Source of the DNA: Myxococcota bacterium
GTDB taxonomy: Bacteria > Myxococcota_A > UBA9160 > UBA6930
Assembly: GCA_028277885.1 (NCBI GenBank)
Contig: JANQFK010000034.1
Span: forward strand, 1-64,000
Reading direction: 5' to 3'
Length of the DNA: 64,000 nt
Positions 1 to 64,000 of the stretch are shown one piece after another. The translations under genes were made by a program, and so were the position numbers. Position 1 is the stretch's first letter; each line of letters starts with the position of its first letter. The notes under the pieces were generated by a model. That model saw only the letters and a list, made by a program, of their open reading frames with translations. It did not search any database and was not told where the DNA came from.

Positions 1-276
1 CAACCCGGCCCTTGCGGACGAGCGCCCAAAGGACACCTGCCCCGCTCGCGCGGCCGCCCCGAGGAGCGACGAGACCACACCACCCCGAGGGCGGCTGGCA
101 TACGAGCGCTTCGAGAACGAGGGCAACCTGAACCGCCCGGGCGCAGATGCAGAGATCGAGCTCGCCGAGAGGGGCTGCTTTGCCGGGCCGTCGCCGCAAG
201 CCACACCGCTGCGAAGCCCTGGAGCCCGACCGTGTGCCTTGCTTGAAGAAGAGAGAGCGCCCGCTTCCCGCGGTGC
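1..276. other. Left part of an integron gene cassette (cassette C), no trusted gene
   Basis: This stretch lies beyond the attC site at 277-406, on the side away from the integrase, so it should be the start of a further cassette cut by the window edge. Its right end and several internal blocks match the cassette at 948-1241 (shared text near GCCCGCTTCCCGCGG and ACCACACCACC), so the two cassettes are related. Open frames exist on both strands but none has a convincing start, ribosome site or recognisable product. I therefore call it cassette DNA only. Confidence 0.5.
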
Positions 277-406
277 GCCTAACGGACCTGGCGCTCAGCG
301 GCCGGGCCGCCGCCCTGGTGGCCCGGAGCGCCCAGGTGCATGGCCAGACGCTACCACCCAAATTTGGAGCGCGCTGGGCCCGGTCCGCTGCAGCGCTTAG
401 TTAGGC
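277..406 (-). repeat. Integron attC recombination site (cassette B)
   Basis: The outer boxes are GCCTAAC at 277-283 and GTTAGGC at 400-406, which fit the attC rule RYYYAAC ... GTTRRRY. Inside them the arms pair as an imperfect stem: CGCTCAGCGG on the left against CCGCTGCAGCG on the right. Read on the minus strand the order GCCTAAC, then GCGCTGCAGCGG, and at the far end CCGCTGAGCGCC before GTTAGGC is the arrangement I know from environmental attC sites. That sets the cassettes to read on the minus strand, away from intI. The length of 130 bp is at the long end of the known range. Confidence 0.85.
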
Positions 407-421
407 GGCAGCCGTCGCCCG

Positions 422-799
422 CTAGTAGGCCTGATGAGCCCAGCCGATTGCGCAGGAAAACCCCATAGCCGTTGCGGGCGAAAGGTGGGCATTGAACCGA
501 GCAAGCACCTCCGCATAGGTGCCGGGATCTTCCCGCTGGCAGATGCGAAGTAGGCCAAAATGGTGATCGCGAACGACTCTCTTGAGTTCTTGGCGAAGGC
601 TCGCGCGTTGATCGGTGGTGAGGGCCTCGACGTCGGCCTCGCACATTGTCAGAGAGGCCTGGCCGTCGAAGGAAACTCCAGCGTCGCTCCAGATGGTCGT
701 GCCCGGGGAGGAAAGCGGGAACTCAGCCTCAGAACAGGGCCGGGTTCCGCTACATGAGAGCGCGACGATTCCCATCACGACTATGAGCGGACCGGCCAC
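422..799 (-). CDS. Cassette-borne small lipoprotein of unknown function
   Basis: This 125-residue gene fills cassette B. It starts (GTG) 10 bases after the attC boundary at 809 and ends 15 bases before the next attC, the tight packing typical of integron cassettes. The N-terminus is hydrophobic and runs into a lipobox-like ALSC at residue 16, so export and lipid attachment are likely, although the n-region lacks positive charge. An in-frame ATG at residue 9 is an alternative start. The mature part has four further cysteines and a mixed helical centre. I recognise no family. Base composition is visibly lower in GC than the surrounding genome, as expected for a captured cassette. Confidence 0.75.
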   Translation of the reverse strand: MAGPLIVVMGIVALSCSGTRPCSEAEFPLSSPGTTIWSDAGVSFDGQASLTMCEADVEALTTDQRASLRQELKRVVRDHHFGLLRICQREDPGTYAEVLARFNAHLSPATAMGFSCAIGWAHQAY

Positions 800-808
800 A
801 CCTCTGAC

Positions 809-947
809 GCCTAACGGACCTGGCGCTCAGCGGCCGCCAAGGGCCCCGCTGCCCAGGGCCGACCGGAGCGCCGAAGTTCGACGCCAGACTACCACACGCT
901 GTTTTTGAAACGGGCCCTTGGCGGTCCGCTGCAGCGCCTGGTTAGGC
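809..947 (-). repeat. Integron attC recombination site (cassette A)
   Basis: GCCTAAC at 809-815 and GTTAGGC at 941-947 form the outer boxes. The inner arms repeat those of the attC at 277-406 nearly word for word (GGACCTGGCGCTCAGCGG next to the left box, GGTCCGCTGCAGCG next to the right box). The centre differs and forms its own hairpin (CCGCCAAGGGCCC near 836 against GGGCCCTTGGCGG near 912). Length is 139 bp. Shared arms with unrelated centres are the usual picture for attC sites within one chromosomal integron. Confidence 0.88.
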
Positions 948-1241
948 GGAGCGCGCGTGCGACCCTGCCGCTGGCAGCCGAGAGCCCAAGTACGAATGCC
1001 CCGCTCGGATGCGCGCGACGACGGGCACCGGAACCACACCACCCAGCGGGCGCCGGCCTACGCCCGCTACGACAACGAGAGCCACCGCCGCTGCTGATTG
1101 GACCGCGCCGCTCGGAAGGAGACGAAGAGAGGGCGCTTCGGGCCGGGGCACCGGCAAACCGAGCCGCCACGGAACTCTCGCGGCAGAGCGGGCAAGGTGC
1201 TGGAGAGAAGGGGAACGCCCGCTTCCCGCGGTACGCCTAAC
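948..1241 (-). other. First integron cassette body (cassette A), coding capacity unclear
   Basis: This is the cassette closest to the integrase. It is bounded by the attC at 809-947 and by the recombined junction GCCTAAC at 1235-1241. Several overlapping open frames exist on both strands and some run into the attC, but none shows a clear ribosome site or family. It is related to cassette C at 1-276 at both ends and in the middle. It may carry a short divergent gene, be a non-coding cassette, or be decayed. Confidence 0.6.
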
Positions 1242-1320
1242 AAGTAGTTGAGTCCAACCTACCGCCCCATATCATGAGCCGGATGCCCGGGGCCAGCAAC
1301 CCGCATCTCTCGCCCCACCA
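1235..1320 (-). other. attI: Candidate integron attI insertion site
   Basis: The minus strand reads ACTTGTTAGGC at the cassette junction, the same kind of end (AAGTTAGGC) known from attI1. The site lies between the first cassette and the start of intI, where attI always sits. Only the crossover core is clear. The two integrase-binding repeats expected next to it could not be placed, so the right-hand limit is arbitrary. Confidence 0.55.
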
Positions 1321-1350
1321 TGCGCTTTCATCGCACCGAGCCCGCGCCGG

Positions 1351-1389
1351 CGTATCCAATACGCATACCTCGTTCGCGTATTGAATACG
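1351..1389. promoter_or_regulatory. Tandem 13-bp palindromes upstream of intI (operator candidate)
   Basis: Two copies of a 13-bp palindrome lie at 1351-1363 (CGTATCCAATACG) and 1377-1389 (CGTATTGAATACG). Their centres are 26 bp apart. The second is perfect around a central G; the first has one mismatch. They stand out as AT-rich islands in very GC-rich DNA, about 125 bp before the intI start. Integron integrases in Proteobacteria are often controlled by LexA, but this is not the CTGT-N8-ACAG box, so the binding protein is unknown. Confidence 0.55.
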
Positions 1390-1512
1390 TGCGCCGCTCC
1401 GCGTAGGCTGCTGGAGGTCGCTGTCCCGGAGCGGCTCGCCGGCTCCTCACCCCGACGACGACCGTGAACGCGCGTTCGCGCTGCCACTAGGCGGGCGCGG
1501 CGTGCGCGGCGG

Positions 1513-2541
1513 GTGGGGTGGGGATTGGACACGACCGGGCCTCCGCGGCTCCTCGATCGGGTGCGCGCCGCGATCCGGCTGCGCCACTACAGCCTGCGCA
1601 CCGAGCAGGCCTACGTGCACTGGATCCGGCGCTTCATCCTGTTCCACGGGAAACGCCACCCGCGCCAGATGGGCGCGGAGGAGATCGGCGCCTTCCTCTC
1701 CCACCTCGCCACCACGCGGAGGGTCGCGGCCTCCACCCAGAACCAGGCCCTCAACGCGCTGGTCTTCCTCTACGGCACGGTCCTGGAGCTCGAGGTCCCC
1801 GAGCTCGAGAACGTGGTCCGGGCGCGCCGCCCCCACCGGCTCCCCGTCGTTCTCTCGCGCAGCGAAGTGGAGACGCTGCTCCACGAGCTCGGCGGCACCC
1901 AGCGCCTCGTGGCCGCGCTCCTCTACGGCGCGGGGCTGCGGCTCCTCGAGGCGCTGCGCCTGCGCATCAAGGACGTGGACTTCGCCCACGGCGAGCTCGC
2001 GGTGCGGGACGGCAAGGGGCGGCGCGACCGGGCAACCATGCTCCCCGAGACGCTCCGCGAGCCGCTGCGCCGCCAGCTCGAGGTGGCCCGTGCCCTCCAC
2101 GCCGCGGACCTGCGGGCGGGCTTCGGGGCGGTCTGGCTCCCGAACGCGCTGGCGCGCAAGTATCCGGCGGCGCCGCGCGAGGCGCGCTGGCAGTGGGTGT
2201 TCCCGGCCCGGGATCGCTCGCGGGACCCACGGACCGGGATCGAGCGGCGCCACCATCTGAGCGCCGGCGCCATCCAGCGGGCGGTGCGCCGCGCCGTCGA
2301 GCGCGCCGGCATCGCGAAGCCCGCCAGCCCCCACACGCTGCGCCACAGCTTCGCCACCCACCTCCTCGAGCGCGGCCACGACATCCGCACCGTGCAGGAG
2401 CTGCTCGGCCATCGCAGCGTCGCCACCACCATGGTCTACACCCACGTCCTGAACCGCGGCGGGCGCGGGGTGGTGAGCCCGCTCGATGGCATGGGGACCG
2501 GCCGGGGCGGGCGATCCGGCCGTGGCGACGACGAGCCGTGA
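1513..2541 (+). CDS. intI: Integron integrase IntI (tyrosine recombinase)
   Basis: IntI recombines attI with attC sites to insert and reshuffle cassettes. The 342-residue protein has a SAM-like N-terminal DNA-binding domain (residues 12-105, HYSLRTEQAYVHWIRRF) and a catalytic domain. Catalytic residues are visible: Arg143 (LYGAGLRLLE), Lys168, His274 and Arg277 (PHTLRHSFATH), His300 (LGHRS) and Tyr309. The extra segment around residues 205-235 (ALARKYP, WQWVFP) and the ending GGRGVVSPLD are specific to integron integrases and separate it from XerC/D and phage enzymes. The GTG start is chosen because the typical N-terminus follows at once. The gene reads away from the array, the classical integron layout. 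Confidence 0.95.
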   Translation: MGWGLDTTGPPRLLDRVRAAIRLRHYSLRTEQAYVHWIRRFILFHGKRHPRQMGAEEIGAFLSHLATTRRVAASTQNQALNALVFLYGTVLELEVPELENVVRARRPHRLPVVLSRSEVETLLHELGGTQRLVAALLYGAGLRLLEALRLRIKDVDFAHGELAVRDGKGRRDRATMLPETLREPLRRQLEVARALHAADLRAGFGAVWLPNALARKYPAAPREARWQWVFPARDRSRDPRTGIERRHHLSAGAIQRAVRRAVERAGIAKPASPHTLRHSFATHLLERGHDIRTVQELLGHRSVATTMVYTHVLNRGGRGVVSPLDGMGTGRGGRSGRGDDEP

Positions 2542-2550
2542 GGCCTCGGC

Positions 2551-3210
2551 TCAGCCCGCCCCGCGCGCCGCCCAGCACTCCCCGCGCAGCCCCGCGTACG
2601 CGACGGCGAGGAACACCGCGAGCGTCGATACCGCGAAGACCGGCACCGAGGCCGGCACCGGCCCGAGCGTGACCACGGTCTGGAGCACCACCAGCCCCCC
2701 TGCCCCGATCGCGATCGCCCGGACGCCGCGGGGCGAGAGACCGCCCCGCACCGCGCAGTAGGCCGCCGCCCCGACCAGGAGCGCCACCTCGAGCGCGAAG
2801 GCGATGGGCGGTGCATCCCAGAGCGCGAAGCCGAGCTTCGGTGGGGCGCCCCAGAGCGTGAGGTCCGGGCGGTGCACCACGAGGTCGAGCCCCCAGTGCG
2901 ACGCCACCACGAGCCCCACCGCCACACCCGCGCGCGCGGTCCCGCCGAGCCCGCGCACCCGCGCCGCGACGAGGCCCGCCGCCGCGCCCCACACCGCTGT
3001 CGCCGCCAGGCTGTGCGTGTAGGGCATGAACTGGAGGTCCAGCGGGTTCGAGGGCAGGCTCGGGTCGAGCCGCACCTGCTCGATGCCGGCGAGCACGAGC
3101 AGCGCCCACGCCACGTCCACGAGCTGGGCGGCGAGCAGGTAGGCCCACAGCGGCACCCGCGGCTCGACCGCCCGGGCCAGGAAGGCCGCGCTGTAGTGGC
3201 CTACGAACGT
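2551..3210 (-). CDS. Multi-pass membrane protein, probable non-ATG start
   Basis: About 219 residues with at least five hydrophobic segments. Sequences such as LPLDLQFMPYTHSL and ASHWGLDLVVHRPDL (His/Asp in membrane-edge loops) resemble a family of bacterial integral membrane proteins that I know only as hypothetical, sometimes likened to YdjM/DUF457-type proteins. The conserved beginning appears to be FVGHYSAAFLARAVEPRVPLW, but no ATG, GTG or TTG lies just before it in frame. The codon where methionine is expected is ACG at 3208-3210, inside the end of the upstream VOC gene. The start is therefore uncertain. The function is unknown. Confidence 0.7.
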   Translation of the reverse strand, partial: TFVGHYSAAFLARAVEPRVPLWAYLLAAQLVDVAWALLVLAGIEQVRLDPSLPSNPLDLQFMPYTHSLAATAVWGAAAGLVAARVRGLGGTARAGVAVGLVVASHWGLDLVVHRPDLTLWGAPPKLGFALWDAPPIAFALEVALLVGAAAYCAVRGGLSPRGVRAIAIGAGGLVVLQTVVTLGPVPASVPVFAVSTLAVFLAVAYAGLRGECWAARGAG

Positions 3211-3638
3211 GGCGCGTCTCCTTCGCCCGGCTCGTCGTAGACGATGAACTCGAGCAGGTTCGCGTCGGGGTCGCGCACGTAGACGCTGCGGCCCCGGCCG
3301 CGGGCGCCTTCGAGCTCGACGGGGCCGGCGACGCGCTCCACCCCAGCCCCATCGAGCATGCGCTCGAGCGCCGCCGCGCCCCCCTCCCACACGAAGCAGA
3401 GGTCGCCGCAGCCCGGCTGGGCGGTGGGGCCCCGCAGCGTGAAGTCGGGCTTCTGCCACATCGCGGGCGTGTGGAAGTTGATCTTCTGGTCCCCGAAGGC
3501 GATCACGAAGAAGGGCCACCCGGAGCGGCGCCACGCCTCGACGTCCGGCACGCGGAAGCCGAGCGCCCCGTAGAACCGGATCATCGCCTCGGGCTGGCTT
3601 GTGGGCAGCGCGACGTGGTCGAAGCCCGTGATCGGCAC
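3201..3638 (-). CDS. VOC/glyoxalase superfamily protein
   Basis: The 145-residue protein is a single vicinal-oxygen-chelate domain: two beta-alpha-beta-beta-beta repeats that bind a metal and act on small molecules (dioxygenase, lyase or resistance roles). Visible marks are FDHVALP near the N-terminus (metal His), FYGALGFRV, CFVWEG, and the C-terminal DPDANLLEFIVY with the metal-binding Glu. The GTG at 3638 is chosen because it gives the standard VPITGFDHVALP beginning. The 3' end overlaps the next gene by about 10 bases, suggesting translational coupling. The substrate cannot be told from sequence. Confidence 0.88.
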   Translation of the reverse strand: MPITGFDHVALPTSQPEAMIRFYGALGFRVPDVEAWRRSGWPFFVIAFGDQKINFHTPAMWQKPDFTLRGPTAQPGCGDLCFVWEGGAAALERMLDGAGVERVAGPVELEGARGRGRSVYVRDPDANLLEFIVYDEPGEGDAPRS

Positions 3639-3660
3639 GGCGGGGGATCGGCCCTCTCCC

Positions 3661-4008
3661 TCAGGCCGCGGGCGGGCAGCCGCCGGGCGTGAGGGAGTAG
3701 ACGCGCCCCACGCCGAGGGCGGGAGGGCCCGAGGAGGCGAGGCCCCCGCGGATCGGGAAGACGAGCATCTCGGCCCGTACCGGACCCCCCGGCTCCACGT
3801 CGAGCTCGGCCTGGAGCGTGATCCGCTCGGAGGACGCGACCGAGGTCGGGACGGTGCGGTAGAGCCGGCCGGTCGCGCACTCGCGGAACCCCTCGGCCCC
3901 GTACTCGCCCACGATCCGCCAACCGGGCTCGGGCGACGCGCAGCCCTGGAGCAGCAGGCCGGCGAGGGCCGCGGTGGCGGAGCGCAGCATGCCCCCATGC
4001 TGCTTCAT
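3661..4008 (-). CDS. Small putative lipoprotein
   Basis: About 115 residues. The N-terminus MKQHGGMLRSATAALAGLL leads to LLQGCAS, a good lipobox, so an exported and lipidated protein is expected. A second ATG at 3990 gives a shorter signal peptide and is equally possible. The first start overlaps the stop of the upstream CarS-like gene by four bases, arguing for one transcript. The mature part is beta-rich with no motif I recognise. Confidence 0.7.
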   Translation of the reverse strand: MKQHGGMLRSATAALAGLLLQGCASPEPGWRIVGEYGAEGFRECATGRLYRTVPTSVASSERITLQAELDVEPGGPVRAEMLVFPIRGGLASSGPPALGVGRVYSLTPGGCPPAA

Positions 4009-4580
4009 CGCGCGCTGGCCCGCATGCCCAGCCGGGCGCCGGCCAGGCTGATGAGCTGGTGGAGCGCGACCACGAACGCCACGGACCACAGCAGCCGCGA
4101 CGGCGTCGGCGGCACCCAGGCCCAGACGACGAGCCAGGCCCCGAGCAGGAAGTCGACCTGGTCGTAGAGGTAGAACGGGACGGCGGCGGGCCCTGCGCCG
4201 GGCGCGCCGGGCTCGATGGCGAGGCGGCGCTTCAGGAAGCTGTTGGGCAGCTCGCTCAGCATGGCGGCCCCCCCGATCGCGAAGCCGAGGACGGCGAGCG
4301 CCGGGAACGAGAGCCCCGTCCACGCGCGCGGCTGCAGCGCCGGCGAGAGGCCCTGGAGCGCGTAGCCGAGCGCCGAGCCGAGTGCGACGGCCAGCACCCC
4401 GCGCCAGGTCTTGTTGGCGCCGAAGAGCGGCCGCCCACGCCAGCGGCGGCCGCCGTCGATCGGCACCGCGGCGAAGCCCAGCCAGCCCCCCTTGATGCAG
4501 ACGCCGTGCACCACGAGGCCGAGGAACAGCGGCGTGAAGGCCGACGCGACGAGGACGAGATCGTGCGGCGTGGAGGCCAG
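4005..4580 (-). CDS. CarS-like (CDP-archaeol synthase/DUF46) membrane protein
   Basis: The protein has several transmembrane segments and the motif PLFGANKTWRG, the signature of the CarS/CdsA-related family that transfers CDP onto lipid alcohols or phosphates. PFYLYDQVDFLLGAW near the C-terminus is also typical (DQxD). Archaeal members make CDP-archaeol; bacterial ones are uncharacterised, so the lipid substrate is unknown. The safe start is GTG at 4514, but a further hydrophobic stretch (LVLVASAFTPLFLGLV) lies upstream in frame and is expected in the family. I therefore extend to a possible CTG at 4580. The true start is not settled. Confidence 0.75.
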   Translation of the reverse strand: MASTPHDLVLVASAFTPLFLGLVVHGVCIKGGWLGFAAVPIDGGRRWRGRPLFGANKTWRGVLAVALGSALGYALQGLSPALQPRAWTGLSFPALAVLGFAIGGAAMLSELPNSFLKRRLAIEPGAPGAGPAAVPFYLYDQVDFLLGAWLVVWAWVPPTPSRLLWSVAFVVALHQLISLAGARLGMRASAR

Positions 4581-4656
4581 GGCGGGCTGCCTCGCGGACC
4601 GGGGCGAAGGGTCCGCGGCAACGGTACCACGAGCCCCGGGCAGCCGCGGCGGCCTC

Positions 4657-4761
4657 CTAGCTGAACCTGGTCAGCTCGAGGATCGCGGCCGCCCAGCAGA
4701 CGAACCAGAGCGAGATGACGAGAGCGGAGAGACCGTGCTCGACGACGCGGATCTTCGACAT
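4657..4761 (-). CDS. Single-span membrane microprotein, 34 residues
   Basis: This short gene encodes MSKIRVVEHGLSALVISLWF followed by VCWAAAILELTRFS. It is one clear transmembrane helix with a positively charged N-terminus, so N-in topology is likely. It has a perfect AGGAGG at 4771-4776, nine bases before the ATG, stronger than most ribosome sites nearby. A CRP-type palindrome at 4814-4829 lies about 50 bases upstream. I know no family for it. Candidate roles such as a membrane-complex accessory subunit are guesses. Confidence 0.65.
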   Translation of the reverse strand: MSKIRVVEHGLSALVISLWFVCWAAAILELTRFS

Positions 4762-4813
4762 GGGATGGGACCTCCTGACGGCCTCCAGTCTCCACCCCGC
4801 TCGGTGGCGACGC

Positions 4814-4829
4814 TGTGAACGCGTTCACA
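4814..4829. promoter_or_regulatory. CRP/FNR-type operator, perfect TGTGA-N6-TCACA
   Basis: TGTGAACGCGTTCACA is a perfect 16-bp palindrome and matches the CRP consensus TGTGA-N6-TCACA in all ten fixed positions. It lies between two divergent starts (microprotein at 4761, VOC gene at 4947), so one site could control both. Which CRP-family regulator binds it cannot be told from this window. Confidence 0.6.
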
Positions 4830-4946
4830 CGGGGCGGAAGAGTTGCCAGGGCCCTGGGGGGTCCTCCGGCGGCCCCGGCGCGGCCCGGGCACCCCATCCC
4901 GGCCTGGGCCACCATGGCCCTGCACCCAGGAGAGAGGAGGTGCCCG

Positions 4947-5327
4947 ATGCACCGCAGCCGACTCCACTGCGTGGTGATCGATTGCGCCGAGGACGACTAC
5001 GAGCGCGGCCTCGAGTTCTGGAGCCGCGCCCTCGGCCGCGAGCCGATGCCCGAGGACGACCGCTACGCGACGCTGCGCGGCCGCATCGGCGGCGAGGGCG
5101 GCCCCTACGTGCTCCTCCAGCGCGTGCCCGCCGAGGAGCGCGCCACCCACCTCGACATCGAGGCCGACGACGTGGAAGCCGAGGTGGCGCGCCTCGAGAA
5201 GCTCGGCGCCCGCGTGAAGACGCGCATCCGCGGGCACGTGGTCCTGACCGCCCCCACCGGCCACGCCTTCTGCGTCGTCCCCGCCCGCCGCAGCGACTTC
5301 CCGGGCGACGCGCGGCAGTGGGAGTGA
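4947..5327 (+). CDS. Glyoxalase-like VOC domain protein
   Basis: This 126-residue protein matches the glyoxalase-like (Glyoxalase_6 type) group: MHRSRLHCVVIDCAEDDYER, then YVLLQRVPAEERATHLDIEADD and a C-terminal GHAFCVVP. An acidic/His cluster fits a metal site (HLDIEADDVEAEVARLEKLG). The start follows an AGGAGG seven bases upstream. The reaction is unknown. A CRP-like palindrome lies about 120 bases upstream, and the gene is divergent from the membrane microprotein. Confidence 0.85.
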   Translation: MHRSRLHCVVIDCAEDDYERGLEFWSRALGREPMPEDDRYATLRGRIGGEGGPYVLLQRVPAEERATHLDIEADDVEAEVARLEKLGARVKTRIRGHVVLTAPTGHAFCVVPARRSDFPGDARQWE

Positions 5328-5439
5328 CGCCGGCCGGGACGCCGGGGCCGACCCCAGGAGCCGGGCCGAAGCTGGGAGGCTCGCCCCCCCCTGGTATGCT
5401 GCGGGTCCCGCGCGCGGTGCGCCCGGGGCGGGGGGAAGG

Positions 5440-6480
5440 TTGCCGCTCGACACCCTGATGCTGGTCTGCGGGCTGGCCCTGCTGCTGGGCGGCGGCGAGG
5501 CGCTGGTGCGCGGCGCCTCGGGCCTGGCGCGCAGCCTCGGGGTCTCACCCCTCGTGGTGGGCCTCACCGTGGTGGCGTTCGGCACCAGCGCGCCGGAGCT
5601 GGCCGTGAACGCCTTCGCGGCCTGGAGCGGCAGCACCGGCCTCTCCTTCGGCAACATCGTGGGCTCGAACCTGGCCAACATCGGCCTGATCGTGGCTGGC
5701 GCCGCCCTGCTGCGCCCCCTCGACATCAAGAGCGTGGTGCTGCTGCGCGAGCTGCCCATGATGATGCTCGCCACCGCGGCCGCACTGGTGCTGGCGCTGG
5801 ACCGCTTCCTCGACGGGGGCGGCGAAAATCGCTGGGACCGGGCCGACGGGCTGGTGCTGCTGCTCGTCTTCCTGGTGTTCGTCTACTACACGGCCGGCGA
5901 GCTGATGCGCCAGCGGCGGCGCGCCATCGTGCCCGTGGAGCTGCCCGGCGCCGGCGTGCCGGCGGCTCCGCCCGCCCTCGAGGAGCCGGACGAGGAGGAG
6001 GAGGCCGAGGAGCCGACCCCCTCGGTGGGCTCGAACGCCGTGCTCGTGGCCGGCGGCATCGTGGCCCTGGTGGTGGGGGCGCGGCTCACCGTGGACGGCG
6101 CCGTGGGGCTCGCGCGCGCCCTCGGCGTGAGCGAGGTGATCGTGGGCCTCACCGTGGTCGCGGTGGGCACCTCGCTCCCCGAGCTGGCCGCCACCGTGGT
6201 GGCCGCGCTGCGCCGCCAGGCCGACCTCGCCGTCGGCAACGTGGTGGGCTCCAACATCTTCAACCTGCTGCTGGTGGGCGGCGTGTGCGCCACGCTGCGC
6301 CCGATCCCGCTGCCCGAGGACGGCCTCCAGGACCTGCTGGTGACCTTCTGCCTGTCGCTGCTGCTGTGGGCGGTGGCGGCGACCCGCGGCCAGCAGATCA
6401 TCCGCGCCGAGGGCGGGCTGCTGCTCCTCGTCTACCTGGTCTACGTGCTGCAGCGGGCTTCGCTGCTGCCGGGCTCCTAG
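5440..6480 (+). CDS. Calcium/sodium antiporter, CaCA family (YrbG-like)
   Basis: The protein exchanges Na+ (or H+) for Ca2+ across the inner membrane. It has 346 residues and about ten transmembrane helices in two inverted halves. The paired alpha repeats are plain: GTSAPELAVN with GNIVGSNLANIG in the first half, GTSLPELAATVVAA with GNVVGSNIFNLLLV in the second. A Glu/Asp-rich cytoplasmic linker (EEPDEEEEAEE) joins the halves. The start is TTG at 5440 behind a purine-rich GGGGGAAGG. The stop codon lies in the palindromic repeat at 6477-6541. Confidence 0.92.
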   Translation: MPLDTLMLVCGLALLLGGGEALVRGASGLARSLGVSPLVVGLTVVAFGTSAPELAVNAFAAWSGSTGLSFGNIVGSNLANIGLIVAGAALLRPLDIKSVVLLRELPMMMLATAAALVLALDRFLDGGGENRWDRADGLVLLLVFLVFVYYTAGELMRQRRRAIVPVELPGAGVPAAPPALEEPDEEEEAEEPTPSVGSNAVLVAGGIVALVVGARLTVDGAVGLARALGVSEVIVGLTVVAVGTSLPELAATVVAALRRQADLAVGNVVGSNIFNLLLVGGVCATLRPIPLPEDGLQDLLVTFCLSLLLWAVAATRGQQIIRAEGGLLLLVYLVYVLQRASLLPGS

Positions 6481-6541
6481 GAGGCCGACCCAGGACGGGT
6501 CGGCTTGCGCCGCTGAGCGAGCCCGGAGGGCTCGCTCAGCC
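6477..6541. terminator. Double hairpin between convergent genes; repeat family member
   Basis: Two perfect stems lie end to end: GCCGACCC-AGGAC-GGGTCGGC at 6483-6503 and CTGAGCGAGCCC-GGA-GGGCTCGCTCAG at 6515-6541. They separate the convergent antiporter and nth genes and overlap both stop codons, so a two-way terminator is the simplest reading, although there is no T-run. The left 50 bp is closely repeated at 35780-35830, downstream of tmk. Confidence 0.6.
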
Positions 6542-7186
6542 AGGGGCCTCGGCGGCGATCCTCGCCTTCGACGCCGCCCAGCCGCACACCGGGCAGGCGG
6601 CGAGGTCGTGGCCCCGGGCGGGGCAGTGCTCGCGGCCGAAGTAGATCATCTGGAGGTGCACGCGGCCCCAGCTCTCCTCGGGGAAGACGCGCTTCAGGTC
6701 GCGCTCGGTCTGCTCGACGTTGCGCCCGGTCGAGAGCCCCCAGCGCGCGGCGAGGCGGTGGATGTGGGTGTCCACCGGGAACGCCGGCCGCCCGAACGCC
6801 TGGGTCATCACCACGCTGGCGGTCTTGTGCCCGACGCCGGGCAGCGCCTCGAGGGCCTCGAAGCTCTCGGGCACGCGGCCGCCGTGCTCGGCCACCAGGA
6901 TCTTCGAGAGCGCCGCGATGTTCTTCGCCTTGGCGGGCGCGAGGCCACAGCTCTTGATCTTCGAGCGGATCGTCTGGACCGGGAGCTTCGCCATGGCGGC
7001 GGGGGTGGCGGCCCGGGCGAACAGGCCCGGCGTCACCAGGTTGACGCGCTCGTCGGTGCACTGGGCCGAGAGCACCACCGCCACCAGCAGGGTGAAGGGG
7101 TCCTCGTGGTCGAGGGGGATCGGGGTCTCGGGGTAGAGGCGGTCCAGGATCTTCTGGATGCGCTCCGCCTTCTCGGCGCGCTTCAC
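6536..7186 (-). CDS. nth: Endonuclease III-type DNA glycosylase, iron-sulfur motif altered
   Basis: Nth removes oxidised pyrimidines and nicks the abasic site in base-excision repair. The 216-residue protein keeps the helix-hairpin-helix LPGVGHKTASVV with catalytic Lys121, and PVDTHIHR with catalytic Asp139. The usual C-terminal cluster loop Cys-X6-Cys-X2-Cys-X5-Cys is not present. Instead there is Cys188-X9-Cys198-X2-Cys201 with no fourth cysteine, so a normal [4Fe-4S] cluster is unlikely. I recall similar CPARGHD...CPxC endings in related bacteria, so this may be a subfamily rather than a mutation. Start is GTG. Confidence 0.92.
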   Translation of the reverse strand: MKRAEKAERIQKILDRLYPETPIPLDHEDPFTLLVAVVLSAQCTDERVNLVTPGLFARAATPAAMAKLPVQTIRSKIKSCGLAPAKAKNIAALSKILVAEHGGRVPESFEALEALPGVGHKTASVVMTQAFGRPAFPVDTHIHRLAARWGLSTGRNVEQTERDLKRVFPEESWGRVHLQMIYFGREHCPARGHDLAACPVCGWAASKARIAAEAPG

Positions 7187-7201
7187 GGCGAGGGGACCTC
7201 G

Positions 7202-8224
7202 TCAGGGCACCAGCAGGACCTTGCCGGTGTTCTTGCGGTCCTGGATGTAGTGGTGCGCCAGGGCGGCCTCGTCGAACTTGAACGTGCGGTCCACCAGGGG
7301 CGCCACCTCGCCCGCCCGGTACTGCTCGAGCAGCCGCTCGAGCCAGCCCTGGATGCGGTCCACCTCCTCCCACATGTGGCCGAGGTTCACGCCGAACACG
7401 CCCTTGTTGTCGTTCATGAGCCTCATGGGGTTGAACTGGAGCCACGGCGTGGTGGCCGCCGCCTTCACGAAGCCGAGCACGCTGCGGCTCTTCTGGGTGG
7501 CGGCCGCCGACATGCCGAACATGCCGAGGCGCCCCGTCGGCGCGAGGCACGCGTAGCTCTTCCCGAAGGAGCGGCCGCCCACGGCGTCGATCACCAGCTC
7601 GACGCCGCGGCCGTGGGTGAGCTCGGGCACCCGCTTCGCGAAGTCCTCGCTGCGATAGTCGATGCAGTGCTCCACCCCGATGGACTTGAGGTAGTCGTGC
7701 TTGCCCGCCGACGCGGTGCCGATCACCGTGGCCCCGAGCGCGCGGGCGAGCTGGATGGCCGCGATCCCGACGCCGCCGCCGGCGCTGTGCACCAGCACGG
7801 TCTCGCCGGCGCGCAGGCCCCCCATGGCGACCAGCAGCTGGTAGGCGGTCAGGTAGTTGACCGGGATGGCGGCACCCTGCTCGGCCGTCATGCCCGGCGG
7901 GCGCGCCTGCACCTGGGCCTCGGGCACGCAGACCACGTCCGAGTAGCCACCGAAGCGCGTCATGGCGAGCACGTCGCGCCCCACCCAGTCGCCCTCGACC
8001 TCCTCGCCCACGGCGTCCACCCGGCCCGCCACCTCGTAGCCCACCACCACGGGCATCTTCGGGAGGTCCGGGTAGATCCCCATGCGGCCCATGATGTCGG
8101 CGAAGTTCACGCCGCTGGCCTCGACGCGGATCCGCATCTCGCCGCGCCGGGGCAGCGGGTCGCGAGCCTCGCGGACCTCGAGCACCTCGGGCGGCCCGGC
8201 CTTGGGGATCCAGATCTGTCGCAT
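7202..8224 (-). CDS. Medium-chain dehydrogenase, quinone oxidoreductase/VAT-1-like
   Basis: 340 residues of the zinc-free MDR superfamily, which reduces quinones, enones or enoyl groups with NADPH. A GroES-like N-terminal domain (GEMRIRVEASGVNFADIMGR) is followed by a Rossmann domain with VLVHSAGGGVGIAAIQLARA. The PVVVGYEVAGRVDAVG segment lacks the catalytic zinc ligands. The long middle insert (SRSVLGFVKAAATTPWLQFNP) and the ending IQDRKNTGKVLLVP resemble VAT-1-type proteins. It lies just behind nth on the same strand with 16 bases between them. The substrate is unknown. Confidence 0.9.
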   Translation of the reverse strand: MRQIWIPKAGPPEVLEVREARDPLPRRGEMRIRVEASGVNFADIMGRMGIYPDLPKMPVVVGYEVAGRVDAVGEEVEGDWVGRDVLAMTRFGGYSDVVCVPEAQVQARPPGMTAEQGAAIPVNYLTAYQLLVAMGGLRAGETVLVHSAGGGVGIAAIQLARALGATVIGTASAGKHDYLKSIGVEHCIDYRSEDFAKRVPELTHGRGVELVIDAVGGRSFGKSYACLAPTGRLGMFGMSAAATQKSRSVLGFVKAAATTPWLQFNPMRLMNDNKGVFGVNLGHMWEEVDRIQGWLERLLEQYRAGEVAPLVDRTFKFDEAALAHHYIQDRKNTGKVLLVP

Positions 8225-8252
8225 GGGAGCGCCTTTCGAGGCCGCGACCCTC

Positions 8253-8990
8253 TCAGCCGCCCCAGCCGGTCTCGCTCCTGCGGAAGCGGTCGTAGAGCGC
8301 GTCGTAGTGGCCGAACACGTGGTCCACGAAGTCGGGGCGCAGGTCGTGGTGGCCCTGCTTGAGCAGCCGCCGCACCCGGTAGGGGCCCATGTTGTAGGCG
8401 GCCAGCGCGAGCTCGGGCTCGCCGAACATCTCCATCATCTCGGCGAAGTAGTAGGTGCCGAGGCGCACGTTGTAGGCGGGCTCGAAGAGCGACTCGTCGC
8501 CCTTCCAGGGCAGCCCGTAGCGCGCCGCGATGTCCTTGCCGACCCAGGGACGGATCTGCATCAGCCCCAGCGACCCGGCGGGGCCGACGGCGCGCGGGTC
8601 GAAGCGGCTCTCCTGGGTCATCAGCGCCAGCACCAGCAGCACCTCGAGGTCGAGGTTCTGCTCGGCGTCGGCCAGCACCCGCGCCACCTGCTCGCGCTGC
8701 TCCTCGGTGAGGCGGCGCCCGGCCTCGACGCGCAGCACCCGGCGCGCCAGCGCGACGGCGGTGATCTCGGGCAGCACCACCGTGGAGGAGGCGGCCACCG
8801 CCTCGGGCGCCGGCTCCTCGGCCTCGGCGAGCGCGGCCTCGGCGGCGGGCGGAGGGGCGGCCACGGGGCCCGGCGCGGGCGGCGGCGGCTCGGCGACCGG
8901 CGGCGGGGCCGGAACCTGGGCACAGGCGACCGCGATCGCGAAGGCGAGCCCGGTCGTCAGCGCCGCGATGGGGGGGCGTCGCGGGGGCAT
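8253..8990 (-). CDS. Lytic transglycosylase lipoprotein (SLT domain)
   Basis: The enzyme cleaves the glycan strand of peptidoglycan in the periplasm. From the ATG at 8990, which I prefer over one further upstream, the signal peptide ends in AIAVAC with lipobox Cys23. A Pro/Ala/Glu-rich linker of about 70 residues follows, then the SLT domain: MTQESRFDPRAVGPAGSLGLMQIRP with the catalytic Glu in QES, YNVRLGTYYFAEMM and LALAAYNMGPYRV. This is the goose-lysozyme-like Slt/MltC class. It is divergent from the YhbY gene. Confidence 0.9.
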   Translation of the reverse strand: MPPRRPPIAALTTGLAFAIAVACAQVPAPPPVAEPPPPAPGPVAAPPPAAEAALAEAEEPAPEAVAASSTVVLPEITAVALARRVLRVEAGRRLTEEQREQVARVLADAEQNLDLEVLLVLALMTQESRFDPRAVGPAGSLGLMQIRPWVGKDIAARYGLPWKGDESLFEPAYNVRLGTYYFAEMMEMFGEPELALAAYNMGPYRVRRLLKQGHHDLRPDFVDHVFGHYDALYDRFRRSETGWGG

Positions 8991-9094
8991 GACCGGGCGG
9001 GATCCTACCAACCTTTCGGCGGGTTGCGACGCCAGCTGCGAGCCGGCTGCCACCCCCTGACGCGGGCCTGGATTTCCCTAGATTCGGCGGCGAC

Positions 9095-9433
9095 ATGGCG
9101 GCACCCCCCCTAGGCGGCTTCCAGCGGCGCTGGCTGCGTGGCCGGGCTCACGCCCTGCGGCCCCTGGTGCAGGTGGGCGCCGGCGGCATCACGCCCGCCG
9201 TGGTCGGCGCCCTCGACGACGCGCTGCGCGACCACGAGCTGGTGAAGGTCCGGCTGCTCCAGCCCGAGGACAAGCGCGCCGCCGCCCGCGAGCTGGCCGC
9301 GGCGAGCGGCGCGGCGCTGTGCGGCGTGGTGGGCCACACCGTGATCCTCTACCGGCCGCACCCCGAGCAGCCGCGCCTGGTGCTCCCCACCCGCGACGCG
9401 GGGCGGGACACGGGGGACGGCGAGAGCGGGTAA
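9095..9433 (+). CDS. yhbY: YhbY/CRS1-type RNA-binding protein
   Basis: This 112-residue protein is a single CRM domain, a small RNA-binding fold bound to pre-50S ribosomal particles in E. coli. Visible landmarks are RGRAHALRPLVQVGAGGITPAV, HELVKVRLLQPEDKRAAAREL and the closing GHTVILYRPHPEQPRL. A tail of about 18 residues follows the domain. The ATG at 9095 gives the expected beginning. It is followed after 30 bases by the CaiB-family gene on the same strand. Confidence 0.9.
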   Translation: MAAPPLGGFQRRWLRGRAHALRPLVQVGAGGITPAVVGALDDALRDHELVKVRLLQPEDKRAAARELAAASGAALCGVVGHTVILYRPHPEQPRLVLPTRDAGRDTGDGESG

Positions 9434-9463
9434 CATGGCGACTTCTTCGCAGGAGGATCCGCC

Positions 9464-10606
<1,143 letters not shown>

Positions 10607-10614
10607 GCGGCGGT

Positions 10615-10656
10615 AGCGGGGACGTTCCTTCCCATTCTCACTTTCGTCCCCGGAGG
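10615..10656 (+). repeat. GGGACGTTCC interspersed repeat, copy 1
   Basis: The block CGGGGACGTTCCTTCC, then CATTCTCACTTTCGTCCCCGG, matches the copy at 17435-17476 with only two or three changes. Its ends (GGGGAC / GTCCCC) pair as a hairpin. The last bases, CCCCGGAGG, serve as the ribosome site of the gene at 10663. The sequence resembles extragenic palindromes that I associate with REP-type transposases, but no such transposase is in this window. Confidence 0.7.
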
Positions 10657-10662
10657 TGATCG

Positions 10663-11052
10663 ATGCCGGGCTTCCTGATCCGCCTCGCGATCTCGGCGCT
10701 GGGCCTGTGGATCGCGTCCCGCCTCGTCACCGGCTTCGAGATCGAGGGCGCCGGCACGCTCGTGCTCGCCGCCTTCCTGCTCGGGCTGGTGAACGCGCTG
10801 GTCCGCCCGCTCGTGGTGGTCCTCACCCTGCCCCTCACCGTCGTCACCCTGGGCCTGTTCCTGTTCGTCGTGAACGCCGCCATGCTGGGCCTGGTGGCCG
10901 CGCTCCTCGACCGCTTCAGCATCTCGGGCCTGGTGCCCGCCGTGCTCGGCTGGCTCGTGGTGAGCCTCACCAACTGGATCGCCTCGTGGTACGTCGGCCC
11001 GAGCGGCCGCGTCGAGGTGATGGTGGTGCGCCAGGACCGCCGCATCGGCTAG
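10663..11052 (+). CDS. Four-helix membrane protein, phage-holin-4_2 superfamily type
   Basis: This 129-residue protein has four transmembrane helices. LLGLVNALVRPLVVVLTLPL followed by TVVTLGLFLFVVNAAML is the diagnostic core of the family labelled phage holin superfamily IV (PF04020). Despite that label it is common in ordinary chromosomes with no phage nearby, and its function is not known. Its ribosome site GGAGG lies inside the interspersed repeat just upstream, which suggests the repeat arrived without disrupting expression or even supplied it. Confidence 0.85.
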   Translation: MPGFLIRLAISALGLWIASRLVTGFEIEGAGTLVLAAFLLGLVNALVRPLVVVLTLPLTVVTLGLFLFVVNAAMLGLVAALLDRFSISGLVPAVLGWLVVSLTNWIASWYVGPSGRVEVMVVRQDRRIG

Positions 11053-11145
11053 GGCCGGGGCCAATCGCGGCGCCCTTCCGCGGTCCAATCCGGGGAGCGC
11101 GCTGGGCTAGCCTGCCCGCGGCGTGCTCACGAAGGGAGACGCGTG

Positions 11146-11463
11146 ATGAACTGGCGCATGCTGCTTCTCGGACTCGTCCTGATCGACTTCGTTGCCCTCA
11201 CGGGCGTGGTGCTCGTCGAGCACGGCTACCTGGGCTTCTTCGAGCTGGCGACCGCCAACACCGCCACGATGCTGCTCTTCACGGACCTGGTCATCGTGCT
11301 GGCCCTGGCCGGCGTCTGGATGTGGCGCGACGCCCAGGAGCGCGGCGTGCGGGTGGTCCCCTACCTGCTGGTCGGCCTCGCCTTCGGCGCCGCCGGCCCG
11401 CTCCTCTACCTGATCGTGCGCGAGCACCAGACCCGCGCCGTGGCGGCCCCGCAGCGCGCTTGA
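11146..11463 (+). CDS. Three-helix membrane protein, DUF2834-like
   Basis: About 105 residues with three predicted transmembrane segments. The middle motif FTDLVIVLALAGVWMWRDAQ and the final GLAFGAAGPLLYLIVRE look like the DUF2834 group of small membrane proteins, whose function is unknown. I use the ATG at 11146 rather than the GTG one codon earlier because GAAGGGAGA is well placed before it. Confidence 0.7.
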   Translation: MNWRMLLLGLVLIDFVALTGVVLVEHGYLGFFELATANTATMLLFTDLVIVLALAGVWMWRDAQERGVRVVPYLLVGLAFGAAGPLLYLIVREHQTRAVAAPQRA

Positions 11464-11469
11464 GCGGCG

Positions 11470-12078
11470 TCAGACCGGCGCGCCGACGGGCGCGCCCTCG
11501 AGAGCCCCGAGATGGGCGGTGCAGTTCAGCAGCCGCACCCGCCAGGGCTCGCCCGCCTCCGCGATCGTGACCGACGTGTTGCCCCAGCGGCGCGGCGCGT
11601 CCGCGGCGTCGGCGCCGACCACCATGTGGCGCTCGACCAGCGCCTGGCAGACCAGCCCGTGGGTCACGACGGCGACGTGCCCCTCGGTCGCCTCGGCGGT
11701 CTGCAGGACCCGCCGCCAGGCCCGCTCCACCCGCTCGTGGAACACCGGCACGCTCTCCCCCTCGGGCGGGTCGTCGGTGAAGTCCGGGTCGAACCCGATC
11801 TCGTCGTAGGACCTCCCGCGCAGCGCTCCGAAGTTGCGCTCCTGGAGCAGCGGGTCGTGGTCCAGCAGGGCCCCGGTGGACTCCGCCAGCAGCTCCGCCG
11901 TCATCGCCGCCCGCCGCAGGTCCGACGCCAGGATCCGCACGATCCCCTCACCCGCCAGCCGCTCCGCCAGCCGCCGAGCCTGCTCCACCCCCCGCTCCGA
12001 CAACGGAACCCCCGGCAGCTGCACCACCCGAGCCCGGTTCTCCCGAGTCTCCCCATGCCGAATCAGATACAGCGCCAT
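11470..12078 (-). CDS. Histidine phosphatase family protein (phosphoglycerate-mutase-like)
   Basis: This 202-residue cytoplasmic protein has the catalytic LIRHGETRENR motif (phospho-His in RHG), the second active-site region EGHVAVVTHGLVCQAL with its His, and a conserved Glu in LLQERNFGALRG. It belongs to the branch that includes alpha-ribazole phosphatase and YhfR/GpmB-like phosphatases. The substrate cannot be assigned. It converges with the upstream DUF2834-like gene and ends seven bases from it. Confidence 0.88.
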   Translation of the reverse strand: MALYLIRHGETRENRARVVQLPGVPLSERGVEQARRLAERLAGEGIVRILASDLRRAAMTAELLAESTGALLDHDPLLQERNFGALRGRSYDEIGFDPDFTDDPPEGESVPVFHERVERAWRRVLQTAEATEGHVAVVTHGLVCQALVERHMVVGADAADAPRRWGNTSVTIAEAGEPWRVRLLNCTAHLGALEGAPVGAPV

Positions 12079-12336
12079 GACCCGCCGAGCATAGCCCCCC
12101 TCGAAAGGACGCGGCGCCCGCTCCCGAGGAGACTCTGCCGAGAATCAAAGCCCGCCCCGGTAGCCCCAAATTCCCGAACCGAAGAGGCCCCGCCACGAAA
12201 GCGATGCGGCGCCGCAGAGCGGCGCAAGCGAGCCCGAGGCAACCAGAGTGGGAACGAGCAACGACGCAAGGCCGTGCCAACGGCCGCGCAGCGCGCGCGG
12301 AAGCGCGCGCGAAGTCCAGAAGCACGGAACCCGCCT

Positions 12337-12576
12337 CTAGTCCGGCAAGATATCCAGATCGATATCCGTGTCGTCCAGGATTCCCGCCAGCGCGAGCTCC
12401 TCGTCCACGCGGACGGGCGCCTCGGCCTCGACGGGCTGGCGCCCGTTCCAGCACGGCGGGCACAGGCCGGACTTGCTGCGCACGAACATCCGCTGTCCGC
12501 AGCTCTCGCAGTGGTGCACGTCCCCCCGGCGCAGCAGGGACGCGATCAGCTCGGCATTCGGGATCATCTTCGCCAT
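12337..12576 (-). CDS. Small zinc-ribbon protein of unknown function
   Basis: From the ATG at 12576 this encodes 79 residues. It holds a four-cysteine zinc ribbon, HHCESCGQRMFVRSKSGLC then PPC, spaced Cys-X2-Cys and Cys-X2-Cys. The C-terminus is strongly acidic (ILDDTDIDLDILPD). The frame is open further upstream without an obvious start, so a longer form is possible. No function is evident; such ribbons often bind nucleic acids or partner proteins. The 258 bases between it and the phosphatase gene hold only GC-rich short palindromes. Confidence 0.6.
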   Translation of the reverse strand: MAKMIPNAELIASLLRRGDVHHCESCGQRMFVRSKSGLCPPCWNGRQPVEAEAPVRVDEELALAGILDDTDIDLDILPD

Positions 12577-12752
12577 CGTTCGCAGCAGCTCCTGCAGCTC
12601 CGGCCCGGGATGCGGCCCTCTCGCTTCGTAGGTGGCCGCGCCCTCGAACGGGGTGACGTGCCGGCCGCGCCACCGGCAGGGCGTGCGCAGCGGGCGTGCA
12701 GGTGTGGGTGCAAGGCCGGAAGCATCGATGGGTCGAAGGCGCCGGCTCGGGC

Positions 12753-13142
12753 TCAGTGGGGCGCGTCGATCCGCCACGCGATCCCGCCCGCCGCGGACGC
12801 CAGCACCACGCGGCGGGGGTTCTCGTCGTCGGCGCGGAACTGCACCCGCAGCTCGGCTCCCCCCGTCTCCGCGCCGACGCGCACCAGCGGGCTGCCGAGC
12901 AGCGCCCACCAGGGCTCGTCCTCGTTGGCGTCCACGAAGCCCGGGCCCGGCTCGCCGCCGGCGGCCTCGGCCTCGAGGCGGCCGGCGCTCTCGCGCAGCT
13001 CCACCACAGCGACGTCGAAGGTGAGGCGCAGCACCTCGGAGCGGCCCGCCCCGGCGCCGCCGGGCGCGGGCAGCCGATCCACGCGCAGCAGCCGACCGCC
13101 GGCCTCGACGACGCGCTCGAGGAGCGCGCCCGCCCCGCTCAT
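12753..13142 (-). CDS. Conserved-looking hypothetical protein downstream of esterase
   Basis: 129 residues starting MSGAGALLERVVEAGGRLLR. The start codon overlaps the esterase stop (ATGA), so the two are almost certainly translated from one message. The sequence alternates short beta segments (EVLRLTFDVAVVELRE, AELRVQFRADDE) and ends GGIAWRIDAPH. I recognise no family. An auxiliary or regulatory role to the esterase is only a context guess. Confidence 0.65.
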   Translation of the reverse strand: MSGAGALLERVVEAGGRLLRVDRLPAPGGAGAGRSEVLRLTFDVAVVELRESAGRLEAEAAGGEPGPGFVDANEDEPWWALLGSPLVRVGAETGGAELRVQFRADDENPRRVVLASAAGGIAWRIDAPH

Positions 13143-14689
13143 TCCGGGAGTCGCCCCTCCCAGAAGCAGCGCTCGGACTCGAGGGGGGCGTGCTCGATGA
13201 AGCAGCGACGCCCCAGCACCATGGTCGAGCGCAGCTCGGGATCGTAGGCGTCCCACACCCCCACGCCCTCGGAGCTCGGGTTGCCGGTGTGGGCGAAGGC
13301 CAGCCAGGCCTGCTGGAGGTCGCGCGCGAGCTGCGCGCCGCCGCGCAGGCCGAGGGGCCGCAGCAGCGGGTGCTTCAGGGTGCCGAACACGAAGGGCAGC
13401 TCGAGCCCGTGGCAGGCACCGATCCGCTCGCCGAGCATCGGCGGCGCCCAGGTGAAGAGGTAGGAGAAGGTGCGTGTCTCGTGGGGGGCCTGGAGCTCCG
13501 CCAGGCGCGCCGCCGGGTAGCGGAAGATGCGGTCGCTCTGGAACGCGACCCAGATCTCGAAGGGCGAGAGCTCGCCGCGGCCGAGCCGCTCGCGCCGGTA
13601 GGTCTCGACGGCGAGCTCGGCGTGGCGCCGGCCGCCCGCGTCGCGCCCGGGCAGCAGCTTGGCGACGCGCTTCAGCAGCCCCTCCTCGGTGAGGCGCCGC
13701 GCCCGCGGCTCGTGGAGGGTGAAGAGCTTCCACTCGTCGCGGTTCGTGCCCACCAGCACCGGGATGCCGGCGGCGTCGCCCTTCCCGATGGCGTCCAGCG
13801 GCGCGTAGGGGATCACGTCGGCGTCGACGGCGGGCTGGAAGGGCAGGCCGCCGGTCGCGAAGCCCAGCCGGCCGAGGGTCCGGCGCTGGGCGTCCATCAG
13901 CGCGGGCAGCGGGATCTCCCGCAGCTTCGCGGCGTCGTCGTGGGTGGGGTGGAGGCCCAGCTCGTTGAGGAAGAACTCGGCGGTGCCCGTGGCCCGGTGG
14001 GAGCTCGCCACGTTGTGGCAGGCCCCGCTCTGGAGGATGGCGCGGTGGAAGAGCCGGCGCGCCCGGGGAGCGCCCAGCAGCGCGCCCACGCTCATGGCAC
14101 CCGCCGACTCGCCGAACACGGTGACGTTGTGGGGATCGCCGCCAAAGCCCTCGATGTTGTCGCGCACCCACTCGAGGGCGGCGATCTGGTCGCGCAGGCC
14201 GCAGTTCGACGTGACGGGGCCCTCGGGCCCGAGGAGCTCGGCCAGGTGCAGGTAGCCCAGTGCGCCGAGGCGGTAGTTGATCGTCACCACCACGACGTCG
14301 CCCCGGCGCGCCAGGGTGCGGCCCGAGTAGAGCGCCGTGGCGCCGGAGCCGAACAGGAAGGCGCCGCCGTGCAGCCACACCATCACCGGGCGCCGCTCGC
14401 CGTCGCAGCCCGGCGTCCAGACGTTGAGGCGCAGGCAGTCCTCGCTCGTCTTCGAGCCCACGGTGCCGAGCAGGCTGCGCGCGAAGCCGACGATGGGCGG
14501 CGCCGGCTGGACCGAGGCGGGGCCCACGTCGTCGGCGGTGCGGATGCCGCCCCAGGCCTCGGGCGGCTCGGGCGGGCGGAAGCGCAGCTCGCCCACCGGC
14601 GGCGCGGCGTAGCGGATGCCGCGGAAGAGGTGGATGCCCCGGCGCTCCACTCCCGAGAGTCGGCCTTGTCGGGTCTCGACGACGCTCAT
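13139..14689 (-). CDS. Type-B carboxylesterase (para-nitrobenzyl-esterase-like)
   Basis: The 516-residue alpha/beta hydrolase cleaves carboxylic esters. Family marks are SEDCLRLNVW, the oxyanion loop VMVWLHGGAFLFGSG, and the nucleophile elbow FGESAGAMS with Ser195. IRYAAPPVGELRFRPPEPP near the start is typical of the pnbA/cholinesterase fold. No signal peptide is seen, so it is cytoplasmic. A GGAG lies just before the ATG. It forms a two-gene unit with the hypothetical protein behind it. Confidence 0.93.
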   Translation of the reverse strand: MSVVETRQGRLSGVERRGIHLFRGIRYAAPPVGELRFRPPEPPEAWGGIRTADDVGPASVQPAPPIVGFARSLLGTVGSKTSEDCLRLNVWTPGCDGERRPVMVWLHGGAFLFGSGATALYSGRTLARRGDVVVVTINYRLGALGYLHLAELLGPEGPVTSNCGLRDQIAALEWVRDNIEGFGGDPHNVTVFGESAGAMSVGALLGAPRARRLFHRAILQSGACHNVASSHRATGTAEFFLNELGLHPTHDDAAKLREIPLPALMDAQRRTLGRLGFATGGLPFQPAVDADVIPYAPLDAIGKGDAAGIPVLVGTNRDEWKLFTLHEPRARRLTEEGLLKRVAKLLPGRDAGGRRHAELAVETYRRERLGRGELSPFEIWVAFQSDRIFRYPAARLAELQAPHETRTFSYLFTWAPPMLGERIGACHGLELPFVFGTLKHPLLRPLGLRGGAQLARDLQQAWLAFAHTGNPSSEGVGVWDAYDPELRSTMVLGRRCFIEHAPLESERCFWEGRLPE

Positions 14690-14776
14690 CCCATGCTCCT
14701 GGGGACTCGCCGCATCCTAGCAGGGACCGCGCGCGCCGGAAGTACACAATTCCGGTACCGTTCGGCGCGCCTCGCC

Positions 14777-14860
14777 ATGACGCAACCTCTCGGACCGGGT
14801 CGGTCCGACATGGCGACGGTCGAGAGTCCCTTCGTGCGTCATGCCCGACTCCATGACGCA
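14777..14860. promoter_or_regulatory. Paired TGCGTCAT sites and a TetR-like palindrome before the helicase
   Basis: In the 190-base gap between the divergent esterase and helicase genes, ATGACGCA occurs at 14777-14784 and 14853-14860, and its complement TGCGTCAT at 14835-14842. The last two form a perfect 8-bp inverted repeat with a 10-base spacer, 20 bases before the helicase start. Between them CGGACCG-GGT-CGGTCCG (14791-14807) is a second perfect dyad. Both look like protein-binding sites; the proteins are unknown. The same TGCGTCA half-site recurs in nagA. Confidence 0.45.
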
Positions 14861-14880
14861 GTGGAACGCGGCGCAATCCG

Positions 14881-17436
14881 ATGACCGAGCCCGTCCCGCC
14901 GCTGCTGCGCCGCATTCCCGAGGGCGCGCTGCTCGACACGAGCGCCATCCTGGACCGCTTCCTCGGCTGGGTGACCGAGAGCGGGCTCGAGCCCTACCCC
15001 CACCAGGAGGAGGCGATCCTCGAGCTGCTGGCGGGCCACCACGTCGTGCTCGACACGCCCACGGGCTCGGGCAAGTCCCTCGTCGCGCTCGGGCTGCACT
15101 TCCAGGCGCTCTGCCGCGGCCAGCGCTCCTTCTACACCGCGCCCATCAAGGCCCTGGTCTCGGAGAAGTTCTTCAACCTCTGCGACCTCTTCGGTGCGAA
15201 GAACGTCGGCATGCTGACCGGCGACGCCAGCATCAACTGGGCCGCCCCGATCATCTGCTGCACCGCCGAGGTGCTCTCCAACATGGCGCTGCGCCAGGGC
15301 CGCCAGGCCGACGCGCCCTGCGTCGTGATGGACGAGTTCCACTACTACGGGGATCGCGATCGCGGCAGCGCCTGGCAGATCCCGCTGCTGGTGCTGCCGG
15401 ACACCCAGTTCCTGCTGATGTCCGCCACCCTCGGCAACCCCGCTCCCATCGCCGAGCGCCTGGAGCGAGACAGCGGCCGCAAGGTGGCCCACGTCTGGTC
15501 CGCGGACCGCCCGGTGCCGCTGGACTTCGAGTACCGCGAGACGCCCCTCCACGAGACCGTCGAGGAGCTGCTCGAGACCGGGAAGGCGCCCGTCTACGTC
15601 GTGAACTTCACCCAGCGGGAGTGCGCCGAGCAGGCCCAGGCGCTCACCAGCGCCCGGGTGGCGGACCGCGAGCTGCGCCGCCGCATCGCCGACGCCATCG
15701 GCGACTTCCGCTTCGACACCCCCTACGGCAAGGACGTGCGCCGCGTGCTCTCCCACGGCGTGGGGATCCACCACGCCGGACTGCTGCCCAAGTACCGGCT
15801 GCTGGTGGAGCAGCTCTCCCAGCAGGGCCTGCTGCGCGTCATCTGCGGCACCGACACCCTGGGCGTCGGGGTCAACATCCCGATCCGCACCGTGCTCTTC
15901 ACCAAGCTCTCGAAGTTCGACGGCGAGAAGGTCCGCATCCTCTCGGTGCGGGCCTTCAAGCAGATCGCCGGGCGCGCCGGGCGCAAGGGCTTCGACGAGC
16001 AGGGCAGCGTGGTGTGCCAGGCCCCGGAGCACGTGGTGGAGAACAAGCGCGCCGCGGAGCGCAGCGCCGGGCGCAAGAAGCCGCCGAAGCGCCGGCCGGC
16101 GCCCCAGGGCTTCGTGGGCTGGAGCAAGGACACCTTCGACAAGCTGGTGCACAGCCCGCCCGAGACCCTGGAGTCGAGCTTCCGGGTGGGCCACGGCCTG
16201 ATGCTGAACCTGCTCCAGCGCGAGCGCGAGATCGCCGGGCCCCGGGGCGGCTACGGCAGCCTGGTGGAGCTGATCGCGCGCTCCCACGAGCGCGCGGCCC
16301 GCAAGCGTCGCCTGGTGCGCGAGGCCGCGGTGCTGTTCCGCGCGCTGCGCCGCGCCGGGATCGTGGTGGTGGAGCGCGACCCGCACAGCGGGCGCCCGGT
16401 GGTGCGCGTCCAGGAGGACCTCCAGCGCGAGTTCTCCCTCCACCAGTCCCTCTCGCTCTACCTCGTGGAGGCCATCGCGGCCCTCGACCCAGAGGACACC
16501 GACTACCCGCTCCAGGTGCTCTCCCTGGTGGAGGCGATCCTGGAGAACCCGCGCGCCGTCCTCTACGCCCAGGAGCGCAAGCTCAAGAGCGAGCTGATGG
16601 CGCGCCTCAAGGCCGAGCGCGTCCCCTACGAGGAGCGCCTCGCGAAGCTCGACGAGGTGTCCTGGCCCAAGCCCGACGCCGAGTTCATCTACGCCACCTT
16701 CCGCATCTTCGAGGAGAAGCACCCGTGGGTGGGGGACGAGAACATCCACCCCAAGGGCATCGCGCGGGAGATGGTGGAGGGGTTCAGCCGCTTCGACACC
16801 TACGTGCAGCTCTACGGCCTCCAGCGCATGGAGGGGCTGCTGCTGCGCTACCTCGGCCAGGTCTGGTCGACCCTGCTGCGCACGGTGCCCGACGCCGCCA
16901 AGACCGAGCCCGTCTGGGAGGCCATCGCCTACCTGCGCGCGCTGATCGAGCGCGTGGACTCGAGCCTGCTCGAGGAGTGGGAGAGCCTGGTGCACCCGGA
17001 GCGGCGCCTCGCCGGCCGCGAGGACGCGCCGCCCGTCCCGCCGAAGCGCGAGCCCGACATCACGCCGCGCGCCTTCCGCGCCCGGGTGCGCGCCGAGCTC
17101 CACACCCTGGTGCACGCGCTCGCCGACGCCGACTACGAGGAGGCCGCCGCCTGCCTGCGCGCCGACCCCGACGACCCCGACGACCCCTGGGACGCCGCGC
17201 GCCTCGAGGCCGCCCTCGCGCCGTTCCTCGCCGAGCACGAGCGCGTGGTCTTCGAGCCCCGCGCCCGCCAGGCCGACTACACCGTCATCAAGCCCACGGG
17301 CCCGCGCCAGTGGGACGTCAGCCAGGTCCTCTGCGACCCCGAGGGCGAGGACCTCTGGTGCCTCGAGGGCCACGTGGACCTGCGCGACGGCGTCCCCGAC
17401 GGCCCCCTCGTCACCCTCCGCCGCATCGGTGAGTAG
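14881..17436 (+). CDS. SKI2-like DEAD/DEAH-box RNA helicase with DUF3516-type C-terminus
   Basis: The 851-residue protein is a superfamily 2 helicase of the Ski2-like branch, likely acting on RNA. Visible motifs are Walker A DTPTGSGKS (59-66), motif II DEFH (151-154, in place of DEVH), motif III LMSATLG, and motif VI QIAGRAGRKG near residue 361. The long C-terminal half (EFSLHQSLSLYLVEAI, YATFRIFEEKHPWVGDENI) resembles the DUF3516 region of bacterial Ski2-like helicases. In-frame ATG at 14881 begins MTEPVPPLLRRIPEGALLD. Bacterial members are poorly studied. Confidence 0.9.
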   Translation: MTEPVPPLLRRIPEGALLDTSAILDRFLGWVTESGLEPYPHQEEAILELLAGHHVVLDTPTGSGKSLVALGLHFQALCRGQRSFYTAPIKALVSEKFFNLCDLFGAKNVGMLTGDASINWAAPIICCTAEVLSNMALRQGRQADAPCVVMDEFHYYGDRDRGSAWQIPLLVLPDTQFLLMSATLGNPAPIAERLERDSGRKVAHVWSADRPVPLDFEYRETPLHETVEELLETGKAPVYVVNFTQRECAEQAQALTSARVADRELRRRIADAIGDFRFDTPYGKDVRRVLSHGVGIHHAGLLPKYRLLVEQLSQQGLLRVICGTDTLGVGVNIPIRTVLFTKLSKFDGEKVRILSVRAFKQIAGRAGRKGFDEQGSVVCQAPEHVVENKRAAERSAGRKKPPKRRPAPQGFVGWSKDTFDKLVHSPPETLESSFRVGHGLMLNLLQREREIAGPRGGYGSLVELIARSHERAARKRRLVREAAVLFRALRRAGIVVVERDPHSGRPVVRVQEDLQREFSLHQSLSLYLVEAIAALDPEDTDYPLQVLSLVEAILENPRAVLYAQERKLKSELMARLKAERVPYEERLAKLDEVSWPKPDAEFIYATFRIFEEKHPWVGDENIHPKGIAREMVEGFSRFDTYVQLYGLQRMEGLLLRYLGQVWSTLLRTVPDAAKTEPVWEAIAYLRALIERVDSSLLEEWESLVHPERRLAGREDAPPVPPKREPDITPRAFRARVRAELHTLVHALADADYEEAAACLRADPDDPDDPWDAARLEAALAPFLAEHERVVFEPRARQADYTVIKPTGPRQWDVSQVLCDPEGEDLWCLEGHVDLRDGVPDGPLVTLRRIGE

Positions 17437-17511
17437 CGGGGACGTTCCTTCCGATTCTCACTTGCGTCCCCGGAGGGCGAGGAAGTAAGAATCGGAAGGA
17501 ACGTCCCCTCT
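17435..17511. repeat. GGGACGTTCC repeat copies 2 and 3, head-to-head
   Basis: One copy reads forward at 17435-17476 (GGGGACGTTCCTTCCGATTC...) and a second reads backward at 17484-17508 (GAATCGGAAGGAACGTCCCC). Together they form a 24-base-arm cruciform or hairpin with one mismatch between the convergent helicase and GST genes. Copy 1 is at 10615-10656. The position between two stops and the long stem fit a two-way terminator or a REP-like element. Confidence 0.75.
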
Positions 17512-18207
17512 CTAGCGGGCGCCGCCGGTCTCCTGCTCGACTCGTTGCATCAGCGTGACCAGGGTGGGCTGCGAGGCGATCAGCTCCGGGCCGCCGGGGA
17601 TGTCGTTGCGGAAGAGGGTGCGCAGGAAGGAGTAGACCGCGAGGTCGGCGCGGCTGATGCGCTCGGAGTAGAAGTAGGGGCGGCCGCCCAGGAAGCCCGC
17701 CACGTCCTCGATGCGCCGCGCGAACTCCTCGCCGAGCCGCTCCGCGGAGCTCGGGCCCGAGACCGACGCCGGGCCGCGGTCCATCACCCGGCGCAGGATG
17801 CCCAGGCGCGCCAGCGGGCCCTGGCGGGGCGCCGCCGAGCTGGCGATCGCGTCCTCGGTGCCGACGCGGTCGCGCAGGTAGCTCACCCAGTAGAAGAAGA
17901 ACGTCTCCCCCACCCAGGACTCGAGGGTGCGCTGGCTGGCGGCGGCGCGCGGATCGCTCGAGGTGAGCGGCGGCTCCGGGAAGCGCTCGTCGAGGGCGTC
18001 GAGGATGCGCGCCGAGTCGGCGACGCGGCGGCCGTCCACGTCGGCGACGGGCAGCAGGCCCGTCTCCGGGTTCCAGCGCCGGTAGTCCTCGGGGCCCTCG
18101 GGCTCGACGAGCTCGTAGGCGAGCTTCTTGAGCGCGAGGGCGCGCACCACCTTCTCGACGAAGGGCGCCATGGGCGGCCCGTAGATGCGGATCGTGGGCT
18201 CGCTCAC
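17512..18207 (-). CDS. Glutathione S-transferase family protein
   Basis: About 231 residues. A thioredoxin-like N-domain (IRIYGPPMAPFVEKVVRALAL, with GLLPVADVDGRRVADSARILDALDERFPEP for the glutathione-binding VADS loop) precedes an all-helical C-domain (RISRADLAVYSFLRTLF). The GTG at 18207 gives the right length and overlaps the stop of the alpha/beta hydrolase gene. Conjugation or isomerase activity cannot be told apart. Sharing a transcript with an epoxide-hydrolase-like enzyme suggests joint handling of reactive electrophiles, which is inference. Confidence 0.88.
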   Translation of the reverse strand: MSEPTIRIYGPPMAPFVEKVVRALALKKLAYELVEPEGPEDYRRWNPETGLLPVADVDGRRVADSARILDALDERFPEPPLTSSDPRAAASQRTLESWVGETFFFYWVSYLRDRVGTEDAIASSAAPRQGPLARLGILRRVMDRGPASVSGPSSAERLGEEFARRIEDVAGFLGGRPYFYSERISRADLAVYSFLRTLFRNDIPGGPELIASQPTLVTLMQRVEQETGGAR

Positions 18208-19136
18208 CCGCGAAGCTCCGCCGCCTCGGGGACCGGCCGGCCCGTCAGCCACGCCTCCAGCATGGCGTTCACCACCTCGGGCGCCTCCTGCTGCACCCAG
18301 TGAGAGACACCAGGAAGCCGCCGCAGGGTCAGGTCCGCGACCCAGCGCTCGGTGCCCTCGGTGGTCTCGACCCGCAGGGCGACGTCCTCCTCGCCCCAGA
18401 TCATCAGGGTAGGGGTCTCGATCACCGGGTAGCCGAGGCGCCGCTGGCGCTGGCCCCCGCCGCGCAGCAGCGCGCGGTAGTAGTTCAGCATCGCGCGCGC
18501 CGCTCCGGGCGCGAGCACCGCGCGCCGGTGCTCCTCCAGCACCTCCTCGGGGAACGTGCGCGGGTCGAGCGCGCTCCGGCGCAGCGCCCGGGTGAAGAGC
18601 CGCCCGCCCCGCGCCCGCAGCGTCCACTCCGGCAGCCCCGGCACCTGGAAGAACAGCGCGTACCAGGAGCGGCGGCGCTGGTGCCAGCCCTTGCCGAGCT
18701 CGCGCTCCATGGCGCCGGGGTGGGGCACGTTCATGATCACCAGCCGCTCGATGGAGCGCAGCTTCCGCATCGCGAAGTACCAGGCGATGATGGCGCCCCA
18801 GTCGTGGCCGATCAGCAGCGTGGAGCGCGCCCCCGAGGCGTCGATCAGCCCCGCCACGTCGTCGAGGAGCTTCTCGATCGCGTAGTCCTCGACGAGCGTC
18901 GGCCGCTCGGTCCGCCCGTAGCCGCGCAGGTCCGGCGCCCAGGCGCGGTAGCCCAGGCGCGCCAGCAGCGGCAGCTGGTGCCGCCAGCTGGTCGAGCTCT
19001 CCGGGAACCCGTGCAGGCAGAGGGCGAGCCGCTCTCCACGACCGCAAGCCGCCACGTGGAAGCGAAGACCGTTGGCCTCGACCGTCTCCACGCTGGTCTG
19101 GGGCATGGCGGGGGCGACGCCCGGATCGGCGTCCAT
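18204..19136 (-). CDS. Alpha/beta hydrolase, epoxide hydrolase-like
   Basis: 310 residues with the epoxide hydrolase pattern: oxyanion motif LHGFPESSTSW, DLRGYGRTERP, and nucleophile motif GHDWG with Asp112, an aspartate rather than serine, as in epoxide hydrolases and haloalkane dehalogenases. The charge-relay acid (MIWGEEDVAL) and His (LPGVSHWVQQEAP) follow in order. The ATG at 19136 is used; another at residue 11 is possible. The stop overlaps the GST start by four bases. Confidence 0.9.
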   Translation of the reverse strand: MDADPGVAPAMPQTSVETVEANGLRFHVAACGRGERLALCLHGFPESSTSWRHQLPLLARLGYRAWAPDLRGYGRTERPTLVEDYAIEKLLDDVAGLIDASGARSTLLIGHDWGAIIAWYFAMRKLRSIERLVIMNVPHPGAMERELGKGWHQRRRSWYALFFQVPGLPEWTLRARGGRLFTRALRRSALDPRTFPEEVLEEHRRAVLAPGAARAMLNYYRALLRGGGQRQRRLGYPVIETPTLMIWGEEDVALRVETTEGTERWVADLTLRRLPGVSHWVQQEAPEVVNAMLEAWLTGRPVPEAAELRG

Positions 19137-19198
19137 GGCGAGAGTCTAGCGCGCCGCCCCCATCCCAGGAAGGTCCGAACGGATGGGGCACGGGGCGC

Positions 19199-19759
19199 TC
19201 ATGCGCGGGCACCGGCGCGCCGGCGGGCCAGCGCGAGGAGACCGTCGTCGGGGATCTCCAGGGGAACGTTCAGGAAGTTGTAGAAGTTCTCCACCGCGTT
19301 CACGATCGTGATCTCCGCGATGGCGCGGTCGTCGAAGTGTTTCCGAAGCGCCTCGAACGTGACGTCGGACACAACACGGCTCCGCGTCGCCTCCTCCACG
19401 TAGGCCAGGGCGGCGCGCTCGGCGTCGTCGAAGGCGTCGCTGCTCCGCCAGTCCGCCAGCGCGCCGAACTTCTCCATCCCGAGCTTCTCCTGCACCGCGC
19501 GGGCCTGGGCGATGTCGGCGCAGAACCCGCAGCCGTTCAGCATGGCGACGTGGGTCTGGAGCAGCAGCGAGAGCGAGGAGGGCAGCCGCAGGCCCGTCGT
19601 GTCGAGGCGGATCATCGCGAAGGAGACGTTCCACATGCGCGGCACGCGGTTGTAGAAGACCCGCGCAGGGGTGATCACCTTGCCGAGCTGGCGCCGCATC
19701 GCGAACGAGATCAGGCGTCCCAGCCAGGAGGACGGGCGGTCGACGGGCTCGAGTCTCAT
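19199..19759 (-). CDS. Carboxymuconolactone decarboxylase/AhpD-like protein
   Basis: About 186 residues with the AhpD-like core: LLLQTHVAMLNGCGFCADIAQ holds the redox CxxC (CGFC), and ENFYNFLNVPLEI is the usual closing segment. Members are peroxidase-type or decarboxylase enzymes; the CxxC with a following acidic residue favours a peroxidase-like thiol role. Its ATG overlaps the stop of the MocR-like regulator gene, so it is probably a direct partner of that regulator. Confidence 0.88.
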   Translation of the reverse strand: MRLEPVDRPSSWLGRLISFAMRRQLGKVITPARVFYNRVPRMWNVSFAMIRLDTTGLRLPSSLSLLLQTHVAMLNGCGFCADIAQARAVQEKLGMEKFGALADWRSSDAFDDAERAALAYVEEATRSRVVSDVTFEALRKHFDDRAIAEITIVNAVENFYNFLNVPLEIPDDGLLALARRRAGARA

Positions 19760-21345
19760 GGTCGGCTCCTCTCTCGTCTTCGGGCGCCTGCCGCGGCTCC
19801 GCGGCCCGCCCGTCGGCGCGAGCGGCGCGCGCCGGCGTGCCGGCTGGCGATGCCGCCCAGCACCTCCATCCCCTCGGCGATGGCGGCGGGCTCGGCGTTG
19901 GCGAAGCCCAGCAGCAGGTGCGAGGCGCCGCCGCCGTCGGCGAAGAACAGCTCGCCGGGCGTGTAGGAGATGCCCGCGGCGCGGGCCTCGGCGTGCACCG
20001 CCGCGCCGTCGCAGCCCGGGGGCAGCGTGGCCCAGACCGCGTTGCCGCCGGCGGGCCGCAGCCGCGTGCTGCCCTCGGGCATGTTGCTGTCGAAGGCGTC
20101 CAGCATGGCGTCGAGCCGCTCGGCGTAGCGCTTGCGCACCCGGCGCACGTGGCGCTCGAGCCCGCCCGAGCCGAGCAGCTCGGCGAGGGCAGCCTGCTCG
20201 ACCAGCCCGGTGCCGAAGCCCTCCACCATGTGCGCCTCGGCGAGGCGCGCCAGCACCGGCGGCGCCGCCACCACGTAGCCGAGACGCAGGCCCGGGAAGA
20301 CCGCCTTCGAGAACGTCCCCACGTAGAGGACGCGGCCCGCGTCGTCCTCGGTCTTGAGCGCCGGGATGGCGCGGCCGTCGAGGCGCAGCTCGCTGTCGTA
20401 GTCGTCCTCGACGATGGGGACCTGGTGCTCCTCGGCGAGGTCGAGCAGCGCGCGGCGGCGCTCCGCGCTCATGCGCACGCCGGTGGGCGACTGCACGGCG
20501 GGCGTCGCGTAGACGAGCTTGGCGCGGCGCCGGCGCAGGATGCGGGCCAGCTCCGCGGTGCGCAGCCCCTCGTCGTCCACCCGGCAGCCCACGGGATGGG
20601 CGCCCGCGGCCAGCAGCGCCAGCAGCGCCCCCACGTAGCCCGGCTGCTCCACCACCGCGGAGTCCCCCGGCTCGATCAGGATGCGCGCGATCAGGCTCAA
20701 CGCCTGCTGGGCGCCGCCCACCACGAGCACGTCGTCGGTCTCGCACGCGATCCCGCGGGCCACCAGCGCGCGCGCGATCCCGGCCCGCAGCGGCCGCCAG
20801 CCGAAGGGCTCCATGCGGTTCGCGAGCTCGGTGAGGGGCTCGTGGGTGACCCGCGCGAAGGCGCGGCGCAGCTCGCTGCGCGGCAGCGACGCCGTATCCA
20901 CGTGGCCGGCGCGGAAGTCCCACAGCATCCCTGCCCGGGCCCGGGCCGGATCCCGCAGGTGGGCGGGCAGCCGCAGCCCGCCGGGCGAGCGCGCGAAGAG
21001 CCCCTCCCACGCGAAGCCCCCGGAGCGCGCGCTCGCGTCCGACTCGGCGGCCTCGCCCGGGGCGGGCGCCCGCGCCGCCCCCGCGGCGCTCGCCGCCACG
21101 AAGGTGCCCTGCCCCACGTGGGCGGTCACCAGCCCGGCCTCGTTCAGCGACTCGTAGGCGAGGTTCGCCGTGGTGCGCGAGACGCCCAGCGAGATCGCCA
21201 GCTCCCGGGTGGCGGGCAGCTTCTGGCCCGGCACCAGGCGCCCGGCCTGCATCAGCTCGCGCAGATGGTCGGCGAGCTGACGGTAGAGAGGAGCGCCCGG
21301 GCGGCCCTCGGGCCGCCGGTCGGGTCGAAACGCGATCTCGAGCAT
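19756..21345 (-). CDS. MocR/PdxR-type GntR regulator fused to aminotransferase domain
   Basis: 529 residues. An N-terminal GntR winged helix (APLYRQLADHLRELMQAGRL, PATRELAISLGVSRTTANLAYE) binds DNA. A fold-type I aminotransferase domain follows, with VVGGAQQALSLIARIL, a cofactor region IVEDDYDSELRLDG and the PLP lysine in VGTFSKAVFPGLRLG. Such proteins sense PLP or amines and control neighbouring genes. Residues after about 500 are Arg/Ala-rich and low-complexity. It is translationally coupled to the AhpD-like gene. A dyad at 21362-21421 is a candidate operator. Confidence 0.92.
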   Translation of the reverse strand: MLEIAFRPDRRPEGRPGAPLYRQLADHLRELMQAGRLVPGQKLPATRELAISLGVSRTTANLAYESLNEAGLVTAHVGQGTFVAASAAGAARAPAPGEAAESDASARSGGFAWEGLFARSPGGLRLPAHLRDPARARAGMLWDFRAGHVDTASLPRSELRRAFARVTHEPLTELANRMEPFGWRPLRAGIARALVARGIACETDDVLVVGGAQQALSLIARILIEPGDSAVVEQPGYVGALLALLAAGAHPVGCRVDDEGLRTAELARILRRRRAKLVYATPAVQSPTGVRMSAERRRALLDLAEEHQVPIVEDDYDSELRLDGRAIPALKTEDDAGRVLYVGTFSKAVFPGLRLGYVVAAPPVLARLAEAHMVEGFGTGLVEQAALAELLGSGGLERHVRRVRKRYAERLDAMLDAFDSNMPEGSTRLRPAGGNAVWATLPPGCDGAAVHAEARAAGISYTPGELFFADGGGASHLLLGFANAEPAAIAEGMEVLGGIASRHAGARRSRRRAGRGAAAGARRRERSRP

Positions 21346-21361
21346 GGGCGCCAGGGTAGGT

Positions 21362-21421
21362 TGGGTCCAATCGGCTCGAAAGAGACCATTTCAGGCGGAA
21401 GTATGGAGCCAATGGAACCCA
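21362..21421. promoter_or_regulatory. Imperfect inverted repeat upstream of the MocR-like gene
   Basis: TGGGTCCAATCGGCTC at 21362-21377 and GAGCCAATGGAACCCA at 21406-21421 are imperfect inverted repeats about 28 bases apart, 16 bases before the regulator start. Autoregulation through two half-sites on one DNA face is usual for MocR proteins, so this is a plausible operator. Confidence 0.4.
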
Positions 21422-21467
21422 GCGAAATCGCTAGGGATTCCGTAAGGCGCTGATCTAGCTTGGGATT

Positions 21468-21617
21468 CTAGCGCTTCTTGCGGCGGGGCTTGCGGCGCTT
21501 CGGCTTTGGGGCGGGCTTGGCGACGGGGCGGAGGAGACGGTCCAAGCCCTCCAGGGGGTCCAGATCGACCTTGAGTGTCTCCGCCTCGGGGCCGGGCTTC
21601 TTGACCGGATTCGGCAT
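21468..21617 (-). CDS. Short highly basic protein, 49 residues
   Basis: The reading frame starts MPNPVKKPGPEAETLKVDLD and ends with a Lys/Arg/Pro tail of about 17 residues (KPAPKPKRRKPRRKKR). The acidic-hydrophobic first half (TLKVDLDPLEGLDRLLRP) and basic tail suggest a protein that binds nucleic acid or docks to an acidic partner. The ribosome site is weak. It stands between the MocR-like gene and the low-GC island. I know no family, and it could be spurious, although its codon use matches the host. Confidence 0.45.
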   Translation of the reverse strand: MPNPVKKPGPEAETLKVDLDPLEGLDRLLRPVAKPAPKPKRRKPRRKKR

Positions 21618-21800
21618 GGTGGGATCATAGCGCTCGGGAGGGTGAGCTGAGAAAGGTCCGGCCTGTCGCGCCGTGGTCCTGAACGCCGAAGACCCCGCCG
21701 GGCAGGGCGAGGTCTCCGGGGAAGCTCAGTGGGGCGAGCGCTTGTCCGATAGCGCACGGGAGAGGTGTGTCAAGCACCCCCGCGCTTGGAGGGGCGCTCC

Positions 21801-22424
21801 ATGACGGCTGAGTTCTCTGCCTTCTCATTGGACGATGTGGTGTCGCTGACGGGTCTTACGAAGCACCAACTTCGGTACTGGGATGAGAGCGGGCTTTTCT
21901 GTCCTTCCTTCAACGTAGATGGACGGCGGGTCTACTCGTTCCGGGATCTCGTTGGCCTTCGCGCGCTTGCGGGCATTAGAAAGAGGCTATCGCTTCAGGC
22001 GATCCGGAAATTCTCAGAGGAGCTGAACCGCAGCTATGAGAGTCCGTGGTCATCACTGAAGTTCCTGTTCGCCGGAGACGAGCTTGCGTACCAGGAGCCC
22101 TGGTCACTCCAAATACTCTCCGCAAAGTATCCCGGCCAGGAGATCATCCCGATTGATCTTGAAGCTGTGCGCGGCACGACGATTACCGCGGTCAATCGCC
22201 GAGCCGAGAGTTCCCGAGAGGTCGGGAAAGTAGTGCGGATGCGCGACGTGATGCGAAACAAGCCCGTCCTTGCTGGCACCAGGGTCACTACGCGCGCTGT
22301 TTATGAGTTCCACCAAGACGGCTACAGCGTCGAAGAAATCCTCTCGCAGTACCCCGGCCTTACCGCAGAAGATGTTCGAGCTGCTGTCCGGTGGGAGGAA
22401 ACCCATTCGCGCAAGGTCGGGTGA
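21801..22424 (+). CDS. MerR-type DNA-binding protein with DUF433 domain (antitoxin candidate)
   Basis: 207 residues. Residues 5-75 are a MerR-like winged helix (SLDDVVSLTGLTKHQLRYWD, VYSFRDLVGLRALAGIRK). Residues 145-205 are a DUF433 domain (NKPVLAGTRVTTRAVYEFHQ, DGYSVEEILSQYPGLTAEDV). DUF433 proteins paired with PIN-like DUF5615 proteins are regarded as VapBC-like toxin-antitoxin modules, with this part as antitoxin and autoregulator. The PIN-like gene follows 12 bases later. GC content and codon use are clearly lower than in the flanking genes. Confidence 0.85.
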   Translation: MTAEFSAFSLDDVVSLTGLTKHQLRYWDESGLFCPSFNVDGRRVYSFRDLVGLRALAGIRKRLSLQAIRKFSEELNRSYESPWSSLKFLFAGDELAYQEPWSLQILSAKYPGQEIIPIDLEAVRGTTITAVNRRAESSREVGKVVRMRDVMRNKPVLAGTRVTTRAVYEFHQDGYSVEEILSQYPGLTAEDVRAAVRWEETHSRKVG

Positions 22425-22436
22425 TGATGCCATGGC

Positions 22437-22826
22437 ATGCTCTTTCTGATCGATGAGGACATGCCACGGGCTGTTGCAGATCTCCTCCGCGAAGAGAGTC
22501 ATCAAGTTCGCGAGGTCACCGCTGAGCCAGGACTTAGAGGCAAATCCGACCCCGTTCTAGCGGCACTTGGGAACGAAGAGAACGCGATCATCGTCACCTA
22601 CAATGCCAGGGACTTTCGAAGGATCACCAACAGAAGGTCTGGTGGATCAGAGAAGCTGCGCTGGCTGGGTGTTGTGTCCTTTATCAAAGTTCCGCATCCG
22701 CGAGCCGCCGAACGTCTCGGCCAAGTTCTCGACGCGATCTACTTCGAGTACGACAGACAGCAAAGGTGCCGAGATCAGCGGATGTTCATCGAGATCTACA
22801 AGAGCTTGTTCCGGGTCCTGCGCTAG
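22437..22826 (+). CDS. PIN-like DUF5615 protein (toxin candidate)
   Basis: 129 residues with the PIN-like pattern of acidic metal sites: LIDEDMPRAVADLLREESHQ at the start, VTYNARDFRRI in the middle. The DUF5615 group is a trimmed PIN fold expected to cut RNA. Paired with the DUF433 antitoxin candidate just upstream, it makes a probable VapC-like ribonuclease toxin. It ends 12 bases before a possible end of the IS1595 element. Activity is inferred from family and context only. Confidence 0.8.
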   Translation: MLFLIDEDMPRAVADLLREESHQVREVTAEPGLRGKSDPVLAALGNEENAIIVTYNARDFRRITNRRSGGSEKLRWLGVVSFIKVPHPRAAERLGQVLDAIYFEYDRQQRCRDQRMFIEIYKSLFRVLR

Positions 22827-22838
22827 CTGGGCCAAAGT

Positions 22839-23893
22839 GGCAGTTGGGCTGGTAGCGTCTCACTGCGTCGTCGCAGGTCGCGCGTACAAAAGACGCTTCC
22901 CCTCACCGCCGTCGATCGCGGCAAGCGTTCTCTCGCCGTCATTCACCTTCCGGTGGTTGTACCGAAACTCAAACTCGGCGAGGTAGCGGTGTAGGTGCTG
23001 CTTGCTGACGCTGTGGAAGGTGCCGAACACACCCCGCTTGAGCAGCGCGAAGAAGCCCTCGACCGTGTTCGTCGTCACGTCGCCGCGGGCGTACTCCTTC
23101 TTCGAGTGCGTCACCCAATCGTGCTTGTAGCCGGTCCGCCCAAGCGCCTTGTAGCTCGGGTTCTCATCGGTGTGAACGCGAGACCCACGCTCCACCAGCT
23201 CGTGAACGGCGCCGCGTAGCTTCGTGGCATCCAGGCGCTCAAGCTGGCGTGCGCGAACCCGGCCGCCACGCTCCACAAGCGCCTGGACCGGGATCTTCTC
23301 CGTTCCGCCCTTCATGGCTGCGGCCGGTAGGTACTGAGTCACGCGGCCCGTCTTCGGGTTCTTGACGGTCCGAACGGAGTGGCGGGGCTTGCCGCCGACG
23401 AAGGTCTCGTCCACCTCCACGACGCCCGACAGCTTCGGCTCGCCGCTGGGATCTTCCAGCATGGAGAGCCGAATTCGGTGCATGAGGTAGAGCGCCGTCT
23501 TGTAGCTGATCTCGCACTCTCGGCTGATCTGGAGCGCCGATACACCCTTCTTGGAGGCACAAGCCTTCCAGTAGGCATGGACCCAGATCCGCAGGGGCAG
23601 GCGCGTCTCCTCTAGGATCGTTCCCGTGCGGACCGTGAACCGCTGCTTGCAGCCCCGGCAACGCCAGCGAAAGTTGCGCTCGCGCTCGCCCGTGTCGCGG
23701 TCGCGCATCTGGTACACGTCCGTGTCGCCGCACCGGGGGCAGTAGGCGCCATCGCGGAAGCGGCGCCACTCGAACAGCTCGACCGCCTTCGTCTCGTCCT
23801 GGCTCGCCTCGCGGAGCTTGCGGAGAGCCTGACTTCGGGGGTTTTTCGTTGCCATGACCGGAGCTTAGCATCTTTTTACCTGTTGGCAACTCC
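22839..23893 (-). mobile_element. IS1595-family insertion sequence, ends tentative
   Basis: A single transposase gene fills the element. Possible terminal repeats are GGCAGTTGGGCTGGTAG at 22839-22855 and, on the other strand, GGAGTTGCCAACAGGTA at 23877-23893; they share GG(C)AGTTG and GGTA only. No 8-bp target duplication is apparent beside these ends, so the limits may be wrong or the element may be old. Confidence 0.55.
22860..23855 (-). CDS. IS1595-family (ISXO2-like) DDE transposase
   Basis: 331 residues and apparently intact. An N-terminal zinc ribbon (AYCPRCGDTDVYQM ... RWRCRGCKQRF) is followed by an HTH-like region (ALQISRECEISYKTALYLMH) and a DDE nuclease domain: VVEVDETFVGGKPR, SRVHTDENPSY and NTVEGFFALLKRGVFGTFHS. 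The ending RYNHRKVNDGERTL is typical. Lower GC than the core genome. It splits the toxin-antitoxin pair from the Fic gene, so it may have brought one of them in. Confidence 0.93.
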   Translation of the reverse strand: MATKNPRSQALRKLREASQDETKAVELFEWRRFRDGAYCPRCGDTDVYQMRDRDTGERERNFRWRCRGCKQRFTVRTGTILEETRLPLRIWVHAYWKACASKKGVSALQISRECEISYKTALYLMHRIRLSMLEDPSGEPKLSGVVEVDETFVGGKPRHSVRTVKNPKTGRVTQYLPAAAMKGGTEKIPVQALVERGGRVRARQLERLDATKLRGAVHELVERGSRVHTDENPSYKALGRTGYKHDWVTHSKKEYARGDVTTNTVEGFFALLKRGVFGTFHSVSKQHLHRYLAEFEFRYNHRKVNDGERTLAAIDGGEGKRLLYARPATTQ

Positions 23894-23913
23894 AAAAAGG
23901 TAGAAAAAACGGT

Positions 23914-24113
23914 TACTTCCAACAGATACCTACTTCCCATTTCAGGCGCTTCGGAAGCATCCAATTGACCCCCAGGGGAGCCCCTGGGAGGAGCCGGACG
24001 CTCGGGAAGCTCCGCGCCCTACGTTCTCGAAGCGCGGAATTCTAGAAGTAGGAGAAGCTCGCCCACCGCCCGGATTCTGCTACTTCCTTGAATCGATGTC
24101 CTCAAGAAGTAGG
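23914..24113. promoter_or_regulatory. Cluster of CTACTTC half-sites around the fic start
   Basis: The half-site TACTTC or its complement GAAGTA occurs at about 23914, 23930, 24045, 24081 and 24106. The last two form an inverted repeat, CTACTTCCTTGA (24080-24091) and TCAAGAAGTAGG (24102-24113), spanning the ATG at 24096. Binding there would block translation or transcription start, so it is a candidate autoregulatory operator for the Fic gene or a lost partner. Confidence 0.45.
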
Positions 24114-25154
24114 AAAAAAGCAGACCAGGGCCCGGGGCGCCCCTCCCTCGACGAGGTGCTCGCTCGGGTCGACGAGGAGGTGCGTCTGCTCTTCGAGCAC
24201 CTCGGCGGCCTCCCCAGAGCCGTCGAGGCAGATCAGATCCTCAAGGCGATCTGGATCGACGACGTCCACAACTCCACGGCCATCGAAGGCAACACCATGA
24301 CGCGAGCCCAGGTGGAGAAGCTCGTCGAGCAGAGACAGGCCTCGGCCTCGCTCCTCGAGAGCATGGAGGTCGAGGCCTATGCGCGCGCTGCGGACTGGGT
24401 GTACCGCCATGCCTCGGAGTACGAGAACCACGTTCCGGTCGGAGTCGTCTCGGAGATTCACGAGATCGCGATGACCCTCCCCTGGGCCATCGAAGCGCCC
24501 GTGACGCAGGACCGACCGGGAGACTGGAGAAGCAGCGGGGTTCGCGTCCGAGACGTCCGAGTCTCCGTACCTGCTGTGATCGCCTCCGATCTCCCATCGT
24601 GGAGCGAGTCCACAAGGCGTCCGAGCGGAGCGCATCCCTTGGTCCACGTCGCGGAGCATCACGCCTGGTTCGAGCGCATCCACCCCTTCGTCGACGGCAA
24701 CGGGCGCGTCGGCAGGCTGTTGCTGAACTTCATGCTCGTGCAACGGGGGTATCCGCCCGCGGTCATCCTGGCATCACGGCGGCGGCACTACCTCGAGGCG
24801 CTGAAGACCGCCGACGGCGGCAACCCGAAGCCGCTCGCCAAGGTCATCGCCCGAGCGGTGAGCGGCGCTCTCAGCCGATTCCTGATACCCGGGCTGGCCG
24901 GCGAAGCCAAGCTGGTTCCGCTGGCGGCGCTGGCCGCCAAGGGTCCCTACTCGGCCGCCTACCTCCGGCAGCTCGTCCTCGCAAACCGGTTGAAGGCGAT
25001 TCGCGACGGGAATCTCTGGCTCAGCTCGAGGGCGTGGATCCGGGAGTACGTCGAGGGACGCGACCCCCGGGGCGGACCCATCCCGAAGCTTCCGAAGCGT
25101 CGACGTACCGCACCGAAGAAGGGAGGCGAGCGACAGGAGAAGCTTGCTCTCTAG
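24096..25154 (+). CDS. Fic family protein (putative AMP transferase), class II
   Basis: 352 residues. The Fic motif HPFVDGNGRVGR spans residues 196-207 with catalytic His196. An N-terminal inhibitory helix motif STAIEGN (60-66) carries the Glu that blocks ATP binding, so this is a class II, self-inhibited Fic protein. The C-terminal third is helical (SAAYLRQLVLANRLKAIRDG is HTH-like) and ends in a Lys/Arg-rich tail. Fic enzymes AMPylate proteins such as gyrase subunits or act in defence. The target is unknown. It is part of the lower-GC island. Confidence 0.9.
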   Translation: MSSRSRKKADQGPGRPSLDEVLARVDEEVRLLFEHLGGLPRAVEADQILKAIWIDDVHNSTAIEGNTMTRAQVEKLVEQRQASASLLESMEVEAYARAADWVYRHASEYENHVPVGVVSEIHEIAMTLPWAIEAPVTQDRPGDWRSSGVRVRDVRVSVPAVIASDLPSWSESTRRPSGAHPLVHVAEHHAWFERIHPFVDGNGRVGRLLLNFMLVQRGYPPAVILASRRRHYLEALKTADGGNPKPLAKVIARAVSGALSRFLIPGLAGEAKLVPLAALAAKGPYSAAYLRQLVLANRLKAIRDGNLWLSSRAWIREYVEGRDPRGGPIPKLPKRRRTAPKKGGERQEKLAL

Positions 25155-25277
25155 CAGGGTCCGTTGGCCCCTGGGCTTTCGCCCGGGGCGATCGGTGCGC
25201 GATGCCGAACGAGCCGCAATCTCGCGCCTCGGGGGCCCGCTGGTTACCCTCGCGAGGCCTCCGGGAGAGCCGCCGCC

Positions 25278-26330
25278 GTGAGCCCCACACCCGCACGCCT
25301 CGTCCCCGCCGCCCCGGCCTGGCTGGCGGCCGTCCCCCTCGTCTGGCTGCTCGCCGCCGCGCCGGCCCCCGCCGCCGAGGAGCTGGTGGACGGCATCGCG
25401 GCCCAGGTGGGGAACGACATCGTGCTGATCTCCGAGGTGCGCCAGCTCGCCGGCCCCGCCGCCGAGCGGATGCGCGCCGCCGGCGCGCCGGCCAGCGAGA
25501 TCGCCAAGCTGCGCGCCGACGTGCTCGAGAGCCTGGTCGAGCGCGCGCTGATCCGGCAGGTGGTGCGGCGCAGCGAGCTCGACGCCAGCGAGGAGGAGGT
25601 GGACGCCGCCGTCACCGCCATCGCCAAGGAGAACGGGCTGCGCTTCGACCAGCTCCAGGCCTCGGTGCAGGCCCAGGGGCTGAGCTTCCAGGCCTACCGC
25701 GAGCGCATCCGCGGCGAGATCGAGCACCAGAAGGTGCTGAACGGCATGGTGGCCTCGCGCGTGCGGGTCGACGACGCCGAGGTGCTCGCCGCCTTCGAGG
25801 AGGAGTTCTCCGAGCAGCCCCAGGGCGGAGGCGAGGTGCACCTGCGCCACCTGCTCGTGCCGATCCGCAGCAAGAAGCCCGCCGAGAAGCGCGCCGCGTG
25901 CCAGCAGGCGCGCGCCGCCCTCGCCCGGATCCGCGGCGGCGAGCCCTTCGCCCAGGTGGCCGCCGAGGTGTCGCCCGTGAACCCGCGCCAGGGGGGCGAC
26001 ATCGGCTGGCTCCACGACTCCGAGCTGGCCTCGTGGATGGCGCCCGCCGTGGCGGAGCTCGGACCCGGCGCCACCAGCGACGTCATCGAGACCGCCTTCG
26101 GCTGCAACCTGCTCCAGGTCGTCGAGAGCCGCAGCTTCGAGCCCTTCACCTTCGAGGACGTCCGCGATCCCCTCACCCAGCGCATCTTCCAGGAGAAGCT
26201 CCGCGCCGAGTACGCCCAGTTCATCGAGAAGCTGCGCGGCCAGACCTACATCGAGCGCAAGGGCTTCTTCGCGGACGCCGCCCGGCTGGGCGGGGACGCC
26301 CCGGCGGCGCCCGGAGGCGCCGCCCCTTGA
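25278..26330 (+). CDS. SurA-like periplasmic peptidyl-prolyl isomerase/chaperone
   Basis: 350 residues. A Sec signal peptide (PLVWLLAAAPAPAAEE) precedes a SurA N-domain (ELVDGIAAQVGNDIVLISEV, the classic beginning of mature SurA) and one parvulin domain (EVHLRHLLVPIRSKKP ... QGGDIGWLHDSELASWMAPAV). It folds outer-membrane proteins in the periplasm. One parvulin domain rather than two is common outside the gammaproteobacteria. GTG start. Its stop overlaps the uvrA start by two bases. Confidence 0.9.
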   Translation: MSPTPARLVPAAPAWLAAVPLVWLLAAAPAPAAEELVDGIAAQVGNDIVLISEVRQLAGPAAERMRAAGAPASEIAKLRADVLESLVERALIRQVVRRSELDASEEEVDAAVTAIAKENGLRFDQLQASVQAQGLSFQAYRERIRGEIEHQKVLNGMVASRVRVDDAEVLAAFEEEFSEQPQGGGEVHLRHLLVPIRSKKPAEKRAACQQARAALARIRGGEPFAQVAAEVSPVNPRQGGDIGWLHDSELASWMAPAVAELGPGATSDVIETAFGCNLLQVVESRSFEPFTFEDVRDPLTQRIFQEKLRAEYAQFIEKLRGQTYIERKGFFADAARLGGDAPAAPGGAAP

Positions 26331-29167
26331 GCGACGCCGCGGACCGCGGCGCCGGCGCGGTCCACACCGAGATCCACGTCCACGGCGCGAGCGAGCACAA
26401 CCTGCGCGACGTGGACGTCCGCATCCCCCGGGACCAGCTCGTCGTGATCACGGGCCTCTCGGGCTCGGGCAAGTCGTCCCTCGCCTTCGACACCCTCTAC
26501 GCCGAGGGGCAGCGCCGCTACGTCGAGTCCCTCTCCGCCTACGCGCGCCAGTTCCTCGAGCAGATGAGCAAGCCCGAGGTGGAGTCCATCGACGGGCTCT
26601 CCCCCGCGATCTCGATCGAGCAGAAGACCGTCAGCAAGAACCCCCGCTCCACGGTGGGGACCACGACCGAGATCTACGACCACCTGCGGCTCCTCTACGC
26701 CCGCGCCGGCCAGCCCCACTGCTGGAGCTGCGGCAAGCCCATCGCGAGCCAGACCGTGCAGCAGATGACGGACCGGGTGCTCTCCCTCGGCAAGGGCACG
26801 CGCGTGCAGGTGCTCGCCCCGGTCGTGCGCGGGCGCAAGGGCGAGTACAAGAAGGAGCTCGACGCGTTCCGCCGCCAGGGCTTCGTGCGCGTGCGCGTGG
26901 ACGGCAAGCTGCTCGACCTGGGCGACGACATCAAGCTGGCCCGCCAGGCCAAGCACGACATCGACCTGGTGGTGGACCGCATCGCGGTGGCGCCGGGGGC
27001 GCGCAGCCGCATCGCCGACTCCATCGAGACGGCGCTCAAGATGGCGGACGGGCTCGTCGTGCTCGACACCGGCGACGGCGAGCCCGAGCTGCTCTCGGAG
27101 TCCAACGCCTGCGTGGACTGCGGCGTCTCCTTCCCCGAGATCGCGCCGCGCTTCTTCTCCTTCAACAGCCCCCACGGCGCCTGCCCGCGCTGCGGCGGGC
27201 TCGGCACCCGCGACGTCTTCGACCCGGCGCGGGTGGTCCCCGACGAGGGCCGCAGCCTGGCGGGCGGCGCCATCGAGCCCTGGGGCCGGCGCCCCGGCCG
27301 CTACTACCGGCAGCTCCTCGAGAGCCTCGCCGCCCACCTCGGCATCGACCTCGAGACGCCCTGGGGCGAGCTTCCCGCGAAGGCGCGGCGCGCCATCCTC
27401 GAGGGCACGGGCCGGGCCGAGGTGGCGTTCGAGTTCGAGCGGCGCGGCCGCACCGAGAAGGTGCGCCGGCGCTTCGACGGCGTGCTCGGCGAGCTCGAGC
27501 GGCGCGCCGAGGAGGACGAGGCCGTCCGCGAGGAGCTGGCGCGCTACACCACGCCCGCCGCCTGCCCCGGCTGCGACGGCTCGCGGCTGCGCGCCGAGGC
27601 GCGCTCGGTGAAGCTCGCCGGGCTCTCCATCCACGAGCTCGCGCGCCACTCCGTCACCCGGGCCGCCGCCTTCCTCGACGGGCTCTCGCTGCCTCCCACC
27701 CAGGCCGCCATCGCGGAGCGCATCCTGCGCGAGATCCGCGAGCGCCTGCGCTTCCTCGAGGACGTGGGCCTCGGCTACCTCACCCTCGACCGCGGCAGCG
27801 CCACGCTCTCGGGCGGCGAGGGCCAGCGCATCCGCCTCGCCACCCAGATCGGCTCGAGCCTGATGGGCGTGCTCTACATCCTCGACGAGCCCTCCATCGG
27901 GCTCCACGCCCGCGACCACGCGCGGCTGCTCGAGAGCCTGCTGCGCCTGCGCGACGCCGGCAACAGCGTGCTGGTGGTCGAGCACGACGAGGTCACGATC
28001 CGCGCCGCCGACTGGGTGATCGACATGGGGCCGGGGGCGGGCATCCACGGCGGCGAGGTCGTCGCCGAGGGCACCCCGGCCGAGATCGAGCGGAACCCGG
28101 ACTCGCTGACCGGCGCCTACCTCTCGGGGCGCGAGTCGATCCCCGTGCCGGAGACCCGGCGCGAGCCCGACGAGCGCGTCCTCGTGGTGACGGGCTGCCG
28201 GGAGCACAACCTGAAGGGCCTGCGGCTCTCGGTCCCGATCGGGCTGCTCACCGTGGTGACCGGCGTCTCGGGCTCCGGCAAGTCCACCCTGGTGAACGAC
28301 ACCCTGCACCGGGCGCTGGCCCGCAAGCTCCACGGCGCCAAGGAGCCGCCGGGAGCCTTCGGCCGCCTCGCCGGCCTCGAGCACGTCGACAAGGTGATCG
28401 ACGTCAACCAGGCCCCGATCGGGCGCACGCCGCGCAGCAACGCCGCCACCTACACCGGCGCCTTCGACGGCATCCGCAACCTGTTCAGCCAGGTCCCCGA
28501 GGCGCGGGTGCGCGGCTACTCGCCCGGGCGCTTCTCCTTCAACGTGAAGGGCGGGCGCTGCGAGTCCTGCCAGGGCGACGGGCTGCTGCGCATCGAGATG
28601 CACTTCCTGCCCGACCTGTTCGTCACCTGCGAGGTGTGCCGCGGACGCCGCTACAACCGCGAGACCCTCGAGATCTTCTACAAGGGGCGCAGCATCGCCG
28701 ACGTGCTCGACATGACGGTCGAGGAGGCGCTCGAGTTCCTCGGCAACGTGGGGAGCGTGGCCCGGCCGCTCCAGACCCTCTCGGACGTGGGGCTCGGCTA
28801 CCTCCACCTCGGCCAGCCCGCCACCCAGCTCTCCGGCGGGGAGGCCCAGCGCATCAAGCTGGCGCGGGAGCTCGCCCGCAAGGCAACGGGGCGCACCCTC
28901 TACCTGCTCGACGAGCCCACCACCGGGCTGCACTTCGCCGACGTCGCGCAGCTGCTGCGCGTGCTGCTGCGCCTGGTCGAGCGCGGCAACACCGTGGTGG
29001 TGATCGAGCACCACCCCGACGTCATCAAGAGCGCGGACTGGGTGATCGACCTCGGGCCCGAGGGCGGCGAGAAGGGCGGCGAGATCGTCGCCGAGGGGCC
29101 CCCCGAGGCGATCGCCCGCGAGCCGCGCAGCCACACCGGCCGGGCCCTGGCCGACGTGCTGCGGTGA
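26327..29167 (+). CDS. uvrA: Excinuclease ABC subunit A
   Basis: UvrA scans DNA for bulky lesions and loads UvrB in nucleotide excision repair. The 946-residue protein has two ABC ATPase halves: GLSGSGKSSLAFDTLYAEG with LSGGEGQRIRLATQIG, and GVSGSGKSTLVNDTL with LSGGEAQRIKLARELA. Zinc-finger cysteines are at CWSCGKP, CVDCGVSF with CPRCGGLG, and CESCQGDG with CEVCRGRRY. Length is standard. The TTG start at 26327 overlaps the surA-like stop; the same frame is open far upstream but without homology. The downstream CPBP gene overlaps by four bases. Confidence 0.97.
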   Translation: MSDAADRGAGAVHTEIHVHGASEHNLRDVDVRIPRDQLVVITGLSGSGKSSLAFDTLYAEGQRRYVESLSAYARQFLEQMSKPEVESIDGLSPAISIEQKTVSKNPRSTVGTTTEIYDHLRLLYARAGQPHCWSCGKPIASQTVQQMTDRVLSLGKGTRVQVLAPVVRGRKGEYKKELDAFRRQGFVRVRVDGKLLDLGDDIKLARQAKHDIDLVVDRIAVAPGARSRIADSIETALKMADGLVVLDTGDGEPELLSESNACVDCGVSFPEIAPRFFSFNSPHGACPRCGGLGTRDVFDPARVVPDEGRSLAGGAIEPWGRRPGRYYRQLLESLAAHLGIDLETPWGELPAKARRAILEGTGRAEVAFEFERRGRTEKVRRRFDGVLGELERRAEEDEAVREELARYTTPAACPGCDGSRLRAEARSVKLAGLSIHELARHSVTRAAAFLDGLSLPPTQAAIAERILREIRERLRFLEDVGLGYLTLDRGSATLSGGEGQRIRLATQIGSSLMGVLYILDEPSIGLHARDHARLLESLLRLRDAGNSVLVVEHDEVTIRAADWVIDMGPGAGIHGGEVVAEGTPAEIERNPDSLTGAYLSGRESIPVPETRREPDERVLVVTGCREHNLKGLRLSVPIGLLTVVTGVSGSGKSTLVNDTLHRALARKLHGAKEPPGAFGRLAGLEHVDKVIDVNQAPIGRTPRSNAATYTGAFDGIRNLFSQVPEARVRGYSPGRFSFNVKGGRCESCQGDGLLRIEMHFLPDLFVTCEVCRGRRYNRETLEIFYKGRSIADVLDMTVEEALEFLGNVGSVARPLQTLSDVGLGYLHLGQPATQLSGGEAQRIKLARELARKATGRTLYLLDEPTTGLHFADVAQLLRVLLRLVERGNTVVVIEHHPDVIKSADWVIDLGPEGGEKGGEIVAEGPPEAIAREPRSHTGRALADVLR

Positions 29168-30084
29168 GCGCATCGCCCGAGGGCGAGCCGCCCCCGCCTC
29201 CCCTCGGCCCGGCGGGCGCCGTCGCCGCCACCGCCTGCGCGTGGTTCGCCTCGGTGGCGGTCTCGGCGCTCTTCATCGGCTGGGCGAGCGCCCCCACCGC
29301 CATCGCGATCGGGGTGGCGGCGGGCTTCGGCGGCGTGGCGACCTGGCTGGCACGCCAGGTCCCGCCCCCCGCCGAGCACCACCTCGGGCTGCGCGCCCTC
29401 TCGACGCGCTTCGTCCCGATCCTGCTGCTGCTGGTCCCCGCCGCCCTGCTGGCGAGCGAGATCGACAACGCGGTGACGGCGCTGTTCCCTGTCGAGCCCC
29501 CCGGGCCGGACGCGCTCGGCGAGCCCGACCCGCTGCTCCCCGAGGAGCCCGGCGCCGAGGCCGCGGACCCCGAGACGGTCCCCGCCTGGCTGCTCGCCGA
29601 GGCGATCGTCGCCATGGTGCTGCTGCGGCCGGTGGTGGAGGAGTTCTTCTTCCGCGGCGTCCTGCTCCAGGGCCTCGTGCTGCGCCTCGGCGTGGCGGCG
29701 GGCATCACCGCCACCGCGCTGCTCTCGGCGCTCTCGGATGCCGCCTTCAACCTGAACCCCGACCCCGCGATCCCGGTCTCGACCTTCGTCCAGGGGGTCT
29801 TCGTCGGGGTGCTGCTCGGGGTCGTGCGCCTGGCCTCGGGCTCGCTCCTCGCCCCGATCCTGCTGCTGGCCGCGATCCGCGGCCTCGGCGGGCTCGCCGT
29901 GGCGTTCTCCGGAGCGTTCCCCATCCCCGGCTTCAACGCGCCCGGTGCCTCCACACCCCCCGAATACATCGGTTTCGCCTTCGTCTCCGTGGTGCTCGGT
30001 CTGCTCCTCACGCGGCGTGAGTGGCGGAGCCGCGACGTCGGGGAGGAGAACCCGCGGGGCGAGTGTCCGACGGACGACGACTGA
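29164..30084 (+). CDS. CPBP-family membrane protein, protease motifs incomplete
   Basis: 306 residues with about seven transmembrane segments. Motif 1 of the CPBP (Rce1-like) intramembrane proteases is intact: RPVVEEFFFRGVLLQGL (EExxxR). Motif 2 should be FxxxH, but the matching segment ATALLSALSDAAFN has no histidine. Motif 3 (usually HxxxN or similar) reads APILLLAAIRGLGG, also without it. The protein may be a non-proteolytic relative. GTG start overlaps the uvrA stop. Confidence 0.82.
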   Translation: MSASPEGEPPPPPLGPAGAVAATACAWFASVAVSALFIGWASAPTAIAIGVAAGFGGVATWLARQVPPPAEHHLGLRALSTRFVPILLLLVPAALLASEIDNAVTALFPVEPPGPDALGEPDPLLPEEPGAEAADPETVPAWLLAEAIVAMVLLRPVVEEFFFRGVLLQGLVLRLGVAAGITATALLSALSDAAFNLNPDPAIPVSTFVQGVFVGVLLGVVRLASGSLLAPILLLAAIRGLGGLAVAFSGAFPIPGFNAPGASTPPEYIGFAFVSVVLGLLLTRREWRSRDVGEENPRGECPTDDD

Positions 30085-30134
30085 GATAGATTGCGGAGCG
30101 GGATTCCGCTGCGGTGGACGTCCCGGCAGCATCC

Positions 30135-33100
30135 ATGGCCTCTTCCCTCCGAACCCTCCTCGTCCTGCTCCTGCTCCTCGGCCCGCTGCTCGCCGGCGGT
30201 CGCTCGCGGGCCCCCGACGACCGCGACGGCGACGGCCTCACCAACGGCCAGGAGCTCGCCCTCGGCACCGATCCCGACGACCCGGACACCGACGACGACG
30301 GCTACGGCGACGGCACCGACCCCGACCCGCTGGTACCCACGCCGCCCCTGGCTCCGCCGGGCCTGTGGGCCCAGGACGGCGTCGACGGCGTCACCGTCTC
30401 CTGGAGCGAGCCGCCGGGCCGCGCCGACGAGTACGAGATCTGCGCCGCCGACTTCCTCTTCAACCCCTTCAACGACTGCACCATCGTGCCCGGCGGCACC
30501 ACGAGCTGGCTCGACACCGGCGTCGCCACGGGCCAGTCGCGCGCCTACTGGGTGAAGGCGAGGAACACCTTCGAGAGCCCGCCCCTCGAGAGCCCCGACC
30601 TCGACGCGGACTTCGACGACCCCACCAACCCGCGCCTGCCCGTGTGGGGCGCCCGCATCCCGGCCGGCGTGCCGGCGAGCCCGCGCTTCAGCGCGACGGG
30701 CGGCGACGGCCAGCTCGACGTCGACTGGGAGCCCACCGCGGACCCGAGCGTCACCGACTACCGCGTCGCGCTCTACACCAGCGGTGCGGTGCCCCAGCTG
30801 CCGCCCTTCGTGGAGCCGGACGTCGAGGTGTTCGTGCCCGTCGGCGGAGCCACCGAGCTCGCGTTCCCGGGGCTAGCCAACGGCACCGACTACTACGCGC
30901 GCGTCCACGCCGTCGCGCCGGGCGGCGAGAACCTTCCCGGCGGCACCCACCAGGTGGTGGTGCGCGTCGCCCTCTCGGGCGCCGGCGCCCCGCCGCCGCC
31001 GGAGAACCTCCAGCCCGTCCAGGTCTCGGGCCAGCACTTCGACCTCACCTGGGACCCGGGCCTCGCCGACCAGGTCGAGGACTTCGACCGCTACCGCGTG
31101 CGCCGCCGCGCAACCCCGGGCGGCACCGCCGTGGTGGTGGCCGAGCCCCTCGACCCCGTGCTGCGCGTGCCCGTGCGCCCCGGCGAGGAGGCCTGGTTCA
31201 GCGTCGCCACCCTCGACGACGAGGGCCTCGAGAGCCCCGAGCTCGGCCCCGAGCTCGCCCTGGCGCCCGACGTCCCGCTCTCGGACCGAACCCTCGTGGT
31301 CTGGGACACGACCCACGGCGACGGCAACGGCGACGGCGTGAACGACTCCGAGGAGGTGGCGCGCCACTACCAGGCGCGCCGGGGCATCCCCGAGAGCCAC
31401 ATGCTCGGCGTCGCCGCAACGCCCAACCGGCGCTACGGCGCGGGCGACTGGGCGCTCTTCGAGTCGGAGATCCTGGCTCCCGTGCGCGCGCGGATCCAGA
31501 GCCTCGGCATCGAGCAGGTCTACTACGTCGCCCTCGTCTACGGCGTCCCCCTCTACGCCGACACCCAGCAGATCTTCGGCGACACCAGCCTCGACACCTG
31601 GATCGAGATCGCCCTCGACGCGCCCGTCACCGTGCCCGTGGACGCCTTCACCTCGGCGGGGAGCTCCGCCTTCGAGCTCGACGGCGACAGCCACCTGCGC
31701 GCCCACCTCGACCTGCCCCCCACCGTGAACGACCTCGACAACCCGTTCGTCGAGGAGACCATGCTCTTCGACCACACGGTGAAGCGTGACCTCGGCGGCG
31801 GCGTGCTGGCCGACATGTTCCTGACCAGCCGGGTGGACGGCTTCGACGCGCGCCGCGCCAAGGAGATGGTGGAGGCCTCGCTCTACGCCGAGAAGTACCT
31901 CTCCCCCACGCCGGGCCACTACCACGGCGCCGTCGTCCTCGACCGCGGCGACCTGCCCCTCGGCGTCTCCCTCGGCACGCCGGGCCCCATGGGCGACTTC
32001 AACAGCGACGGCGACCCCGACGAGTCCGGCTTCTGGGGCGACGGCGACTCCGACGACCTGGCGGAGAGCGAGATCCGCTCCGCCTACCCGGGCGGCGGCT
32101 TCCAGGGCTTCCGCGACTCGGACCTCGACTGGGCCTACATGCGCCTGTTCTTCGAGGACCGCGGCTGGACGAGCTACACCGAGGTCACCCCCGCGGAGAT
32201 CGGCGAGCCCGCGGCAGCCTGGGTGGACCCCGCCCTCCAGGCCACGAGCCCCGCCGCCGACGGTCCGCCGGCCCCGGTCCAGTGGGCGTTCAGCAGCTAC
32301 AACAACCGCAGCTACGAGGACGTCTGGACCTGGGCGGTGGGCGCCGTCGCCCACGACCGCGGCTCCTTCACGTTCTTCCACCCCAAGGATCCCGTCGGCA
32401 CGCTGCCGGACTGGGCCTCGGACGAGAGCGAGGCGGCCCGCTCGCTGCCGAGCTTCGGCTGCAACGCGCTCTTCCGCGGCGCCGCCGCCTACGCGGGCGG
32501 CGCCTCGGAGTGCGGCGACTGCGTGAAGGCCGACGTGCTGCTCGGCCTGCTGCTGGAGGGCCACCCCTGGGCCGACGCCGCGGCGCGCGCCCAGTTCTCC
32601 GGCGGCCTCTCCCACGCCTTCGGCGACCCGCTCTACCGCCCGTTCCCCCCCGGCAAGGCGCCGCTCCTCGACAGCGTGCCGCCGCCCCAGCCCAGCCTGC
32701 GCGCGACCGACGAGACGCTCGTGCCCGGCAGCCGCCGCCTCGCCGTGCACTGGTCCATCGACCCGCCGGCGGGCGAGCCCGACCTGGTGCTCGCCGCCCT
32801 CGAGCACGGCACCACCCCGGCCCTCGGCACGGTCCTGGTCCCCGACGACATGGGCCACGGCGTCCACCACCTGGGCGGCAGCTTCGTGATCGAGGGCCTG
32901 CTGCCCTTCGCCGCCACCTACTACCGCGTCGTGCTGTGGGACCCGAGCGGCAACGTCACCACCAGCCCGATCCAGCTGGTGCCCGGCCCGCCCGCCGCGG
33001 AGATGATCACCAACGGCGGCTTCGAGCTCGACCTCGACGAGGACGACGTCCCCGACGGCTGGTTCCTGGTGGGCAGCCCCGCCAGCTTCTCGGGCCAGCT

Positions 33101-33959
33101 GCTGCGCAACGGCGGGTTCGAGCGGGACGTCGACGCCGACGGCGTGCCCGACGGCTGGCCGGCCGGGGGCGTGTGGTCCGGCGACGGCAGCGAGAGCGCG
33201 AGCGGGCTCGGCGCCTACCGCACCGCCGGCGCCGACCTCCACTTTCCGGGCGCCGGCCGCCCGCTCCCCGGCACCGCCCAGGAGTTCGAGCTGACGGGCC
33301 AGGTGCGGCGCGCCAGCGCGGGCACCGCCGAGCTGCGCATCGGCGTCGATTGGGACGCCCCGGACGTCCTCGCCCCCTCGAGCTTCTACGCCACCCTGCG
33401 CCGCTTCGGTGTGGACGGCGCCGGCACCGCCTACCCGCCCCAGGTCGGCACGGCCTGGACGCCCTTCCGCGTGCGCGGGCGCGTCCCCAACGGCGCCGAG
33501 GGGATCGAGAACGTGGTGCTCGGCTTCGCGCCCGACGTGCCGGGGGAGACGGGCAGCGAGAACTGGTTCGACGACGTCCGGCTCGCCGTGGTGAACCCCA
33601 ACGCCTGGGGGGGCTACGGGAGCGTCGGCGTCGTGGACGAGACCGACCGCGTCCTCCAGGCCGTGGCCGCCGCCACCGCCCACCGCTACCGGCTGCGCGC
33701 CCGGGTGCGGCGCTCCGACGCCGAGGGCAGCGGGGACCCGCGGGTGCGCGTCACCTGGAGCTACTTCGGCGGCCCGCCCCTGGGCAGCCAGACCTTCGTC
33801 GTGGCGGACGTGGGCGCGAGCGACTGGGTCGAGCTCGACGTCCTGACCGACCCCGCCCCCATCGGCTCGAGCCAGATGGTGATCGAGCTGCTCGGCGCCG
33901 CGGGCAGCGGCGAGCGCTTCTGGTTCGACCAGGTCTCGGTGCTCGACGCCGGCTTCTGA
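30135..33959 (+). CDS. Large secreted multidomain protein, TIGR03790-like core
   Basis: About 1274 residues. A signal peptide (SLRTLLVLLLLLGPLLAGG) is followed by a thrombospondin-type-3 calcium motif (DRDGDGLTNGQELALGTDP) and two or three fibronectin-III-like domains up to about residue 370. Then comes a region like TIGR03790 (LVVWDTTHGDGNGDGVNDSE, YQARRGIPESHML, VYYVALVYGVPLY). Two C-terminal jelly-roll-like modules each begin NGGFE...D.PDGW. I choose ATG 30135 because the signal peptide follows at once; GTG 30114 is possible. No sorting tail is seen. Function unknown. Confidence 0.8.
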   Translation: MASSLRTLLVLLLLLGPLLAGGRSRAPDDRDGDGLTNGQELALGTDPDDPDTDDDGYGDGTDPDPLVPTPPLAPPGLWAQDGVDGVTVSWSEPPGRADEYEICAADFLFNPFNDCTIVPGGTTSWLDTGVATGQSRAYWVKARNTFESPPLESPDLDADFDDPTNPRLPVWGARIPAGVPASPRFSATGGDGQLDVDWEPTADPSVTDYRVALYTSGAVPQLPPFVEPDVEVFVPVGGATELAFPGLANGTDYYARVHAVAPGGENLPGGTHQVVVRVALSGAGAPPPPENLQPVQVSGQHFDLTWDPGLADQVEDFDRYRVRRRATPGGTAVVVAEPLDPVLRVPVRPGEEAWFSVATLDDEGLESPELGPELALAPDVPLSDRTLVVWDTTHGDGNGDGVNDSEEVARHYQARRGIPESHMLGVAATPNRRYGAGDWALFESEILAPVRARIQSLGIEQVYYVALVYGVPLYADTQQIFGDTSLDTWIEIALDAPVTVPVDAFTSAGSSAFELDGDSHLRAHLDLPPTVNDLDNPFVEETMLFDHTVKRDLGGGVLADMFLTSRVDGFDARRAKEMVEASLYAEKYLSPTPGHYHGAVVLDRGDLPLGVSLGTPGPMGDFNSDGDPDESGFWGDGDSDDLAESEIRSAYPGGGFQGFRDSDLDWAYMRLFFEDRGWTSYTEVTPAEIGEPAAAWVDPALQATSPAADGPPAPVQWAFSSYNNRSYEDVWTWAVGAVAHDRGSFTFFHPKDPVGTLPDWASDESEAARSLPSFGCNALFRGAAAYAGGASECGDCVKADVLLGLLLEGHPWADAAARAQFSGGLSHAFGDPLYRPFPPGKAPLLDSVPPPQPSLRATDETLVPGSRRLAVHWSIDPPAGEPDLVLAALEHGTTPALGTVLVPDDMGHGVHHLGGSFVIEGLLPFAATYYRVVLWDPSGNVTTSPIQLVPGPPAAEMITNGGFELDLDEDDVPDGWFLVGSPASFSGQLLRNGGFERDVDADGVPDGWPAGGVWSGDGSESASGLGAYRTAGADLHFPGAGRPLPGTAQEFELTGQVRRASAGTAELRIGVDWDAPDVLAPSSFYATLRRFGVDGAGTAYPPQVGTAWTPFRVRGRVPNGAEGIENVVLGFAPDVPGETGSENWFDDVRLAVVNPNAWGGYGSVGVVDETDRVLQAVAAATAHRYRLRARVRRSDAEGSGDPRVRVTWSYFGGPPLGSQTFVVADVGASDWVELDVLTDPAPIGSSQMVIELLGAAGSGERFWFDQVSVLDAGF

Positions 33960-33980
33960 TCCGCCCCGCCCGCCGGACCC

Positions 33981-35627
33981 CTAGGGCAGGCAGGCCACCG
34001 CGTTGAAGGCCGCCTGGATCTGGAGCGACAGCCGGCAGTCGTCCGCCTGGGCGGGCGTGACCGGCAGGACGAGCGGCCCCAGCGGGATCACCGACGAGTG
34101 CACCCGGCAGAAGAACGGGGAGTAGAGGTCGGCGAACAGGCTCGTCGCTGGCGCGTACGTCACCGTGTAGCTCTGGCCGGCCCCGAGCTCGCGATCGACG
34201 CAGAACGTCGGCGCCGACGCGAGCACGTCGAGCAGGTCGAAGCAGGCGCAGTCGCAGGCGTCGCCCTTCTGGTCGCCGTCGGCGTCCTGCTGGCCGGGGT
34301 TCGGGAGGTCGGGGCAGTTGTCGGCGTCGTCCGCCACCCCGTCGTCGTCGTCGTCGGCCGCGAAGCGTCGGGCCTGGACGCTGGCGGCGTCCGTGTCGGT
34401 CCCGTACGACCCATCGCTCTCCCAGGCGACCACGAAGTCGCCGCTGGCCGACATCGCCACCGAGGGAGTGTCCTGGTCCCCGGTGGTGTAGGAGTTGATC
34501 TGGAACTCGCCGCCCTGGGGCGTGCCGTCCGCCGCGTAGCGCTGCCCCAGGATCGCGTCCGGGTCCGGATCGACGTCCGACCCGTCGCCGTGCCAGGTGA
34601 CGACGAAGTCGCCGTCGGCGGCCGCGGCGACCGAGGGGCTCTGCTGGGTGTCGGTCGTGTAGGTGTTGACCTGGAACTGGCCACCCAGTGGCGTCCCGTC
34701 CGCCGCGTAGAGCCGCCCCTGGATGCTGCCTTCGCTCGTGTCGCTCCCGGCCGATCCTTCGCTCCTCCAGGCCACCAGGAAGTGGCCGTCGGGGACGGCA
34801 GCGACCTCGGGGCTCTGCTGGAAGCCGGTCGTGTAGGCGTTGACCTGGAACTGGACGCCCAGGGGCGTGCCGTCGGCCGCGAAGCGCTGGGCCTGGATGC
34901 TCTCGTCGCCCGTGTCGCTCCCGGAGGATCCGTCACTCGTCCAGACCACGACGAAGCGGCCATCGGCGGCCGCGGCGACCGAGGGTTCGCCCTGGGAGGA
35001 TGTGGTGTAGGTGTTGACCTGGAACTCGCCACCCAGCGGCGTGCCGTCCGCGGCGTAGCGCTGCCCCTGGATGCTGGAGCCGCTCGTGTCGCTCCCGGAC
35101 GATCCGCTGCTCGCCCAGGTCACGACGAAGCGGCCATCATCGGCGACGGCAACCGATGAGCTGTCCTGGGCGATCGTCGTGTAGGTGTTCACCTGGAACT
35201 GACCGCCCAGCGGCGTCCCGTCCGCGGCGTAGCGCCGCCCCTGGACGCTCGCGTTGTCGGAGTCGTTCCCGACGGATCCGAGGAAGCTGGTCCAGGTGAC
35301 CACGAAGTCGCCGTTGGGGGCCGCGGCGACGAAGGGATCGTACTGGGAGTCGGTGGTGTAGGTGTTCACCTGGAACTCGCCACCCAGCGGCGTGCCGTCC
35401 GCCGCGAAGCGCTGGCCCTGGATGTCGCCCTCGTTGGATCCGTCGTTCCTCCAGGTCACGACGAAGCGGCCATCGGCGGCCGCCGCGGCCGCGGCATCGG
35501 CCTGATCGGACGTCGTGTAGGTGTTGACCTGGAAGTCGGGGGCCTCGGGCACCTGGCCCCAGGCGGGCGCGGCGGTCAGGGTGAAGAGGGCCAGCGCCCA
35601 GGGAACCGGGACAAGACAGCTCCGCAT
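33981..35627 (-). CDS. Secreted seven-repeat (beta-propeller-like) protein with calcium motif
   Basis: 548 residues. A signal peptide (WALALFTLTAAPAWG) leads into about seven tandem repeats of 53-58 residues with the pattern FQVNTYTT..Q..PSVAAA.DG.FVVTW...SIQGQRYAADGTPLGGE. Seven such four-strand units fit a closed beta-propeller, which is inference. A thrombospondin-type-3 unit (DDDDDGVADDADNCPDLPNP) and a Cys-rich tail follow. GAGGAG precedes the ATG. It is convergent with the TIGR03790-like gene; both are probably surface or extracellular. The repeats make the DNA of 34.4-35.5 kb internally repetitive. Confidence 0.8.
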   Translation of the reverse strand: MRSCLVPVPWALALFTLTAAPAWGQVPEAPDFQVNTYTTSDQADAAAAAAADGRFVVTWRNDGSNEGDIQGQRFAADGTPLGGEFQVNTYTTDSQYDPFVAAAPNGDFVVTWTSFLGSVGNDSDNASVQGRRYAADGTPLGGQFQVNTYTTIAQDSSSVAVADDGRFVVTWASSGSSGSDTSGSSIQGQRYAADGTPLGGEFQVNTYTTSSQGEPSVAAAADGRFVVVWTSDGSSGSDTGDESIQAQRFAADGTPLGVQFQVNAYTTGFQQSPEVAAVPDGHFLVAWRSEGSAGSDTSEGSIQGRLYAADGTPLGGQFQVNTYTTDTQQSPSVAAAADGDFVVTWHGDGSDVDPDPDAILGQRYAADGTPQGGEFQINSYTTGDQDTPSVAMSASGDFVVAWESDGSYGTDTDAASVQARRFAADDDDDGVADDADNCPDLPNPGQQDADGDQKGDACDCACFDLLDVLASAPTFCVDRELGAGQSYTVTYAPATSLFADLYSPFFCRVHSSVIPLGPLVLPVTPAQADDCRLSLQIQAAFNAVACLP

Positions 35628-35779
35628 CGCGTTCTCCTCGCAGCTCTGCGGCGGACAGTCTACACGCAGCCGCCGAAGACGGGACGCAAAACCCGACCGA
35701 GGACCGCGCGAGGGCGCGGGCTCGCAACGTCGGTCGCGCGCCAAGCCTTCGACCTGGCGGGGGAATACCCAAACGGGTC

Positions 35780-35830
35780 CTGGGAGGCCGACCCAGGGTG
35801 GGTCCGCTTCCGCCACAAAGCGAGCCCGGA
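35780..35830 (-). repeat. Second copy of the GAGGCCGACCC repeat, downstream of tmk
   Basis: About 44 of 51 bases match 6477-6527 (shared GGGAGGCCGACCCAGG, GCGAGCCCGGA). As at nth, it lies directly behind the stop of a minus-strand gene and in the same orientation. It keeps a weaker GACCCAGGGTGGGTC hairpin. It may be a terminator or a mobile palindromic repeat. Confidence 0.6.
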
Positions 35831-35833
35831 CTC

Positions 35834-36442
35834 CTAGTCGAGGAGGTCCCGCCCACGCAGCGCCCCCAGGATGGCGGCGTGCACCGCATCGACGTCGCCA
35901 CGGGCATCGATGCGCTCCAGGTAGTCGAGCTCCAGCGAGGCGAACACCGAGGCCACGCGCTCCAGGAAGTCCTGGCGCTCGAAGACCGGCTCGCTCGGCT
36001 CGCCGCGGGTGCCCGCCCGCTCGAGCCCCAGTGCAGGCTCCACCTCGAGCAGCAGCACCAGGTCCGGGAGCGGGAACTCGACCTCGCTCTCGTGGAGCAG
36101 CACCGCCGGGTCGAGGCCGCGGGCGCCCTGGTACGCCACCGTGGAGAGGTAGTAGCGGTCGCACACCACCGTGCACCCGCGCGCCATCGCCGGACGGATG
36201 CACTGCTCGACGTGGTCGCGGCGCTGCTTCCAGAACCAGCTCAGCTCCTCGTCGGGCGGCAGGGGATCGCCGGCCCGCGCCATGGCGCGGATGCGGCGCC
36301 CCCACTCGCTGCCCTCGAAGGGCTCGGCGGTCACCACCACCTCGCGGCCGCGCTCGCGTAGCGCCTCGGCGAGGCGCGCCACCTGGGTCGACTTGCCGCT
36401 GCCGTCGAGGCCCTCGAAGACGAGGAAGGAACCGTGCTTCAC
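35834..36442 (-). CDS. tmk: Thymidylate kinase
   Basis: Tmk phosphorylates dTMP to dTDP. The 202-residue protein has the P-loop FEGLDGSGKSTQVARL, the DRYYLSTVAYQG motif for the nucleotide base, and a LID-like segment with Arg/Glu residues (LERAGTRGEPSEPVFERQDF). Length is normal. Start is GTG. The 575 bases upstream carry no gene. Confidence 0.93.
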   Translation of the reverse strand: MKHGSFLVFEGLDGSGKSTQVARLAEALRERGREVVVTAEPFEGSEWGRRIRAMARAGDPLPPDEELSWFWKQRRDHVEQCIRPAMARGCTVVCDRYYLSTVAYQGARGLDPAVLLHESEVEFPLPDLVLLLEVEPALGLERAGTRGEPSEPVFERQDFLERVASVFASLELDYLERIDARGDVDAVHAAILGALRGRDLLD

Positions 36443-37017
36443 GCCGGCTCCGAGGCGCCGGGTTCACCGCACGGCGCGGCGGCGGCGCGCGCCGGCGCGC
36501 AAGTGTCCGTCGGACGGGCGGTTCGGGCCGGGTCGGGCATCGCGGGAGGGTGGCACGCCGGTTGCTCCGGGGGAAGGGAAGACGCGAAGGCGTCGCCCGC
36601 CACCGCCCCTCTACCGGGACCGGGGGCCGGCGGGTCCGGAGTCGCCGGGCGGGGGCTCGGCTCGGCGCGGGATGAAACGATGGGGTGAGGCCCGCGTCGT
36701 TGCTCCCGCCCGGTGGCTTCCAGCTTCCTGAACTTCGCTTCGCTGGCCGCGCCGATCCCGATGCCGGGATCGGCGCTAGCTCGCTGCGCGCGCAGCCCGC
36801 CGAAGGCGGGCCGCGCTTGCGTCGTAGGGGACTCGTTCACCGTGCCGATGCTCGCGGCGCCGCTCTGCCGCTCCGCTTCGCTGTTCGCGGGCAGTGCGGG
36901 CCCCAGGCCGGGGGCTCCTCCGGGGGCGTGCGAGGGCCTTCGGCGCCCGAAGACACGACGGGCCAGGGTGGCACCCCACCCTGGCCCGTATGGTCTCGAA
37001 CGGTTGGTCTCGTCGCG
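36443..37017. other. Gene-free intergenic region rich in hairpins
   Basis: No supported gene lies between tmk and atpE. The region carries several perfect or near-perfect stems: GCCGATCCCG-ATGC-CGGGATCGGC at about 36753-36776, GCCCGCC-GAA-GGCGGGC near 36796, and a 13-bp stem at 36959-36988. Phrases such as CTTCGCTTCGCTG and GCTCCGCTTCGCTG recur. Short open frames are present but have no ribosome sites or homology. A structured RNA or a palindromic-element cluster is possible. Confidence 0.5.
36959..36988 (-). terminator. Hairpin downstream of atpE
   Basis: A perfect 13-bp stem (CGGGCCAGGGTGG paired with CCACCCTGGCCCG) with a four-base loop lies about 30 bases after the atpE stop, the last gene of the minus-strand F0 operon. 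There is no T-run, so intrinsic termination is likely weak or factor-assisted. Confidence 0.6.
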
Positions 37018-37344
37018 CTAGGCCGGGATGCGGAAGACGAGGAGCAGGCCGACGACGAGGGCATAGATGGCGATGGACTCGATGAGCACCATGCCGAGGA
37101 TGAAGTTGGTGAACATGGAGCCGGCGGCGCCGGGGTTGCGGGCGATGCCCGCGGTGGTGTTGCCGGCGGTGAGGCCCTGGCCGATCCCGCAGCCGAGGGC
37201 GCCGAAGCCGATCGCGATGCCGGCGCCGAGCGCGTAGCCCCAGGAGCCGCTGCCGGCCGCCGCCGCGGCGTCCTCGGCGAAGGCCGCCACGGGCAGCAAC
37301 AGGGCCGCCAGGGTCCAGAGAACGAGGTTTCCGAATCGTCGCAT
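37018..37344 (-). CDS. atpE: ATP synthase F0 subunit c
   Basis: Subunit c forms the membrane rotor ring. The 108-residue protein has an N-terminal signal-like extension (LVLWTLAALLLPVAAFAEDA) before the two helices. The first helix carries GIGQG with Gln56, the loop is ARNPGAAG, and the second helix has the ion-binding Glu89 followed by Ser90 and Tyr94 (LIESIAIYALVV). Gln, Glu, Ser and Tyr at this spacing are the side chains known from Na+-binding c-rings, so the coupling ion is open. AAAGGA ribosome site. Last gene of the F0 operon. Confidence 0.95.
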   Translation of the reverse strand: MRRFGNLVLWTLAALLLPVAAFAEDAAAAAGSGSWGYALGAGIAIGFGALGCGIGQGLTAGNTTAGIARNPGAAGSMFTNFILGMVLIESIAIYALVVGLLLVFRIPA

Positions 37345-37389
37345 CGTCGGGGTCCTTTCTTGGTGGATGGGTGGCCGGACCGGGGGGCG

Positions 37390-38109
37390 CTAGTGCGCCT
37401 CCTCGAGCGCCAGACCGATGTAGATCATGGTGAGCAGCGCGAACACGTAGGCCTGCAGGAACGCGACCAGCACGCCGAGGCCCATGAAGACCGCGGGCAG
37501 CACCGCGGGCACGAGCAGCAGCCAGACGCCGACCACGGTGTGGTCGGCGAACATGTTCGCCAGCAGGCGGATCGCCAGGGACAGCACCCGGGCGAGGTGG
37601 GCGATGATCTCGAGCACCAGGAAGAGCGGCGCCAGTGCGCGCACGTGGATGGTGCGTCCGCCCACGTTGAGGTCGAACAGGCTGGGTCCGAGGAAGTGGT
37701 TCACGTAGGACCAGCCGTGGGTGCGGATCCCGACCCACTCCGAGACCAGGAACGCGATGATGGCCCAGGACGCCGTGGTGTTGACGTCGCTGGTGGCGCC
37801 GTCGATGCCCGGGATGAGGCCGATCATGTTCGAGAGCAGGATGAAGAAGAACATGGTCGCCACGATGGGGAACCAGCGGCGCCAGTTCGGGCCCATGTTC
37901 TGCTCGGCGAGGTTCGCGAGGAACTCGACCAGCAGCTCCACCGCGTTGCGCAGGCTGAAGCCCTCGTCGGGGACCACGCCGCCCTCGGCGGCGGCCAGGC
38001 GGCCGCGCACCAGCATGCCCGTCAGGAGCAGGATCACGCCGGCGAACAGCGCCGACACCACCACCCAGGGCACGCCCGTCGCGGCCTCGATGCTCTTGAA
38101 GATGCTCAC
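37390..38109 (-). CDS. atpB: ATP synthase F0 subunit a
   Basis: Subunit a holds the ion half-channels beside the c-ring. About 239 residues with five or six transmembrane helices. The essential arginine is in SLAIRLLANMFADHTVV, and FFFILLSNMIGLIPG is the conserved second helix. GTG start at 38109 with GGAGGA upstream, overlapping the stop of atpI by four bases. It sits 45 bases before atpE. Confidence 0.94.
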   Translation of the reverse strand: MSIFKSIEAATGVPWVVVSALFAGVILLLTGMLVRGRLAAAEGGVVPDEGFSLRNAVELLVEFLANLAEQNMGPNWRRWFPIVATMFFFILLSNMIGLIPGIDGATSDVNTTASWAIIAFLVSEWVGIRTHGWSYVNHFLGPSLFDLNVGGRTIHVRALAPLFLVLEIIAHLARVLSLAIRLLANMFADHTVVGVWLLLVPAVLPAVFMGLGVLVAFLQAYVFALLTMIYIGLALEEAH

Positions 38110-38597
38110 GGGTCCTCCTCCACCACCACCTCGTCGTCGTCCTCCGGCGGCTCCACCTCTTTCGCGCGCCAGGCGTCCCAGCGCTCCCAGCTCGGGTCGT
38201 CGGCCGGGATGGCCTCGGCGTTCGGGTCGGGCCGGGGCCTCACCGTCCAGGCGCCGATCACCGCGGCGGGGACGATGAGCGAGAGCCCGACCACGAGCCC
38301 CACCGGGTGGATGCCGGCGTGCAGCGCGATCCCGACCGCCGCGGCCAGGAGCACGAAGCGCAGGCCGAAGCCCATCACCGCGCCCGCCGCCGCACCGGCG
38401 GCCTCGCCTCCCAGCACCGACTCGCTGGCGCGGCGCAGGGAGCGGAAGTTCACCGCCTCCAGCACCGCGCCCAGCGCCAGCCCGATCGCGAAGCCCCGGG
38501 AGACCAGCAGCCAGGAGCCCGCGAGCGCCGTCAGTGCGAGCACCGCGTGGAGTCGCTCCACGGGCCCGATCGGGAAGCGCTGGGAGCGCGCGCTCAA
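38106..38597 (-). CDS. atpI: ATP synthase subunit I-like protein
   Basis: 163 residues with four transmembrane helices and a basic NFRSLRRASESV loop, in the place and topology of the ATP synthase I protein that helps c-ring assembly. The C-terminus is a long acidic tail (EVEPPEDDDEVVVEEDP). TTG start overlaps the atpZ stop. Assignment rests on topology and operon position. Confidence 0.75.
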   Translation of the reverse strand: MSARSQRFPIGPVERLHAVLALTALAGSWLLVSRGFAIGLALGAVLEAVNFRSLRRASESVLGGEAAGAAAGAVMGFGLRFVLLAAAVGIALHAGIHPVGLVVGLSLIVPAAVIGAWTVRPRPDPNAEAIPADDPSWERWDAWRAKEVEPPEDDDEVVVEEDP

Positions 38598-38878
38598 TTC
38601 TCGTTCGACGTGGTGGCGTCATCCTCCGATATCTCGGCGAGTTTCCGGGTCATCCGCACGATCAGCAGCACGAAGGAGCCGAAGCCCGCCACGAGTCCGA
38701 CCAGCAGGAAGGCGGGCGCGGTCTCGAAGCTGCGGTCCAGCAGGTAGCCGATCCCGGCTCCGACCCCGATGGCGATCACCGCCTCGACGGCACCGCCGTA
38801 CGCGATCGCGGCTCTGCGTGCTGTCGCCCGGTCGCGCCCCGGCCGTGTCTCGCTTCGTCCCGATTCGACGCGCTTCAC
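38594..38878 (-). CDS. atpZ: AtpZ/AtpI-type small membrane protein
   Basis: 94 residues with a basic N-terminus and two transmembrane helices (AVIAIGVGAGIGYLLDR, FLLVGLVAGFGSFVLLIVRM). The GIGYLLDR motif is typical of the AtpZ/AtpQ family that accompanies AtpI at the head of atp operons and may move Mg2+ or Ca2+. First gene of the minus-strand F0 unit. GTG start. Confidence 0.85.
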   Translation of the reverse strand: MKRVESGRSETRPGRDRATARRAAIAYGGAVEAVIAIGVGAGIGYLLDRSFETAPAFLLVGLVAGFGSFVLLIVRMTRKLAEISEDDATTSNEN

Positions 38879-38935
38879 ACGGCTACCCCGGGGGCGCTCA
38901 GGCGGGCGCGATACTAGCCGAGCGCCCGGGGCCTC

Positions 38936-40234
38936 TCAACGCGTTGCGGCACGCCGAAACGCCCCCCGGGCGGCCTCCAGGGTGGCGTCGATCTCCTTGG
39001 GGCGATGCGCCAACGACACGAAGCCCGCCTCGTAGGGCGAGGGCGCCAGGTAGATGCCGGCGTCGAGCATGGCTGCGAAGAAGCGGCGAAAGCGCGCCGC
39101 GTCGGCCTTGCGCGCGTCGTCGAAGTTCCGCACCGGCCCCGGGTGGAAGAAGAACCCGAACATGCCGCCCAGCGAGCTCGCGGTGAACGGCACGTCGTGC
39201 TCCGCCGCGATCGCGCGCATCCCCTCCACCAGGGCGCCGGTGCGCTCGCCGAGGCGCTCGTAGACGCCGGGCTCGGCGAGCGCCTCCAGGGTGGCGAGCC
39301 CCGCCGCCATGGCGAGCGGGTTCCCGGAGAGCGTCCCGGCCTGGTAGACCGGCCCCTCGGGCGCCACGTGCTTCATGATCGCGCGGCGCCCCCCGTAGGC
39401 GGCGGCGGGCAGCCCGCCCCCCACCACCTTGCCGAGGCAGGTGAGGTCCGGCCGCACCTTGTGGACCCGCTGGGCCCCGCCCCATGCGACCCGGAAGCCC
39501 GTCATCACCTCGTCGAAGACCAGCAGCGCGCCCGCGCGGTCGCACAGCTCGCGCAGCCCCGCGAGGAAGCCCGGCAGCGGCTCGATGAACCCCATGTTGC
39601 CCGCGATGGGCTCCACGATCACGCAGGCGATGTCGTCGCCCCAGCGCTTGAACGCCGACTCCACCGCGTCGAGGTCGTTGTAGGGCGCCTGGATGGTGAG
39701 CTGGGTGAACTCCTCGGGCACGCCCGGCGAGCCCGGGATGCCGAGGGTCGCCACGCCGCTGCCCGCGCCCACGAGGAGCGCGTCCGCGTGCCCGTGGTAG
39801 CAGCCCTCGAACTTGAGGATCCGCTTGCGCCCCGTCACGCCCCGCGCGACCCGCAGCGCGCTCATGGTCGCCTCGGTGCCCGACGACACGAACCGCACCT
39901 GCTGCATCCCGGGCAGCGCGGAGCAGACCACCTCGGCGATCGCGACCTCGCGCTCCGTCGGCGCGCCGAAGCTCGTGCCCGAGGCCGCCGCCTCCCGAAC
40001 CGCCCGCAGCACGCCCGCATTCGCGTGCCCCAGGATCATCGGCCCCCAGGACCCCACGTAGTCGACGTAGGACCGCCCGTCCGCATCGGTGACGTACGCC
40101 CCCTTCGCCGAAGCCATGAAGGGCGGCGTCCCCCCGACGGACCCGAACGCCCGCACGGGACTGTTCACCCCCCCCGGAATCACCTTCCTCGCCCGCCGAA
40201 ACAGCTCGGTACTACGCGCTCGCTTCGTCGCCAT
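38936..40234 (-). CDS. hemL: Glutamate-1-semialdehyde 2,1-aminomutase
   Basis: HemL makes 5-aminolevulinate in the C5 route to haem. The 432-residue PLP enzyme shows [20 protein letters not shown] at its start, [55 protein letters not shown] and the PLP lysine Lys269 in [18 protein letters not shown] use ATG 40234 rather than the GTG two codons earlier. It stands between the F0 genes and gyrA on the same strand. Confidence 0.96.
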
Positions 40235-40288
40235 CCCCACAACCTACCTGCCGAAGAACAGAACCGCCGCGCCACTCCAACGCGCGCG

Positions 40289-40439
40289 GGGGCGTCGGAG
40301 GGGGGTCGAATGCGGAGGAATAGAGCGCAGCGCTCCCGCCGGCGGCACCGCCCCAGGACGAGCACGTCCTCGTCACGGCACCCGGAGCCGGCTCGCCCGC
40401 GCGAGCCATCCGGAGCAGGCGACCCCCCTCCGACGCCCC
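40289..40439. repeat. Perfect 20-bp inverted repeat enclosing about 110 bases
   Basis: The 20 bases at 40289-40308 (GGGGCGTCGGAGGGGGGTCG) are exactly complementary to 40420-40439. The enclosed 111 bases hold smaller dyads such as GACGAGCACGTCCTCGTC. The element fills most of the gap between the gyrA stop and the hemL start. It could be a structured RNA, a terminator-attenuator or a small palindromic insertion. Confidence 0.65.
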
Positions 40440-40486
40440 AGGCACCCAACAGCGCGCAGCGGGGCCTTGCAACGAGAACGAAGCTC

Positions 40487-43018
<2,532 letters not shown>

Positions 43019-43031
43019 GGCTCCGCGTGCC

Positions 43032-45644
<2,613 letters not shown>

Positions 45645-45686
45645 CTAAGTGGCCGTAAAGGCTCCAGGAACCCCTCGAGAGGCCCC

Positions 45687-46811
45687 CTAGAGCCGCATCG
45701 GCATCACCACCGCGAGGCTGTCCGAGTCATCGGTGGGCCGGACCTGCACCGGGGCGTTCTCGTTCTGCAGCCCGAGCACCACCTCCTTGGCGCCGGCGGC
45801 GCCGAGGCAGTCGAGCAGGTAGCGGGCGTTGAACCCGATGGTGAGCCCGTCGCCGTCGTAGTCGACGTCGAGCTCCTCCTGGGCCTCGCCCACGTCGGGG
45901 TTGTTGGAGGAGACCACGACGCGGCCGGGCTGGAGCTCCACCCGGATCGCCCGGCTGCGCTCGGCCGAGAGCAGCGCCACACGGCGGAGCGCGTGGATCA
46001 GCTCGTTGGTGCCCACGGTGAGCTGGGACTCGATGCTCTTCGGGATCACCTGCTGGTAGTTGGGGAACTCGCCCTCGATGAGCCGCATCACCAGCGTGAC
46101 GTCCCCCTTGCGGGCGAGGCCGTTGTTGCCCTCGAAGCCGATCTCGACCTCGTCGGCGTCCTCCTCGTCCACCAGGCGCTTGAGCTCGGCGAGGCCCTTG
46201 CGCGGCACGATCACGCCGCTCGCGAGCTGGGACACCTCCACCCCGACGGAGCGCTCGACCAGTGCGAGGCGGTGCCCGTCGGTGGCGACCATGCGGATCT
46301 TGCCGGCGTCGGTATCCACCTCGAAGAAGACGCCGTTCAGGTTGTACCGGGTCTCGTCCAGCGAGGCGGCGTACATGGTGCGCTCGATCATCACCGAGAG
46401 CACCGCGGCGGGGAGGGTGACGAGCTTGCCGGGCTTGAAGTCCGGCAGGTCCGGGTACTCCTCGGCGGCCGCACCGGCCAGGGAGAAGCGCGAGCGCCCG
46501 CAGCGGATCTCCAGGTACGCGTTGTCGCCCGCCTCGAGCTGGACGGTCTCCTCGGGGAGCTCGCGCACGATGTCGTAGAGCTTCCGCGCCGAGACCGAGA
46601 TGCTGCCCTTCTGCTTCACGTCCGCGGTGTGGGCGCCGCGGATCCCGACCTCCAGGTCCGTGGCCGCGATCTCGAGCCGCCCGCCGCTCTTCGCGCTGCT
46701 CGCCTCGAGGAGCGCGTTGGCCAGGATCGGCATCGAGTTCCGCTTCTCGACGATGGCCTGGATCCGTGCGAGGCCGCGCTGGAGTTCGGACTTCTCGATG
46801 GCGAGCTTCAT
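45687..46811 (-). CDS. dnaN: DNA polymerase III beta sliding clamp
   Basis: 374 residues, three clamp domains: MKLAIEKSELQRGLARIQAI at the start, FFEVDTDAGKIRMVATDGHRLAL in domain two, and the C-terminal VVMPMRL that forms the peptide-binding cleft. GGGAG ribosome site. It is divergent from rpmH with no dnaA between them and is followed by gyrB with no recF, both departures from the common order. Confidence 0.96.
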   Translation of the reverse strand: MKLAIEKSELQRGLARIQAIVEKRNSMPILANALLEASSAKSGGRLEIAATDLEVGIRGAHTADVKQKGSISVSARKLYDIVRELPEETVQLEAGDNAYLEIRCGRSRFSLAGAAAEEYPDLPDFKPGKLVTLPAAVLSVMIERTMYAASLDETRYNLNGVFFEVDTDAGKIRMVATDGHRLALVERSVGVEVSQLASGVIVPRKGLAELKRLVDEEDADEVEIGFEGNNGLARKGDVTLVMRLIEGEFPNYQQVIPKSIESQLTVGTNELIHALRRVALLSAERSRAIRVELQPGRVVVSSNNPDVGEAQEELDVDYDGDGLTIGFNARYLLDCLGAAGAKEVVLGLQNENAPVQVRPTDDSDSLAVVMPMRL

Positions 46812-47131
46812 CGCTGTCTCCCGGTCCGGCTTCTTCTCTCCGACTTCCGTCTGGAGAATCCTGGTTGTAGTGGTGGTAGTAGGGGCCCGGATTCGACAAA
46901 AGCGGTCGAGGTCCGCGACCCGGCGTGGGTTTCGCTTTGTCGGCGCGGAAGCGTCCGGTGCGGGACCCCCCCGGTCCGATGGGGATCTTACCACGAAAGG
47001 ACCCCCACAGAGGGTCCACGGGCCCGGAATCGCGGGGTTTTTGTCGCTTCCGGCGGCTTGACAGCGCGACGGGCGCACGGTTAGCTTCGCGCGTCCGTCG
47101 GGCCACGCGCCCGGCGCTCGAGGCGTGCGAC
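46812..47131. other. dnaN-rpmH divergent intergenic region, oriC candidate
   Basis: Highly expressed and replication genes diverge from this 320-base region, the pattern expected at an origin. It contains three related boxes: CGACAAAAGCG (46894-46904), CGCTTTGTCG (46933-46942) and TTTTTGTCG (47038-47046), the first two as an inverted pair, and a small GGACCC...GGGTCC hairpin near 46999-47017. I found no convincing TTATCCACA DnaA boxes, so the origin call is inference from gene order. Confidence 0.45.
47058..47086 (+). promoter_or_regulatory. Probable sigma-70 promoter of the rpmH operon
   Basis: TTGACA at 47058-47063 matches the -35 consensus exactly. After a 17-base spacer TTAGCT at 47081-47086 is an acceptable -10. 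The rpmH start is 45 bases further on. This is the clearest promoter in the window. Confidence 0.65.
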
Positions 47132-47281
47132 ATGAAGCGGACCTACCAGCCGAGCCGGATCAAGCGGAAGCGGCGCCACGGCTTCCGGGCGCGGATGAAG
47201 ACCAAGGCAGGTCGCGCACTCATCAAGCGTCGCCGCGCCAAGGGGCGCAAGCGCCTGGCCGTGACGGTGGCCTCGAAGTAG
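47132..47281 (+). CDS. rpmH: 50S ribosomal protein L34
   Basis: 49 residues, [20 protein letters not shown]..., the standard L34 with an extended basic C-terminus ([15 protein letters not shown]). It heads the plus-strand cluster rpmH-rnpA-yidD-yidC-jag, conserved near bacterial origins. Confidence 0.97.
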
Positions 47282-47284
47282 GGC

Positions 47285-47629
47285 ATGGCCGCCCGGGGCG
47301 GTCGGCTGCGAAGGTCCGACCGGCTCCGCAGCTCGAAGGACTTCCAGCGGGTGCGCCGCGACGGGGTCCGCCGCAGTTCTCGTCATTTCGTGATGCTGGT
47401 GGCGCCCGCAGGCGCGCTGGCCCCGGCCGGCACTCCCCGGCTGGGCGTCACCGTGAGTCGGAAGGTCGGCAACGCCGTCACGCGCAACCGGGTGAAGCGG
47501 GGGATCCGCGAGTGGTTTCGGAGCCGGAGCAGCGCGTTGGAGGGCGACGTCGTGGTGATCGCACGGCGCGGCGCCGGGCAGCTGACCAGCGACGAGGCCC
47601 GGCGCGAGCTCTCGGGGCTGGCCCGGTGA
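47285..47629 (+). CDS. rnpA: Ribonuclease P protein component
   Basis: RnpA helps the RNase P RNA to trim tRNA 5' ends. 114 residues with the family motifs [35 protein letters not shown] and REWFRS. It follows rpmH by three bases and its stop overlaps the yidD start. Confidence 0.94.
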
Positions 47630-47898
47630 GCCCCCTGGCGCGGCTGCTGCTGCTCGCGATCCAGGCCTATCGCGTGTTGATTTCCCCTCTGCTCGGACCC
47701 CACTGCCGCTTCGCACCGAGCTGCTCCTCCTACGCGGCGGAGGCGGTGCAGCGCCACGGCGCGCTGCGCGGCGCCTGGCTCGCGATCCGCCGCATCCTGC
47801 GCTGCCACCCGCTGAACCCCGGGGGGTACGATCCCGTCCCCGAGGTGACGGCCGGGGCCAGCGCTCCGCGAGCCGCCGAGGTCTGCCATGGACCGTAA
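47626..47898 (+). CDS. yidD: Membrane protein insertion efficiency factor YidD
   Basis: 90 residues, [20 protein letters not shown] then [19 protein letters not shown] and GGYDPVP. The three conserved cysteines are present. YidD assists YidC-dependent membrane insertion. GTG start overlaps the rnpA stop and its end overlaps the yidC start by 11 bases, so the group is translationally coupled. Confidence 0.95.
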
Positions 47899-49579
47899 CT
47901 TCCTCCTCGCCCTTGCCCTCTCGTTCCTGGTCCTGAGCCTCTGGACCCTCTACACGGCACCCCCGCCGGACGAGGTGGGTGCGCCGACCGCCTCCGAGGC
48001 CGCCGGCGAGGCCGGCGAGGCGGCGCCCGCCGACGCATTCGCCGCGGCTCCGGCCCCGACCCCAGCGCCGGGCGCCGCGGCGACACCGCCCGGCCCGGCC
48101 CTCGCCGAAGAGCCGTCGGTGCCGGAGCGCCAGGTCCGCATCCAGACCGACCTCTACGACGCCACCTTCACCAGCCGCGGCGGCGCGCTGCTGCGCTGGG
48201 CGCTGCGCCAGTACGACGACGCGAGCCGGCCGGGCCGGCCGCCCGTCGAGATCGCCACCCTCGATCCCGCGGTCGAGCGCGCCCTCGCCACGCCCTTCGA
48301 GTCCGTGGGCTACGGCGACCTCTCCGCCGCCGACTACGCGCTCGAGCAGCCCGACCGCATGACGCTGGTGTTCACGCGCGAGGAGCGCGGCGTCACGCTG
48401 CGCAAGACCTACCGCCTCTCCGAGGACGGCTACCTCTTCAGCCTCGACCTCGAGCTGGTGAACGACTCCGACCGCCACGTGCGTCCGACCTTCCTCACCA
48501 TCTGGCCCGCGCGTCCGCTGCCCGGAAACGACTACGCGGAGTACATGCTCGCGGCCCTCGCCGACGGCGACCTCGAGCAGGCCCCGGTCGGCGACGCGCC
48601 GAGCTTCCTCGGCTTCGGCGGGGGCAGCGTCGACGAGCCCAGCGAGACGCGCCGCGACGTCGACTGGGCGGGCGCCAACACCCGCTACTTCCTGGCCGCC
48701 ATGCTTCCCGACGTGCCCCGGGACGCGGCGGCCCGCTTCGTGCCGGGCCGCGAGCGCGACCTGGTCCAGACGGAGCTGGCCTTCCAGCCCGTCAGCGTGC
48801 CCCCGGGCCAGAGCGTCTCGCGCCAGCTGCGCGTCTACCTCGGGCCGAAGGAGAGCGCGCGCCTCGAGGCCGCGGGCGGGCACCTCGACGAGGCGATCTC
48901 GAAGGGCTGGTTCCCGTCGCTGACGAGCTTCTTCGTCTGGCTCCTCGAGGCCACCTACGCGCTGGTCCGCAACTACGGGCTCGCCATCATCCTCATCACC
49001 CTGCTGGTCCGCGTGCTGATGTTCCCCATCATGCAGAAGCAGGTGAAGTCCATGAAGCGCATGGGCGAGATGCAGCCGCGCATGAAGGAGATCCAGGAGA
49101 AGTACGCCGAGGACAAGCAGAAGCAGTCCGAGGAGATGATGAAGCTGTGGAAGGAGTCGGGCTTCAACCCGATGTCGGGCTGCCTGCCGATGTTCCTCCA
49201 GCTGCCCGTGTTCATCGGACTCTACTACGCGCTCCAGGGCGCCATCGAGCTACGCCAGGCGCCCTTCGTGGGCTGGATCGACGACCTCTCCGCCCCCGAG
49301 GCGCTGTTCACGCTGCCGGGCCTCGACCTTCCGGTGCGGCTGCTGCCGATCCTGATGGGCGGCAGCATGGTGCTCCAGCAGCGCCTCACGCCGACCACCA
49401 TGGATCCCGCCCAGGCGCGCATGATGAGCACCGTCATGCCCATCATGTTCACGTTCCTCTTCTACCAGTTCGCCTCGGGGCTGGTGCTCTACTGGTTCGT
49501 CAGTAACGTCCTGGGCATCGCGCAGCAGGTCTGGACGAACCGCAGGAAGGAGCCCGCCGCCGAGGCGGCGCCCGCCTGA
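47888..49579 (+). CDS. yidC: Membrane protein insertase YidC
   Basis: 563 residues. An N-terminal membrane anchor ([18 protein letters not shown]) and an Ala/Pro linker precede the periplasmic beta-sandwich domain (residues about 80-340). The conserved five-helix core follows, with a positively charged coiled cytoplasmic loop ([20 protein letters not shown]), a conserved Arg in [12 protein letters not shown], and [20 protein letters not shown]. It inserts F0 subunits among others, fitting its location near the atp genes. Confidence 0.96.
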
Positions 49580-49688
49580 CCACACGGAGAATCGCGAAGC
49601 GGCGCGAGGCAGCCGGTTCGCGAACACGTTCCCGAACCCCCGCGGTGCCCCGATCCCCGGTGCCGCGAACCCACCCAGGAGACCCGAC

Positions 49689-50651
49689 GTGTACGAGCCC
49701 ACTTCCGAGCCCCACGAGTTCTTTGGCGCCAGCCGCGACGAGGCCGTCGCGAAGGCGTGCAGCTTCTTTGGCGTGAGCGAGTCCGAGCTCCAGGTGCGCC
49801 AGATCGAGGGCACCGAGGTGAGCGGGCTCGGGGCGCGCGCACTGGTCGTGGCCTGGCCCCCCGGGGCTTCGCCCAGGGGGAACCGCGGCTCGTCGCGCGG
49901 CGACGATCGAGGCGAGGGCCGGGAGGCGCGGGGCGACCGGGATCGCGGCGGCCGCGGCGGCCGCGACCGTGGGGACCGGGGCGACCGCGGTGGACGCGGC
50001 GGTCGCGACCGCGACCGCGATCGAGACCGGGACCGCGACCGGGATCGTGGACGCGGGGGCCGCGGCCGTCGGGGCCGGGATCGGGACGAGGGCCGCGAGC
50101 GGGCCAGCTTCGAGGACGCGGGTCCCTCGAAGGGGACCGCGCAAGGGAGCCTGGGCGAGATCGGCGACTTCATCCTCGGCGTCGTGGAGCGGATGGAGAT
50201 CGGGTCCTTCGAGATCAGCGAGACCGTGGAGGAGCGCTTCATCGTCTACTCGCTGAGCGGTGCCGCGGCGGAGCGGCTGACGGGCGGCGATGGCAAGGGC
50301 CAGGACGCCCTCCAGCTCCTCGCCAACCAGGCGGCGGCGCGCCTCGAGGACGACCCCAAGCGGATCGTGGTCGACGCCGACGGCGACCCGGACCGCCGCG
50401 AAGACTTCCTGGAGCGGGTCGCGTCCCGGGCGGCTCGCCGCGCCGCCGATACCGGGCGCTCGGTCGCGCTCGACGCCATGAACCCCCGCGACCGCCGCGC
50501 CGTCCACATGGCGCTCCGCGACGAGGAAGGCGTGGCGACCATGAGCATCGGGGAGGGGCGGTACCGCCAGGTCGTCGTGGTGCCCGAGGGCGCGCCCGAG
50601 TACGAGGAGGCGATCGAGTCGACCCGCCAGGCGGCCCGGAACGACGACTAG
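49689..50651 (+). CDS. jag: Jag/KhpB RNA-binding protein with RG/RD-rich linker
   Basis: 320 residues in three parts: a Jag-N domain (residues 1-55, FFGASRDEAVAKACSFFGVS), a KH domain near 165-235 (SLGEIGDFILGVVERMEIGS) and an R3H domain at the end (VALDAMNPRDRRAVHMALRD). Between Jag-N and KH lies an unusual stretch of about 75 residues made almost only of Arg, Gly and Asp, including a run of RD dipeptides. Such RG-rich segments bind RNA. GTG start with AGGAG upstream. mnmE, often next to jag, is missing. Confidence 0.9.
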   Translation: MYEPTSEPHEFFGASRDEAVAKACSFFGVSESELQVRQIEGTEVSGLGARALVVAWPPGASPRGNRGSSRGDDRGEGREARGDRDRGGRGGRDRGDRGDRGGRGGRDRDRDRDRDRDRDRGRGGRGRRGRDRDEGRERASFEDAGPSKGTAQGSLGEIGDFILGVVERMEIGSFEISETVEERFIVYSLSGAAAERLTGGDGKGQDALQLLANQAAARLEDDPKRIVVDADGDPDRREDFLERVASRAARRAADTGRSVALDAMNPRDRRAVHMALRDEEGVATMSIGEGRYRQVVVVPEGAPEYEEAIESTRQAARNDD

Positions 50652-50653
50652 GC

Positions 50654-50667
50654 GTTCCCCGTGGAAC
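50654..50667. promoter_or_regulatory. parS: parS-like site 1
   Basis: GTTCCCCGTGGAAC differs at one base from the palindromic parS core GTTCCACGTGGAAC. It lies directly after the jag stop, 0.7 kb upstream of parA, and overlaps the earlier possible GTG start of rsmG at 50661. Confidence 0.75.
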
Positions 50668-51329
50668 GCCCCCGCCTCCGCCCCCCACCACCGTTCCCCG
50701 TGGAACGGACCCCCGCCCCCGCCGAGCTCCTGACCGCAGGCCTCCAGGAGCTCGGCCTCGAGCTCCCCGGCGTCGCGGTGCGCCCCCTGGTCGGCCTCGC
50801 GGAGCTCGTCGCCCGCTGGTCGCCTCGCGTCAACCTGACCGCCCACCGCACCGCGGCCGACGTGGTGCGCCACCTCGTCCTCGACGCCCTCGCGCTCCAT
50901 GTCGCACTGCCACCGGCCAACACCCTCGCGGACCTGGGCTCCGGGGCCGGGTTCCCCGGCTTCCCGCTCGCGATCGCGGACCCCGAGCGCCAGGTCACCC
51001 TCGTGGAGTCCCGGGAGCGGGCCCACCACTTCCAGCGCGGCGTGGTCCGCGAGCTCGAGCTCCCCAACGCCCGGGTGCTGCGCGGGCGCGCCGAGGACCT
51101 GGAGCCCGAGCCCCAGGACGGCGTGGTCGCCCAGGCGATGGGGCCTCCGAGCCGGGTCGCGGAGCGGGCGCGCCGCTGGGCGCGTCCGGGGGGCTGGATC
51201 GCGATCCCGTACTCCTCCACACCGCCCGCCGTGGACCCGATCCCCGGGATCGCGCCCGAGCAGCCTCGCCACTACGAGGTCCCCCTCGCTGGACCTCGTC
51301 GGTCGATCTGGCTCGGCCGACGCACCTGA
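50661..51329 (+). CDS. rsmG: 16S rRNA m7G527 methyltransferase
   Basis: RsmG methylates G527 of 16S rRNA using S-adenosylmethionine. About 209-222 residues with the motif LADLGSGAGFPGFPLAIADP and VTLVESRERAHHFQRGVVRELEL. Two GTG starts are possible, 50661 and 50700, and each is formed by the GTGGAAC half of a parS-like site, with no clear ribosome site for either. Normal rsmG length fits the later one better. Confidence 0.9.
   Translation: MERPRLRPPPPFPVERTPAPAELLTAGLQELGLELPGVAVRPLVGLAELVARWSPRVNLTAHRTAADVVRHLVLDALALHVALPPANTLADLGSGAGFPGFPLAIADPERQVTLVESRERAHHFQRGVVRELELPNARVLRGRAEDLEPEPQDGVVAQAMGPPSRVAERARRWARPGGWIAIPYSSTPPAVDPIPGIAPEQPRHYEVPLAGPRRSIWLGRRT
50693..50706. promoter_or_regulatory. 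parS: parS-like site 2
   Basis: An identical GTTCCCCGTGGAAC, 39 bases after site 1. Two exact copies of a 14-base near-palindrome beside parAB argue strongly for a ParB loading zone. It overlaps the second candidate rsmG start codon at 50700. Confidence 0.78.
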
Positions 51330-51392
51330 CCGCCCCTTCCCTGCTGCCGCGCTCCCCGAGGCCGCGCGGGTGCTTGGCACCCCCGGCTGCGT

Positions 51393-52277
51393 GTGGTAAC
51401 CCTTGGAGAAGCACCTCGTTCCCCCCGGGGAAGCACCATCACCGACCACCTCCCCACCCCCGAGGCGCCGGCCCCCGCAGCCGGCCGCGTGCTCGCCGTC
51501 GTCAACCAGAAGGGCGGCGTCGGCAAGACCACCACCTCGGTGAACCTCGCCGCGAGCCTGGCCGCCTCGGAGCGCGCCACGCTGCTCGTCGATCTCGACC
51601 CCCAGGCCAACGCGAGCAGCGCCTTCGGGATCGCGGCGCCCGAGCCGCACCTCTACGACGCCCTCCTCGGAGAGGCGTCGCTGCGCGCCATCACGCGCGC
51701 GACCGAGCTCCCGTACCTGCACGTCGCGCCCTCGGGTCCGGACCTGGTCGGCGCGGAGATCGAGCTCGTCTCCCTCGAAGGACGCGAGAGCCGCCTCTCG
51801 CGCTGCCTCGCCGCGGCCCGCGACACCTACGACTTCGTGCTGATCGACTGCCCGCCCTCCCTCGGCCTGCTCACCGTGAACGCGCTCACGGCGGCGGACT
51901 CGGTCCTGATCCCGCTGCAGTGCGAGTACTACGCGCTCGAGGGTCTGGCGCGCCTGATGGACACCGTGGAGCGCGTGCGCGGCAGCCTGAACCCGAGGCT
52001 CGGCCTCGAGGGCATCGTGCTCACCATGGTGGACCTGCGCGCGAACCTGACGCGCCAGGTGAGCGACGAGGTGCGCCGCCACTTCGGCGACCGCGTCTAC
52101 GACACCCACATTCCGCGCAACGTGCGGCTCAGCGAGGCTCCCAGCCACGGCAAGCCCGCGCTGCTCTACGACGTCCACTCGAAGGGCGCGCGCAGCTACC
52201 TCCAGCTCGCCTCGGAGCTGCTCAAGCGCACCGCGATCCCCGCGCGACCCAGCCCCCCGAGCCTCGACGAGAAGTGA
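51393..52277 (+). CDS. parA: Chromosome-partitioning ATPase ParA (Soj)
   Basis: ParA drives segregation of the origin by DNA-bound ATP cycling. 294 residues with deviant Walker A VVNQKGGVGKTTTSVNLA, VLIDCPPSLGLLTVNAL and a Walker-A' style ATPase length. The first 30 residues are Pro/Ala-rich and variable, so the GTG start is provisional. It is followed 36 bases later by parB. Confidence 0.95.
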   Translation: MVTLGEAPRSPRGSTITDHLPTPEAPAPAAGRVLAVVNQKGGVGKTTTSVNLAASLAASERATLLVDLDPQANASSAFGIAAPEPHLYDALLGEASLRAITRATELPYLHVAPSGPDLVGAEIELVSLEGRESRLSRCLAAARDTYDFVLIDCPPSLGLLTVNALTAADSVLIPLQCEYYALEGLARLMDTVERVRGSLNPRLGLEGIVLTMVDLRANLTRQVSDEVRRHFGDRVYDTHIPRNVRLSEAPSHGKPALLYDVHSKGARSYLQLASELLKRTAIPARPSPPSLDEK

Positions 52278-52313
52278 CGCGCACCGGCACCCCGAGCACC
52301 AAGGAGAACCACC

Positions 52314-53228
52314 ATGGCCCGACGCAACGCACTCGGTAGGGGGCTGGGCGCACTGCTCCCGAGCACCGAGACGAGCGAGCCCGCCGAAGCCCCCGCCGCG
52401 GCGCCCGCCGGCGCCGCCGAAGGGCCGCGCGCCGGCGTGCTCGAGATTCCCCTCGAGCGCATCGTCCCGAACCCCCAGCAGCCGCGTCGCCACTTCGGCG
52501 ACGAGGAGCTGCGCCAGCTCGCGGAGTCGCTCGAGCGTCACGGCGTGCTCCAGCCCGTGGTGGTGCGGCGCAGCGCGAGCGACCCGGACCGCTACGAGCT
52601 CGTGGTGGGCGAGCGCCGCTGGCGCGCGGCGCGGCTCGCGGGCCTCGAGGCGCTGCCCGCCACGGTGAAGGACCTGGCGCCGCGCGAGCTCCTCGACGTC
52701 GCGCTCGTCGAGAACGTGCAGCGCGAGGACCTGAACCCCATCGAGCTCGCGCTCGCGTTCCGCACGCTGCTCGAAGGCGGGGCCACCCAGGAGGAGATCG
52801 GCGCGCGCGTCGGGCTCGACCGCTCCACGGTGGCGAACCACGTGCGCCTGCTCGACCTGCCGCGCGAGCTCCAGGAGGACGTCGAGACCGGCGCCCTCGG
52901 CGTGGGCCACGCCAAGGCGCTCCTCTCCCTCGCCAACCCCGAGCGCCGGCGCTGGCTGCGCGACCGGGTGGTTGCTGACGGCCTCTCGGTGCGGGCCGCC
53001 GAGGAGCTGGCGCGCAGCGCCGGGGCCGCGACCCGCCCCGCCCGCCGGCGCAGCCCCAGCCGCGACGCCGTGGACCCGAACCTTCAGGCCCTGCTCGACC
53101 GCCTGCGCGACCACCTGAAGACGCGGGTCCGCATCACCGGCACGCCCCAGCGCGGCAAGCTCGAGATCGACTTCTTCGGGCCCGAGGAGCTCCACCGGGT
53201 GGCGAGCGCGATCCTGGAAGGACCGTGA
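52314..53228 (+). CDS. parB: Chromosome-partitioning protein ParB (Spo0J)
   Basis: ParB binds parS and spreads as a CTP-dependent clamp. 304 residues: N-terminal ParA-binding motif RNALGRGLGALLP, the CTP-binding nuclease-like domain (YELVVGERRWRAARLAGL, LVENVQREDLNPIE), an HTH domain (TQEEIGARVGLDRSTVANHVRLL) and a C-terminal dimerisation domain. Start ATG. It ends four bases into the bactofilin gene. Confidence 0.96.
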   Translation: MARRNALGRGLGALLPSTETSEPAEAPAAAPAGAAEGPRAGVLEIPLERIVPNPQQPRRHFGDEELRQLAESLERHGVLQPVVVRRSASDPDRYELVVGERRWRAARLAGLEALPATVKDLAPRELLDVALVENVQREDLNPIELALAFRTLLEGGATQEEIGARVGLDRSTVANHVRLLDLPRELQEDVETGALGVGHAKALLSLANPERRRWLRDRVVADGLSVRAAEELARSAGAATRPARRRSPSRDAVDPNLQALLDRLRDHLKTRVRITGTPQRGKLEIDFFGPEELHRVASAILEGP

Positions 53229-53620
53229 CCCCCGAGGGCAGGGACGCGCCGCCGGGCCCCCACGCCGGGTCGGGCGGCGAGGAGCTGGCCGTGATCGGGG
53301 CCGGGGCGGCCTTCGACGGCCGGCTCGTGTTCCGCGGCAGCGCGCGGGTGGACGGCCGGCTCCGCGGCGAGGTCGCCGCCCAGGGCTGCCTCGTGATCGG
53401 AGAGCGCGCCCGGGTGGACGCCCGGATCGAGGTGGACGAGCTGGTGGTGGCGGGGGAGCTCGAGGGCGAGGTCCACGCCCGGCAGCGGGTGCGCCTGCTG
53501 GCCAGCGCCCGGGTCACCGCGTCCCTGCGGACCCCCCGCCTGGCGCTCGCCGAGGGATGCCGCTTCGAGGGCCGCTGCGAGACGCTTCCGGCGCCCTCCG
53601 CGGCCCCGCGCGCCGGTTGA
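53225..53620 (+). CDS. Bactofilin-type cytoskeletal protein
   Basis: 131 residues. The beta-helix repeats of bactofilins are clear: IGAGAAFDGRLVFRGSARVD, GRLRGEVAAQGCLVIGERAR, ARIEVDELVVAGELEGEV. Bactofilins polymerise without nucleotide. In Myxococcus, bactofilin filaments tether ParAB-parS, and the GTG start here overlaps the parB stop, so a role in origin anchoring is a reasonable inference. Confidence 0.9.
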   Translation: MTPEGRDAPPGPHAGSGGEELAVIGAGAAFDGRLVFRGSARVDGRLRGEVAAQGCLVIGERARVDARIEVDELVVAGELEGEVHARQRVRLLASARVTASLRTPRLALAEGCRFEGRCETLPAPSAAPRAG

Positions 53621-53814
53621 AGTCGCCGCCTTTTTTGCGAGAATCCCGCCCGCCTCGTCGCCGGCGGCCCTACCCGGTCCGCCGGCTCGTCGTTCCGGCC
53701 ACCGGCAGCGTCCGAGGCGGCTCCAGCGGATCCGGCGGGCTCCGGCCCGTGGTCCCGCCGGGCCCCCCGCCCCGACCGAGCCGCGCGACGCAGCCGAGAA
53801 AGGTCCTCCGAGAC

Positions 53815-54372
53815 ATGATCCTCCCGCGAGACGTGGCCCGGCCCCCTGCTCTCCCGCGCCACCGGCGCCTCCCGGGTGCCGGCCTCCTCGCCCTCGGCTC
53901 GCTGCTCCTGGCGACGCCGTCCGCCGCGGCGGGAGGGGCGCTCGAGATCTTCCCCGACGTGCGCTTCGTCTACCTGCTGCTGCTCTTCGTGGTGATGATC
54001 TTCCCGGTCAACAAGCTGCTCTTCGCCCCGCTGCTGCGTGTGCTCGACGAGCGCCGGGAGCGCATCGAGGGCGCCCGGGGCCGCGCCGAGCAGATCGCCA
54101 AGGAGGCGGACTCGGTGCTGGCCCAGTACGAGACCGCGGTGCGCGGCGCCACCGAGGAGGCCGAGGCGGACCGCCGCAGCCGGGTGGAGGCCGCCCGGCG
54201 CGAGCAGGTGGAGGCCACCGGCAGCGTGCGCGCCGACGCCGAGACCCGCATCACGGCCGCCCGCGACGACGTGGCGCGCATGCTCGAGGAGGCCCGCGGC
54301 GAGCTTCGGGGCCAGGCCGAGGAGCTCGCCCGGGAGGCGGCGTCGCGCGTGCTGGGAAGGCCGCTCTCGTGA
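53815..54372 (+). CDS. atpF': ATP synthase F0 subunit b' (first b-type subunit)
   Basis: About 185 residues: an N-terminal signal-like segment (GLLALGSLLLATPSAAAGG), one membrane helix (FVYLLLLFVVMIFPVNKLLF) and a long charged coiled coil (RVLDERRERIEGARGRAEQI). It forms half of the peripheral stalk together with the next gene. The start overlaps nothing; about 195 gene-free bases separate it from the bactofilin gene. The frame is open further upstream without homology. Confidence 0.88.
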   Translation: MILPRDVARPPALPRHRRLPGAGLLALGSLLLATPSAAAGGALEIFPDVRFVYLLLLFVVMIFPVNKLLFAPLLRVLDERRERIEGARGRAEQIAKEADSVLAQYETAVRGATEEAEADRRSRVEAARREQVEATGSVRADAETRITAARDDVARMLEEARGELRGQAEELAREAASRVLGRPLS

Positions 54373-54938
54373 GGGGCCGCGCCGCCGCTGCGGGGCTCGT
54401 CACCGCGCTCACGCCCGTCGCGGCGAGCGCCGCCGCCGAGGGCGCGAGCGGCTTCTACTGGGAGTGGTTCAACCTGCTCCTGCTGATCGCGGTGCTCGTG
54501 TTCCTCACCCGCAAGCCCGTGCTCGCCTACCTGGAGCAGCGCCGCGAGGGCATCCAGGAGGACATCGCGAGCTCGGAGCGGCTCCTCGCCGACGCCGAGG
54601 GCAAGCTCGAGGAGTGGAGCGGCAAGGTGGCGCGGCTCGAGACCGACGTCGCCGAGATCCGCCAGCTCACCCGCGACCGCGCGGAGCGCGAGCGGACCCG
54701 CATCCTCGAGGAGGCGGAGCGCGTCGCGGAGCGCATCCGCCGCGACGCCGAGGCCGCGGTGGAGCGCGAGCTGGGCCGCGCGCGCAAGACCCTGCGCGAG
54801 GAGGCCTCGAGCCTCGCCATCGAGATGGCCGAGCGGATGCTCGAGCAGGGCGTCACCGACGAGGATCGCTCGCGGCTGGTCGACGAGTTCGTCACCCGCA
54901 TCGAGAGCGGGGGCGGTGCCGCCCCGGGGAGCGCCTGA
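54369..54938 (+). CDS. atpF: ATP synthase F0 subunit b
   Basis: 189 residues with one membrane helix (EWFNLLLLIAVLVFLTRKPV) and a coiled-coil stalk ending in LVDEFVTRIES. Two successive b-type genes mean a heterodimeric stalk, as in photosynthetic and several deltaproteobacterial enzymes. GTG start overlaps the atpF' stop; its stop overlaps the atpH start by one base. Confidence 0.9.
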   Translation: MRGRAAAAGLVTALTPVAASAAAEGASGFYWEWFNLLLLIAVLVFLTRKPVLAYLEQRREGIQEDIASSERLLADAEGKLEEWSGKVARLETDVAEIRQLTRDRAERERTRILEEAERVAERIRRDAEAAVERELGRARKTLREEASSLAIEMAERMLEQGVTDEDRSRLVDEFVTRIESGGGAAPGSA

Positions 54939-55480
54939 TGGCCCGCAGCGCCGCCGCCCGCCGCTACGCCCGCGCGCTCTTCCAGCTCGCCGAGGAGGAG
55001 GGCCGCGTCACCCCGGTGCGCGAGGCCCTCTCCGGCTTCGACGCGCTGCTCGCCGAGAACGCCGATCTCGGCGAGGTGCTGCTCCAGCCCCTGCACCCGG
55101 TGGCGGAGCGCCGCTCGGTGCTGGAGAAGGTCACCGAGCAGGCCGGCCTCGACCCCCTGCTGCGCCACTTCTACGCGTTCCTGATCGACCAGCGGCGCCT
55201 GGTCGACCTCGACGCGATCCGCGCCGAGTACGAGCGCCTCGCCGACGAGCAGGCCGGCGTCACCAAGGCGCTCGTGCGCAGCGCGAGCCCGCTCTCCGAC
55301 GCCCAGGTCGCCCGCCTGCGCGACGCCCTCGCGGCGCGCACCGGCCGCCGGATCGAGCTCGAGGTCGACGTCGACCCGGATCTGCTCGGCGGCGTCGTGG
55401 CCACCGTGGGCGACGTCGTCTACGACGGCAGCCTGCGCACCCAGCTCTCCCACCTCCGCGCCAGCCTGACCCGGAGCTGA
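54938..55480 (+). CDS. atpH: ATP synthase F1 subunit delta
   Basis: 180 residues, the OSCP/delta subunit that joins the stalk to the F1 head: RYARALFQLAEEEGRV at the start, HFYAFLIDQRRLVDLDAI in the middle and VDPDLLGGVVATVGDVVYDGSLRTQL near the end. Length normal. Confidence 0.95.
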   Translation: MARSAAARRYARALFQLAEEEGRVTPVREALSGFDALLAENADLGEVLLQPLHPVAERRSVLEKVTEQAGLDPLLRHFYAFLIDQRRLVDLDAIRAEYERLADEQAGVTKALVRSASPLSDAQVARLRDALAARTGRRIELEVDVDPDLLGGVVATVGDVVYDGSLRTQLSHLRASLTRS

Positions 55481-55527
55481 CGGGCGGAGCTGGACGGCGA
55501 AGCGGAACGCACCCAGAACCCTCGTAA

Positions 55528-59396
<3,869 letters not shown>

Positions 59397-59397
<1 letters not shown>

Positions 59398-59828
59398 TGG
59401 CGTTCGAGCTCACCATCGTGACGCCCGAGGGCGAGGCCTTCCGGGGCGAGGTCGACTCGGTGATCCTGCCCGGCACCGAGGGCGACTTCGGCGTGCTGGG
59501 CGGCCACGAGCCGTTCCTCACCGGGCTGCGCATCGGGCCCGCCGAGCTCCAGCCCGCCGGCGACGGCGACACCCTCTACGCCGCGCTCTCGGGCGGCTAC
59601 GCGGAGGTCCACGGCCGCGAGGTGACCGTGATGGCGCCGACCTGCGAGTTCGCCCACGAGATCGACTCGGGCCGCGCCGAGGTGGCGCGCGAGCGCGCCC
59701 AGCGGATGCTCGGCGAGATGCGCTCCACCGCCGACGGCGAGGAGCTCTACGACGAGTACCAGGACGCGTACTCCCGGGCCCTCACGCGCCTGAACGTCTC
59801 CAAGAAGCAGGAGCAGTTCAAGCACTAG
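59397..59828 (+). CDS. atpC: ATP synthase F1 subunit epsilon
   Basis: 143 residues: LTIVTPEGEAFRGEVDSVIL, PGTEGDFGVLGGHEPFLTGL and a two-helix C-terminus (ARERAQRMLGEMRS). It couples and regulates the rotor. Last gene of the plus-strand atp operon; a hairpin follows at 59849-59877. Confidence 0.95.
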
Positions 59829-59848
59829 GGCAGGGCTTTCTGGACTTC

Positions 59849-59877
59849 GCGCCAGCCCGCGGGAGGCGGGCCGGCGC
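59849..59877 (+). terminator. Hairpin downstream of atpC
   Basis: GCGCC-A-GCCCGC pairs with GCGGGC-C-GGCGC around a five-base loop, one mismatch, 21 bases after the atpC stop. There is no T-run. A second small stem, GCGCCC-TAT-GGGCGC, follows near 59885. A transcription end here is likely but not proven. Confidence 0.5.
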
Positions 59878-60005
59878 TGCGCGCGCCCTATGGGCGCTTG
59901 CATTCTTGCATCTCCCAGCATCCTGCACGGGCTCGCTCGCGCCGCTTCGCCTTCGCGCGGGGCTTCTTCGGAGCGCTGCGTCGGGGAGACGGCTGCGGGC
60001 GCCTG

Positions 60006-60509
60006 CTACCTCGCTGTGAGGTAGTCCTCGTCGAAGGGGGAGAGGTGCGTGCCGGTGGGGGAGAAGATGCCTTCGCACATGACCGTCTCGTAGTAGTAGG
60101 CGAAGACGACGATGGGGGTGTCGGCGCGGATGGCGGCCGCGTAGGTGGCGGCGATGGCGTCGCACTCGGGCGGGGGGTCGGACTCGTTGTTGCACATGAC
60201 GGTCGGGTACTCGGCGGAGGGGCTCGCCAGCAGGGCGCTCACGAAGGCGTCGTCGTAGAGGGTCGCGTTGGCGCGGATCACCTCGCCGAGGGGCGCGATG
60301 GCGGGCAGGCGGCAGCCGAGCTCGCGCAGCTCCGGGGAGCCGGGTCCGCCGTAGGAGTACATCGAGAGACGGGTCTGCCAGAGCAGGCTCTCGCCCTCGT
60401 CGCTGCGCAGGAAGCGCACCGCGTGGTGGCCGGCGACCGCCACCAGCACCAGGCCGAGCACCACCATGACCCGCATGGCGACGTCGAAGGCGGAGCGGGG
60501 AGACGCCAT
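60006..60509 (-). CDS. Hypothetical membrane-anchored or exported protein
   Basis: 167 residues. A hydrophobic segment (VMVVLGLVLVAVAGHHAV) near the N-terminus acts as anchor or signal. The rest is predicted to be outside, with four cysteines (GCRLPAIAP, VMCNNESDPPPEC, VMCEGIFSP) that could form two disulfides. I recognise no family. It follows the MXAN_5187-like gene by 14 bases on the same strand, so the two may work together. Confidence 0.7.
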   Translation of the reverse strand: MASPRSAFDVAMRVMVVLGLVLVAVAGHHAVRFLRSDEGESLLWQTRLSMYSYGGPGSPELRELGCRLPAIAPLGEVIRANATLYDDAFVSALLASPSAEYPTVMCNNESDPPPECDAIAATYAAAIRADTPIVVFAYYYETVMCEGIFSPTGTHLSPFDEDYLTAR

Positions 60510-60523
60510 GGCGCGAGGATCGC

Positions 60524-61081
60524 TCAGGTCTTGTGGGGAATCGCCTTGAGCTTCGCCTTGCCGCTCTCGACCACCACCTTGAAGTCCACCCCGGCGCAGC
60601 CGTACTTGGCCCGGATGGCCTGCTCCTGCTTGGCGAGGAGCGCGGTGAGCTTCTGGCGGTCGAGCGAGGCGACGTCCTGGCCGCAGGCCTGGCGGGCGGC
60701 CACGTAGGCCTCGTAGATGTCGCCCTGGGGCCGGGCCGCGGTGGGCCTCTCCGTCGCCCCGACCCGCCGGCCCTGGTTGAGGTTGGCCTTGAAGACGTGG
60801 CGCTCGTAGGTGCCCTGCTCGATCTTGCGCACGGTCTCGTCCCAGTGCCGCCGGAACGAGAAGTAGCGGGCCCGCAGGTTGTTGAACTTGAAGCGGAAGC
60901 CCGTGTTCTGGATGGGGACCTGGGCGTACAGCGCGATCATCTTCTGGACCTCGGCCTTGAGGACCGAGGGCTCCCGGGGGCGCGAGCCCAGGAAGTGCTG
61001 CTCGTACTCGTTCTTGAGCTGCTTGATCTTGACCTCGAGGAGCTTGAGGTCCTCCTCGATGTCGTTCCCGAACTGCGCCAT
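60524..61081 (-). CDS. MXAN_5187-family-like coiled-coil protein
   Basis: 185 residues, soluble. A long N-terminal helix (DIEEDLKLLEVKIKQLKNEY, EQHFLGSRPREPSVLKAEVQ) is followed by NTGFRFKFNNLRARYFSFRR and a C-terminal domain rich in Ala/Gln/Lys (DRQKLTALLAKQEQAIRAKY). The pattern resembles the C-terminal domain of MXAN_5187-type proteins, known mostly from deltaproteobacteria. The exact function is not known to me. Confidence 0.75.
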   Translation of the reverse strand: MAQFGNDIEEDLKLLEVKIKQLKNEYEQHFLGSRPREPSVLKAEVQKMIALYAQVPIQNTGFRFKFNNLRARYFSFRRHWDETVRKIEQGTYERHVFKANLNQGRRVGATERPTAARPQGDIYEAYVAARQACGQDVASLDRQKLTALLAKQEQAIRAKYGCAGVDFKVVVESGKAKLKAIPHKT

Positions 61082-61172
61082 CCCCGAAGGATCGGCGAAC
61101 CCGCGCGCCCTCTTTAGTGTGTATTTCCCCTCATATGTTCCTGGCGGGGGGAGCCCCTAGACTCGGCGCGCC

Positions 61173-64000
<2,828 letters not shown>

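Follow-up and report, generated by a model that had tools for sequence, protein, structure and literature searches.

A chromosomal integron with one integrase gene and three attI platforms in a Myxococcota draft genome

RESULTS

An integron integrase beside gene cassettes at a contig edge

The window analyzed here is the first 64 kb (G000:C6:1-64000) of contig C6 in a 5.19-Mb draft genome of a Myxococcota bacterium. At its left edge, an intI gene on the forward strand stands beside an attI core and gene cassettes on the reverse strand (Table 1). The intI product is a full-length integron integrase with the IntI-specific additional domain. It scored 472 bits against the TIGR02249 "integron integrase" model (cut-off 265) and 144 bits, below the cut-off of 335, against the XerC model. 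Vibrio cholerae IntI4 (PDB 2A3V) matched it at 311 bits, and the IntI-specific insert, GFGAVWLPNALARKYPAAPREARWQWVFP, aligned with IntI4 throughout, confirming the clear IntI with an integron-specific insert that an earlier note on this DNA had recognized. The protein is about 57% identical to the class 1 IntI1, and the tyrosine recombinase motifs GAGLRL, HTLRHSF, LLGH, and VYTH are all present. A tree of 110 proteins placed it among integron integrases rather than with the XerC/D type, and apart from the Xer-type recombinase of its own genome. Given the great length of the Xer branch, the protein's identity is more securely established by the family-model scores.

Table 1 Features at the left edge of the window
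Feature	Position	Strand	Basis or remark
Cassette 3, cut by contig end	1-276	-	Window position 1 is base 1 of contig C6
attC of cassette 2, 130 bp	277-406	-	R1, 148.4 bits
Cassette 2 gene, 125 aa, no family match	422-799	-	ORF begins near cassette start
attC of cassette 1, 139 bp	809-947	-	R1, 116.3 bits; fold z -4.96
Cassette 1 body, no convincing ORF	about 948-1234 (elsewhere to 1241)	-	ORF scan
attI core GGACTCAACTACTTGTTAGGC, insertion point in GTTAGGC	1235-1255	-	21-mer, zero mismatch
Predicted Pc, TTGCTG (1299-1294), 17 nt, CATGAT (1276-1271)	1271-1299	-	Prediction from platform comparison
Paired palindromes CGTATTCAATACG-N13-CGTATTGGATACG, putative operator upstream of Pc	1351-1389	-	Three platforms only
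intI, integron integrase, 342 aa	1513-2541	+	TIGR02249, PDB 2A3V, tree, motifs

The lengths previously given for the two attC sites beside the integrase, 130 and 139 bp, proved exact. Elsewhere in the 64-kb window, the next-best match to the attC model reached only 18.9 bits. Both window sites are among the 19 training sequences of that model, and independent support was therefore drawn from shuffles and compensatory pairs. The shuffle z scores of the two sites were -5.0 and -1.7 on the cassette strand and -5.5 and -2.6 on the recombining strand. Over the 19 sites, 92.4% of cells were paired and seven pairs had changed on both sides in a compensatory manner; the controls gave 0 of 500 shuffles, and no slid version was more than 42% paired. 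The outer arms pair so as to leave two unpaired bases on one side.

The cassette 2 protein, for which neither Pfam nor NCBIfam returned a family, has an N terminus that looks like that of a secreted lipoprotein. The body of cassette 1 is 72% identical to the partial cassette 3 over 127 nt; these two mutually similar cassettes, neither with a convincing ORF, are possibly noncoding or promoter cassettes. A search of Rfam found no family in window positions 1 to 2600. The array does run on past position 1, as had been expected, and cassette 3 is cut there. Contig C6 starts at the first base of the window, so the next leftward cassette is out of reach in the present assembly. With IntI, attC sites, and, beside intI, an attI recognized by comparing three platforms, the window edge is a genuine chromosomal integron, as proposed. 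The accompanying description of such integrons as little described was only partly right: integrons have been reported in many phyla, Desulfobacterota and Myxococcota included (PMC8618304, PMC9668308).

One attC family on five contigs

The covariance model, built from 19 attC sites of the genome, matched 33 sites genome-wide at E<=1, 29 of them at E<=1e-3 and 14 of them outside the training set. All 33 share one orientation, on the minus strand, and are distributed over contigs C6, C47, C66, C44, and C39. Nearly all are spaced 200 to 1,600 bp apart, in good agreement with the 200 to 1,500 bp anticipated in the earlier note. The C66 array is represented by 19 sites, from 108504 to 123484, and its attC scores drop from the proximal to the distal end (rho 0.74, p 0.0003). 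The scores in C39 follow the same order (n = 4). Such decay toward the distal end is the trend expected for an array that gains new cassettes at one end. An array-strand ORF beginning close to the cassette start is present in most cassette bodies; cassettes 1 and 3 of C6, together with a few old cassettes, are exceptions. Pfam families among the cassette proteins include a ParE toxin, a HigA-like helix-turn-helix protein, a CPBP (Rce1-like) protease, an LCM methyltransferase, HEAT and ankyrin repeat proteins, GNAT, AAA, and DUF4238; about half of the cassette proteins had no Pfam family.

In the 91-contig draft, the array contigs C66 and C44 are not joined to the platforms of C6 and C47. End-joining of either array to either platform was considered and rejected, as exact overlaps were confined to attC-internal stretches of 12 to 21 bp, and no join was made. 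An insertion-sequence-like stretch follows the attC at the ends of both array contigs (C66:123500-123638, locus L026; C44:21620-21689, locus L027), with 98.6% identity between the two over 69 nt, and it probably broke the assembly. A related insertion-sequence-like remnant, with a weak rve_3 match, lies at C39:158505-160012 (L155).

Two further attI platforms lack an integrase gene

When the region between attI and intI was used as a genome query, it revealed two further platforms, on C47 and C39. The 21-mer pattern GGACTCAACTACTTGTTRGGY occurs with zero mismatches at C6:1235-1255, C47:1635-1655, and C39:161788-161808 only, and in the relatives the few 3-mismatch matches were at control level. 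The window's own intI is the only one found in the genome, a count limited to a draft that is 89.6% complete, such that a second intI could sit in the missing tenth. No IntI remnant was found in the intI-less loci of C47 (L025) and C39 (L155). The C39 platform lies within a 409-kb contig, and thus an intI is not merely beyond the contig end; the C47 contig is 39 kb.

All three platforms carry the palindrome pair CGTAYYNNATACG-N13-CGTATTNNRTACG, 94 to 95 bp upstream of attI. The pair has three occurrences in 98 genomes, all at the attI platforms of the window's genome; there were none in the 97 other genomes and none with the reversed control. Even a single palindrome, with up to one mismatch allowed, yields only two matches in this genome beyond the platforms, both nonpalindromic chance matches. 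Pc-like hexamers are found at the same position and with the same 17-nt spacing at C47 (TTGCCC/CAGACT) and C39 (TTGCCC/CACAAT). These hexamers are weak compared to consensus and absent from the output of a general promoter scan, though their place and spacing are kept at three platforms. The presence of one palindrome pair at all three suggests joint control, probably by a DNA-binding protein dedicated to these platforms. Retained at platforms without intI, the pair cannot act only on an integrase promoter.

Between platforms, attI is 95 to 100% identical and the operator palindromes are 77 to 92% identical, while the operator-to-Pc spacer is 38 to 63% identical, against a chance expectation of 30%. 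On the intI-less C47, the two proximal attC sites, at 152 and 147 bits, rank first and third of the 33. The C39 sites score 86, 55, 47, and 30 bits, and this platform, its attC sites partly decayed, may be dormant. Just outside the C39 platform is a tRNA-3'-end-like sequence (C39:162185-162222, L155), and a tRNA-Arg gene adjoins the last attC of that array; together they hint at an integration hot spot.

Platform layout in relatives

Of 61 relatives searched, 35 yielded a match (E<=1e-20) that was IntI or Xer-like, in most cases a clear IntI, and the attC model identified several arrays in relative genomes with a single full-length intI. For these, the attI side of the intI-bearing array was compared with the proximal flanks of the other arrays. 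By this sequence comparison, the same platform layout recurs in at least three other genera, represented by genomes G001, G010, and G035. A second platform was detected in G010 on contig C24, as a 39-bp match (E 5e-7) from a local flank comparison only; a search of ten relatives with the G010 attI 19-mer gave one exact match, the rest being at the level of the reversed control. G035 has two more candidate platforms, on C42 (E 8e-6) and on C31 (E 0.004, weak on its own). In G037, which has three arrays, a common attI was looked for and not found, the best 30-bp match being unlike attI.

G001 has two intI-less platforms, on C23 (E 5e-34) and C36. At its intI locus, the leader is similar to the C23 leader, but no attI core is present. 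The intI locus thus seems to have lost this core, which both intI-less platforms retain. The nearest attC is decayed at the intI locus, at 27 bits, versus 90 and 100 bits at C23 and C36. With the core gone from the intI locus, integration in G001 would be entirely in trans. The elements upstream of attI differ between genera, making the CGTATT pair lineage specific as far as searched. The G001 leaders upstream of attI (C9, C23, and C36; L198, L199, and L200) contain AAACGCTGCGA repeats, which are also seen upstream of intI in G014 (L113) and may be what other genera have in place of the CGTATT operator.

DISCUSSION

One integrase, several platforms

The genome thus combines a single intI with three attI platforms. 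The platform sites are conserved and the spacers between them diverged, the cassettes are of the single-ORF kind, and the attC sites decay with distance from the proximal end. Two intI-less attI-Pc platforms, located elsewhere in the genome than the array with the single intI, suggest that one enzyme serves several arrays at a distance, and we consider it probable that this is a dispersed chromosomal integron, whose one IntI acts in trans on several attI-Pc platforms. IntI produced from the window's gene would diffuse and recombine cassettes at every attI belonging to its family, with attC x attI insertion occurring at the adjacent attI and, in trans, at those of C47 and C39. Each platform's own Pc would presumably express the newest cassette, and the common palindrome pair would let one putative regulator set Pc at every platform. 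A more extended proposal, which we hold tentatively and with slightly more doubt than belief, is that one integrase and one dedicated regulator load and express cassettes at several chromosomal platforms, entirely in trans in the case of G001.

The best-surviving alternative, though an unlikely one, is an ordinary sedentary integron with relics, the C47 and C39 loci being old duplicates without intI that are now inert. Such loci are known as clusters of attC lacking integron-integrase (CALINs). They are common, one proposal regards them as degraded integrons (PMC9024848), and the C39 array is indeed short, with lower attC scores. However, attI and the operator are nearly identical between platforms while the spacers approach chance level. 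Relics would have lost both alike, and the intI-less platforms therefore look maintained. Moreover, few attC sites in the genome are as well preserved as the proximal ones of C47, and the layout recurs in the other genera named above. The C47 and C39 loci are attC clusters without a nearby intI, as CALINs are, but the decay of platform elements that marks a degraded integron is not seen in either, attI and operator being conserved.

A binning or strain artifact, with C47 or C39 coming from another organism or the loci being alternative versions of one locus, is very improbable. The draft is fragmented and has an estimated contamination of 1.8%, but the platforms lie inside long contigs with different neighboring genes, the attC sites of all contigs align as one family, and other genomes show the same layout. 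Least credible of all, and rejected on the near-match search, is the idea that the divergent intI promoter has an SOS (LexA) box in the paired palindrome, whose extra copies would then say nothing of cassette expression: SOS control of intI is common in beta- and gammaproteobacteria (PMC3108266), but LexA boxes should also occur at other SOS genes, whereas this palindrome is confined to integron platforms, two of which have no intI to regulate.

Relation to known integrons

In the textbook picture, an integron has intI, attI, and Pc together at one site, and an array that lacks intI is usually taken for debris or an off-target insertion. The dispersed integron proposed here resembles sedentary chromosomal integrons, such as the Vibrio superintegron and the ilvD-linked integron of Xanthomonas, in its divergent intI, attI, and predicted Pc, in its tens of similar long attC sites that decay toward the distal end, and in its single-ORF cassettes, with a ParE-type toxin and a HigA-like antitoxin among their products. 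It differs in that those integrons are described with one attI beside intI, while here there are three attI-Pc platforms and one intI. Likewise, the C47 and C39 arrays resemble CALINs in having no intI nearby but differ from them in keeping attI, a Pc-like promoter, and an operator pair. In the V. cholerae superintegron, Pc and Pint are under cAMP-CRP control (PMC3948777), and here, too, a regulator site on the attI side may control cassette expression; CRP, however, is a global regulator in V. cholerae, whereas the present palindrome is confined to the integron platforms.

Off-target insertion, intI loss, and rearrangement have been proposed as origins of CALINs (PMC8618304). Detection of attI by IntegronFinder 2 is limited to class 1 integrons (PMC9024848), and it follows that attI platforms without intI would be listed as CALINs. 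Xanthomonas CALINs at other loci have been reported, in the part of the account available to us, without mention of attI (PMC12444791), and in-trans mobilization of CALINs is considered possible (PMC12444791, PMC9668308). We found no account in the open-licence literature of several attI-Pc platforms with one intI, whether described as a second, orphan, or duplicated attI, which does not in itself prove novelty. Conserved intI-less attI-Pc-operator modules in several genera would make some such arrays working platforms, would show that hosts use their own integrases in trans, and would allow a direct test of why CALINs match complete integrons in frequency. If the regulated form of the proposal is true, a fraction of database "CALINs" would be live platforms.

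An inverted layout in other relatives

In eleven relatives, the attC array lies downstream of intI and codirectional with it (loci L120, L123, L124, L125, L127, L130, L132, L133, L135, L136, and L138). These loci belong to a single 18-row IntI group (SH-aLRT 85), which has mixed host families and lies apart from the IntI proteins of canonical layout from the window, L116, L118, and L075.
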